Below, one piece after another: positions 1 through 64,000 of a DNA stretch of 64,000 nucleotides. The stretch comes from Owenia fusiformis. Lineage: Eukaryota > Annelida > Polychaeta > Sabellida > Oweniidae. Where the stretch lies: positions 18,396,822 to 18,460,821 of the forward strand of contig CAIIXF020000008.1 in assembly GCA_903813345.2 (NCBI GenBank). The letters are read 5' to 3'. The notes below the pieces were generated by a model that saw only the letters and a program-made list of their open reading frames with translations, was not told the origin of the DNA and ran no database searches. A program made the position numbers and the translations under genes. Numbering within the stretch: position 1 is the first letter of the stretch; the number at the start of each line of letters is the position of its first letter.

Positions 1-465
1 AGCACTTACAGCATAAAATCGAACTTCTGCAGTATCGACACCCTGATCTCATACCAAAAGAGAAAATGTAAGCAATTATTGAAAATTTGACTCTCATTTC
101 TATGAAACTGAGGTAAACTAAAAATGGACAGAGTGGGGCACTTTAAGCATAGAATCAGTTTTGATCAGTTTTGTCAAAATACATATGTAGCAGTATGGCC
201 TTCGTATTTTTCTAGTGTCATTTTCACTTGATTTTCTTGTTATAAAACTCATTTCTCTGAAACTGAGCGAAAATAAGAATGGACAGTGGAACACTTTCAG
301 CATAGAATTGTACCACTGCGCAGTATCATCACTATGATCTGATCCCAACATGAGCAAAAATCATTTTTATGAAACTTAATTCTATAAAACTGAGGTAAAA
401 TAAGAATAGGAAATGGATTCCATAGAATCATACCACTGCAGTATCAACACCCTGATATCATTGGT
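1..465. repeat. Degenerate ~140-bp tandem repeat
   Basis: Three to four diverged copies follow one another. Recurring landmarks are GCATAGAATC near 148, 300 and 420 (GCATAAAATC near 10), CAGTATC followed by CCTGATCTCAT-like text near 31, 321 and 437, and TGAAACTGAGG-like text near 103, 258 and 388. Spacing varies between 120 and 152 bp. No coding frame spans it. Confidence 0.6.
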
Positions 466-841
466 AGGAAGATCAAAGCACATCAAATGACAAGAATTTA
501 ATTAAATATTGATATATATGATTGACATGACGTGTGAACGCAGACCTGATTTGATTACTGTAAAAATATAGCACCTCTAACTATTGAATCCGTGTTCAAT
601 CTGTATATGTCGAGGGAATTGGTATATTTTCACTTGAATTATTATGACTTGCTCTTTCGAGTAAAATGGTAGTGATGTTCTATTTTTGATATTCCAGGGA
701 CTTGATTTTTCAAACATTTGTTGTGTGTGTCTTCAACATGCATTGCTAATCTGTTCTAGATCCAAGAATGATAGGCATATCTTTTTATGACCGCGATAGG
801 ACCGAGTTATCTTCGGGTATTGTATATGCAACCCGGGATAA
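466..841. other. Intergenic, no feature seen
   Basis: AT-rich sequence with no convincing reading frame, repeat or RNA gene. Confidence 0.5.
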
Positions 842-1286
842 GCAAGTTTAATTTATAAGTGAAATTAGATGTTCAGTAAGATTGATCTGTACCTTTTTGC
901 TAAAATCGAAAATGAAATTGTATCACAAAGCATCACGTTTGATTTCAAACAAGCAAGTTTAATTTATGAGTGAGATTAGATGTTCAGTAAGATTGATCTG
1001 TACCTTTTTGCTAAAATCGAAAATGAAATTGTATCACAAAGCATCACGTTTGATTTCAAACAAGCAAGTTTAATTTATGAGTGAGATTAGATGTTCAGTA
1101 AGATTGATCTGTACCTTTTTGCTAAAATCGAAAATGAAATTTTATCACAAAGCATCACGTTTGATTTCAAACAAGCAAGTTTAATTTATGAGTGAGATTA
1201 GATGTTCAGTAAGATTGATCTGTACCTTTTTGCTAAAATCGAAAATGAAATTGTATCACAAAGCATCACGTTTGCTTTCAAACGAG
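842..1286 (+). repeat. 111-bp tandem repeat, four copies
   Basis: Near-identical units start at 842, 953, 1064 and 1175, each opening with GCAAGTTTAATTTAT. Copies differ by a few substitutions only, so the array is young. The fourth copy diverges after about 1272. The 111-bp period is a multiple of three, but each unit carries an in-frame TAA just before its ATG, so a 67-codon frame opens only from the last copy (1188-1391). I do not call that frame a gene. Confidence 0.85.
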
Positions 1287-1289
1287 AAA

Positions 1290-2082
1290 CTTAAGCTGTA
1301 CATAGAGAAGTGCATTGAAATTAATGTTGAGGACTTTGTCTCATTTGTAAAACGTAAATGTCCATTAGAACACTCCAAGAGAAGGAAATGATACGCATCA
1401 TGGGAATGTAACGAAGTTCACTTAAGTATCGTTACTGCTTGCGTAATGACATTTTCAGTTGACGCCTGTCATCAAATGAAGACTGGACTTGCATTACCAT
1501 GTTAACCAAAGTAATGAGTCTTGCTTCCTTTGAAGTAGTACATTAAAGATGCGTTTCATGACTCTTAAAGGCCCGCTATACTTAATTTAGAAGAAAAAAA
1601 AGAAAAAATAATCATTGAAACATGTTACTCACACACTCGCTCAAATATGACACAAAGTTTGATTTGCTTTAATATTGAACCAAGAAAAAATAACTCACAT
1701 AGAAAAAACCATTTGAAGTTCAGAGATCATTAGTAGTGCATGCTCATGCTAAACAAAGTGCATGTTTTAAATTACTCTTGATTTAAGAGATGGCGGCACT
1801 TCTATAAAAATGAATAAATCGTGTAATACAAACAACTGCTCAATCTTTCAATGACATTGATAAAAAACTTGATATATAAAGCTTAACAGATCGAAAATAT
1901 TATTTGATAATCTATCGTAAGCTTTGATGTGGTCCGTTTGGGCTGTTGTTGGTGTCAAATGAACGATAGGGTTCTTATCAATACATTCTACATACCATAA
2001 AATTCGAATGGAAGTCTTTATTTTTCCCCAAAACATTAAAAATACGCAAAGTGGGAATTTAAGAACATATGTTCAAACTACT
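1290..2082. other. Intergenic, no feature seen
   Basis: AT-rich with no supported gene. Short frames on either strand lack splice context or recognisable composition. Confidence 0.5.
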
Positions 2083-2539
2083 TTAAATAGAGCGCCTAAC
2101 AAGCAAAGCTAGGAGCTTAACTGTAACCTCGAAGTCGTGAGACCAGGGGCCGTGAATTCGTACGTTCCAGAATCCAATCCGGATATAATTTTTTCATGGT
2201 AATGATGCATTGTGGGATTAATCCTAGAATCGGATAACTCACACGATCCTGGGATTAATCTAAATCTAAATCCTCCTTTTGAGGTGGATTGCTTTTGGGA
2301 TACATTTTATCCGAATTCCAATGCAAAATGGATAAATCTTGGGGATTCCCCCTCATAACCGTCGGATCGTACGAATTCACCAAATATTTATCGGATTTGT
2401 AATCCAAGATTTGTCCCAAAAGATAAAATGTATCTGGATTGGATTGGGGATCCTACGAATTCCCGACCCCGGGTCTCGAACTCACGACCTCGTGGTTACA
2501 GTATAGCTCCTAGTTTTGCTTGCTAAGCGCTCTATTTAA
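2083..2539. mobile_element. Fold-back element with tRNA-like arms
   Basis: The ends are inverted copies: TTAAATAGAGCGC at 2083 and its complement ending at 2539. The arms extend about 65 bp and include, in the right arm read on the minus strand, a B-box-like GTCGTGAGTTCGAGACC. The interior is also partly palindromic: the ACATTTTATCC-type and GTACGAATTC-type motifs recur in inverted orientation. This fits a MITE or two head-to-head tRNA-derived SINEs. TTAA at each end may be the target duplication or part of the inverted repeat. Confidence 0.65.
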
Positions 2540-3300
2540 GCTCTCTGTATTTATTCATTTATCTAAGTCAGGAACCATGAGCTCGAGTATGTAATATGCA
2601 GCGTTAAAGTCTAATCAAACCTGCTCATTTGCTTCATTCTTCAACAGAGACTGACATGCAGGTAAGTAGATTTGTGTCGTTCACCTGGTCATTAGCGAAC
2701 TTTACATTCTGATCATTAATCTTAGCAATGTTTGTTTTGACAGGAGGATTGATGTAAGCGTTTACTTTAGTATTCACTTTCACTTTCTTATTCTATGGCA
2801 TGACGGTGGATCTCGTGCTTGCAAAGATACGGGTATTGAATTACAGATATAATGGCAATTTGTAGACACTTTTGCATGACAATTATGATATTACCATCTG
2901 CAAATTTAGTTTGAACTAAATATATGCGGAAGCTTTCTGATATCTAATACACCCAACATCAATAGTTAATTAATGTAATGTCACTGAAGTTGTACATTGG
3001 TGTATGCATGCAAAGAGCAAAGCCATATGATAAAAACATACGATTAAACCGGAATACAGATCAATCGCTTTCATCCGGGAAGGAAAGATGATCAAGCACG
3101 TACGACGTCATTTGCTTTAAAAGGAATCCCCATTAAGTAACATACATCCTTTGTTATATTTCAACGTAGTTAGTTTGAAAAACATAATCATATCCAATTA
3201 TTAAATTGTGTGTCCCTAAGGTATCAGTATATAAAATTTGAACCAAAACTAATAACCGGTATTTGAATTATCAAAGATTACATTCATACAGAGAAATGAA
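2540..3300. other. Intergenic with an isolated splice-like motif
   Basis: No gene is supported. A pyrimidine-rich acceptor (CTTCATTCTTCAACAG ending at 2647) is followed 14 bases later by CAG|GTAAGT (donor at 2662), which could be a chance match or a micro-exon. Confidence 0.4.
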
Positions 3301-3362
3301 CGAACGGACAGCTCCTCTGAATCGAATCCCCGTGAACTCCTTTCGGTGGGATGAGTAATAAT
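3301..3362 (+). mobile_element. Degenerate end of the GGAC-tailed element family
   Basis: The stretch GAACGGACAGCTCC...GAACTCCTTTCGGTGGGATGAGTAATAA is a diverged match to the terminus seen at 9100-9170 and, inverted, at 54545-54600, where a GGAC-rich run leads into GAACTTCGTTCGATGGGATA. Only the end is recognisable here. Confidence 0.4.
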
Positions 3363-3706
3363 TGACCATCATATATACTTAATCACTTTTTATAGCTTCA
3401 TTAAATGCATATTGCGTAGTTTTATATACTATTTATTGAACATAACAATGCATTATAATCATTATTACTTGAGATGTATCTATCAATACGTGCGGATGAA
3501 AGAATCGATAGTATTAATGTATAGCGACCTATTCTTCAACTCTGCCAATACTAAATGTCAAGATGTCATGCAGTCGTCAGAACCATCATTTCATCTCATT
3601 TTTCAAACAGATCTAAGCCTAAAATAGCCTTTAATAAATTATAACTAACGCAATTATGTATACCAAACCAACACGTAAAGTGAGAACTGAAATTAAGACC
3701 AACATA

Positions 3707-3826
3707 CACATATTTGTGCAAGAATTTGCGAATCTAGTGAAAAAGACTAATCTTGCGCCAAGCAAAATACACATATTTGTGCAAGACATTGAGAATCACA
3801 AGTGAAGAAGACAGTCTTGCGCCAAG
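3707..3826. repeat. 62-bp tandem pair
   Basis: Two copies begin ACACATATTTGTGCAAGA (3707 and 3769) and end CTTGCGCCAAG. They differ by scattered substitutions and small indels. Confidence 0.7.
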
Positions 3827-5047
3827 TCATCCTTTAAGATCGGGCTTCACTGCTATAGCCATCTTGGATTATCAAGGTATGACTGGTAGGCGAGTATGGC
3901 TATAGCATTTATGGGAAGAATTAAAATACCCTTGGACCAAGGATGGCACCAAGTCACTGGTTAAACCATCTCCCACCACCACTCGCTCCAATCAGAAGGT
4001 GTAGAACTATATACGTACAAGTGTCAAAAGGGAAAGATAGGACCATCAAGTTTTGCAAAACACAGTACACAAAAACATGAAAAGAAAAATATCCATTGAT
4101 GCAATGTTGAAATTCTTTAAAACATTGTTTTATTCGTTAAACAACTAAATTGACGTGCATATCAATATCACAATATGTGCATTAACAGTCATCTCATAAT
4201 TAATGTTTGAGTTTTAGAGAGATTCAACCATCACTTTTTGATAAATCATGAAAGTGTGACTATTGCAAGCGTTTAACATTGAAGTGAATGGCAGTTTGGC
4301 CCAAACCAAAACAAATAATGCCAGTAGTGACATCTATTTATTCAGCTAATTAGAAACTACCTTATTGCATAGAAATAACAACAACAATAACAAGTGAATA
4401 TTGATATATTTCAAGAGCATCGTGTAGATCTGTGTATTCTCTTACATAAACCTTGCATCCTTATCATTATGGTGTACGATGTATATAATTAGTAGTGTTA
4501 TTACCATGTGATACATTTTCAAAACAAGGTTTGAATTTCCATACTTTCGATAAAACCCTTCTAATATCAGATATGGGGAAGACCTATAACATAAACAGGA
4601 TATTAAAGAAGCGCGGGGAACGGGCACTTTGCCTCTATTTGTTCTTGCTCTAAAGAAAATAACACTTTTTGCATCCTTAGCATAAAAGCAATAGCAGAGA
4701 AACAGATTATATTAAATAATAGATATTGGTGCAGCGGAATGTGTAATTAATTCGAACCATTTATAGTTTATCCATAAAGGAATAATGATTGCTTTCCATG
4801 CCATTATGATGTCACTTACCCAAATAACCCAGAGAATATACGCCAGTGAAGGCACGTTAGAGAAATTGTTTAGTAAACAGCGATTTAAAGTGGCAGTAAT
4901 CAGAATATGTTATTCATGTAAATGTATCTTTATTTCAAAAACATTCACACCTGTATTGATGATTCCCGGGTATTTGTTATGCACGAAAAATGTTTGTTTT
5001 GACTATATGTGTGTCGCTGACTACATGTTCAATAAGGTTAAAGCAAT
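3827..5047. other. Intergenic, no feature seen
   Basis: No supported gene. A plus-strand frame running into the minisatellite (4785-5081) has no splice or family support. Confidence 0.45.
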
Positions 5048-5587
5048 GATCCATGAAAGTATACCCAAGATTGCACGATGATCCATGAAAGTATACCCAA
5101 GATTGCACAATGATCCATGAAAGTATACCCAAGATTGCACAATGATCCATGAAAGTATACCCACGATTGCACAATGATCCATGAAAGTATACCCAAGATT
5201 GCACAATGATCCATGAAAGTATACCCACGATTGCACAATGATCCATGAAAGTATACCCAAGATTGCACAATGATCCATGAAAGTATAACCAAGATTGCAC
5301 AATGATCCATGAAAGTATACCCAAGATTGCACAATGATCCATGAAAGTATACCCACGATTGCACAATGATCCATGAAAGTATACCCAAGATTACACAATG
5401 ATCCATGAAAGTATACCCACGATTGCACAATGATCCATGAAAGTATACCCAAGATTGCACAATGATCCATGAAAGTATACCCAAGATTGCACAATGATCC
5501 ATGAAAGTATACCCACGATTGCACAATGATCCATGAAAGTATACCCAAGATTGCACAATGATCCATGAAAGTATACCCAAGATTGCA
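5048..5587. repeat. 32-bp minisatellite, about 17 copies
   Basis: The unit begins GATCCATGAAAGTATACCC and ends GATTGCACAAT. Copies are almost identical. The main variant is AAG versus ACG after the CCC, plus one TAACC copy and one TTACAC copy. Because 32 is not a multiple of three and the minus strand has no stop in any phase, all three minus frames are open and encode the same 32-residue cycle. These are repeat shadows, not genes. Confidence 0.95.
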
Positions 5588-7490
5588 AAAGATTTTATAT
5601 TAACTGCATTGCAATATGATGCTGGTGTTGCTTTTGGTGCATTTAGATTTTTCAAAAAGATTTCTCAATTTTGTGTTGATTATCTGAGAACCTCTAGTAG
5701 CTTTATCATTTAACTAGAATACCCAAGTGTCCATTTCAGTCTCAAAGAAATGTTATTATGGAAGAGTTTCTGGTATATCTTCGACATCAGTTAAAATTAC
5801 ATCTTATTGACTAAGTTTTATACATCATTTAAAGCCGTAAGGTTCCATAGGCAATTTTGTGCCATTGTCCTCCTATGAATAGCTGAGAGGTTCTTCATAT
5901 ATTCCAAGGAATATCTCATCAGTTGCATATACTCGTGGTATTTACTGATTAAGCTCACAAACGTTATTAAAAACTGAACCCGCAATTGAAGATAATATTT
6001 TCTATGCAGCTAATACAATATATTCAAGGGAAGAGACGTTTTAACCTTTTATCTACATTCTTATTAAAATAATTAGATTGACACTTCGAGAAATGTGACT
6101 GATTGCCAATAAAGATAAAGTTTTCAAACAATATAGACATCTGATGTCAAATATAAATGGCATATATTTCCAACATAATTAAATAAGGATTTATGGAGAA
6201 TATTGGGATAATGTAACACTCGTGGATTCAGATTTTATTATGATTTAGTTACTCAATAATAAAACACCAGCTATATAATCCTGCAGTGTATTTGGAGCTT
6301 TAATAAATCAATAGGTCTAGGTAAAGTAGAACTTTAAATAAATCCTATATAGCATTTATATTTGTATTTCTATATTCTCATCGTGTCAAAGTGGTGTGTC
6401 AAAGTGATCGTATACAATCGTGCAAATTTATTAATAGTACAATAACGTCATTTCGAAGGGCAATATAGTGGAATTTTGGACCAATGGCCACTATGACGTC
6501 AGATATTGCTCAGGTCGATATAATAAAATGAATGCCTTCTAAACTAGCACCAAAACCCCTAGAATTGGTCCGGCAAGGTGGTAATAATATGAAATATGAT
6601 AGGCTTATGTTTAATGGATTATCTGAGGAAATACTTCACTAATTTACTTTTCAATTAATGTTATATCACTTTAAGTAATGGCATCTTTTGAAGAGGCGTA
6701 TTCCCTAGACCATCTTAAGTAAAATGAATCGGATGGAATATCTTATTTGAATATAGTTTTACTGTCAAATATTATCGTTACTTACTTTACCTAAAATCAA
6801 ATACCCATTTGGCACAAATATTACGTGATGCAAGAATATCAAGACATTTTAGATGTAGCACGTGGCATGTATTATGTCTGATAGCAATTCAACTGAAATT
6901 TGACATCGACGGGAGACCATCTTAAATACTTGTATGATGAAAGACCACGTGTGAATACTATTATTTTGATATAGCAGCGATAATGTAGTTATAGTTAATC
7001 AAAATCTGATATGTTTATTATTGTTAAACATGTTATACGTACGGATTAAGTTCGTAATATATAAATTGATTGGAAACTGGAGTATAATCGTATTAGATGA
7101 GAAGTAGCATAGCATAACGGTGTCCCCATTCATCTCATGTTCATGATATCACAAAGCCTAAAACCTCATTGTCTGTATGATCATCTCTATCAACATAAAA
7201 GGTTGCGTCGTTTTTGTAAAAAAATGCATGGATACTAACTTAGCTCGACGTTTATGAAATCAATTTGTTTGCCTGAAGCGCAGACTCTGTGCAATCTGCT
7301 TATTTTAGTCAGAGATATGTCTCCTAAATTAACTGGTAATTCAAACCTGTCGTATTATATCAATAGAATGGTTGAATATCTACAAGAGATTTTCGGAAGG
7401 TTAATCTTGTCCTTGACTAGGTAAATCTCTCATTTATTGCTGGCTTACCTCCTTTCTCTTACTTAATATTGTTTAATAGGTAAATCTTTA
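5588..7490. other. Intergenic, no feature seen
   Basis: AT-rich sequence without supported gene, RNA or repeat. Confidence 0.5.
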
Positions 7491-8350
7491 ATTACAACCA
7501 GAACAACGGCAACGCCAAAGCGTAGCGAATCCCATCGAACAGAAATGGCTGGCATTTTTACAAACGAATAGCAAATATCATAAAACAACACACCAGAAAG
7601 GCCACCATTTTCAAAATGGTTGCTCACTAGCCAAGTTGTCATCAGAAGAAATAATATACTTTTAAGTAGCCACCTCTAAAATTTTTGAAAAATCGCACAC
7701 GTACTTGTAAAATAACACACATAAAAATGGTGGCCATTTTTCAAAATGGCTGAGTACTCCCCAAAGTTTTATTAGACAATGTGCCATGCTTAAAGTATTC
7801 ACATATCAAATATGAACAAAATCGCTCCACTACTTTTCGAGTTATAGTAAAATACGTTAAAATGGCGGCCATTTTTCAAAATGGCCACCTTCTACCAAAA
7901 GTGTCATTAGAAATAGACAGTGTGCCATGCTTATAGTATTCACATACCAAATATGAACAAAATTGCTCCACTACTTTTTGAGTTATAGTAAAATACGTTA
8001 GAATGGCAGCCATTTTTCAAATTTTTTTTCAAAATGGCCGCCTTCTTCCAAAAGTGTCATTAAGGACAGTGTGCCATGCTTATAGTATTCACATACCAAA
8101 TATGAACAAAATCGCTCCACTACTTTTCGAGTTATAGTAAAATATGTTAAAATGGTGGCCATTTTTCAATTTTTTTTCAAAATGGCCGCCTTCTACCAAA
8201 AGTGTCATAGGACAGTGTGCCATGCTTATAGTATTCACATACCAAATATGAACAAAATCGAACCACTACTTTTCCAGTTATAGTAAAAGACGTTAAAATA
8301 GCGGCCATTTTTCAAAATGGCCGCCTTCTACCAAAAATGTCTTTAGACAG

Positions 8351-8654
8351 CAAGGAGGATTGGCTCCCAGAGTGCAACATCGATATTCTGTCCCATATAT
8401 GGGCATGTCGTGATACAAAATTCGAATTCAAACAGCCACCATTTTGTTCACTTCAGCATTTGAATCGTGAATTTTGGTCTTGTTTCCGAACGAAATATTC
8501 TAAAACTCAGGAGAAATGATCGAGGCATTGGTTCGAATCTTTGGACTGTTTATTTTGAATTTATAGTTGGTTATAATTTCAGAAAATAACGACATTTCGA
8601 CGATTTCATTGTTGGAAAATATCGAGTTTCGATCCTGGGAGCCAATCCTCCTTG
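8351..8654. mobile_element. Nested 304-bp MITE, 20-bp perfect TIR
   Basis: Terminal inverted repeats CAAGGAGGATTGGCTCCCAG (8351-8370) and its exact complement (8635-8654) are directly flanked by the 9-bp duplication TTTAGACAG (8342-8350 and 8655-8663). Removing the insert restores the host repeat unit (…GTCTTTAGACAGTGTGC…) seen in its neighbours. A 9-bp target duplication suggests a Mutator-like or Merlin-like transposase source. The two short frames crossing it are not genes. Confidence 0.9.
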
Positions 8655-9034
8655 TTTAGACAGTGTGCAATGCTTATAGAATTCACATACCAAATATGAA
8701 CAAAATCGCTCCACTATTTTTTGAGTTACAGAAAAAATCGTAAAATGACGAGTAAAGGCCGCCATTTTTCAAGATGGCTGCCATGTGCTTCTTTAATATC
8801 TACATTTGTAGCATTATTAATGTCCTTTATAATTTTTTTACATTTAAAACATATTGCTATTACAGTTTTACATATTACACCTAAATTACTGTAAAATCGG
8901 CACTAAAATGGCCGCCATTTTGAAATGAGCGGCCATTGTGAAAATCGGCTTTCGAGCAGAACTTCTACCCCCATAGGGTATATGTGTACAAAATATGAAC
9001 AAAATCGGGCCAACGGTATTTGAGTTATTGCCCG

Positions 9035-9127
9035 GACGGACGGACGGACGTATGTACGGACGGACGGACGTACGTACGTACGGACGGACGGACGGACGGA
9101 CGTACATACGGACGGACGGACGGACGG
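9035..9127 (+). repeat. GGAC/GTAC simple-repeat tail
   Basis: A run of GGAC with interspersed GTAC and TATGTAC steps forms the tail of the composite element. Both strands are open through it, which explains overlapping Arg/Pro- and Gly/Arg-rich frames that should not be called genes. Confidence 0.9.
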
Positions 9128-9170
9128 AGGCGTTCCCTATATCCCTCCGAACTTCGTTCGATGGGATAAT

Positions 9171-10037
9171 AATATTTCTACTTTTAAATTGAAAATATTG
9201 TAACGTTAAGACTTCAACTAATCTAGTTATGGTAGTGACGTCAACCTGTATTAATCTAGTTACAGGTGGATTGAAATGCCATAGTTAAAGGGATCATATG
9301 GCTGGTATGTCATGTGTTGTGTAATGCACATTAGAGGGGACAAAATACACTTCATTTGCTGCAAGTATTAGTCAAATTGAGATGTTACATGCCATAATCA
9401 AAGCCCACATGTCGCATGCTTAAATACAATAAAGTTTTGAATAAGTGGAAAAATCATGATCGATTAGAAAAAATGGAAACAGTATCATGCTATTTAGATA
9501 TTAGAATAGTTGTATATTATCTGACACTTAAAAACTACACGCATAAATAATAGACGAGAATCCATGTATACGACTAGAGAATATACAAAGATTGTAATCA
9601 TTATTTTTGTAAATCCGTTTTTCAAAAGTTGACTATGAACAAACTTCCGTATTTGGCTTGTTTTTGGAAATTTGAGACCAGTGTCATTGAACGAGATGTT
9701 ATCCAAGCTTATTGGACAAATTGATTGTTCACAAGGGTAATGATCGGTTAAGAAGCAGTTCCATTGGTTGATTTATTTAGCCATGGGGATAGCACATTTT
9801 ATCGAAACATGGCCGCCTCTTTGAGGCTGTACAAGAGAATTTTGTAGATGTGTCAAGCTGAAATTGTTGATTTGCCTATGTGTGTTCAGCATAAGTGCCA
9901 AAAGGCGGTAAGACTGAAGAGTCCTCAAAACACAGCAATAAAAGGAAGGGAGCAAATGTCAGCAATTGTTACCTCGATGACTGAAATATCCGCACATAAG
10001 GCAGCGAAAGAATTTCTTATTGTCCATTTGAATTGTG
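9171..10037. other. Intergenic, no feature seen
   Basis: No supported gene or repeat beyond a short direct repeat of AATCTAGTTA near 9220 and 9254. Confidence 0.45.
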
Positions 10038-10435
10038 TCCTCGCTCTACAAGTTTTCAGATGTTCTAATCTGACTTTGGATTAAAGATTTCACCTTGTCA
10101 AGGTAAAAAGGGTCAAAGAGGTATTTTTTCAATTTGCCTCAAATTCACAATTTTTTCAAAATCATCTACAAGTTCTTGAAAGTTCAAATCTGACTTTAGA
10201 TTTAAGATTTGACATTAAATTACCTTCTCAAGGTCTAAAAAGGTCCTTTTCAATTTGCTTCAAATTCACCAATTTTTCCAAATCATCTTCACGTTCTTGA
10301 AAGTTCAAATCCGACTTAATATTTAAGATTTCACTTTCAATGTCACCTTTAAGGACCTTCTCAGAGTCAAAAAGCCTTCAATGGCCTTTTCAGGGTAAAA
10401 AAGATATTTTTCAATTTGCTTCAAATTGACCAATT
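10038..10435. repeat. ~125-bp degenerate tandem repeat, three copies
   Basis: Each copy runs from a TCTACAAGTTCTTGAAAG-like start (10038, 10166, 10286), through GATTTAAGATTT, to TTTTTCAATTTGCTTCAAAT. The copies are clearly diverged. Confidence 0.75.
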
Positions 10436-13400
10436 AAGAATCAAATTATTAATTATTGTTATAATCTTGAATTTTTGTATTTGGAGGTTGGCGGTGGGTG
10501 TGTAGGGTCTGTAACAAATGGTAGTTGGTGAAATTTTGCATGTTAATGCCTTGTAAAAAATATGTTTAATACATATTAATGCCAAAGGAAAGTGACTAAA
10601 ATTGTTACAGAGGAGAGCGGGCAAACAAAATGTATCTAAGAGTACACCAGTCATAATGAAAACAAATCCCAACTATCCCAAACTATAATCCAACGTAAAA
10701 AGAAACGATGAATTCTAACCCCTCCAATCATTCAGGTTCCATTATCACAATAGTTATTAATTAATACCTTTCCAGAATAATCTGAATCAGAATATCAGAT
10801 AAATATAAATAAGAATGGTTGAGTATCATCTGGCGATTCAGTACAGATACATAAAATACATGGACATGCTGGACAGCTTGCCTACCTTTCCTCATGTTTA
10901 TTTCGTGGGATGATCATGAAAATGGATCTATTTCTAGATCTTAAGCCAGATAATTAAGCCATGATACAATGATCAAAGAACATTAACATGTGAACTTCAG
11001 CAAGAACCACTTGGTGTGATATTGAATTGATGAAACGATATGTCTAATATATCGAACAAGAAATAAAAACCTATGCAGAGCGCATCACAGTATGGGAATC
11101 GCAGCCATTTGGGTTTAAAAAGAACGATGCACTGTAGCTAGTATTGTTTTATATAAATACATACGATATCTATTGTCACACATCGTTGCTCACATGCATA
11201 TGCCTTTTCTTTTTTCTAAATAAATGGCAGCATACAAATTGATCTCGGTTCTTTCTTTGGCAATATAATTAGCAAAGTCATGAAAAACAAATCTACCAAG
11301 CATAGCAAAACTACCATGTTGAAAGGAGATAAGGCTTACGGATGCATTCCTGTCATATTTGTATTAGTTTAATATGGGTATTTAGAACTTTGAACCATAA
11401 ATGCTCAATCTACATCCAAGGGTATTTCCCAAATGGTTCTAATCATTCACATTAGTTTTTACTTGATGTAATACCCTATTTATTTTTTACTAGAAAATAC
11501 ATTTATTTGAGGTGCATTCATTTGAGGTATTACATGGACTGCAAATTATTATGGATAGCATATTTATATTCATCGTCCTATATTTTGGCTCAGTTCTTAA
11601 AAATTTAAGTGCTTAAACGGTCTGTTGTTTGTTGTTAAAGACTGGCTGTTTTCATTGTGCAAATAGTGAAAAAACTGCTGGGTATATTTGTGTTTACCAA
11701 CCATACCTGCTGTATATCAACCCAATTATAAGTAAGTCTAGATCTAAAAAGATTACAGCAACTCAAAGTATAATATGTAATCATGGCATTTAAAATACAA
11801 TAACATCTTATTCTTTAAATATTTTCAGATAATTGATGTATTTTGAAATAAGTCAAAAAGAATGTCTTGATAATTCAAATGCTTAGACATTTGTTCTGTT
11901 TGTGTGAATATTTTGTGGCACGAGGTTGGCTTTGCTATGCATTTTGCAAAGGTTTTTAATATCATGCTGTTTTTGTAATGTTCTGTAGGTCTATATACTT
12001 AGATGCTTCGATGCCATAAACAACTGGAAAATTATTATTTTATCACAGAAACACAATAGATCATTCTTCATTTGTCTCACAAATATTTATTTACTATTCT
12101 TTATTGTTCCCTATCTAATACATCTCCATCATTAGTTGACATTTAATACTGTCTTTATATCGTCCTTTGATTTAACGTGAATCGTGTTGTCTTTGCCTTT
12201 GTTTTGCCATTGGTAATTTTGAAGGTTGGGAAAGCAGATTAGTCTGTTGAAGTATACTAATCTGTTTTTCGTCTGCAGAGTTCTTTCCTAGATGTAGTGT
12301 TTACTATATGTCGATGATGTCTTGATTGTTGAGTGTTGATCCCAGTGGTTAATACATCGTGATTAGACTTTTAGTTCAATCTGGAAAACAGATGATATCA
12401 GTTAACTGATGTATCAATACAGAGATCAGAGAAAGTGAGAAACAATGAAGATCGAGCAAATATAGTGCGATCTAGTAGTAGCTTAACAATACCAAGTATA
12501 TACTATGAAAACAATATTGAAAACCTTTGAGATTAGAGCATTTTTCCGTGAACTTATTCAACGACCTGGTTGTACATACTTCTACCCCAAAAACAAATTC
12601 AGCTTAATTTGTTAAAACCATTTGTATATCTATATAGCTATGCAACAAAATGTTTCCATGTATATAAACTAAAATAATATAACATGAAGCTTGAGATATG
12701 ATGATTTAGACAGTTAAGAAAAATGCCTCTTTTTGAATTTTGAAATGATCATATTTTTCTTAGCAACTTTGTATACTCCTAGTTTAATAAGAATGGAGAT
12801 GACTAAGGATAAAGATTTCTTTTAGAATTCATATAATGAAGCAATGGCCCCTAAGGGGCCATCCACTATTAGACTTGGATGTCCTTTTTTATAGAAATAT
12901 TGACATGTGAATCTAATCTTGAGAATTGAATTCCAAATACATTTACTACTGCGGAACGTGCATGGCGTATTTAAAATGTTTAAAAAGTCAATTGAAATTT
13001 GTAAAAACCGTAAAAACCACCTGCAAAAAAGATTGGATAGCCATATTACTTCCAAGCAAGTCATTCTCAGTGTGTATTTGATTTTAGGGGATTGATTTTT
13101 TTCGGGTAGAGATGCCAAATGATAACTTGCAGTCTCAGATAAGAAAATAATAGATTTATATATCACGGTTGGTATTTTTCCCACTTAATGTCAAATGAAT
13201 CATTTAGGTACACAAAAGAAGTAGTATGAATCTGTTCGTTGGAATCCCTCCATTAGTCAAACGCAATCTAGTTTTATTTGATGGAAACTGAAACGTATAA
13301 ATAGATTACTGATTCTTAGACCATGGCATCCAACCACTTTAAAAACATGATCTTCCTGTAACTCTGCATGTTTCAACGTATACGCCAAAATAATTTACAA

Positions 13401-14133
13401 TTTATTATCTAATGAGTATCATTTAGCCAAAACAAAAATTATGCAATGGAAATTATAGATAACTCGAACATCTGTGTTGAGCTCAAAATGCCAGATGGTG
13501 CGTCTGATTCTTCCTGCCCAACTTAATTTCAAAAGGAGTTGTTTTCGCATCTTTAACGTGTATTTTTCCTTCAGTTGATATGTTTATGAAAAATAGTCGA
13601 TGGAGCATCAACTGGTTTTGACATTCGCATTTAACATGAAGTTTTGGTTAAATGCTAACACGTGTTAAAGATTTCATCGATGTAACGAAGATGTTCGAAG
13701 ATATGTGTTTTTTAAAATTCTTACAATTCGAGATTGTGTGAAAATGATCGATTATTCCATGTGAAGGAAATAACCTCAAAGTTCTCTTTCGAAGTGCAGT
13801 AAATAATACTCTCACTTAGTGTTATAAGTTAAAGTGGTAGTATCCCCATGACACACAGTTTCAAAAGCATTTTAAATCGATAATTCCAGATTTGTAAAAA
13901 TCAACATTAGTATTAACATGATATGTATTGATTAAATGAATAAAAAGAACGGACTGAAATAAGTATATTTTGGCCAAATGCATCGTCTCAAAACCGTGGA
14001 GCATTGATTGAACACATCATCCATAATCCGGAATGTCTGTTGATGCCATCTAACTTCTGCAAGACTTAAGACTTAAGGGACCGTTGTGTTACCCACCAAA
14101 GCTTTAGACCTTCCTCTAAAGGACAGTTGAGCA
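10436..14133. other. Intergenic, small hairpins only
   Basis: No gene supported. Two short perfect inverted repeats are visible: CAGATTAG/CTAATCTG near 12235 and ATGGCCCC-TAA-GGGGCCAT at 12844-12862. Neither has terminator or RNA context. Confidence 0.45.
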
Positions 14134-14150
14134 GTGTGTGTGTGTGTGTG
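14134..14150. repeat. (GT)n microsatellite
   Basis: An uninterrupted GT dinucleotide run of about eight repeats. Confidence 0.9.
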
Positions 14151-14214
14151 TAGAAAATGTCCGTTGTGCTTCCTCTAATGTGTTCGAGCGTTAACATCAG
14201 CTGCCTCTAGGGCT

Positions 14215-14300
14215 TGAGCCGAGAGGGCTTGAGCGCCGGCACGTTCGAGCTGGGCGATTGGGCGCCGTAACCACGAGGTTGCGAGTTCGAGACGCGTTTG
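14215..14300 (+). mobile_element. tRNA-derived SINE head, degenerate
   Basis: A locally GC-rich patch contains TGGGCGATTGGGCGCC (A-box position) followed by GGTTGCGAGTTCGAGAC (B-box-like). It does not fold as a complete cloverleaf with a paired acceptor stem, so I read it as a tRNA-derived repeat and not a tRNA gene. Confidence 0.4.
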
Positions 14301-15469
14301 CTACTTGTGTTTATTCATTGACAATATCATCAAATTAATGCAAGTAATACCTGAGACATAGCTTGTTGCAAGGGTTCACTTTTGGACCACCCTGTTGTCA
14401 CTCTATACTTATCAAAGTCGAATTAAATTTGATACTTAGACAGAGAGAGGCACTACATATCAAAGATCATCAATATACCAATTTTTTAACAATTATTTTT
14501 GGCATGTCCATGGTGGTTGTACTATCCCTTTAATAGTACAAAATATAAAGAAGCACATACCAGCCATATGCCTACCAGCTGAACTTTAAAGTAAAGACGC
14601 CATGGCTTATTAGTCTAATCACTGTAAATCAGTGCATACTTTTACACATGATTACACAATTTACATTTTAGTCAAAGGAAATTTCCCTAAGACCACTCGA
14701 TAAAGAGAAAATATTGTTTTGCCCCTGCTGGACAGAAAGTGCTTCAATTATAGGTTTCTCTGATCCTTTGGCTAAGTGCTTCTCTGACTTCTGCAGAGCA
14801 ATAAATTGGAGGCTGTAGCATCTTGATCAAGATTAAAGTCAACCCCAGCATGTCTCTTATAGGGGGCAGGGGTAATGCTATTCCTTATTGTCTGCGAGGT
14901 TGATATACCACGCTGCAACTCGTTTCAACGCTCAGCGTGAATCACACAACCATCAAAACAAATATTCTGTTCCTGAATATTTTAAATCGGATCGATTAAG
15001 GAATCCACTATTTGATGCCAAACAATATGGATATACACATTCTCTGATGTATCCTTAGATTAAACAAATACTGTTCCCATCGATTAATCACAAAATCTTG
15101 AGTTCGTAAGATAAATGATTGCCTTTTCATTAAAATTCAATGCATGAGCAGAGCATATGTCATTATTACTCTCGGAGTATGGCTTTATATCTCGTAATTA
15201 TATATCAACAACGTTGTTGCAAATCAGGCAATGTGAAGGTTAATTGGGCCCAAACTGCGCCATGCCTGATTTGAATTCCAATCATGCCATAACCTTCTCT
15301 CACGACGGGTCCGATATTAACTTGCAACTATGGTTTGGGTCTCAGTTGCTCATCATTGCAGCAACCAGACTCAACGGCGTACCTAATCACCATGGGAGTA
15401 TTGTAAATCACTCAGATGTAACAATTTCATTAATAAAGTTTAGGAACTGAAACTCTCGAAGAGACTAGT
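14301..15469. other. Intergenic, no feature seen
   Basis: No supported gene. A 68-codon plus frame at 15244-15450 has no family, splice or initiation support. Confidence 0.4.
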
Positions 15470-15830
15470 CAAAATGTCATCTTCAACAGGGCTTCACTGT
15501 TGACAGAGGAAATGTACTGAAATATATAAGCATGTATGCTGCAAGGTCGAAAGTACCGATGAAAATGCCATCTTCAGCAGGGCTTTAACTGCTGACAAAG
15601 AAAATGTATTGAAATATGTAGGCTCGTGTGTTACGGGGAAAAATACTAAAGAAAAGGTCCTGAAATATACAGGGGAAAATACCAAAGAAAAGCTCCTGAA
15701 ATATGTAAGCACGTGTGCTACGGGAGGAGAACCCAAAGCAAATGTCATCTTCAGCAGGGCTTAACTGTTGACGAAGTAAATGTCCAGGAAGCATGTGTGC
15801 TACGAGGAACAGTATCAAAGAGCATTACAA
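15470..15830. repeat. ~90-bp degenerate tandem repeat
   Basis: Repeated blocks contain ATCTTCAGCAGGGCTT...CTGTTGAC and TGAAATATGTAAGCACGTGT-like text near 15476, 15567 and 15746, with shortened intermediate copies. Overlapping short frames on both strands come from this structure. Confidence 0.7.
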
Positions 15831-16569
15831 AATACAGCATGACAAAAAATAGCAAGATCGGCATTGGGAAAACGTATCAACAAATAAGCAATGCCAGCCA
15901 CCCCATTCCCAAACATTCACCATTCAAGACCATGGGTATGGGGCATATCATTCACACTGGAGACATCCAATACACAATGAAAGCCAAATTGTACCAAATA
16001 ATGTACTTGACATAGAAAATATCCAGATATAGCACTCATGTCTCAACTAATCTGAAAGAGATCCATCTGGACAAATCCAGTATTACAATATAGAAAACAA
16101 CAGAAAGCACTTATAACAAAATCGACCCATAGAACGGTGATCTCCAATACGATGCTATAAATTATAAAATTGTTTTAAATATTTAAAAAAATCAAAGGTT
16201 AAGTTGTAAAAAAGACGATACCAAATGGATATGGGTCTCAATCCTCTCTGCAAAGCAAATGGATCACGTCCAATATAATATATCCAAGATAAAATTGAAA
16301 TCTGATTGCTTTGGTCTCATCATATCACCTTAAAGAACATGGGAAAATAAATACGATGCCAGAATATTCAGGTGTTAATGTGTTGAGATAAACCATCTTG
16401 ACTTGTCAAAGAAAGGCAATGAGCACTTAGTATGAAGATGTACATTATGCATAACAAGCTGGAGCATATCAAAATATAAGGCGGAATTAGAGCGAAGCTT
16501 GTACATCTTAATGCCCAAATGAAAAGACAATTAGAAAGACACTGTGTATCGCATGAATAACTCAATTAT

Positions 16570-16630
16570 GGAGGCTCGTGTGACTCGAACCCACGTCCTC
16601 TAGGCTGGTTACGACAGCTGTGCTAAGTTT
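16570..16630 (-). mobile_element. tRNA-like sequence in copy A
   Basis: On the minus strand TTAGCACAGCTGTCGTAACC is followed by GGACGTGGGTTCGAGTCAC, which fit internal A- and B-box promoter elements. No matching acceptor stem is visible, so this is a tRNA-derived repeat or pseudogene. The same stretch recurs at about 19585-19640. Confidence 0.4.
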
Positions 16631-17333
16631 GACGTGTCATCGCCTTACAGACCTAGATAATCGCCACTCGCATAATTCCACAATCACAAAAACGTTTTTT
16701 GACATGTGGCTGATTTTGTTAAGAAGCTTTAGGTCTTGGAGTTTGAAATCAATGCTGAAAGTTTGATTGTTTATTTTGAAAGCATGTTGAAATCTAGGTC
16801 AAGTCGACCTTAATAAAGTCTGCAGTGTGTTGTGATAGCATGATCGTTAGCAAACAGCTTTATAGATCAATATCAAAGGTCGATACAGAAGATCAGGTAA
16901 GTTCCAAAAGTTATCGTAAGATACAACCAGATCTGAAACACAATAATATAGATATCTTTCAAGAACCCTAATAAGTAATAGTGTACCTCCAGATTAAGAT
17001 GGCCTCTTGCTTAAAGTTATACAAAACTACACTACAGTAAGTTGATTTTATTCTAATGGTATCAATGTAAGATAATGTTCTTCGCATGATATCTATAATA
17101 TTTTGATTAAACTGCCTTGTAATCAGTCTATGTAGCTTTAATGCAGAAAATACAATTATAAACCTCGTATTAGAGCGTGTGATACGAAACTTGACAAAAG
17201 AGGGTCAATGACTTATGGCTCAGACCTCGTACGCACATTATCGTACTTCTTCAACGAGATCAAATGTTACCATTTCTGATTTATGATGAGCCGCATTACA
17301 AAAACAAGATATTAATCGAGCATATGTTGTGTA

Positions 17334-17528
17334 TTATCTGTCTACAGTACCTGTAATACAGACTTTTGTTAAATCATGATAGACATTGCAGAACATAGGG
17401 TGTTTAGACAATAATATAAATGGTTTATCTCCAACACTTAACTGGCTTTCAATAAGCCTTTCATCAAAATGAGAATAAAATTCAATGTCTGCCTGGAGGT
17501 GCTGGGATGCTTCAAATGATCTAATCAT
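17334..17528 (-). CDS. Hypothetical 64-residue frame, copy A
   Basis: I do not recognise it. The frame starts at a true ATG and its composition is protein-like (for example GDKPFILLSKHPMFCNVYHD). The duplicate at 20347-20541 encodes an identical peptide. The only nucleotide difference I see is Arg AGA versus CGA at codon 3, which is silent. That may reflect youth of the duplication and not selection. It could be an exon of a captured gene or chance. Confidence 0.2.
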   Translation of the reverse strand: MIRSFEASQHLQADIEFYSHFDERLIESQLSVGDKPFILLSKHPMFCNVYHDLTKVCITGTVDR

Positions 17529-19239
17529 TGCGAAACATAAATCTGTTTATGATAGTTGTTTCAATTCAAATACTTCAAGCTATATTCTGGTTGTATATAT
17601 TGCTTTCAAGGAACAAGTTAACAGTATCTAAACAAAACATCTGAATATCAAAGCGAGGAAGCATCTTTGGGATAAATTTCTTACTAATAGATGTGTCGAA
17701 ATGAGTTTTCTTCATTTATCTGGCTTCATCAATAAGCATATGAAGTTTCATTAGATATATTAAAACTAGGCACTCAATAGTAACGAACCTTACCGAACAA
17801 TAAGCAGAAATTGCTGCAGAATCCTCATGTTCTATCCAATGGTAATATTATTACATTTAATAGAGTATTACATAAACCGACTTGACACTTTAGAGGGCGT
17901 ACTGTTTGGATTCATTCTTTACAATTAATGCCTGGGGTGCCTAAATTAATGGATGGTTTTTAAATTCAGATTCAGTGCTCTTTTAGTAAAACTAAATTAC
18001 ATCCGAAATAGCCTACAGATCAATACAAAAGACAAAAAAAGGTGAACGGACGGGCGGACGGATGGGTGTGGGTGGGTGCGTGCGGCGCAGACAAATCATG
18101 TATTTTTAGAACTCTCTTCGAAATTTGTCAAGTGGTGGAACAATGAACAGACAGTATGATTGCACAATTCTGTGTCTATCTCTGTGATCTGCTAGAATAT
18201 ATAGTTATGCCAAATAAGTATTTGTAAAAGAAATATTTACTGATTATGGTTGGATTTATTGATTTCGTTTAAACCTTGGTTGTTTTGTGTTTCTCCCACA
18301 TAAGGTAATTAATTCTATCCTTGATAATATACCAATTGATCAAACAACATATGCTAGGAATGGATATGTGTTGATAAGCTGTACTCGACGAAGTTGTTTA
18401 ATTATTGCTTAACGACAAAGTTACAAGAAGAACGGGATCAGCAAGACCTCCTCGAGTGGGGCCCCAGCCATTCGCTTTTCCCTTGATGCGTTTTGTGGCG
18501 GAGGTTAGACCGAGCGTCGACCTGAAGTCGGCAACCAGATAAAGGAACGACCATTAGGAAGTAGTCAATGAGAGTTGTCACGATAGATGCTGTATTGTAA
18601 TGGTTTCTTTTTGCTGTTCACTCTTGTGGTTGATGTGATGGCATTCAACACGAAAAGGTTAATTGTTTTGAGCAATCCATTAAAGATAATAAATAGTACT
18701 TTGGGTACTGGGCTCACATGGTGTTGCTCAAGAGTGAATGATGGCTAAAATGACAGGAAAAACGGATATAATAATTGCCGATTTTTTGCAACAAAATTAT
18801 TTCATACAACTACTCTTTATACAGTGACATGGCTTTTTACAATCCAGGACACCTGAAATTATTTGTAAAGCTGGGAAATGGGCCAATAGTGAATATCGCG
18901 AGACAAAAATGGGGACCATTTTGAAAAAAGGTGAGCTTTTGAACCAGGAGTCATATGGGAGTTTTCTGTATTGATGTTGAACAAAAATAACTTAAAACGT
19001 GAATCCTATCGACACAGGTTTTAAAGAAAATGGTCCAAAAGTGAATTTTGCGAGACAAAAATGGCGGCAATTTTGAAAATGGACGAGCTTTGAACCAGGA
19101 CCAGGGGGCTTTTCTACATTGATGTTGAACAAAAATAAACTTAAAATGGGAATCCTATTGACAGAGGTTTTAATACGGGCCAATATTTGACAGACGGGCG
19201 GACAGGGCAGACGGACAAAAAGACAGACGGACAGACATA

Positions 19240-22216
19240 CGATATCAAATGGATATGGGTCTCAATCCTCTCTGCAAAGCAAATGGATCGCATCCAATAT
19301 AATATATCCAAGATAAAATTGAAATCTGATTGCTTTGGTCTCATCATATCACCTTAAAGAACATGGGAAAATAAATATGATGCCAGAATATTCAGGTGTT
19401 AATGTGTTGAGATAAACCATCTTGACTTGTCAAAGAAAGGCAATGAGCACTTAGTATGAAGATGTACATTATGCATAACAAGCTGGAGCATATCAAAAAA
19501 TAAGGCCGAATTAGAGCGAAGCTTGTACATCTTAATGCCCTAATGAAAACACAATTAGAAAGACACTGTAATAACTCAATTATGGAGGCTCATGTGACTC
19601 GAACCCACGTCCTCTAGGCTGGTTACGACAGCTGTGCTAAGCTTAACGTGGTATCGCCCTACAGACTTAGATAATCGCCACTCGCATAATTCCACAGTCA
19701 CAAAAACGTTTTTTGACATATGGCTGATTTTGTTAAGAAGTTTTAGGTCTTGGAATTTGCAATCAATGCTGAAAGTTTGATTGTTTATTTTGCAAGCATG
19801 TTGAAATCTAGGTCAAGTCGACCTTGATAAAGTCTACAGTGTGTTGTGATAGCATGATCGTTAGCAAACAGCTTTATAGATCAATATCAAAGGTCGATAC
19901 AGAAGATCAGGTAAGTTCCAAAAGTTATCGTAAGATACAACCAGATCTGAAACACAATAATATAGATATCTTTCAAGAACCCTAATAAGTAATAATGTAC
20001 CTCCAGATTAAGATGGCCTCTTGCTTAAAGTTATACAAAACTACACTACAATAAGTTGATTTTATTCTAATGGTATCAATGTAAGATAATGTTCTTCGCA
20101 TGATATCTATACTATTTTGCTTAAACTGCCTTGTAATCAGTCTATGTAGCTTTAATGCAGAAATACAATTATAAACCTCGTATTAGAGCGTGCGATACGA
20201 AACTTGATAAAAGAGGGGCAATGACTTATGGCTCAGACCTCGTACGCACATTATCGTACTTCTTCAACATGATCAAATGTTACCATTTCTGATTTATGAT
20301 GAGCCGCATTACAAAAACAAGATATTAATCGAGCATATGTTGTGTATTATCTGTCTACAGTACCTGTAATACAGACTTTTGTTAAATCATGATAGACATT
20401 GCAGAACATAGGGTGTTTAGACAATAATATAAATGGTTTATCTCCAACACTTAACTGGCTTTCAATAAGCCTTTCATCAAAATGAGAATAAAATTCAATG
20501 TCTGCCTGGAGGTGCTGGGATGCTTCAAATGATCGAATCATTGCGAAACATAAATCTGTTTATGATAGTTGTTTCAATACAAATACTTCAAGCTATATTC
20601 TGGTTGTATATATTGCTTTCAAGGAACAAGTTAACAGTATCTAAACAAAACATCTGAATATCAAAGCGAGGAAGCATCTTTGGGATAAAATCTTACTAAT
20701 AGATGTGTCGAAACGAGTTTTCTTCATTTATCTGGCTTCATCAATAAGCATATTAAGTTTCATTAGATATATTAAAACTAGGCACTCAATAGTAACGAAC
20801 CTTACCGAACAATAAGCAGAAATTGCTGCAGAATCCTCATGTTCTATCCAATGGTAATTTTATTACATTTAATAGAGTATAACATAAACTGACTTGACAC
20901 TTTAGAGGGCGTACTGTTTGGATTCATTCTTTACAATTAATGGCCGGGGTGCCTAAATTAATGGATGGTTTTTAAAAACAGATTCAGCGCTCTCTTAGTA
21001 AAACTAAATTACATCCGAAATAGCCTGTAGATCAATACAAAAGACAAAAAAGGTGAACGGACGGGCGGACGGATGGGTGTGGGTAGGTGGGTGGGTTTTG
21101 CGGCGCAGACAAATTATGTATTTCTAGAACTCCGAAATTTGTCAAGTGGTGGAACAACGAACAGACAGTATGATTGCACAATTCTGTGTCTATCTCTGTG
21201 ATCTGCTAGAATATATATATTTATGCCAAATAAGTATTTGTAAAAGAAATATTTACTGATTATGGTTGGATTTATTGATTTCGTTTAAACCTTGGTTGTT
21301 TTGTGTTTCTCCCACATAAGGTAATTAATTCTATCCTTGATATTATACCAATTGATCAAACAACATATGCTAGGAATGGATATGTGTTGATAAGCTGTAC
21401 TCGACGAAGTTGTTTAATTATTGCTTAACGACAAAGTTACAAGAAGAACGGGATCAGCAAGACCTCCTCGAGTGGGGCCCCAGCCATTCGCTTTTCCCTT
21501 GATGCGTTTTGTGGCGGAGGTTAGACCGAGCGTCGACCTGAAGTCGGCAACCAGATAAAGGAACGACCATTAGGAAGTAGTCAATGAGAGTTGTCACGAT
21601 AGATGCTGTATTGTAATGGTTTCTTTTTGCTGTTCACTCTTGTGGTTGATGTGATGGCATTCAACACGAAAAGGTTAATTGTTTCGAGCAATCCATTAAA
21701 AATAAATAGTACTTTGGGTACTGGGCTCACATGGTGTTGCTCAAAAGTGAATGATGGCTAAAATGGCAGGAAAACCGGATATAATTTTTGCCCATTTTTG
21801 CAACAAAATTATTTCATACAACTACTCTTTATACAGTGACATGGCTTTTTACAATCCAGGACACTTGAAATTATTTGTAAAGCTGGGAAATGGGCCAAGA
21901 GTGAATATCGCGAGACAAAAATGGGGACCATTTTGAAAATATGTGAATTTTTGAACCAGAAGCCATATGGGAGTTTTCTGTATTGATGTTGAACAAAAAT
22001 AACTTAAAACGTGAATCCTATCGACACAGGTTTTAAAGAAAATGATCCAAAAGTGAATTTTGCGAGACAAAATGGCGGCCATTTTGAAAATAGACTGGGG
22101 GTTTTCTACATTGATGTTGAACAAAAATAACTTAAAATGGGAATCCTATTGACAGAGGTTTTAATACGGGCCAATTGTTGACAGACGGACGGACAGGGCA
22201 GACAGACGGACAAAGA
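19240..22216. repeat. 3.0-kb tandem duplication, copy B
   Basis: Head-to-tail partner of 16216-19239, offset 3013-3024 bp because of small indels and differing by scattered substitutions. The junction at 19220-19240 (AAAAAGACAGACGG...CATACGATATC) shares short AAAAGAC homology with the sequence before copy A, consistent with unequal exchange or slippage. Confidence 0.9.
20347..20541 (-). CDS. Hypothetical 64-residue frame, copy B
   Basis: Duplicate of the frame at 17334-17528 with an identical predicted peptide. Function unknown; coding status unproven. Confidence 0.2.
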   Translation of the reverse strand: MIRSFEASQHLQADIEFYSHFDERLIESQLSVGDKPFILLSKHPMFCNVYHDLTKVCITGTVDR

Positions 22217-23511
22217 GAAATTGTATTGCGTATTTACAGATGAAGGAGTTACTTCATACTGAACTGAAATTGTCCATCGTGCAAACTTTGTTTTCCACGT
22301 AACTTTATTTCTGATATTTATCATTTGGGGATCGTCTCTACAGTATTACTGTCTAGTATATACAGCTATTTCTCATGGTATTTACATTTGCTTATAATTC
22401 TCTAAACATTTCTAACATACATGTATATTATGATGAATCCAGTTTGACTCAAATGTCCCTCGGTCTTATTGTGGATTTTGATTATATTTGATTATCAGAG
22501 CCATTATATCAAATGCTTTTAAGAGAGAGACTCGCAGTATTTGTATTCTGAGGGATAGTAAACGTTGTGGATCCCACAATTGTATTTTCTGAATGTTTGG
22601 AGAAAGATAGGGAGGTTGGACACTGTTTCAGTATGGCCAATTTCTTTCGACGATCCTTTCTCTGACTTTTAAACTTGTATTGCGCTTACATACAGTACCA
22701 GTCACTCCAATAAGTTTCTTAGTACCGTTTTGCAGAGACATTTAAAACACGGTTTGGTTCAGTAGTTGGTTCAATTATGACGCTTTTCTTGTTATCCTGA
22801 TAATATTAGTTCAAGATGACTGTATTTATACAGTATCAGAACTGCATCCAATACCATAAAGGGCAATACAATCATTAGACGATCATACTAATCATTTAGC
22901 TATTATACTTTCTTTGATTGTGAATTATAAAAGAATGCATTTACTTTGAAGTATATAATTGTCTCTAAATGCCAATTTAAGAGGCCACGATTTTCCAACT
23001 AGCAAAATAAGCAATTCCGTTTATTTGCCTTATGTAATAGAAAAATAAGAGGTCCCATGTGTTTAACTTGATTTATTTCTTCATAAAGTGTGGAAATGTA
23101 TCGATTCGGGGGATATAATATGCCATATTTTTTCCGAAATCCGATCAATTCGTCTGATATTTCCGTAATTTTATCGTATCCAACTCGTTTTAACATTCAA
23201 TCGCATAAGTGAATAAGGAAATAATGGTTTTCTGTTGATTCAATTGGGAAATTTCATTCAATCCGAATTCATTTTGTTCGTATGTTGAGTATCCAATAAT
23301 TACAAAATTACAATAAATAAAGAATTGAGAATTCGAAATAAGTGCAGTTTGAGAACATCACCTCTTGTCGTTGTACATTCAATTGTAAGACATCTGGTGA
23401 ATGCAACATTTCAAGGGATAAAATACTCAATCTTAACCTAATCTCGCAAATTACAATATTGTAAGAGCATGTAACTCCCTGACTTAAAGACTGTTTTGGG
23501 GAAACTATCCA
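22217..23511. other. Intergenic with one short minus frame
   Basis: No confident gene. The minus frame 22999-23196 begins MLKRVGYDKITEISDELIGF and has plausible composition, but it has no visible splice partners or family identity, so I leave it unannotated. Confidence 0.4.
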
Positions 23512-23611
23512 TTTGAAGACATCATCACCAAGGGTTACCGTGACATCCTCGACGAGCCATGATATATCAATACAACATGTAATATATAGGGGTTATGCAC
23601 TGGGAGGTTTT

Positions 23612-23714
23612 GGATACAGGGAATATCCCGAGGGATATACAATATATCTTCCCGAGGGACCGAAGGGACCAAGGGAAGATGTATTGTATATCCCAAGGGA
23701 TATTCTATGTATCC
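23612..23714. repeat. Long hairpin with ~50-bp stem
   Basis: GGATACAGGGAATATCCC at the left pairs with GGGATATTCTATGTATCC at the right. The stem continues through GGATATACAATATATCTT to a four-base loop near 23663. Both strands stay open across the palindrome, producing mirror-image frames that are not genes. Confidence 0.85.
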
Positions 23715-23735
23715 AAACCGACCGTACATAACTGG

Positions 23736-24070
23736 TGTATCTCATACTTGAGTGGGTTTAGGGTAGATATAACCTTTTCCACCTTTTTCAAATGACAAGA
23801 TATTTATATTTAACATTTTCGTAATATTCTTTTTGTTCAATACAATGAAATTGTAACATTTAAACTTAAAAGAATTAGATCTTAAAATTAAAAAATTAAA
23901 ACTTTTGATATTTAAACTTTTGAAAAATTCCCGGGAGCGGGATGGATATATTATATCTGCCCGCATTTGCCCTAGGGCGGGACATATACAATATATCCTG
24001 CCCGCTCCTCAGATACGATATATATTCCCGGGTGATATCTACCCCAAACCCACTCAAGTATGAGATACAG
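23736..24070. repeat. Inverted repeat enclosing a second related hairpin
   Basis: A 35-bp arm (23736-23770, CTCATACTTGAGTGGGTTTA core) is matched by its complement at 24035-24070. Inside, 23934-24008 is another hairpin with GGAGCGGG ends. It shares the ATATACAATATATC core with the hairpin at 23612-23714, so the two are members of one palindromic family. Confidence 0.8.
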
Positions 24071-24143
24071 TAATATACTAGTAACGTGCAAATAAATACC
24101 AAACCACAAGCACCACTATCGCTGGTAGACCCAGAAGCTAGCA

Positions 24144-24156
24144 AGGGGGGGGGGGC
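24144..24156. repeat. Poly-G run
   Basis: About eleven consecutive G residues followed by CGG. It is a possible assembly or sequencing weak spot. Confidence 0.8.
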
Positions 24157-24647
24157 GGCAAATTTCAAATCAGGAAAATAAATCACCTGAATCCAAACTG
24201 AATTGGGCCCATTTTCTGAAAAATTGAAGCCTATAAAATGCCCATGCCCATGTTCCAATATAGTGGCACGATCGAGTGCCATGTGCTATGTTATTCCCAT
24301 ATATGTGTAAGCGCATCACGATCAGATAAAAAAAACTGTAGTTGCATTTCCTTCTTTCACAAATCAGCAGAGAATCTTGCTTCGAAAGACAGAGAGATGA
24401 GTATCAGAATGATGTATAGGGCAAATCTAAGAAACCACGCGGTGAATATAAAGTGTTGTAGAATGATGTAATTATGGGTCGCCATCTGTATTATTATTAA
24501 TTTGGGATACTGGGGATTTTTACCTTAAGACCGGTTGTCACGAGTCTTAAATTTCATTTTATTTGTGTTAAATTGTTGAATACTTTTGTGCTAACGTATC
24601 TAACAAGGCATTAACAATCCAAATGTCACCACCTGCCATTTGTTAGA

Positions 24648-24764
24648 GGTCGAACACAAAAACACAGAACGCCGAACTCAAACCGCCGAAACGTCCACAA
24701 AAAAAGTTAGAGACTATAACAATATGTCAGCACCACGTCTGGTGGTGACGTAAGAAGATTTTTA
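24648..24764. repeat. Dispersed repeat, copy 1
   Basis: AACACAGAACGCCGAACTC, then AAAGTTAGAGACTATA and TCTGGTGGTGACGTAA, match in the same order the block at 46022-46122 inside the thioesterase gene. The final motif also recurs at 62045-62140. This fits an old SINE-like family. Confidence 0.6.
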
Positions 24765-26760
24765 TCAAAAATTTACCTGTGTTTTTTCATTATCAAGCGT
24801 ACATATTCAGGTTACTGTGACATATCAAAAAAAATTGGGTTGTGCCAATGTGATTCAGTCGGCCAAATAATGCACGAAATTTACTTTCTAGACAGTAGGT
24901 CATATAATTGAATTGAATATACAACTCGAATCAACATCTCCCAGAATCTCAATAAAAACGAGACTTTAACGAGATTTCAAAGCTATATGGAAAAAGGACC
25001 ATTAGTGAAGTGTAAAAATACCCGAAGAGGACATGTTGTAGATTACACAACAAAATCAAATGAGCTAAAAATAACTATCAACTGATATAGATGAGCTTTG
25101 CTCAAGAGCATTCTCACAAAAAATCATCTGATTTAAATAAGGACTGGTGAGTCTCTGGTTATGATATAAAGCATAATTAATAATTATTAAAGTGAATTTA
25201 TCATCATTTTCCTTTCTGCTTTCAGATCAGGGGAATTCGATCCTATCGGGAATAAATTGATTAATGGGATATAACTCCAACATATCGCCAATGGGTTTCA
25301 AGGATCAACACCCTCAACGAACAAAGCATTAATACACAACAACTACGAGCACCAAACAAATGTATACATCTTCTGAAGAAAATAAAATAGACGCTCCAAA
25401 AGTGCAGTTACTTGATTAACTTTGACTAGGGTGCTCCAAATGAGAGTAGAGGGAATTGGAGTATTATTTACCGCCAAATCATAACATTTTCAACAATCAA
25501 GCTACACTAAATCGTTGTTTCACCTGAAGGAAAAGGTTCTAAGTAAATAGACAGTACACGATAAGAACATCCATCAAGAAAATATTGGCACGCTCAATTA
25601 GACTTAGGGCTCATCTATAACTGAGGAGACGTATGGAGAGAGGAAGCAATCAGAAAGAAAACATTAAACTTCTAGCCTGGCATTCATTCGATGTCAAAGT
25701 GGAAATCCTGATTGGTTGTAGCAATCAATAGATTGGATCATGAAATGTAATACCTGGGCTACTGATCGTGTCATTACGTACTTCACAGATCAGCAATAGA
25801 TCGGCAAGGGATAAGTCAAAAGACTACCGACAGAGGAGTTGCTACATCTGAGTTAGTTAGTAAGAGATCGTAAGCCTGAATGCAATCATCGCATTATTAG
25901 CCGCATAAGGAAGATCGATTGAAACAAGGTGGCGAACCTAATTAAAGCACAGTGACAAGACTGCAGCCCGGAGTGCATCCAGAATCAAAAGTTGAGAATA
26001 TCAAAATGACAAATGATCTCAAATCAAGGAAGGGAATCGAAGGCTTAATTCATGGATTTATAAAGTGTTTATAAGACGCTTAGCGTGGTGAAGTAGTAAT
26101 AAGGTGACCCATCAATCATTCTACTGGATATTGTAATGTCAAATTAAGCAGCATTTTGAAATATAGCAATTTAACAGCAATTTATTTGACATATCTAATT
26201 CCCTAATTATAGGTTTGAATGCAATACTCGCTTAGCGCTAAATCCATAGAGAGATGGCCAAGACAATACTGATTGCAAATCAAAGAATTCTTAGATAACT
26301 AGAACAGAAACATTAGAACATAAAAGTGAAAGAAATTGAAGTGAAAGAAATTATAACAATTCATATTGATCGGACTGAGAATCTAATATCACCTAGATGA
26401 CCTATATCGCTGATACATTAATTTGAATAATCCTGCGGGGAATATGCGATAAAACTACGAACAAACAGTTTTAGGCATTTAGGGATGCATGGGGCGTTTA
26501 CATATCACTTTGAGCACATCAGAGTAATAACGCTCGGAGTGTTACATGACTGTTTAGAGTTCCTAGGGAATACGTCGACCCAAGAGGGATCGTTTTAAAA
26601 CCTCCAGTAATTAGTTGCATGACAGTTGTGTTTAGAGGAGTAAATATGTTGATAAATGTCTTTAAGACTGATTCAATTATTGACAATTTCGAGTTGTCTC
26701 GATATCGGTTTTGTTAGTTGACGCAAGACAAGACACGAAGTGGCTGTCAGATGTAAATGG
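24765..26760. other. Intergenic upstream of the GPCR
   Basis: No supported gene. This stretch probably holds the receptor's upstream regulatory sequence, but no specific site beyond the TATA-like motif at 26781 can be defended. Confidence 0.4.
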
Positions 26761-26780
26761 CTTTAATGGACTTACCATTG

Positions 26781-26787
26781 TATAAAA
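26781..26787 (+). promoter_or_regulatory. TATA-like box of the GPCR gene
   Basis: TATAAAA lies 96 bp before the receptor ATG, leaving room for a short 5' leader of about 60-70 bases if the gene is not spliced upstream. Position and sequence are suggestive only. Confidence 0.4.
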
Positions 26788-26876
26788 CCGAACAAAATTA
26801 GGCTCGATATCATACCAGGAGAATATATCAGATTTATTATTGACAACTCTACAATTTGATTTACCGAACAATCAAG

Positions 26877-28049
26877 ATGGCCACGGATGCATTACCAGAG
26901 GAGACTGTTAACCTAGCGGCCACGTCCCGAATGATAGGGGTTAATTACACTAATGGTACAATATTAGATGACGGCCCCGGGCCCTCGAGACTTGCTACAG
27001 CTGTGGGAGCAGTAATCATACTGATCTTTCTAGTTGAGGGCATTCTAGGCAACCTATGGATTATGTTTGTGATATTACGCAAGAAAGAAATGAGAAACGT
27101 TATTAATATATTTATTGTCAGCTTATGCGTGAATGACTTGATGAACCTTTGCGTAAACCAGATTCTGTTTTTGTCATCCTATATTGCTCTGGAATGGGTG
27201 ACTGGCATGGCGGTGTGTGGTGTTGTACCAGAACTAAGCGTCGTCTTCACAGGTACTTCGCTATGGCATAGTGCGTTGATCGCCATACATAGGTACATCG
27301 TTGTTATACACAATGACGTCTATAACAGAATGCATATAAAACTTTATGTTGGATTTGTGCTTGTCATAACGAGAGTTCTACCATTTGCATTTAACATTCC
27401 AGCAATTATTACACCAATGGCTGGATACTCACCAAAACTTTTACGCTGTATACTTCTACCGCAGTACGCCACGAGAACAATGGCTATGATGGTGTGCTTG
27501 TTTATTGTTCCATGTCTAATAGTAATCTGTTGCTTCCTTGCCATATTTATATACGTCCATCGCTCAACATTACGCATTCAAAATGCAGGTTTCCGCCGTG
27601 AGATTCAAATCACTAAGATGTTTGGTTGTGTCTTCTTTACCATCCTTATTGGATATCTCCCATATGCGTTTATCCGTACTGGCGACCGGAACAACCAATT
27701 GAGCCCGGATGTTTATGTGATTGTATCGACATTGTATTCCGTGGCAACATGCCTCAGTCCGCTGATCTACGGCGCTATGAACCAGCAGATTCGACAGGCG
27801 TGTCAGGATTGCTCGACCTGTTCAAATTACGATAAAAAACGACGACATTCTGATCGCTATTTAGGAGAACAGACAGTAAGACTTACGAATGGCACCAAAG
27901 CTAGTATTGGGGATAAGTCAAGTTCAACAGACCACGCCGATCAACTTAAGGTCAATTGCTCAGATCGTGAAATGACATCGTCATATGCTGACGAGAATTG
28001 CCTGGTACATTCAAACAAATCAAATGGAAAGGGTCCAACCTTCGTGTAG
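26877..28049 (+). CDS. Class A (rhodopsin-like) orphan GPCR, single exon
   Basis: A 390-residue seven-transmembrane receptor at the plasma membrane. I chose the ATG at 26877 (AAGATGG, strong Kozak context); the open frame extends only to a TTG further upstream. N-glycosylation sites are at N23 and N26. Landmarks: GN at 58-59 (TM1), ND at 86-87 (TM2), C114 pairing with C191 (TM3/ECL2), HRY at 138-140 in place of DRY, P212 (TM5), GYLP at 259-262 in place of CWxP (TM6), and SPLIY at 294-298 in place of NPxxY (TM7). Cysteines 309, 312 and 315 after helix 8 could be palmitoylated, and a Ser/Thr-rich tail follows. The TM4 tryptophan is absent. The overall look is of the melatonin-receptor/moody-like orphan groups; the ligand is unknown. 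The receptor call is firm, the subfamily tentative. Confidence 0.93.
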   Translation: MATDALPEETVNLAATSRMIGVNYTNGTILDDGPGPSRLATAVGAVIILIFLVEGILGNLWIMFVILRKKEMRNVINIFIVSLCVNDLMNLCVNQILFLSSYIALEWVTGMAVCGVVPELSVVFTGTSLWHSALIAIHRYIVVIHNDVYNRMHIKLYVGFVLVITRVLPFAFNIPAIITPMAGYSPKLLRCILLPQYATRTMAMMVCLFIVPCLIVICCFLAIFIYVHRSTLRIQNAGFRREIQITKMFGCVFFTILIGYLPYAFIRTGDRNNQLSPDVYVIVSTLYSVATCLSPLIYGAMNQQIRQACQDCSTCSNYDKKRRHSDRYLGEQTVRLTNGTKASIGDKSSSTDHADQLKVNCSDREMTSSYADENCLVHSNKSNGKGPTFV

Positions 28050-28838
28050 ACATGAGCAAGCTATTAACTTTAAATTTATTAACAACAATTGAGGGCCCAT
28101 TACCGGAAACTTCAACAAACAGACAAAGTTAAGAATACCAACTTACATTTTTCTGTTACTATGACAACATTATATCCATGGTAACAACTAATTGAGGATT
28201 TCTTAACTTAATGGAGTTTATATTTATGACCCTTTGCATTGATAAAATCTGATAAAATCTGAAAATGCATGATCTGTGCTATACAACACATTGTCACTTA
28301 TCCGAGACAACTTGCGCTCTCATTCCAGAAACATTAGGTTTGACCGACAATGTGGTATCGTTGAACAAATAGCATCTAATCAGATAGCATCTTATACATT
28401 TAAATTACGAAATAATTAGAACGTTCAGATGACGATATCTTGCAGAAATACATATGGCCGGCGGGGCCTTGTGCCAAATGAGATAAATTATATTTTACCA
28501 ATTGTTTATAATTAATTGTTTTCGTGTCTAATACGATTGTGTTGCTTTGTTCAGTATAATCAAATTACAATTGGAAGCGATGTTGCAAAAATATGAATAG
28601 TTTACTATAAATACTGACTACTTCAACCGAAATGATTCAACAAATGTTTTCCATGTGCTAACGAGCTTTTTGAAAGAGTTCGTATATTTGTTTTTTGGAT
28701 GTGTCGTGGTAATTATGAGCTTTGGTTAACATGATTAACGTCTAAGTGATGTATAAAAGAACGCAATTTACAGCTTATGTCAACACAGAGATGATATATA
28801 CAATATGTATTATATGTTCATAAAATGGAAATATGTAC

Positions 28839-28844
28839 AATAAA
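28839..28844 (+). terminator. Candidate poly(A) signal of the GPCR gene
   Basis: AATAAA about 790 bp after the receptor stop in an AT-rich 3' region. A second AATAAA is at 28927-28932. Either could end the transcript. Confidence 0.4.
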
Positions 28845-28945
28845 CTATATACGCTTAAATTAATCATTGTGCGTTAATGTTTACCTCATTTTTCATTTCT
28901 TCATTTATGTATTAATATGAATGATTAATAAAGTTCCAGGTTTGT

Positions 28946-30055
28946 CAACTACAATCATCAAAGCATTCATGACTAGTCTACCATTGATCAAAATGGACAA
29001 TAGCAAAACCAGCATTAAAACTACAAATGGATCGTAAATTATCAACCAAGGACGCCCACCAACGCATGGTTGGTGTATATCATTAATTTATATCAGTTGA
29101 ATCTAAGCCAATCTGAATAAGGGCAGTTAGTTTTAAAAAATAACATCAAATATCCCTAATGAAATACCGTATTCTACCATTCTATAAATAGATTTCGATT
29201 TCTTATTTACTACATCATATTATTTTATTTCTCAAAAATTACGTCCAAGCAGTTTGAATGTTGTGTATTTGTTTACTTCGGTTTGTACTTTTTTGTTTCT
29301 CAAATGTTGCCCATTATGCCATCCCACACTAAATGTGAAATCTCAGAAAAGCCAGAAAAGCAATGAGTTCGACAGTGAGAGTACACCTGTTGGATATAGC
29401 TTAAAGATACACAATTGCTGCCATCTTTAAATGATATTGATCATCCCTCGTATCTGATCTGTCAGCTGGGAATCGAACGTGGTTCTTTAAAAGTGCATCT
29501 AAAGCAACTTGCAAATAACTCATATTGAAGCATAACCTTAATCCCCCCCCTTATATTGTCCATCTGCTAGTCACCGTTAAGTGTCCAGACTTCCTTTAAC
29601 AATCACAAATATAGATCATATTATTAGTCCCAAAGTATAAACGGCTGTGTCTATATCACAAATCGGAAATCCCACTTGGAAACAATAAAACCAATTGTCT
29701 ATTATTTCAGATAAATAAAGGTTTAGTTGTCTAAATATAGCACAGCATGAGAAATTATGGCTTTCTTATTTAAGTCTTTTATAGACTACTTTCTAGATTT
29801 GTGAGGCCGTCATCCATCGGATATAAAGAAACATCCATGAAACGTTTTGACAGTAAACGCGCGCGTAGATATACATGATGTTTAAGATGAGATTTTTGGA
29901 CAAAATACACTTTCTTGGAATACCAATCATGCCCCTTAAAGTTCAGTTCAAGATTTGTATACACATCTCTCGATATTGGAAATAAATAGCGCCGATGATT
30001 CGTCTACAAACGCTTTCTTGAGATTTTGGGACTCTTGTTTGAACCTGCGCGCAGA
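28946..30055. other. Intergenic, no gene seen
   Basis: AT-rich. A short hairpin (CACCAAC/GTTGGTG near 29048) and a C8 run near 29545 are the only visible structures. Confidence 0.45.
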
Positions 30056-30241
30056 GCCTAGTTATAAACAACGAAGACGAAGCTCTCTTTTAAGAAGTGA
30101 AGTCCAACGAATGTAAAGGGTAAGTCTAGTTATAAAGACGAAGCTCTCTTTTCAGAAGCGAAGTTGAATGAATGCAAAGGGTAAGTCTAGTTATGAAGAC
30201 GAAGCTCTCTTTTGAGAAGCGAAGTCGAATGAATGGAAAGA
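30056..30241 (+). repeat. ~61-bp tandem repeat, three copies
   Basis: Units at 30056, 30120 and 30181 share CTAGTTAT...GACGAAGCTCTCTTTT.AGAAG. In copies 2 and 3 the boundary reads AAAGG|GTAAGT, a consensus 5' splice site, so the unit may carry a duplicated donor. No coding frame supports an exon here. Confidence 0.75.
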
Positions 30242-30463
30242 GTACTTGTCTGCCGACCTTCCGGAAAGCTGATCAGAATGCAGCGACTGAGGGACGGGGT
30301 GCGACAAGAAAGATGCGAAAAAAGAAGAGAATGCGAATGCTCCTAAGTTAACAAACCCCCGATATCTGAACCACTTCTGTCGAACGTACTCTTCCCCTAC
30401 GATCATAAAATAATACCTGTATTGTTCATACATTTTCCAGGAAGTAGCCCATTGTGTTGATTG
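30242..30463. other. Intergenic, no feature seen
   Basis: No gene or repeat recognised. Confidence 0.4.
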
Positions 30464-30698
30464 TACAGGGTGTGAAATAAATATGTTCCATTGTCGTTAA
30501 CATCCACATACAGTAATGCTGCATACCTTTTTTGTCTGCATGATATCTGAATTGTTCTTTACCACATTAAAAGTAGACTCCATGGAGCAACTCCACAATT
30601 TCAGATGGCTAGCTCAACTAGATGCACTTAATTATGCACAAAAGTTTATACTTTTGAAATTAAGGGGGAGAATTAACATATTTATTTGACATTCTTTA
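30464..30698. mobile_element. Tc1/mariner-type MITE
   Basis: The left end TACAGGGTGTGAAATAAATATG and a decayed right end (GGGGGAG...CATATTTATTTGACATTC) match the termini of the shorter element at 51998-52135. TA flanks and the CAGGGTGT start are typical of IS630-Tc1-mariner derivatives. There is no coding sequence inside. Confidence 0.65.
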
Positions 30699-31676
30699 TA
30701 TCGTTATTCTTGGAATTGTTTTTCTAGTATTATCTCCTGTTCTATCTGCCAGTCTATCTCAAAAACAAGCAGATTTACATTTGGAGAAACTCATTCCATT
30801 AGTTTTATTGAAATATGATAATTGAAAGAGTTATGAATTATTCAAACATGCCACAGCAGGATGATTCAGCGCAATTAGCGACAGTATTGTCATGTAATAA
30901 TGCCACAGTAATCCATCTATTGTGTAATGTAAAGGAATAAACGTCTGGTAATTATGATTTTCCTATCAAAGGTTGGACAGCGTCAAACCATTACTACAAA
31001 ACACAATGCATTTTTATCAGCGTTTGATAGCATCTTCCGTAAAAACGATGTTATTAAAATAACTCATAAAAGAGATAATAGTTTACATTTGTAAATGTAA
31101 AAACAGGAAATATAGATATTATTATCAAGAACTCGACAATGTTATTCTGCAATTGAAATATATCAGATCAATTCTAAAGAAAAACAAGTTTTATCAATAT
31201 TTATTATATTCCTCATAAATATAATTAAAACTGACACACGGATTATTGGTCAGACAATACGAAAGAAAATATCTATTAAATTCCTCTACTGATAAAAATG
31301 TGACATCGTGAGAATTGTGGAATATCGATAGTTGATATCATCTTCTAAGTCTCCAATGAGTTTCAAAATCCAGAGATATGCACAGTAAAAAGAAAAGTAT
31401 CAGTCTTGACACTAGAGATTTCGTTCATAAGTGAAAATGTAACTTATGTTTATGCGTTCAGCTGATACGTTATAAGTATAAGTAAATTAAACTTTGGCGT
31501 TTCGCAACAAAGACGTACTTATATTTTGTCGGTCAATCATAATATCCTTTTCACCAAAAATTAATAACTTTCTTTGCTAATTTCCTCGCTTATAAATAAG
31601 GATTTCCGACTAATGCCTATGTCTAAACAATATAAGGATTCACTCATGTATCAGTGGGGAATCAAGAAATTAACAA
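30699..31676. other. Intergenic, no feature seen
   Basis: AT-rich sequence without supported features. Confidence 0.45.
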
Positions 31677-31902
31677 GGTGGGCCAAATTTTGAGTCTGTA
31701 AAACATTTCCCGCCCTATCGCGGAAAAGAATTTTAAGCACCTTAAACCAAAAATTGGGCCCAAATTTTGAAAAATTAGTACTAAGGCCCATTCTTTTGAT
31801 AAGTTGGCCAAAATAGGCCAAAAATATGCAAAAAAGGCCTATTTTTGAGGCCTTACAAATATTTTAGGGCCCAAAAAATAAAAAATAAAAACTGGGCCCA
31901 CC
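31677..31902. mobile_element. Fold-back element rich in GGCC motifs
   Basis: GGTGGGCC at the left end is matched by GGGCCCACC at the right. The interior repeats AATTGGGCCCAAATTTTG, GGCCAAAATAGGCC and AAGGCCTATTTTTGAGGCCTT palindromes. It is probably a degenerate MITE. Confidence 0.5.
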
Positions 31903-33219
31903 AAAGGGGGGCGGTCGTGCCCCATATAAGGGATCGAACTGTACGACAAATAATGAGCTATATCTACGTATAAACAAGCTTATACATGTTATACGTGAGT
32001 TACAAAATCTCTCAATTATGTCCAAGTTTGCTGTCATGATGTGTCTATGACACAAATTAATATATTTCATTCAAGTATACAGTCAAGTGTACAGTCAAGT
32101 ATAATCCGCTATATACGGATGAATCTGTTTGTTTGGACAAGTCAACATGAACCAGACACATTTAATCATGACACCGTATGAATGAGTTTCATAATTAATT
32201 TGATTTTTGCATGTCCTTGGTAGGGGCATTTGGGGTTACTGACAGTTCATCGTGTTTCTTTGACTAATACGATAAATTTATTCAATGCAATCAAGATGTG
32301 ATATAACAAAACATAGAACAGAGGCAGCAAATTTCATTGTATTAATCTGAATATCCTAGATGCGAGTAGAAATAATCTTGATTTACGTCATTAAAAAAAT
32401 ATTTGGAATCTACATGTAAAATTAGATCTAGAAATGTGGTTTTGCAAAGAGTTTATCAACTATGAAAATTTATTTTTCTTTGAAAATGTGACTTCTAGGT
32501 CGGGGAGATTCCCCATAGACCCCATGTAGTAAAACTACAAAAAGTTAAATATCTTTTCTTGTGTTGGGCAGATAATATTTTCTCTTACTGGACATATTTT
32601 AATTTCTATAACTATCACATACATAACCGTCATATGAAAAGTGAACAACTAAAATGATGAATATTCAAGTTTAAAGGAATTTTGTAATACTCTGCCATGT
32701 TATTTCCCCCGAATCAGGCACCTGGTGGCGAAACTGGTTACTACCTACTCGCATCTGAGTAATTCACCTCGTTGAAAGTGGTTACACAAATCCAAAAGGC
32801 AAATGTTAAAAATGTAAATACACAAGTTTTAAACAAACCAATAACAAACGAATGAACAAACAAAAGACAAGTTAAAACATTCAAACAACAAGAAGATAAA
32901 CAATCTACAGAAAAACAGAATTCAACAGAATTCAGAAATCAACTCTTACAACATGTCTGGTGTCAAAATCAGTAAAAAAAACACTTCTGGTTGTGAGAAG
33001 TGATAAGCGTGTTTACTGAAATGGTCTCCTCCGGGAAATGAGGGCAGATGTAGGGACGGACAGACGGATTATTGTACAGGGGTAAATGGGTTATTCTCAA
33101 AATAATTCTAATGTCTATATGTTGCTATTCATTTTTAAAAAAAAAGAAAAAACAAATGGCAAAATAACAGAAAAATTCAATCTAGATCATAAAATATAAC
33201 AAAAGAAATAATACCCATT
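31903..33219. other. Intergenic / probable 3' region of the thioesterase gene
   Basis: Low-complexity A-rich stretches (32810-32930) and a tripled TACAGTCAAGT (about 32080-32102). TTTATT at 32469-32474 reads AATAAA on the minus strand and could be the thioesterase poly(A) signal, though 840 bp from the stop. Confidence 0.35.
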
Positions 33220-33312
33220 CACTCGAACGAATGAACGGACGGAAAAACAAACGGACGATTGAGTGATGGCTTCTGTATATCCCTATGAACTACGTTGCTG
33301 GAATAATTACCT
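33220..33312 (+). mobile_element. Degenerate GGAC-tailed element end beside the thioesterase stop
   Basis: GAACGGACGG...AAACGGACGATTG is followed by TGTATATCCCTATGAACTACGTTGCTGGAATAAT, a diverged match to the element end at 9100-9170 (TATATCCCTCCGAACTTCGTTCGATGGGATAAT). It abuts the stop codon of the thioesterase terminal exon, so the 3' UTR would be largely transposon-derived. Confidence 0.45.
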
Positions 33313-33413
33313 TCAGGTAAGCGTAGTATGGAAGAAGTTGAGAATTCTCTGCCAAGAGTCCTCTTGTGCGACACTGTGCTCATGCACGCTGCCTCCCCAC
33401 ACACATGGACTAT
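33313..33413 (-). CDS. Thioesterase terminal exon 8
   Basis: After TTTGTGTTTCAG, the exon completes the His codon begun in exon 7 and encodes [20 protein letters not shown] followed by [12 protein letters not shown] and TGA. The WGG...H...AQEDSW pattern is the hallmark C-terminus of ACOT/BAAT proteins. Its first 47 bp are the template of the satellite. From the AQEDSW codons on, the sequence is unique to this copy. Confidence 0.93.
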
Positions 33414-36400
33414 CTGAAACACAAAGGGTTATCATATTGCTACACTATGCTCATGCACGCTGCCTCCCCACACACATGGACTATCTGAAACACAAAGGGT
33501 TATCATATTGCTACACTATGCTCATGCACGCTGCCTCCCCACACACATGTACTATCTGAAACACAAAGGGTTATTATATTGCTACACTATGCTCATGCAC
33601 GCTGCCTCCCCACACACATGGACTATCTGAAACACAAAGGGTTATCATATTGCTACACTATGCTCATGTACGCTGCCTCCCCACACACATCGTCTATCTG
33701 AAACACAAAGGGTTATTATATTGCTACACTATGCTCATGCACGCTGCCTCCCCACACACATGGACTATCTGAAACACAAAGGGTTATCATATTGCTACAC
33801 TATGCTCATGCATGCTGCCTCCCCACACACATGGACTATCTGAAACACAAAGGGTTATTATATTGCTACACTATGCTCATGCACGCTGCCTCCCCACACA
33901 CATGGACTATCTGAAACACAAAGGGTTATCATATTGCGACACTATGCTCATGCACGCTGCCTCCCCACACACATGGACTATCTGAAACACAAAGGGTTAT
34001 CATATTGCTACACTATGCTCATGCACGCTGCCTCCCAACACACATGGACTATCTGAAACAAAGGGTAATCATATTGCTACACTATGCTCATGCACGCTGC
34101 CTCCCCACACACATGGACTATCTGAAACACAAAGGGTTATCATATTGCTACACTATGCTCATGCACGCTGCCTCCCCACACACATGGACTATCTGAAACA
34201 CAAAGGGTTATCATATTGCTACACTATGCTCATGCACGCTGCCTCCCCACACACATGGACTATCTGAAACACAAAGGGTTATCATATTGCTACACTATGC
34301 TCATGCACGCTGCCTCCCCACACACATGGACTATCTGAAACACAAAGGGTAATCATATTGCTACAGAATGCTCATGCACGCTGCCTCCCCACACACATGG
34401 ACTATCTGAAACACAAAGGGTTATCATATTGCTACACTATGCTCATGCACGCTGCCTCCCCACCCACATGGACTATCTGAAACACAAAGGGTAATCATAT
34501 TGCTACAGAATGCTCATGCACGCTGCCTCCCCACACACATGGACTATCTGAAACACAAAGGGTTATCATATTGCTACACTATGCTCATGCACGCTGCCTC
34601 CCCACACACATGGACTATCTGAAACACAAAGGGTTATCATATTGCTACACTATGCTCATGCACGCTGCCTCCCCACACACATGGACTATCTGAAACACAA
34701 AGGGTAATCATATTGCTACAGAATGCTCATGCACGCTGCCTCCCCACACACATGGACTATCTGAAACACAAAGGGTTATCATATTGCTACACTATGCTCA
34801 TGTACGCTGCCTCCCCACACACATCGTCTATCTGAAATACAAAGGGTTATCATATTGCTACAGAATGCTCATGCACGCTGCCTCCCCACACACATGGACT
34901 ATCTGAAACACAAAGGGTTATCATATTGCTACACTATGCTCATGCACGCTGCCTCCCCACACACATGGACTATCTGAAACAGAAAGGGTAATCATATTGC
35001 TACAGAATGCTCATGCACGCTGCCTCCCCACACACATGGACTATCTGAAACACAAAGGGTTATCATATTGCTACACTATGCTCATGCACGCTGCCTCCCC
35101 GCCCACATGGACTATCTGAAACACAAAGGGTTATCATATTGCTACACTATGCTCATGCACGCTGCCTCCCCGCCCACATGGACTATCTGAAACACAAAGG
35201 GTTATCATATTGCTACACTATGCTCATGCACGCTGCCTCCCCGCCCACATGGACTATCTGAAACACAAAGGGTTATCATATTGCTACACTATGCTCATGC
35301 ACGCTGCCTCCCCACACACATGGACTATCTGAAACACAAAGGGTTATCATATTGCTACACTATGCTCATGCACGCACGCTGCCTCCCCACACACATGAAC
35401 TATCTGAAACAAAGGGTTATCATATTGCTACACTATGCTCATGCACGCTGCCTCCCCACACACATGGACTATCTGAAACACAAAGGGTAATCATATTGCT
35501 ACAGAATGCTCATGCACGCTGCCTCCCCACACACATGGACTATCTAAAACACAAAGGGTTATCATATTGCTACACTATGCTCATGCACGCTGCCTCCCCA
35601 CACACATGGACTATCTGAAACACAAAGGGTTATCATATTGCTACACTATGCTCATGCACGCTGCCTCCCCACACACATGGACTATCTGAAACACAAAGGG
35701 TTATCATATTGCGACACTATGCTCATGCACGCTGCCTCCCCACACACATGGACTATCTGAAACACAAAGGGTAATCATATTGCTACAGAATGCTCATGCA
35801 CGCTGCCTCCCCACACACATGGACTTTCTGAAATACAAAGGGTTATCATATTGCTACACTATGCTCGTGCACGCTGCCTCCCCACCCACATGGACTATCT
35901 GAAACACAAAGGGTTATCATATTGCTACAGAATGCTCATGCACGCTGCCTCCCCACACACATGGACTATCTGAAACACAAAGGGTTATCATATTGCTACA
36001 CTATGCTCATGCACGCTGCCTCCCCACACACATGGACTATCTGAAACACAAAGGGTAATCATATTGCTACAGAATGCTCATGCACGCTGCCTCCCCACAC
36101 ACATCGTCTATCTGAAACACAAAGGGTTATTATATTGCTACACTATGCTCATGCACGCTGCCTCCCCACACACATGGACTATCTGAAACACAAAGGGTTA
36201 TCATATTGCTACACTATGCTCATGCACGCTGCCTCCCCACCCACATGGACTATCTGAAACACAAAGGGTTATCATATTGCTACAGAATGCTCATGCACGC
36301 TGCCTCCCCACATACATGGACTATCTGAAACACAAAGGGTTATCATATTGCTACACTATGCTCATGCATGCTGCCTGCCAACACATATGGATTATCTGAA

Positions 36401-39400
36401 ACACAAAGGGTTATCATATTGCGACACTATGCTCATGCACGCTGCCTCCCCACACACATGGACTATCTGAAACACAAAGGGTTACCATATTGCTACACTA
36501 TGCTCATGCACGCTGCCTCCCCACACACATGGACTATCTGAAACACAAAGGGTTATCATATTGCTACAGAATGCTCATGCACGCTGCCTCCCCACACACA
36601 TGGACTATCTGAAATACAAAGGGTTATCATATTGCTACAGAATGCTCATGCACGCTGCCTCCCCACACACATGGACTATCTGAAACACAAAGGGTTATCA
36701 TATTGCTACAGAATGCTCATGCACGCTGCCTCCCCACACACATGGACTATCTGAAATACAAAGGGTTATCATATTGCTACAGAATGCTCATGCACGCTGC
36801 TTCCCATACACATGGACTATCTGAAACACAAAGGGTTATCATATTGCTACACTATGCTCATGCACGCTGCCTCCCAACACACATGGACTATCTGAAACAA
36901 AGGGTAATCATATTGCTACAGAATGCTCATGTACGCTGCCTCCCCACACACATCGTCTATCTGAAATACAAAGGGTTATCATATTGCTACAGAATGCTCA
37001 TGTACGCTGCCTCCCCACACACATGGACTATCTGAAACACAAAGGGTTATCATATTGATACACTATGCTCATGCACGCTGCCTCCCCACACACATGGACT
37101 ATCTGAAACACAAAGGGTTATCATATTGCGACACTATGCTCATGCACGCTGCCTCCCCACACACATGGACTATCTGAAACACAAAGGGTTATCATATTGC
37201 TACACTATGCTCATGCACGCTGCCTCCCCACACACATGGACTATCTGAAACACAAAGGGTAATCATATTGCTACAGAATGCTCATGCACGCTGCCTCCCC
37301 ACACACATGGACTATCTGAAACACAAAGGGTTATCATATTGCTACACTATGCTCATGCACGCTGCCTCCCCACACACATGGACTATCTGAAACACAAAGG
37401 GTTATCATATTGCTACACTATGCTCATGCACGCTGCCTCCCCACACACATGGACTATCTGAAACACAAAGGGTAATCATATTGCTACAGAATGCTCATGC
37501 ACGCTGCCTCCCCACACACATGGACTATCTGAAACACAAAGGGTTATCATATTGCTACACTATGCTCATGTACGCTGCCTCCCCACACACATCGTCTATC
37601 TGAAATACAAAGGGTTATCATATTGCTACAGAATGCTCATGCACGCTGCCTCCCCACACACATGGACTATCTGAAACACAAAGGGTTATCATATTGCTAC
37701 ACTATGCTCATGCACGCTGCCTCCCCACACACATGGACTATCTGAAACAGAAAGGGTAATCATATTGCTACAGAATGCTCATGCACGCTGCCTCCCCACA
37801 CACATGGACTATCTGAAACACAAAGGGTTATCATATTGCTACACTATGCTCATGCACGCTGCCTCCCCACCCACATGGACTATCTGAAACACAAAGGGTT
37901 ATCATATTGCTACACTATGCTCATGCACGCTGCCTCCCCACACACATGGACTATCTGAAACACAAAGGGTTATCATATTGCTACACTATGCTCATGCACG
38001 CACGCTGCCTCCCCACACACATGGACTATCTGAAACACAAAGGGTTATCATATTGCTACACTATGCTCATGTACGCTGCCTCCCCACACACATCGTCTAT
38101 CTGAAACACAAAGGGTTATTATATTGCTACACTATGCTCATGCACGCTGCCTCCCCACACACATGGACTATCTGAAACACAAAGGGTTATCATATTGCTA
38201 CAGAATGCTCATGCACGCTGCCTCCCCACACACATGGACTATCTGAAATACAAAGGGTTATCATATTGCTACAGAATGCTCATGCACGCTGCCTCCCCAC
38301 ACACATGGACTATCTGAAACACAAAGGGTTATCATATTGCTACACTATGCTCATGCACGCTGCCTCCCCACACACATGGACTATCTGAAACACAAAGGGT
38401 TATCATATTGCTACACTATGCTCATGCACGCTGCCTCCCCACACACATGGACTATCTGAAACACAAAGGGTTATCATATTGCTACACTATGCTCATGCAC
38501 GCTGCCTCCCCACACACATGGACTATCTGAAACACAAAGGGTTATCATATTGCTACACTATGCTCATGCACGCTGCCTCCCCACACACATGGACTATCTG
38601 AAACAAAGGGTAATCATATTGCTACAGAATGCTCATGTACGCTGCCTCCCCACACACATCGTCTATCTGAAATACAAAGGGTTATCATATTGCTACAGAA
38701 TGCTCATGCACGCTGCCTCCCCACACACATGGACTATCTGAAACACAAAGGGTTATCATATTGCTACACTATGCTCATGCACGCTGCCTCCCCACACACA
38801 TGGACTATCTGAAACACAAAGGGTAATCATATTGCTACAGAATGCTCATGCACGCTGCCTCCCCACACACATGGACTTTCTGAAATACAAAGGGTTATCA
38901 TATTGCTACAGAATGCTCATGCACGCTGCCTCCCCACATACATGGACTATCTGAAACACAAAGGGTTATCATACTGATACACTATGCTCATGCATGCTGC
39001 CTGCCAACACATATGGATTATCTGAAACACAAAGGGTTATCATATTGCGACACTATGCTCATGCACGCTGCCTCCCCACACACATGGACTATCTGAAACA
39101 CAAAGGGTTATCATATTGCTACACTATGCTCATGCACGCTGCCTCCCCACACACATGGACTATCTGAAACACAAAGGGTTATCATATTGCTACACTATGC
39201 TCATGTACGCTGCCTCCCCACACACATCGTCTATCTGAAACACAAAGGGTGATTACATTGCTACACTATGCTCGTGCACGCTGCCTCCCCACACACATGG
39301 ACTATCTGAAACACAAAGGGTTATCATATTGCTACACTATGCTCATGCACGCTGCCTCCCCACCCACATGGACTATCTGAAACACAAAGGGTTATCATAT

Positions 39401-42400
39401 TGATACACTATGCTCATGCACGCTGCCTCCCCACACACATGGACTTTCTGAAATACAAAGGGTTATCATATTGCTACAGAATGCTCATGCACGCTGCCTC
39501 CCCACACACATGGACTATCTGACACACAAAGGGTTATTATATTGCTACACTATGCTCATGTACGCTGCCTCCCCACACACATCGTCTATCTGAAACACAA
39601 AGGGTTATCATATTGCTACACTATGCTCATGCACGCTGCCTCTCCACACAAATGGACTATCTGAAACACAAAGGATTATCATATTGCTACACTATGCTCA
39701 TGTACGCTGCCTCCCCACACACATCGTCTATCTGAAACACAAAGGGTTATTATATTGCTACACTATGCTCATGCACGCTGCCTCCCCACACACATGGACT
39801 ATCTGAAACACAAAGGGTTATCATATTGCTACACTATGCTCATGCACGCTGCCTCCCCACACACATGGACTATCTGAAACACAAAGGGTTATCATATTGC
39901 TACACTATGCTCGTGCACGCTGCCTCCCCACCCACATGGACTATCTGAAACACAAAGGGTTATCATATTGCTACACTATGCTCATGCACGCTGCCTCCCC
40001 ACACACATGGACTTTCTGAAATACAAAGGGTTATCATATTGCTACAGAATGCTCATGCACGCTGCCTCCCCACACACATGGACTATCTGAAACACAAAGG
40101 GTTATCATATTGCTACACTATGCTCATGCACGCTGCCTCCCCACACACATGGACTATCTGAACCACAAAGGGTTATCATATTGCTACACTATGCTCATGT
40201 ACGCTGCCTCCCCACACACATCGTCTATCTGAAACACAAAGGGTTATTATATTGCTACACTATGCTCATGCACGCTGCCTCCCCACACACACGGACTATC
40301 TGAAACACAAAGGGTTATCATATTGCTACACTATGCTCATGCACGCTGCCTCCCCACATACATGGACTATCTGAAACACAAAGGGTTATCATATTGCTAC
40401 ACTATGCTCATGCACGCACGCTGCCTCCCCACACACATGGACTATCTGAAACACAAAGGGTTATCATATTGCTACACTATGCTCATGCACGCTGCCTCCC
40501 CACCCACATGGACTATCTGAAACACAAAGGGTTATCATATTGCTACACTATGCTCATGCACGCTGCCTCCCCACACACATGGACTATCTGAAACACAAAG
40601 GGTTATCATATTGCTACACTATGCTCATGCACGCTGCCTCCCCACACACATGGACTATCTGAAACACAAAGGGTTATCATATTGCTACACTATGCTCATG
40701 CACGCTGCCTCCCCACACACATGGACTATCTGAAACACAAAGGGTTATCATATTGCTACACTATGCTCATGCACGCTGCCTCCCCACACACATGGACTAT
40801 CTGAAACACAAAGGGTTATCATATTGCTACACTATGCTCGTGCACGCTGCCTCCCCACCCACATGGACTATCTGAAACACAAAGGGTTATCATATTGCTA
40901 CACTATGCTCATGCACGCTGCCTCCCCACACACATCGTCTATCTGAAACACAAAGGGTTATCATATTGCTACACTATGCTCATGCACGCTGCCTCTCCAC
41001 ACAAATGGACTATCTGAAACACAAAGGGTTATCATATTGCTACACTATGCTCATGCACGCTGCCTCCCCACCCACATGGACTATCTGAAACACAAAGGGT
41101 TATCATATTGCTACAGAATGCTCATGCACGCTGCCTCCCCACACACATGGACTATCTGAAACACAAAGGGTTATCATATTGCTACACTATGCTCATGCAC
41201 GCTGCCTCCCCACACACATGGACTATCTGAAACACAAAGGGTTATCATATTGCTACACTATGCTCATGTACGCTGCCTCCCCACACACATCGTCTATCTG
41301 AAACACAAAGGGTTATTATATTGCTACACTATGCTCATGCACGCTGCCTCCCCACACACATGGACTATCTGAAACACAAAGGGTTATCATATTGCTACAC
41401 TATGCTCATGCACGCTGCCTCCCCACATACATGGACTATCTGAAACACAAAGGGTTATCATATTGCTACACTATGCTCATGCACGCACGCTGCCTCCCCA
41501 CACACATGGACTATCTGAAACACAAAGGGTTATCATATTGCTACACTATGCTCATGCACGCTGCCTCCCCACCCACATGGACTATCTGAAACACAAAGGG
41601 TTATCATATTGCTACACTATGCTCATGCACGCTGCCTCCCCACACACATGGACTATCTGAAACAGAAAGGGTAATCATATTGCTACACTATGCTCATGCA
41701 CGCTGCCTCCCCACACACATGGACTATCTGAAACAAAGGGTTATCATATTGCTACACTATGCTCATGCACGCTGCCTCCCCACCCACATGGACTATCTGA
41801 AACACAAAGGGTTATCATATTGATACACTATGCTCATGCACGCTGCCTCCCCACACACATGGACTATCTGAAACACAAAGGGTTATCATATTGCTACACT
41901 ATGCTCATGCACGCTGCCTCCCCACACACATGGACTATCTGAAACACAAAGGGTTATCATATTGCTACACTATGCTCATGCACGCTGCCTCCCCACACAC
42001 ATGGACTATCTGAAACACAAAGGGTTATCATATTGCTACACTATGCTCATGCACGCTGCCTCCCCACACACATGGACTATCTGAAACACAAAGGGTTATC
42101 ATATTGCTACACTATGCTCGTGCACGCTGCCTCCCCACCCACATGGACTATCTGAAACACAAAGGGTTATCATATTGCTACACTATGCTCATGCACGCTG
42201 CCTCCCCACACACATCGTCTATCTGAAACACAAAGGGTTATCATATTGCTACACTATGCTCATGCACGCTGCCTCTCCACACAAATGGACTATCTGAAAC
42301 ACAAAGGGTTATCATATTGCTACACTATGCTCATGCACGCTGCCTCCCCACCCACATGGACTATCTGAAACACAAAGGGTTATCATATTGCTACAGAATG

Positions 42401-45400
42401 CTCATGCACGCTGCCTCCCCACACACATGGACTATCTGAAACACAAAGGGTTATCATATTGCTACACTATGCTCATGCACGCTGCCTCCCCACACACATG
42501 GACTATCTGAAACACAAAGGGTTATCATATTGCTACACTATGCTCATGTACGCTGCCTCCCCACACACATCGTCTATCTGAAACACAAAGGGTTATTATA
42601 TTGCTACACTATGCTCATGCACGCTGCCTCCCCACACACATGGACTATCTGAAACACAAAGGGTTATCATATTGCTACACTATGCTCATGCACGCTGCCT
42701 CCCCACATACATGGACTATCTGAAACACAAAGGGTTATCATATTGCTACACTATGCTCATGCACGCACGCTGCCTCCCCACACACATGGACTATCTGAAA
42801 CACAAAGGGTTATCATATTGCTACACTATGCTCATGCACGCTGCCTCCCCACCCACATGGACTATCTGAAACACAAAGGGTTATCATATTGCTACACTAT
42901 GCTCATGCACGCTGCCTCCCCACACACATGGACTATCTGAAACACAAAGGGTTATCATATTGCTACACTATGCTCATGCACGCTGCCTCCCCACACACAT
43001 GGACTATCTGAACAGCAAAAAGTCCATAGGGTTATCATTTTCAATTCAATTCACTTTATTTCAAATGTTTCAGATATAGTATTTCTCATCGACATGAAGA
43101 CATGAAGTTCTAAAGAAATATTGCTACACAATATGCTGCTTCCCACACAAAATGGACTACCTAACACCAGCTAATGATCTGAATCATCATATGATTATTT
43201 TGAATTGTGTTGGCTATCTTAAATGCTTTTTATTACAGAAAAATAAGTTGTACATGTACAAAGCTCTAGATTTAGAGAGAGGATAAAATACGATTTCAAT
43301 AAACTAAATAAAGATTTACTCATTTTAAAGTATTATCTCTAAGAAGGTGAATTGGTCAAATATTGATGACACGTTTTTATGAGAATGTATCTAGTATGAC
43401 CACACTAGTGGATATAAAAGAATAGTTTCTGTCAAATCAATAAAAGTACATGGGCATCAAAGTATTCCAGTAAATGCCTGATGGCCAATATAATGAGCCA
43501 CATTTGAGAAAATTCCAATTAATGACTTACGGAAAAATTTGTGGTATGAGCTCCGACAGAAGGGGGTATACGGAGGTTCTAATAGATGACCAGTTTTAGG
43601 GTAGATTTCAAGATGAAAGTTATCCTTGCCATGATTCCTGAGTCTTTGAGCAATTTTCGATCCGGAGGTTGGTCCATATACACAGTCATCTTCACCAAAC
43701 AGTAACAGATATTTGGCATCAGATTTTTCAACCTATAAAAAGATGTTGCCGCGGCTCAGATAATTATCTTTAAGAGTTACTTTTATGAGAATACAATTGT
43801 AATTTAGAGAGAGGATAAAATACGATTTTAATAAATCAAATAAAGATTTACTCATTTTAAATAATTATCTCTAAGAAGGTGAATTGGTCAAATATTGATG
43901 ACACATTTTTATGAGAAAGTAATTACATAATAAAAAACCATAACATGATAAAATGATAAAAACATCATTTTAAATTGACTTTTATTTGACAATAGGGAGG
44001 CAATTTTAAATGACATTGCACTGGAATACCCCAATTTAACCCCATTAGAATATGACCAGAAAAATAAGCCGGGTTTTGTTGCATATACATGTACAGTGAA
44101 ACCTGTCTTAGCGAACACCTCTCTCTAGTGAACACCTGTGTCTAGTGAACACCCCTTCCCAGCATATACTCCACTGACTTCTGTTAAACATATAGTCCTA
44201 TCAATAAAACATATAAAATAGTCTACCTTTATTATGCATTCCTCTGGTACTTCAGCTAATTCATACGTCTTGGATAATTTAATGCCCTCATCAGAAAACT
44301 CAATATGTTCCATGTCCGGCCTAAAGTAAAAAAAAATATTTCAAGATCCAGGTGACGGCACCTTTGAAATGTAAAGTGTATAAACACATTTTTCTTGAAA
44401 TTTCAACATCCATCAGGGACCAGAATTATTATGATTTTTTCCTGGTTTTAGTCTGTATTATATCATATGTGTTATTTCAAGATATATAAAGGAGTAATGA
44501 TTATCTAGTACATGTACATCTTTCCATTAACAAAGCCTTTTATTGGTTTTTTATTGCCTTTTATGTATAAGAACCATGACATACATACATATACATGATC
44601 TCCTACACTGAATGCAGCAATGTTTCCAAAAAGTGAAAAATAAGCAAATTTTAGTTTATCCAGATATCATGCTAAAAAGTAATTACATCTCAGTCTATAA
44701 ATACCAATACATTGCTTGTAAATATTACTATAAATGTGCAATTTTGTCATTTGATATGGACAATGGTCCAATAGAGTACTGACTTTGGCTAGTTCCTTGT
44801 AAATAAAATGGGATAATGGTCAACTTGTGTAATGTCTACTTACATGAAACCAGGTAGGGTCTGCCCTCTATATGTAATAGGTGTCTCTGAGAGGAAATGA
44901 CAGGCATTTATTGCACACACAGCTTTTATCTGAAATGAAGAGTAAATCTGGATAATAATGAGCAAAGAACAAAAAACAGCATGTTACAACTGGCATCACT
45001 CAACATGTTACAAATGGCAGCATTTTACAAAGAGCAGCGTTTTACAATGGGCACCACATGTTACAAAAGGAATCATGTTACAGAAGGCAACATATTACAA
45101 AGGGCAACATATTACAAAGGGCAACATGTTACAAAGGGCAGCATGTTAATAAGGGCAACAAGTTACAAAGGGCAGCATGTTAATAAGGGCAACATGTTAC
45201 AAAGGGCAGCATGTTGATAAGGGCATCATGTTACAAGGGTCAGCATGTTAATAAGGGCACCATGTTACAAAGGGCAGCATGTATATAAGGGCAATATGTT
45301 ACAAAGGGCAGCATGTATATAAGGGCAATATGTTACAAAGGGCAGCATGTTAATAAGAGCAACATGTTACAAAGGGCAGCATGTTAATAAGGGCAGCATG

Positions 45401-48400
45401 TTAATAAGGACAGCATGTTAAGAAGGGCAGCATGTTAATAAGGGCAACATGTTACAAAGGGTAGCATATTAATAAGGGCAACATGTTACAAAGGGCAGCA
45501 TGTTAATAAGGGCAACCCTTATACTTTCTGCTACATATTAGGCAGATCAAGAAATTTCAATTACAATCAAATTATTGAGTAAAGTTTACCTGTTTGAAAT
45601 GTTCTGCCATAAGGAGGGCAAGGTTGCCTCCCTTGGAGACTCCAAGCACACCAACACCGCCATCTATTACACTGTTATGACTAGAAAGCCAGTTAGCTGC
45701 AGTCTGAAAAAATTAGGCTAGGGAAATTAAACTGCATGTTTAGCATTTTCTCTAATATCTGTTTAACCTTGTGAATAAGCATTTGTCAACAAGCAAATAT
45801 TTAGAGAGCAAAATGGCAAAAAGTGGCAAAAAAAGAAAAAATACCCTGGTATCTATGAGCTTAAATGACATGTCATATTGCATTATTGTAGATCATGAAA
45901 GAAATTGTGCATTTTTCATTGTGGTATTTTGATAGAGGATTGGAAAAGCCAATGACTTAACCCAGGTTTAATGAAATAAAGCATTAACATGCAAAATGTC
46001 ATAATCTACAATTTGTTACCGAAGCCAAACACAGAACACAAACCACCGACTGCTGAACACCCTCCACAAAAAGTTGGAGACTATCTCATATGTCACCATT
46101 TCTGGTGGTGACATAAAAAATACAAAAAAAGCTCAATAAGATTGCAAGTTGATGAACTAACTTCAAAGTAATCCAGCTGAACATCAGCCAGGGTTTTAGG
46201 CAAGTCCTCATACTGGAAGAAAGCAAGAGCCAGACTTGCTATTCCTCTTGATGCCAGTAGCGCAGCCCTGAACTCAGTTAGACCACCAAATGTGCCAAAC
46301 AAGTCAATCACACCTGGGAATGGACCTGGGCCTACATGTGAAAATATCAGAAACATAAAACTTAGATCAGTACATGTACATTGTAGACTTTGAATGCAGG
46401 GCTCCAGAATGCAAGGCTCCAAAGGATGCAAGGTACCATCCACTCCTTCCTTGTTCCATCCTTCTTCCCCTGTCTTAAAAGCCTTGCATTCAGAGGACGA
46501 AAATGTATTCATGATGCACAGAACCAGAATATGTAAAATTTATGTTGTATGGTTCCTTCACCTAGGCAACATAATTCATGTATGCTAATGAAGGGGTCAT
46601 GAAATGCCGGAAAGCAGGGCTAAGCCAAGACAATATGTATGACTTCTGAATTTTCATAATACCCTACAATATTTCTTCCAATAACTCCCTGTGAATGGCA
46701 TATATTGTTGATTCATAAGATAAAGATTTGTGCTGATCAGTTGAGTATAAAACTCTATAGTTGATAATTGTTCACAGTTGAAACAATAGGTAACATTTCA
46801 ACATTATAATTACCGCTTGGTAGGAACAGCATTCCCCTTATACACCCATCATTAACTGGTATCCTTTGAACATCTTTACGAATGTACCATCTTTCTAAAT
46901 TAACACTATCTAGAATACAATTCATATGTTTGTCATTGGCACTTATATTTTTCAGTTCATCCATAGATTTATGTCCGTCCAATAGGTGGAGCTGTATGTG
47001 ATAGGGTGTTGTGATGTCACGTTTTCCGAGGCGGATTCCTGGTTTGTGCTTTGGAACCATGCTCCATAATAATCCCATAGGTTCAATACCTGAAATATTA
47101 AAATATAATTAATAATGTTTACATATAACAGGTTGCTGTGGAGGTGGTAGACCAAGTAGACCAATTAAAGGTGCAACAATTAGTGCAGGGGTTCATTCAA
47201 CAATCATCAACCAGTGTCAAAATCTATTTAAGTTTGGATATTTCATCAAGACTAACATATATTTTCATTATCTACAAAGAAACCACCTGGATGATTATTT
47301 CAGCTGATATTCCTCTTGAAATGTGGTGTATCTTAAAAATCTATAAGTGGGACTCCCTTTATAGAAGCTTTGAACTGAATTTACACTTCTTAATGCTGAA
47401 ATTGATAGCTTATGCATACATTTTAAGAAAATAGGTATGTCAAAGAAGGTGTTAAGCCAAATATTGACCTGATAGTTCACAAAAAATAAAAAAAATTAGA
47501 ATTTTCTCTCTTCAGTCCTTGTTGCACCTTTAATGGTATCTTACACAGGAGGGTTAAATTGCTTCATTAAGAAAATAGGTATGTCAAAGAAGGTGTTAAG
47601 CCAAATATTGACCTGATAGTTCACAAAAAATAAAAAAAATTAGAATTTTCTCTCTTCAGTCCTTGTTGCACCTTTAATGGTATCTTACACAGGAGGGATA
47701 AATTGCTTCATTAAAAGAGATTAGATGTGACACTGGGCAAAATTCTTCATTATGAAGCTTTTTTCAAAATGTTTCCTAATGAAGCAATTTAATCCTGTTC
47801 ACGTATCTCTGAAGCTCTTTGTGTCAATAAGCACTCCACATGTACAATTAAATAGCCACGGAGCGATTCTTGAAAAACTGTGAACAATGTTTTCCAAAAT
47901 GGAATTGTCTGTTACAATTTATACAATATGACAAGGTGAGAGATTTTGTAATTCAGCAATCGTGATATAAATCTGTACTTTTATAATACGTACATACATA
48001 AGAATAATTATACCGATGTAAACACCTTAATAGTAAGGAATTATGAGGATTTTTACAAAATATCCATTTCCTGACAAATGTGAACAATAGATTTACATCT
48101 CTATGAGAAACCAATTATACAGGCATTTGCATTTTGATTTGAGTATTTCATTTGTTAAAAATATATCAATACAAAATAACAATATAAATAGTCATTTTTA
48201 AACAAGGACATATAGGACTTTCATTTTCATGAATAATACAAGACAATCGTTTTCAACTTACTTACCCTTATATGTCCCACCCTGGCAAACCCCTGTATCT
48301 AAATCAAGGCAACCAGCGCCATCTGTAACATAGTGCCCAAATGACCAGAAGTGCTGCCCTCTTTCTTCCAGCTCTGCAAGCAATGTTACAGGCTGATGTT

Positions 48401-48530
48401 GCTTCGCTGCTGATACATTTACCTTGATGATATCATCGACCAACGCAATAGCTGGTTGTACTTGGAGGCTCAGACATCTTGCCGTTTCGTGATCTAAAAA
48501 CAGAATAGTATTTATTTCAAAATGACACAT
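33313..48530 (-). CDS. Acyl-CoA thioesterase / BAAT-like gene, eight exons
   Basis: Exons on the minus strand, 5' to 3': 48266-48493, 46814-47089, 46162-46331, 45590-45703, 44844-44929, 44227-44320, 43531-43732, 33313-33413. All junctions are GT-AG and all phases agree, giving 422 residues from 48493, close to the usual length of the ACOT1/2/4-BAAT family. Family members hydrolyse acyl-CoA or transfer the acyl group to an amino acid. The N-terminal thioester-hydrolase domain spans about residues 5-150 (EPMGLLWSM near 78) and an alpha/beta-hydrolase domain follows ([11 protein letters not shown]). The triad is Ser247 in GVSKGG, Asp in GEDD (337/338) and His371 in [10 protein letters not shown]. 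Serine instead of the cysteine of BAAT favours thioesterase activity. The tail TTLT is not a peroxisomal signal. The 5' start is unresolved: an in-frame ATG at 48528-48530 reads straight into exon 1, or an acceptor at 48494 joins an unseen exon. The last intron is filled by a satellite made from exon 8. Confidence 0.9.
33372..43014 (-). repeat. 71-bp satellite built from a 3' splice site and exon 8
   Basis: About 135 head-to-tail units in one orientation. Read on the minus strand, a unit is 24 bp of intron end (ATATGATAACCC, then TTTGTGTTTCAG) plus 47 bp of exon 8 (ATAGTCCATGTGTGTGGGGA ... GAGCATAGTGTAGCA). It fills nearly all of the 10.1-kb intron 7, and its distal edge is the intact terminal exon. 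Variants include a 4-bp gain (GCACGCACGC), a 2-bp loss (AAACAAAGG), CATCGTCTATC, CCCACCCACATGG and CTACAGAATGC. A segment of at least 850 bp (40807-41660) is repeated 1280 bp further on (42087-42940). Every plus-strand frame through it is an artefact. Confidence 0.97.
43115..43165 (-). repeat. Diverged relic of the 71-bp unit
   Basis: On the minus strand GTAGTCCATTTTGTGTGGGA and GCAGCATATTGTGTAGCAAT follow the order of the satellite unit (ATAGTCCATGTGTGTGGGGA, GCATAGTGTAGCAAT). It sits 100 bp beyond the homogeneous array, on the exon-7 side, and looks older than the array. Confidence 0.7.
43270..43389. repeat. ~120-bp direct repeat, intron 7 copy
   Basis: Starts TTAGAGAGAGGATAAAATAC and recurs at 43802-43921 in intron 6, so the two copies flank exon 7 at a spacing of about 532 bp. 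Differences are few. Confidence 0.9.
43531..43732 (-). CDS. Thioesterase exon 7, catalytic Asp and His
   Basis: Encodes [20 protein letters not shown] with the acid residue, and [20 protein letters not shown] with the catalytic histidine. The acceptor is TTTTATAG and the donor TTCC|GTAAGT leaves one base (C), completed by AT at the start of exon 8 to give His. If unspliced, the frame would continue 24 residues from the Arg codon to a stop without family similarity. Confidence 0.95.
43802..43921. repeat. ~120-bp direct repeat, intron 6 copy
   Basis: Partner of 43270-43389. Both contain AAGGTGAATTGGTCAAATAT and TTTTTATGAGAA. The pair implies a past tandem duplication of the exon-7 interval, of which only one exon copy remains. 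Confidence 0.9.
44092..44160. mobile_element. Partial MITE end in intron 6
   Basis: ACAGTGAAACCTGTCTTAGC followed by three AGTGAACACC-like repeats. The terminus matches that of the complete element at 63150-63328. No partner end is nearby. Confidence 0.5.
44227..44320 (-). CDS. Thioesterase exon 6
   Basis: Encodes [20 protein letters not shown] followed by [11 protein letters not shown]. It follows acceptor TTACTTTAG and ends AAG|GTAGAC. This less conserved lid-like segment is supported mainly by phase agreement and position. Confidence 0.85.
44844..44929 (-). CDS. Thioesterase exon 5
   Basis: Encodes [20 protein letters not shown] then RGQTLPGF, matching the family strand that follows the nucleophile helix. 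The donor AT|GTAAGT splits a Met codon completed by exon 6. Confidence 0.9.
44978..45516. repeat. 17/34-bp minisatellite in intron 4
   Basis: Alternating 17-bp units AGGGCAACATGTTACAA and AGGGCAGCATGTTAATA form about 30 copies, degenerate at the left edge. Short plus-strand frames across it are repeat artefacts. Confidence 0.9.
45590..45703 (-). CDS. Thioesterase exon 4, nucleophile
   Basis: Encodes [20 protein letters not shown] followed by [18 protein letters not shown]. The GxSxG elbow carries the catalytic serine. The acceptor is TTTTTTCAG and the donor CAG|GTAAAC, both in phase 0. Confidence 0.95.
46022..46122. repeat. Dispersed repeat, copy 2 (intron 3)
   Basis: AACACAGAACACAAACCACC, AAAGTTGGAGACTAT and TCTGGTGGTGACATAA parallel the block at 24648-24764 in order and spacing. 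Confidence 0.6.
46162..46331 (-). CDS. Thioesterase exon 3
   Basis: Encodes [20 protein letters not shown], then [20 protein letters not shown] and EDLP, the most conserved block of the ACOT/BAAT hydrolase fold, which forms the first beta-alpha units and oxyanion region. The acceptor is ACATGTAG and the donor GAA|GTTAGT. A frame running further in either direction is intron read-through. Confidence 0.95.
46814..47089 (-). CDS. Thioesterase exon 2
   Basis: Begins after TTTCAG and encodes [20 protein letters not shown], then [18 protein letters not shown], then [20 protein letters not shown], ending in LFLPSG split across the donor G|GTAATT. These are core motifs of the linker between the thioester-hydrolase and alpha/beta-hydrolase domains. 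Confidence 0.93.
47163..47537. mobile_element. Possible MITE in thioesterase intron 1
   Basis: TTAAAGGTGCAACAA near 47165 is inverted as TTGTTGCACCTTTAA near 47520, suggesting short terminal inverted repeats around 375 bp of AT-rich sequence. Its right part is included in the 144-bp duplication next to it. Confidence 0.45.
47425..47712. repeat. 144-bp tandem duplication in intron 1
   Basis: Copies at 47425-47568 and 47569-47712 both start AAGAAAATAGGTATGTCAAA and are almost identical (GGGTTAAA versus GGGATAAA near the end). It is recent and non-coding. Confidence 0.95.
48266..48493 (-). CDS. Thioesterase exon 1 (first recognised)
   Basis: Encodes the start of the N-terminal domain ([12 protein letters not shown]...[19 protein letters not shown]...GGTYKG), the family pattern of a short beta domain ending in GGSYxG. 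The donor is AAGG|GTAAGTAAG. The exon either starts at acceptor TTTTTAG|ATCACG (phase needs one upstream base) or is continuous with an in-frame ATG at 48530. Confidence 0.88.
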
Positions 48531-49009
48531 TATTGAAACACTTGAAAGTTGTTTGTGCTTAAGCTGTAGATTGATTTGATCATGCTGAAGGATTTAGGGA
48601 GGTTAAGCAGCACTAAAGGAACTGATTGTGCCAAGTTGATTGTGCTCTATTAATATCAGAAATAAAAAACACTATTTCTATATTTATGTGGGCCTGTTCT
48701 TTATGCTGAATGTATTGACTGTGACGTAGCTGGATTACATGTAGGTGACCGATTGATTGTGTTTACATTATTTGTTGATCTAAAGGGTTATGCTGAGTGG
48801 ATTGAAAGTGATGATTGTGATATGCTGTATGCTGGATGATTATTACAGCGTCAAGTTAAGCAGAATGAGCCATGTCCATGGCGTTTCACTTCGCTTCTTA
48901 GAGCTCCTGGTTTATAACATAGACGTCCTAGTTTAGAAATAGGCAAAATGGCAACTGAATTTATGGGAATCACAGGTGCCCCCTGGGTAATAAGAGTGTG
49001 GGGCCATCC
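48531..49009. other. Upstream of recognised thioesterase exons
   Basis: Degenerate short repeats of GATTGTG (48620-48840). I found no convincing first coding exon with a matching donor. Confidence 0.35.
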
Positions 49010-49410
49010 TGCCTACAAACACATAAAGGCCATCCAACTGTCCTGCAATTTGAGTATTTGTCACGCATTTGCTGGAAAATTTGAAGTCACGCCAGTTTTG
49101 TTTTGCGTGACAGAAAATGTACAAAAAATTTCGAAGCTACGTGACATCTGTCTCAGGTGACATATACACATATTTCTAACCAAATGCGTGACATATACGG
49201 AATTCACGTGAAAAGTCTGAATGCATTCGCTTTTTTTGGAGTTCGTTTTTTTACCGTATCAGCGTTTTATAAAATGAAGATTTTTTAAATATCAACATAA
49301 TGCTTGATTTGCGTGACATTATATCATACATGCAAAATTGATGCATGATTTCAATTTGTCCAGCAAATGCGTGACAATCATGTCATGTGTGAGGGTTGAC
49401 AGGGCAGCAT
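49010..49410. mobile_element. Fold-back element with repeated GTGAC motifs
   Basis: TTGTCACGCATTTGCTGGA (49058-49076) is perfectly inverted at 49359-49377, and flanking sequence extends the symmetry imperfectly. Eight GTGAC/GTCAC motifs, mostly GCGTGACA, occur within 320 bp. Probably a MITE; the motif clustering could also be a protein-binding array. Confidence 0.55.
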
Positions 49411-50259
49411 AGATGATCAATATGTGTTTGCGGACAGCCACGCATTACTCGAGTCTCTAGCCAATACTTGGCTAGAGGGGATTCATCTGGAATACTGTGA
49501 ACTCTATTTGAAAAAAGCTGCCGGGGTGTCATAAATTTATTGAATATTTTAAAAATCGCCAGATAAATAAATCATTAATCAAACCGGACCCAGCTCAAAT
49601 CCTTGATGAGATATGACATGATTTCATCAGGATTTCGTCTAAAATTAAAACAAAATGGCTCCAAGAAAAATGGCGATGTTCGAAAACTGGACGAAATGTC
49701 GTTACGTCTGACATTAGAAACTGGCTGTAAATTCTAAGTTAGCGATCCAGAAGATGTGAACTAATACACTGATCACTTTGTGTGTGTTTTGGAATTTTTG
49801 GTGAGGTAATAAGACCAAAACTCGCAATTCAAATTGTGATGTGGAAAAATGGCGGACATATGATTTCAAATTTTATGATTACGACATTACCAGTTGTTCA
49901 TGCAGGAATATATCTGTACTGGAAGGCCACGATACAGTGGCCTTAGAAGAAGGTAAGCCACGCACACTTATTACCCAGAGGGCACCTGTGATGTGAGTTC
50001 CCATAAGAATATAGCTCCATATGCCACAGGAGGTGAAAGTCTAAGTTCAACTTGAAAACTTTTTCTTGTGAAGTTTTTATTTGTTTTGAATGACTTGGTT
50101 TCAGCTGAAATAATGTTATCAGGGGTACAATTACTCCCGGGAAATCCTTCGACCACCATGTTGCCCACATGACACAACCCTCATGTTTGATGCCCGATCA
50201 TTTTTTCAATTTTTTATTTTTGCGCAAAATTCGTTTTTCACGTTAATGCCAAGATACCC

Positions 50260-50360
50260 GGGTTTAGCGCGCGCGTACTATAACGTCACTATAGCAACGT
50301 TTTGACCTTGAACTAACAGGATAAAGGAACGCGCTGCAGTGTCTGAACGGGTCACGACAA
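50260..50360. promoter_or_regulatory. Candidate promoter region
   Basis: A locally CG-rich stretch (GCGCGCGCGTAC, AACGTCACTATAGC, GGAACGCGCTGC) in otherwise AT-rich DNA includes a CRE-like ACGTCA. It lies before a plus-strand donor (50406|GTAAGT) and upstream of the minus-strand thioesterase gene, so it could serve as a divergent promoter. Inference from composition and position only. Confidence 0.35.
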
Positions 50361-50751
50361 TGCAGCCTTTTTGCACGTTTTATGGACAATCTTCGGTATT
50401 TTTAAGGTAAGTTTAAAACGAGGAGTGCCACTGAAATCCTGAGATTCATAGCTTTGACGTGGTATGAGAAAAGATCCATAAATATTGCAATTTCTTACTG
50501 ATCGAGACTCTCAAACTTTGATGAATAAAAACAGGTGCTTTTCCTGAGACCCAGCGTCTTCTTAATTTTCAGTACTTTGCTAGAAGGTTAGAAATTTTTT
50601 CTTTGGTACACATTTGGAGCACATAACAGGTATACTTTTGAGCAACTTTGAAAATTATTCATCAAATTTTGACGGAATTATCAACCAAAGTGTTGGCGGA
50701 TTTTGGTGTCATTTGCAGTTCAAATTGATAGTTTTCAGCGTCTCTAGATAA

Positions 50752-51630
50752 GGGATTTTGAGGAAAAATTGTGAAAAGCTTATTTCTGAGGGTTCATGAA
50801 TACAGGTCAATGTGTGTGTAATATCTAAGCATAACTCTTGGTAGATTTTCTCATCCATCGCCATTTGTACCCCCCGAGACCTCAAATGTGGGTCCCTAGT
50901 CCAGTTCGGATTGTTCGATTTCCTTATATGGTGTTTAGACACCATATGAACGATTATTTCCGAAGGTTCATATATTCAGCTTAATGTGTGTTAAATAGCT
51001 AAGCATAACTCCTGATAGATTTTCTCATCCATGGTCATTTGTACCCCCGGGACCTCAAATGTGGGTCCCTAGTCCAATTCGGATAGTTCGATTTCCTTAT
51101 ATGGTGTTAATACACCATATGAAAGATTATTTCTGAAGGTTCATATATTCAGCTTAATGTGTGTTAAATAGCTAAGCATAACTCCTGGTATATTTTCTGA
51201 TCCATCGCCAGTTTTACCCCTGAGACCTCAAATGTGGGTCCCTAATCCATGTAATCTGGTTTGGATTGTTTGATTTCCTTAAATGGTGTTCAGACACCAC
51301 TTGAAAAGTTTATTTCTGAACTCCTGGTATATTTTCTCACCTATCGCCATTTGTACCCCCGAGATCTCAAATGTGGGTCCCCGACTCCACAGTCTGGTTT
51401 GGATTGTTCAATTTCCTTATATGGTGTTCAGAGTTCAGACACCACTTGAAAAGTGTATTTCTGAAGGTTCATGTATTCAGCTTAATGTGTATGTAATAGC
51501 TAAGATAAACTCCAAGTAGATTTTCTCATCTATCAACATTTGTACCACCACAAGACCTCAAATGTGGGTTCCTAGTCCGGTTCGGATTATTTGATTTCCT
51601 TATATGGCGTTTAAACACCACATGAAAAGA
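50752..51630. repeat. ~172-bp tandem repeat, about five copies
   Basis: Landmarks ACCATATGAA or ACCACTTGAA (50940, 51112, 51296, 51441, 51615), CAGCTTAATGTGTGT and CTCAAATGTGGGTCCCTAGTCC recur in order. One unit is internally deleted near 51300-51440. Confidence 0.85.
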
Positions 51631-51997
51631 TATAATAATACAATATATGACAATACATGTATTATATGAATTCAAACTCATTTTATTTACCAGTTCACTA
51701 GTTTTATTTTGTATTTTATTGGGTCTAAATTGATGGGTGCAACATTGATAGGTGCAACATTCATTCAAATTACACATATAAAAGCTTTTTATACCTTCTA
51801 AATGATCAATATTATTCAATATTATCAATAATGTACACTTATTTTCTTCCAGCTACCGAGTGAGAATGGACATGTAGCAACCATGCCTCTTTACCTGTTG
51901 ACTCCATCTTTGAATGTTATGCCAATGATTGAGATCTGCCATGTTGCAGAAAAATGTGATTTTCGAGGTATGTACACAATGTTAAATAAATCGAATG

Positions 51998-52135
51998 TAC
52001 AGCGTGTCAAATAAATATGATAGATAGTTTTACTGTGCTAAGGAACAATTCAGATATCATGCAGACAAAAAACTTATCCAACATTATGTGGATCATAAAG
52101 TTAAGGGGGAGAACATATTTATTTGATACCCTGTA
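51998..52135. mobile_element. 138-bp Tc1/mariner-type MITE
   Basis: TACAGCGTGTCAAATAAATA and its inverted partner (CATATTTATTTGATACCCTGTA at 52114-52135) bound the element with TA at both ends. It shares its right TA with the mariner relic that follows, and its termini with 30464-30698. Confidence 0.85.
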
Positions 52136-52762
52136 CAGGGTGTCCCGAAAGTATGGGGGCCCCCTAGGCGGACATATACCAATGTCTTCATAGTATGTGT
52201 CATATATCATTTTAAAGCTTATCCAAACTTACATTAATTTGCCAAGTATCATGGTTCAACTCACAAATGGTAAATAGTTACAGGCATTTCAAAACTAAGT
52301 GTTTAGCTAAACATATAGTTCATTTCAGTATCCTGGTAACAGCCCTGACCTGAATGTGACCGAAAATATGGGAGCTATTGTCGACAAAAGGATGGATATT
52401 GAGTTCTAAAAAGAGGAAGTTGAGGGTAGATACTCCAGGGAAACTCTTCTAGAATGCTTTAAAAACATTTTATGAGGATAAAAAATGCCAAATCCCTATT
52501 TGAAGCATGTTTGAGGTTATATATGGAAAGCATTGCTGCCATTAACATGGCTTAGGGACTCAGGGAGACACACCGACTTTTATTTTGGTGTAAAACTGAC
52601 TTTAATTTTTTTAAACTTTTTCCCATTTTGAGTTCAACTGTGATACTTGGCAGATCGGTGTAATTTTGGATGCATGATCTTTCAAATGATATATGGCACA
52701 TACTATGGAGACATTGAAAAATGTCTGCCTAGGGGGCCCCCATACTTTCTGGACACCCTGTA
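52134..52762 (+). mobile_element. Tc1/mariner relic with transposase fragment
   Basis: Terminal inverted repeats of about 42 bp (CAGGGTGTCCCGAAAGTATG ... ending CACCCTG) are flanked by TA. At 52328-52510 a decayed frame reads YPGNSPDLNVTENMGAIVDK, matching the WPGNSPDLNPIENLW segment of DDE/D Tc1-family transposases, then hits stops. The N-terminal half is deleted, so the element is non-autonomous. Confidence 0.88.
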
Positions 52763-54419
52763 TATTAAATGCCCATATAAAGTTCCAGTCACTTTGGCTT
52801 AGAGCTTAGGCTTTATTATGCGTGTAGTACTCCAATACTAGACCAATGTTTTCGAAATGCGGTATGTGAGGCCTTTCAATTTAATTTCAAGAAGACTTAC
52901 TTAATACATGTACTAAATCCTGCTCTTGTGTATGTTTCATGAGATTTTATCCAAATTTTGGACAGATTTTTTTTTTCCTGTGACACCTGAATACTGCCAC
53001 ACCATCATTATTAAATATTATTTGTATACATGTACTAGTAGAATATGTAATTTCTTATATCAAATTCAATTTATTTCAGTTATGCTGACATCTATGTGCG
53101 TACTCTATACATACATCTGTGTGAATGGGAATGTATGAGACTGACTCCTGAGGGAAATGCCTCTGTTGTAGAGCTGCATCTCGGTCTTCTACTGACTACT
53201 ACGCTGATAAGGTAATTTCAAGCTTATACACTCCTTGTAATCATCGGTAGAGTTTTGGTCAATAATGATGTTGTACTTATATAACCAAGCTTAACTGAGA
53301 TTTTAAATGGCAAACAATGCAATTAAATGCTCCAGAAGAGAAAATAATGGAAATGTATTCAATATATTACGGCTTATGGAAAAATTTCAATTGATTTTCT
53401 TTGCAAATATCAATGTCTCTAACAATCTATTTAATAACGAACTGCAATGATTCTATGATTATTTTAAAGCTATACAATGATAACGAACAACCCCAATACT
53501 TTTTCTTGATATATAAAAACCTAAAAATGTTGATTAAGCAATATAATATTATGAAACAAGTTCAACACATCTAGAAATTACCATAGAGTCACCAATAGCC
53601 ATTCATATTTTAGGAATCATTTTGTCGGAAATTCTATTATCTTCCTGATGATATATAGTTTATGGATTTATGGAACACATCAGCAGATATTACAAAATCA
53701 AAATCAAAAATGTGGACTTTTTTGGTCTACCCTGTACATGTGTGAGATGTGTACTATATTTACTAGAGTGTGCCATAAAACTATTTTAAATCCTGTAACT
53801 TCAATTTTGTACCTGTAATGTGTACTAGGCCTGAGGAATGAACCAAGTCAGTTGCTAATGCTGACACACCATCCTTAATAAATGTTCTTATTTAGAATAT
53901 ATAATTTCTAATATTAAATTGAATTAATTTCCCAGCAAATTATTTAAAGCTATAAAATATGTAATAAAATACTGATGATTACAAGGAACTTCGTGTTTTT
54001 ATTTTTTTTAACCATAAATATAAAGGGGCTACCACTAAAAATCACTAAAAACAATAATTTCTAGATTATATTTAATAAATTAAATGAAAAATCTTGGTCT
54101 GTTTTACTTGGTCTTCCAATATTTTCTATGACTTTCTTTTACCCTACATGTGTTAAATAATCTTCATTTGCTTTCAGATAACAACACATTATGCTCCATT
54201 ATCCCTCAGGTATCAGGGAACTGGGGAATGAATAGATGACAGGAATCTCCCGAAAATCAAGAAGAAACATATTCACAGTATCATCCTAAATACACCTTGG
54301 ATAAAAAAAAATATCAGCTACTAGTGCAGCATATGTAACACTTGGACTTAGAACAATATGATTTAAAATAAACATCAAAGTGACAAAGAAGAGATGTAGA
54401 ACTGAAAAAAGAGCTCTAA

Positions 54420-55820
54420 TACAGGGTGAGCCAAAAAAGGTAACCAAAACAAATCTTAATAACTCAGTCACCCTGCATGGGTTGAGTGTCATATTTTGCA
54501 CAACAAGCCTTGTCCAATGTATTGGTATACCAAGTTTCAGTGGTTATCCCATCGAACGAAGTTTGGAGGGATATAGGGAACGCCTCCGTCCGTCTGTCCG
54601 TCCGTCCTTCTGGGCAAAAACTCAAATACCGTTGGCCCGATTTTGTTCATATTTTGTACACATATACCCTATGGGGGTAGAATGTCTGCTCGAAAGCCGA
54701 TTTTCAAAATGGCAGCCATTTTAGTGCCGAATTTACAGTAATTTAGGTGCAATATGTAAGATTGTAATAGCAATATGTTTTAGATGTAAAAAATTATATA
54801 GGACATTAATAAAGCTAGAAGTGTAGATATTAAAGAAGCACATGGAAGCCACCTTGAAAAATGGCGGCCTTTACTCGTTTTTTACGCTTTTTGCTGTAAC
54901 TCGAAAAGTAGTGGAGCGATTTTGTTCATATTTGGTATGTGAATACTAGAAACATTGCACACTGTCTAAAAACACTTTTGATAGAAGGCGACCATTTTAA
55001 AAAATGGCCGCCATTTTGAAAAATGGCCACTATTTAAGCGTATTTTACTATAACTCAAAAAGTAGTAGAGCCATTTTGTTCATATTTGGTATGTGAATAC
55101 TATAAGCACACTGTCACACACACTGTCACAGACACACTGTCCTATGACACTTTTGGTAGAAGGTAGCCATTTTGAAAAATGGCCGCCATTTTAATGTATT
55201 TTACTATTACTCGAAAAGTAGTAAAGCGATTTTGTTCATATTTGGTATGTGAATACTATAAGTATGGCACATGGTCTAATGACACTTTTGGTAGAAGGCG
55301 GCCATTTTGAAAAATGGCTGCCATTTTTGCTATATACTTTGTAAAAATGCCATCCATGGCTGTTCGATGGGATTCGCTACGCTTTGGCGTTGCCGTTGTA
55401 CTGGTTGTATCTCTAGTGGTCATGATTTTATGGCCATTTTACAAAACATGCCATAAAATATGGGCGTCAAGTCTGGAGGCCAACTTGAACGTATTGGGCG
55501 TAGTCTTGTTCACAACACAAGCATAAACATTTTGTTTTATGGCTCTCATCTTCCTTCTTATCTCTTGTTTCAATGTTTCAAGGGTTGTTAGTGTAGAAAA
55601 AATAGACCCAAAGATAAAAAGCTGATGGGATTTATGTCCAGTCAGTCATTTCAGCATTTGGACCATGTTTTGTAGATGACCATAAAATTGTGACTATAAG
55701 GGACAGACCAATGACATTGATTAAGGTTTAGTTGTGCCAAATATGATTTTGAACCCATGCTGAATGACTGAGTTATTTACATACATTTGTTTGGGTTACC
55801 TTTTTTTGGCTCACTCTGTA
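54420..55820. mobile_element. Mariner-type element with long TIRs, interrupted
   Basis: CAGGGTGAGCCAAAAAAGGT at the left pairs with the inverted end at 55790-55820. Imperfect symmetry continues for about 110 bp, including ATAACTCAGTCA and GCATGGGTT. TA flanks both ends. On the minus strand near 55440-55500 a decayed SWPPDLTPIFYGM resembles the WPPxSPDLTP block of mariner transposases. A GGAC-tailed element is inserted inside. Confidence 0.85.
54545..55414 (-). mobile_element. GGAC-tailed element nested in the mariner relic
   Basis: Inverted homologue of 7491-9170: TATCCCATCGAACGAAGTTT, a short GTCC run (54585-54608), tandem units with GGCCGCCATTTT cores and TTTTGTTCATATTTGGTATG, then GTTCGATGGGATTCGCTACG to ACTGGTTGT. 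It is flanked by AGTGGT at 54539-54544 and 55415-55420, a plausible 6-bp target duplication. No coding capacity. Confidence 0.8.
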
Positions 55821-58159
55821 TGTAATAATCTTAGTTTTCCTTGAATAAAGTGTGAGATACATATGCAACCCAAATATATTCTAGAACTGAAACAATATAA
55901 GTAAAGATTGTTTGTTGCTTGATCTGATTCTACCTTTACCTATGTGAGGAATAATCAAAATAAAGAAAAATAAAGAAGTGGAACTTTAACCTTAAAAACT
56001 TGTAAAATGATTGTTTTTACACTTACATTATAACAGAGATATAGTGACAATGACAACTGATAAGATAGTAAAATCAGCTTGTAAAATCAATACGATAATC
56101 AAAACCAAAGTGCTGCCAAGACTTACACTCCCCTTCAAAAGTTTGGCTTTAATTTGAACAACTGCTTGGGCTGGAAATCTAAACTGATATAATTTCCTAG
56201 TATAGCTTCATTTTTTCTCATTTTATATACAAAAGATTGCAAATTGATGGCAAATTAAATTCATTTTTAAAAATTGTCATCTAGATGTAAACCAAAAATG
56301 TTTTAACAAACGTTATTTAAAAAAAAAATTTGATATAATTTTTCAGGTTTTATAAAGTTATATGTCTCCAAAGTCAAAACTATGCTTTTTCAAGAAACAT
56401 ATCCCTTTAGATAACATATGAGGCATGAGAATATCCACAAATTGAACTTAAGACTTAGCTGGTAAACAATGGCACCCTTATTTAAAGTGTTCTCATTGCT
56501 TATTTAAAGTGTTCATTGCATGTTATGTTAAAAATCAAGCATAGAGTAATCTAATAGGGAAGTTTGCAAAACTTGGGGTGGAGTGTAGATTGATAACCTG
56601 AGAATAAAGGGCGGATCAGTTAAATATAGGAAAAATCAGCATATACTCATCCAGAATAGTAATAAGTTACATCCTTTGATATTTCACTTTTCATTCCAAA
56701 GACTGGAGAGACCAATGGATCCATCTAGTTCATACTCCTTTATCCCCGGTAAAAACGTCATATTCACACTAGACGAAAACGCATCTAATGGACAACCCTA
56801 TTGTAAAAAAAACGAACCTGACGGCAAACGAAAAGTCTGTCCGATAATGTACGCAATTGATATTTTTCGTCGTGTACCTTGATTATTATGATGAATTTCA
56901 TTCATGTTATCGCGATTGTGATTGTTTCCAATATATTACAGTATGTTTTGGCCGATTCAACCTAAAGAACGTACTTCTAATTCTCCGTCAAAGACCAATA
57001 CAAAATGCCGGAAAATCGAAAAATAATTTTGTTATTGGCTGGATGAAGAACACTAGGAGACGAATACTATTATTATTTAGCGAAAAAATAAGCTTATGAT
57101 GTGGGCTTTCTGAATCAAAAAAGATTGAAATTATTTTTTCATGTAAAGGGGTCTAATTTATCGTTAAAGTAAGTGTTGTCAATGTAAACAAACATGTCGG
57201 CGAATTCGATTTCTCGTCTTTAAACAATGATATTTGTGTAATAGTTGAATACTATATTACGAATGTTAATGATTTAGAAACCCAATTTCAATAGCTCCAT
57301 GCTCGTATATAACATTCTATATATCTCCCAATAATAATGAAATAAGAAGTAATTTTCTCAAGGGTGCTACAATTTTTTCGAGAATCCAATGGATCAATCT
57401 TGATACGCGCGAGGTTATCACGTCACATCTTGGTGGGCACTATCGTGGACGAAAGATCATTGTCCAAATCGCTCTAGTTTGCGACGTTAAACACAGAAGA
57501 AAACTCACCCCTGAATGTTATTGAGCAGATACAGTGCCGTGCAAAAACTCAGTAAGTCAGTAAAATCAGTAAGGCAACATAAGACATATTTTAATGCCAA
57601 TACTCACTGCATTTTTGAAGAAATCTTTGAATTCGTAAAATTCTGTTCATTTTCTAACTTTTTTTATCTATCAAGAAAGCCTATCGTGGTTAGAATACTA
57701 CTCGCTATAGCGACAAAAGATATGTGTCAATAAGCACAAGGGGCAAAAACTGATAAAAACATAACAATGTCAAGTTCGTGTTTTGTGCAGAGAATTTCAC
57801 TGGTAAATCGTAGTTGTGTGGTTCTTGAGAATATGTTTTTATATCAATTCATCAAATGTTCTAACCATGGTCAAACCCTTGCAAAGTCCATTCAAAGGAG
57901 TAATAGTTTTTGCTGGTTCTTTCGTTACCGTTATCCAAGACTTTCAGAACTTGAAGAATTCATATCTATTACTCAAGTAATTATTCCTGACCATATTTTA
58001 TTAGTGTTTTAAGCTTATGCAGTTCTCTACGTGAGATAGTACAGGTTAGGGAACCCACGATAAAGCTTTGGGTCTACATCTGATTGTTCTATTGATAAAT
58101 TAATAGTATAACAGTCAATGATTCTATGCCCACACTTTTTCATGTAATCATGCAAGGGG
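55821..58159. other. Intergenic with weak short frames
   Basis: No recognised gene. Plus frames at 56715-56882 (MDPSSSYSFIPGKNVIFTLD...) and 56857-57099 overlap in different frames and could be one broken gene. Frames at 57515-57733 and 57767-58012 are also unassigned. CG-containing sequence with CACGTCAC near 57418 might mark a promoter. None reaches a level I would call a gene. Confidence 0.3.
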
Positions 58160-58398
58160 GACTTTGTTACCACTTTAAAACCCATAACTAAAGACTGTGT
58201 TACCACTTTAAAACGCATAACTAAAGACTGTGTTACCACTTTAAAACTCATAACTTATAAGACTTTGTTACCGCTTTAAAACCCATAACTAAAGACTGTG
58301 TTACCACTTTAAAACCCATAACTAAAGACTGTGTTACCGCTTTAAAACGCATAACTAAGGATTTTCTTACCACTTTAAGGCTCATAACTAAGGACTGA
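58160..58398. repeat. 33-bp minisatellite, seven copies
   Basis: The unit is GACTGTGTTACCACTTTAAA followed by ACCCATAACTAAA, with C/T, A/G and small length variants. The period is a multiple of three, so the minus strand shows an 11-residue repeat (KVVTQSLVM core). I treat it as non-coding. Confidence 0.9.
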
Positions 58399-59090
58399 AT
58401 AGATGAAACAGACTAATCAGATTATACTTTCAAATTGCACTTCATTTATTTTTAAAAAGTCAACATTTGTCATCATGAAATATAACAATACATTTACATT
58501 ACATTTCAAATTATTGTCAATTTATGGACAATCTTTCATTTATAAATATACAGAATAACAGGATGCCTGTTGTCCATCAGGCTATCTTATCTTACAATAC
58601 TTTATAAAGCACAAATAAAAACATTATTTTCTAAATACAAACAACTAGATGCATACAAACCTTTAACTTTAATTTTGCTTTGGCTTTGAATTTCACATAA
58701 TAATAAGCCCTTTTATATGAAAAACTGTTTTTAAAGGTAGAATCAGATCAAGAAAGTAGTTGAGGATTTTACAATGATACATTTATAACTTCACCGATTT
58801 GTAACATATCACAGATCTTTTGGGAGATATTATATTTTAGATTGTAAGGAATATATTGTGAGGTCAACTGTTCATGTTGCTTGCAATTTTGTCACACTCT
58901 ATGGATCTGATCCTGCCTTTAAAGTTTTTGAAGAGCTTCGAATTTAAGTCTCTGACCTGTGACCTACATGGAAATGGTTCAATGCTAAATTGTTGTACTT
59001 TCAAACTCTAAAATCAAAAGGAAAAATTTGCCAACCCAAAACCTTCCAGGCTTACAGTATCGGTTGACCCATTTTATGCGTGGGTCACAT

Positions 59091-59201
59091 TTGCTCCGAT
59101 TCGCCAGCTGATGAAGTATTTTGTTCAGCATTGCATTCATTTTTGAACAAAATACTCAATCAGCCAGGCGCCGGCCGATGAATCAGAGCAAACATGACCC
59201 A
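59091..59201. mobile_element. Palindromic element, family copy 1
   Basis: TGGGTCACATTTGCTCCGAT and GCTGATGAAGTATTTTGTTC pair with inverted sequence ending ATGACCCA at 59201. The related copy is at 62413-62543. Confidence 0.7.
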
Positions 59202-59554
59202 GGCATAACGAATTGGATATTTAATAAGAAAACTGCACGGGGTTTAAATTCCACCAAAGAATGAAATATAAAAGGGATTATGTACTTTGAAAAAAAATCA
59301 ATTTCAGAGGACAATGTAAATTTCTATCAGCACCCATATCAGTAGCCATACATGTACATACATATATGCCTGCACATCTCAATCATTACATGGTAATTAT
59401 GATAAACATACATGTATTCATTTAAATTAATAATATTGATACTGGTGACTGGACACATCTTCACTGGACACTTTGAGTTATTGTCAGAATACACGATATT
59501 CAAAAACATAGAACTCACCCTGTGCTTACAACAGTACTGGTGAGATATGTCACT

Positions 59555-59630
59555 CTACCCTGGTGGGATTTGAACCCACGACTCTCTGATTTGCTCATGT
59601 GCTCTACAACTACTGCTCTGCTACATTCCA
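59555..59630 (-). mobile_element. tRNA-like sequence
   Basis: On the minus strand TGTAGCAGAGCAGTAGTTGT (A box) and GTCGTGGGTTCAAATCCCAC (B box and T arm) are well spaced, but the acceptor stem does not pair. It is probably a tRNA pseudogene or SINE head. Confidence 0.45.
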
Positions 59631-59918
59631 CTTAAAGTACACATTTCCTATGCATTGTCATTCTTTATATACAAATATTTAGATAAATCTCATAACGTAC
59701 CTTAATTATATTAAGTGTTTCATTTATACTGCATGATACATGGAAAATCATCTTGAATTTATTCAATATTGGCTTGAGCAGTTCATAAAATTCTAAAATA
59801 TTTAGATATATGTCTCCATTCACTTATCATACCCCTACCTACATTCATTTTTGACAAAATTATGTGAGATCGTCATGAAACGTGATTCTATTCATTAATC
59901 TCCATTTATTCATAATTG

Positions 59919-60486
59919 TACAGGGTGTTCAATATGTTTTGACTATAATACTGAATCTTTTAATATTAAATCATAGTTAATAACATTCTGACACACATTT
60001 ATATACTCTATGAGTAATTCTAATATGATACGTGACGTCGCAATAACTAGAACAATTGATTTAATGGTCTATATTGGAGTATCTATGACTGCTAAAATTC
60101 ATAAATGCAAATACTTGTGTTTCTTGTCTGTTTATCATATTAGAATTGTAACAAAGACCTCGATTTTATGAGTTATGTCAAATATATGACCTCAAATTTT
60201 ATTCTGGCCATTGCTAAAGACCTCAATCGCTAACAATGAACAAAATAAAATTTTTGGTCATATATTACGCCATAAATCATAAAATCTTGGTCTTAATTCC
60301 TTAATTCCAATATCTGACTTTCACTTAATAGTTTCTACATATGGTTTCTATGGTAACACGCTTGGCTTAGCAACCTCTGTTATTTTAAATTGTTTTGACT
60401 TTCAATTATCAATGCAACTATCAAAAGACAAAATTCCTACCAAAATAATATAAAACATGTTATCAGGACTTTATGAACACCCTGTA
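59919..60486. mobile_element. MITE with long internal hairpin
   Basis: TACAGGGTGTTCA at 59919 is inverted at 60474-60486 with TA flanks. Internally 60154-60294 folds on itself (AAGACCTCGATTTTATGAG against ATAAAATCTTGGTCTT) with roughly 50-bp arms. Tc1/mariner-type ends, no coding capacity. Confidence 0.75.
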
Positions 60487-60675
60487 AATACACATCATTA
60501 TTTTTAACAAAAAGTATGTCACTACACGTAATTTGCAATGCCATTGACTACTATCACAATATAACTGGTGTCTTCAATACAAACACAATGAGATATAAAC
60601 AATCAACTCAACAATAGCTGATGGACTGGTCCTTACAAACATAATTTGTTCATGAATATCTATTAATTGTTTTAA

Positions 60676-60733
60676 AAATTGATGGGCTTTACAATCATAG
60701 CATATTTCATTAGTAAATGAAGCCCATCAATTT
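60676..60733. repeat. Short hairpin
   Basis: AAATTGATGGGCTT is perfectly inverted after a 30-base loop. No poly-T or gene context supports a role. Confidence 0.6.
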
Positions 60734-61688
60734 GAAATTTGAAAAATTACATCATATTTTACTTAAAATGACCAAATGATTTTCTCTGCCAGCCATCTAC
60801 ATGGTTTTTCTGATTCATATTCAACAAAATGGCCTCCAACTAGCCATATAATACAACCTGAACTAAAACATCAAAGATAAAATTTTAATCTTGATTCTTT
60901 ATCAACTTTAAAATTTCAAAGCTGACAAACAATTTTTAAGCGACATTTCTCTTTCAATGTAGATTTCAAATATAATATCACTTTGACTAAATTTTGAATG
61001 TTATTTCATAATCAGGGATAATTTGCATTGTTTCACATATCAGCATTAGTCAGCAGCTCATCATTTCCCTGCCATCCTTATAGCCTTATAGTCACATTAA
61101 TGTTGAATTTACTAGTATGTTTCTCGATTGAGACAAGGTCTACACATCAATGTATGTCCACAAAACATAATAATTATATTTCAAGGCTAAATAAAAAAAT
61201 TATAAAAATTTATTATCATTACATTTTGGAAGGAGAATATAAAAGACCGACACGTTTTGTTCATGTCTCTGTATTTTTAGAGAAAATGACTATTAATTTT
61301 AAAAAAAATCAATTTGGAAGGGAGGAAGAGGGGATGGGATGTACGCTGAAATATAATTTTAATTACATTTAGAACAACATTGAAATATTGACCTTGTCCC
61401 TTAATGCAGATATTTTTGCATTGTGATTATTCTTCCCTTAGGATTCAGTTAATAAATAGTACTTTACAATACTTGAGAGATATTCAATAAGTACTGAGAT
61501 CTTTTTAATCAATTATGACATCTTCTCTCCATTCCTCTTTGTCAATATAAAATATGAATATATATGTCTAATAATGACATTATGTTTACATTCTTCTTGT
61601 GTCTACAGGTTTGAATGATGCATCTGACCACTCTCATTCCTACACAAGTTTCATCTCAGATTTGTGGTTTGAATCGCATCATTCAGAA

Positions 61689-61970
61689 TCACACCTCAGC
61701 TCCAAGATCTTGGATCCCTTCCTCCCTAATTGGCACATATTTATCATTTATTTGCACCAGTAGGATCACTTTGTCGACGTGTGAGCGTTTGAGGGGATCA
61801 CGATGACATGGCAGCCAGCGATGGACCACCGTACCCTCCATGTCCCGCTCAGGGGTCCAACCACTCCAATGGTTCTTGCCCCCATTATGACGCCAGTCCT
61901 CATTAGGCCACTGGACATCAATCCTTCGACCAAGGTTGATTTTGTCATATACCATGTTAGGATCAGTAAT
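61689..61970 (-). CDS. Unrecognised gene, exon with folded C-terminal domain
   Basis: Acceptor TTCATTCTTTCAG|ATTACT, 93 residues and TGA. Aromatic and charged composition (WSGWTPERDM, VVHRWLPCHR) and strand-like hydrophobic stretches indicate a globular domain. The first residues continue the phase-0 junction from VQ in the preceding exon. Confidence 0.85.
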   Translation of the reverse strand: MTDPNMVYDKINLGRRIDVQWPNEDWRHNGGKNHWSGWTPERDMEGTVVHRWLPCHRDPLKRSHVDKVILLVQINDKYVPIREEGIQDLGAEV

Positions 61971-64000
61971 CTGAAAGAATGAAAAAATCTGCAATATGGA
62001 CAGTTTGAATAATTATAAATTATGATTCTTTTATAAAAAACTCAACAGTGGCTATGACCCCTTTTGGTGTTGACATAAAAATGGTAATTCTTTTTCACAA
62101 AATAAAGGGTGGATATGACCCCTTTTGGTGGTGACATAAAATGATGATTCCTTATCACAAAGTACAAACCTGAACCCTGTGAGAAATTGGATCTTTGGCA
62201 CTTGTGCTATCTGCTATAAGTCCAGCTATGCTAACAAAGGCAGAGCTGGGTTTGCTGGCTGAACTTGAAGTTGATATCAGACTCCCCCTGGTGGCCAACG
62301 TCTGTGCGCTGCCATCAGTTTGACCAACAGGAGGCACTGTGAGATTGCGATCTCCACCTAAATGATGCGATAAAATAATAAAATAAGTACAATTCAAAAC
62401 AAAACAGTATGCAGTGGTCACTATACTCCAATCTTAAACACCTGCACCTGGTCATTGAGTACTTTGTTCAAAACTGAATGCAATTTTTAACAAAGTACTC
62501 ATCGGCCGGGTGTTGGTTCTAAAAATCGGGACAAATGTGACCATGATATTGCAAGAATATTTAAGTAGGAAGTTTAAACAAGGAAACAGTTTCCAACGAT
62601 CTTATCATACAGATGAGGATATTTTATGGACAAGATTTGCAATGTTACCTGTAGAATGCTGAGTTTGTGTTGGGGGACAAGGTTGACCACATCCATCTTC
62701 TCCCAGACCTGCACTTCCACTGTGACAGCTTGCACCACAATGAGCTCGCATTCTAAATAAAGTGAACATTGTAAATACAGACTCATCACAGGTGGATACA
62801 AATATAGGCATTCCAGTTAAGCATATGCTGTATTTCATTAAAAATGAGCTCGCATTCTAAATAAAATGAAAATTGTAAATACAGATTTTTCACAGGTGAA
62901 TACAAATATAGGCGTTCCAGTTAAGCATATGCTGTATTTCATTAAAAATGAGCTTGCATTCTGAATAAAGTTGTAAATAAACAATGTAAATATAGGCACA
63001 ATACAGGTGGATACAAATATAGACGTTGCGTTTAAACATATGCTGTAGCTCTGTAAATGCAGCAGAAAAATGGCTGAAATTGTATTTTGAGTAATGTTCT
63101 TTTAAACGATAATGGCTGATGGTTTAAATGCATTATAACTACAACAGTATACAGTAAAACCTGTCTCATCAACATGCCTCTGGGACCAGCCAAAAGTGTT
63201 TGAATTACCAGGTGTATATTAACATGTAAGTCAATGGGAGATAACAAACTCAAGACCGAGAAAAACTGTTGACATTGAGGATAGGAGTGAAGATTAGAGA
63301 TTTGTTCAGATATACAGGTTTCACTGTACATGTAATATTGCAATCCTGATGAGTGGAACATTCCTTATCCACAGTGACATCTATATGAAAACCAAGTACA
63401 ATCAGTATAGAGTAATTTTTGGAACGTGAATGATGTACTCCAGGCAGCTTCAGGTGAGTAAAATTTATTTTGAGGGCATGACGGCCCTCTGTGCTTTTGG
63501 GAAGCACGCTTGGAATTGTAGAGTCTATAAGGGGCATTCTAGGTCGAACACGCTTTGGGAGTGTGTAGAGATATATGCCTTGGGGACAATATTGCTTTTG
63601 GGAAGCATGCATGGAATTTTAGAGGCCATAAGGGGCACTCTAGGTTGAACACACTTTGGGAGTGTGTAGAGATATATGCCTTGGGGGCGATATTGCTTTT
63701 GGGAAGCATGAATCATGGAAAGGTCATAGCTAAGAGATGCATAAGGGCATCCATCCTTTGGGAGGATAGATTATGCTTTAAGTTTGGTAAGGACATAGCA
63801 AATAGGTGCATAAGGGCACAATGTTTGGAACTGAAGAGAGAGTTATTATGCTTTGAGGCAACAATGATAATAGCACGCAATTGGAGATCGTGCAATGTTC
63901 TTGGGTGCGTAATTTGCTAGATTGGGACGACATAATATTTTGGTATTTACACTGAATTTATTCATACCTCTTCCAACCATTCCTGATGGCTGTCTTGACC
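61689..64000 (-). CDS. 3' part of an unrecognised conserved protein gene
   Basis: Exons on the minus strand: 63968-64000 (enters from outside the window), 62649-62752, 62170-62357 and 61689-61970, joined in phase. The visible 198 residues start VKTAIRNGWKRMRAHCGASC, pass through a Ser/Thr/Ala-rich low-complexity linker in exon 62170-62357, and end with a compact, probably folded domain (GRRIDVQWPNEDWRHNGGKN; EGTVVHRWLPCHRD; KVILLVQINDKYVPI) before DLGAEV and TGA. That domain looks SH3-like, perhaps related to MIB/HERC2-type modules, but I cannot name the protein. The ending GAG|GTGTGA is also a usable donor, so the gene might continue to lower coordinates. Confidence 0.75.
62045..62140. repeat. 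Intronic direct repeat of about 63 bp
   Basis: TATGACCCCTTTTGGTG(T/G)TGACATAAAA occurs twice (about 62052 and 62114). The same TGGTGGTGACATAA ending is found at 46108 and 24744. Confidence 0.7.
62170..62357 (-). CDS. Unrecognised gene, low-complexity linker exon
   Basis: Acceptor ATCATTTAG|GTGGAG and donor CAG|GTTTGT. Encodes GDRNLTVPPVGQTDGSAQTL, then STSSSASKPSSAFVS and SISHRVQ-like residues (actual end PISHRVQ). Ser- and Thr-rich, probably disordered. Confidence 0.8.
62413..62543. mobile_element. Palindromic element, family copy 2 (intronic)
   Basis: GAGTACTTTGTTCAAAACTG and TTTTTAACAAAGTACTCATC face each other, with TGGTCAC and GTGACCA at the outer ends. Resembles 59091-59201 in sequence and layout. 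Confidence 0.6.
62649..62752 (-). CDS. Unrecognised gene, Cys-rich exon
   Basis: Acceptor TTTATTTAG|AATGCG completes an Arg codon from the upstream exon and encodes MRAHCGASCHSGSAGLGEDG followed by CGQPCPPTQTQHST. Four cysteines and two histidines could bind zinc, but the spacing matches no finger I recognise. The donor is ACAG|GTAACA. Its acceptor region is repeated upstream. Confidence 0.8.
62741..63055 (-). repeat. 104-bp tandem repeat carrying an exon's acceptor
   Basis: Units begin TGAGCTCGCATTCTAAATAA at 62741, 62845 and 62949 (third copy TGAGCTTGCATTCTGAATAA). On the minus strand each presents TTTATTTAG|AATGCGAGCTCA or a close variant, which is the 3' splice site and first 12 bp of exon 62649-62752. 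The two extra acceptors lie in the intron upstream of the real exon. Confidence 0.88.
63150..63328. mobile_element. ~175-bp MITE, CAGTRAAACCTG ends
   Basis: CAGTAAAACCTG after TA at 63150-63151 is inverted as CAGGTTTCACTG before TA at 63327-63328. The same terminus occurs alone at 44092. TA duplication fits the Tc1/mariner group. Confidence 0.8.
63470..63790. repeat. ~101-bp tandem repeat, three copies, intronic
   Basis: GCTTTTGGGAAGCA recurs at 63492, 63594 and 63695, with GTGTGTAGAGATATATGCCT between. The third copy diverges. It lies in the intron between the window-edge exon and exon 62649-62752. Frames on both strands across it are artefacts. Confidence 0.85.
63968..64000 (-). CDS. Unrecognised gene, partial exon at window edge
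   Basis: Encodes VKTAIRNGWK and the first two bases of an Arg codon before donor AG|GTATGA. The exon continues beyond the window. The call rests on phase agreement with exon 62649-62752. Confidence 0.65.

Follow-up and report, generated by a model that had tools for sequence, protein, structure and literature searches.

A tandem array built from the acceptor junction of its host gene

The window, a 64,000-nucleotide stretch of the Owenia fusiformis genome, contains a predicted thioesterase gene whose last modelled intron is mostly occupied by a 71-bp tandem array, and the 135 units of this array are built from the end of that intron and the start of the last coding exon. The gene lies on the minus strand; its features are listed below, with exons 1 to 7 placed by splicing and translation.

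48266..48482, minus strand: exon 1 as modelled
46814..47089, minus strand: exon 2
46162..46331, minus strand: exon 3
45590..45703, minus strand: exon 4, encoding GVSKGG, which we take to be the nucleophile motif
44844..44929, minus strand: exon 5
44227..44320, minus strand: exon 6
43531..43732, minus strand: exon 7, with donor TCC|GTAAGT, leaving phase 1
33414..43530, minus strand: intron 7, 10,117 bp, mostly array
33313..33413, minus strand: exon 8, the last coding exon of the model, with the complete C terminus (translation, Pfam BAAT_C, ACOT2 alignment)
33367..43012, minus strand: 71-bp tandem array of 135 units (TRF, splitting into units, consensus against exon 8)
Within 33367..43012, minus strand: the array unit, 24 bp of intron end (ATATGATAACCCTTTGTGTTTCAG) followed by the first 47 bp of exon 8

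The eight modelled exons splice into an open frame of 419 residues; the start codon and the 5' end of exon 1 were not located in this model. The protein carries an N-terminal Bile_Hydr_Trans domain (E 8.2e-29) and a BAAT_C domain (E 3.2e-59), both above the Pfam cut-off, the BAAT_C match extending to residue 418, and its best solved relative is acyl-CoA thioesterase 2 (3hlk, E 5.9e-94). Domains and alignment agree with the thioesterase-family assignment made in the preliminary description, and by its domains the gene can be classed as a putative ACOT/BAAT-type acyl-CoA thioesterase. The same description had the frame of exon 7 continuing into exon 8 as the last coding exon, and both points hold in the gene model, in which the junction is in phase 1, the frame is open and the family match runs to the end of exon 8 and thus to the C terminus. 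Because a donor-like AAG|GTAATT (8/9) directly follows the exon 8 stop codon, at 33311, a spliced 3' UTR is possible, and exon 8, called terminal in the earlier description, may not be the last exon of the transcript; the first ATTAAA and the first AATAAA stand 0.71 kb and 0.84 kb downstream. The other six introns of the model measure 458 to 1,176 bp. Elsewhere in the gene, intron 4 holds about 30 copies of a 17-bp minisatellite (45004-45514), and intron 1 holds a 144-bp tandem duplication with 99% matches (47423-47714).

Anatomy of the array

TRF places the array at 33367-43012, with a period of 71, 135.7 copies and 95% matches, and splitting at the junctions gives 135 full units, so that the copy number of about 135 proposed earlier is upheld in the one assembly from which it is taken. 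Most units (124) are 71 bp long, while five measure 75 bp, five 69 bp and one 70 bp. When the consensus unit was aligned to exon 8, 24/24 intron bases and 45/47 exon bases were identical, which bears out the proposed composition of 24 bp of intron end and 47 bp of exon start. Every unit has the AG together with a pyrimidine-rich tract and the opening 47 bases of the exon. Cut at the AG, the region contains 137 acceptors, namely those of the 135 full units, that of one diverged unit at the edge, and exon 8's own junction. AG is present in 137/137 of them and TTTGTGTTTCAG is exact in 113/137, in keeping with the earlier claim of near-identical acceptors ahead of exon 8. A branch-point-like TGATAAC, which may serve as the branch point of the units, occurs in 107/135 units, with TGATTAC in 15 and TAATAAC in 10. 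As polyadenylation signals, neither AATAAA nor ATTAAA was found in the consensus unit, whose exon part also ends without a good donor.

The best donor-like site of the consensus scores 7/9 and lies 9 nt past the acceptor, the next best scoring 5/9; this CATGTGTGT is found at that position in 91/135 units, and the donors of exons 1 to 7 score 6 to 8. Units acting as cassette exons were set aside as unlikely; the best donor-like site would define exons of 9 nt. G predominates on the coding strand of the array (GC skew +0.31), a bias that might promote R-loops and instability. As RNA, three array units (36000-36212) fold less well than 200/200 dinucleotide shuffles, and the tiled consensus folds less well than 200/200 tiled shuffled units (z 2.1).

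When the 498-Mb assembly was searched at the DNA level, at least 136 matches to the array were obtained, and all those listed fall at one locus on C8, which speaks against a dispersed, multi-locus satellite DNA; repeat counts from this search are lower bounds, very common words having been skipped. The array shows the features of a minisatellite or tandem-repeat locus, namely a single locus found, homogenised units and block duplications.

The junction in a paralog

In a search of the genome, exon 7 and the full exon 8 each matched a single further site; the two sites are close together on the same contig, at a distance of about 1.07 Mb from the host gene, in a paralog (L003, minus strand). 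Its exon 7 agrees with that of the host gene in length (202 bp) and in phase (1), its exon 8 likewise follows CAG and starts with AT (CAG|AT), and its intron 7 is single and measures 1,752 bp. The shared phase-1 junction between exons 7 and 8 therefore supports the boundary that underlies the finding. TRF returned no tandem array (0 rows) in the 3.4 kb fetched, so the array is not common to the paralog. The paralog ends in SKL, presumably a peroxisomal targeting signal, and the host gene ends in TLT.

What the units encode

In the frame set by exon 7, a stop is met within the unit in 135/135 units, so only the last acceptor yields the conserved C terminus, and a 17-residue stretch of the host protein is encoded after that acceptor only. 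The preliminary description had seen the 15-residue C-terminal motif of the family in each unit; read from exon 7, the motif is exact in 80/135 units and the remaining units differ from it. The commonest unit ending is one 17-residue peptide, exact in 75/135 units. Since the C-terminal stretch found only in exon 8 matches both the thioesterase family and the paralog, we infer that full-length splicing has probably been kept, at least until recently.

Unit variation and array growth

There are 43 distinct sequences among the 135 units. The exon part shows 24 distinct types of substitution, with a synonymous to nonsynonymous ratio of 5:19 where 29:112 changes are possible (p = 1.0); this comparison lends no support to coding selection on the units. 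Variable columns number 22/47 in the exon part and 12/24 in the intron part (Fisher p = 0.81). Selection to keep or destroy the AGs is likewise unsupported, because the intron part is as variable as the exon part and 37/71 columns are invariant anyway, even though AG is present in 135/135 units. The unit variation looks neutral.

Fifteen consecutive units recur exactly 18 units on and a run of eight recurs 39 units on, compared with a longest recurring run of at most 7 when the unit order was shuffled (n = 200). This pattern is that of tandem-repeat turnover, not of selection on single units. Along the array, no gradient of similarity toward exon 8 was seen among the 129 units that measure 69 or 71 bp, with the five 75-bp units and the 70-bp unit left out; the quarter means were 44.09, 43.44, 43.47 and 44.19 of 47.

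The 5' edge of the array holds three more features:

43039..43118, minus strand: 80-bp insert separating the array from the diverged unit
43119..43160, minus strand: exon-like part of the diverged unit at the extreme 5' end, detached from the array (local alignment)
43270..43389, minus strand: 120-bp copy of intron 6 sequence (43802-43921, 94%), in intron 7 adjoining the array

The alignment of the diverged unit scores 53.5, against a best of 40.5 in 1000 mononucleotide shuffles, and its upstream flank holds an ATATGAT...GTGTTAG acceptor. The last ~60 nt of the insert belong to a dispersed repeat with at least 39 further copies (of 86 candidates, 40 were scored, including the insert itself). 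The insert splits the unit seam GCAATATGATAACCC, leaving GCAATA on the edge side and ATGATAACCC on the array side, which suggests that at least two units were present before it arrived. A 114-bp query from the intron 6 copy matched two places only in the genome, the original and the copy; with its position near the array, this copy reveals other local duplication in the host gene. Ordinary tandem-repeat growth is consistent with the block duplications and with the dispersed repeat inserted at the 5' edge.

A pilot survey for further junction arrays

Three copies of TTTTTCAG with gaps of 30 to 60 bases were counted at 629 places in the same genome, whereas the reversed control gave 30; judged by eye, many of the places listed belong to a few dispersed families. 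From the places listed, seven array loci were picked by eye, all on C1 and C2, and none of these seven was established as a junction array (0/7). One locus (L010, wider L013) has about three 49-bp units with an acceptor-like TTTTTCAG, the last of which runs into an open frame, and another (L012, wider L014) has about 11 43-bp units with an acceptor-like TTTTTCAG, the last leading to a short frame whose end is donor-like. Both are suggestive as candidate further junction arrays. No Pfam match was obtained for the frame peptides of L010/L013 and L012/L014 or for two other L013 peptides, and no PDB match for two L013 peptides; one L015 peptide has a sub-threshold Pfam match only (E 0.07). By our reading, the nearest putative exon upstream in L013 has an incompatible phase.

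Splicing across the array

We consider it somewhat probable that the array is a junction satellite that evolves largely neutrally and that, through competition among its acceptors, reduces the output of the full-length product. A short segment across the intron 7/exon 8 junction would have been duplicated in tandem and would have grown to 135 units, presumably through ordinary turnover, in detail by unequal exchange or slippage together with block duplications. Because each unit carries an AG, a pyrimidine-rich tract and an exon start, the pre-mRNA would offer 137 candidate acceptors, nearly all sharing one pyrimidine tract, to the single exon 7 donor. Full-length protein would arise from use of the last acceptor only. 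This acceptor is probably still used, as it alone opens a complete exon, and exon definition from that sole complete exon would aid it, while the early acceptors would draw off part of the splicing. Were an earlier acceptor chosen, the array would be read as exon and a stop would be reached within that unit; the product would be truncated, and the array would thereby act as a sink that lowers full-length output.

Distances speak against this reading: the exon 7 donor is 370, 520 and 591 bp away from the first three acceptors and 10,117 bp away from the last, and the early ones, being near the normal intron size of this gene, could dominate, so that the full-length form could be rare. The donor-like CATGTGTGT in 91/135 units is a further point against it. 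A serious rival, although we rate it as fairly unlikely, goes further and holds that the 5'-most array acceptors are mainly used, that the usual mRNA has a truncated C terminus and a satellite 3' UTR, and that the full-length enzyme is minor or lost. These distances speak for it, as do the transcription of the 5'-most acceptors well ahead of exon 8, the one ending shared exactly by 75/135 units, and the position upstream of exon 8 of the regions expected to hold the residues of the catalytic triad. However, the C-terminal stretch found only in exon 8 matches the family and the paralog and so has been kept, and no coding constraint was seen in the exon-derived part of the unit.

The opposite view, that the spliceosome skips an inert array with no effect on expression, would account for the neutral variation in both unit parts and for the open frame of the host gene. 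Yet the AG is kept in every one of the 135 units, and the last 24 intron bases ahead of exon 8 equal the unit consensus, so competition among the sites is expected, and we regard an inert array as distinctly unlikely. The reliance on a single assembly leaves an artefact, with the array or its copy number wrong, as a highly improbable explanation, because the array consists of 43 distinct units in a non-simple order, has unique edges, lies inside a 39-Mb contig, and has all its listed matches at a single locus. It also seems to us quite improbable that the array is a working acceptor ladder, in which length would set the ratio of full-length thioesterase to a defined C-terminally truncated form through transcription time and competition, and copy number would be a heritable splicing dial; in that case, this genome would repeatedly give rise to tandem expansions of 3' splice junctions.

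Relation to known repeat systems

Tandem repeats that carry splice sites are known in human genes, with a small copy number for the 37-bp repeats of F7 and with ~12-bp units at an exon edge for the IFI6 (6-16) minisatellite. Intron 7 of F7 is described as holding highly homologous 37-bp repeats that vary in number and carry the donor, the first repeat holding the real 5' splice site and the most upstream site being normally chosen (PMC6627357). For IFI6, the minisatellite is reported to provide multiple splice donors (Turri 1995, via PMC4526556), and two downstream repeat units to serve as donors (PMC4526556). Neighbouring tandem acceptors of similar affinity, as at NAGNAG sites, compete with one another (PMC1449888).

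The present array resembles F7 in having highly homologous tandem repeats with a splice site at an exon-intron boundary, and IFI6 in having repeat units that supply alternative splice sites, here as candidate acceptors. It differs from F7, where few copies lie on the donor side and the most upstream site is chosen, in being on the acceptor side, and from IFI6, with donors in ~12-bp units, in having acceptors in a 71-bp unit present in 135 copies. Unlike in IFI6, the unit takes its coding part from the beginning of the last coding exon. NAGNAG sites stand a few bases apart, whereas here 137 sites spread over 9.7 kb. With ordinary intronic minisatellites the array shares a single locus found, a unit below 100 bp, strand asymmetry and block duplications, but its unit is the splice junction of the host gene itself. 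The tandem unit spans the exon-intron boundary and carries a splice site, as in a splice-junction minisatellite; the repeated site is an acceptor, hence the mirror image of the F7 and IFI6 kind, in which it is a donor. No acceptor-side junction array was found in the open-licence PMC literature, which speaks weakly for the absence of such cases; PMC3778950, which deals with intron 7 of another gene, adds nothing to the comparison. The preliminary statement that this is not a described standard class of repeat must therefore be narrowed, as the donor-side cases of F7 and IFI6 are published, and it stands for the position at the acceptor and for the size (135 units, 9.6 kb), neither of which we found described in that literature. 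To our knowledge, the kind is known, and its acceptor-side form is new and much larger.

Significance

The anatomy of the array is remarkable. Classical work on splice-site competition relied on constructs with a few duplicated sites; in this gene, a single donor is confronted with 137 near-identical acceptors, which makes the locus a natural test of 3' splice-site choice. With the unit variants as tags, the way in which the spliceosome weighs order, distance and exon definition would be measurable. For the thioesterase gene of this annelid, the array means that a gene whose reading frame is conserved and open can carry 9.6 kb of its own splice junction.
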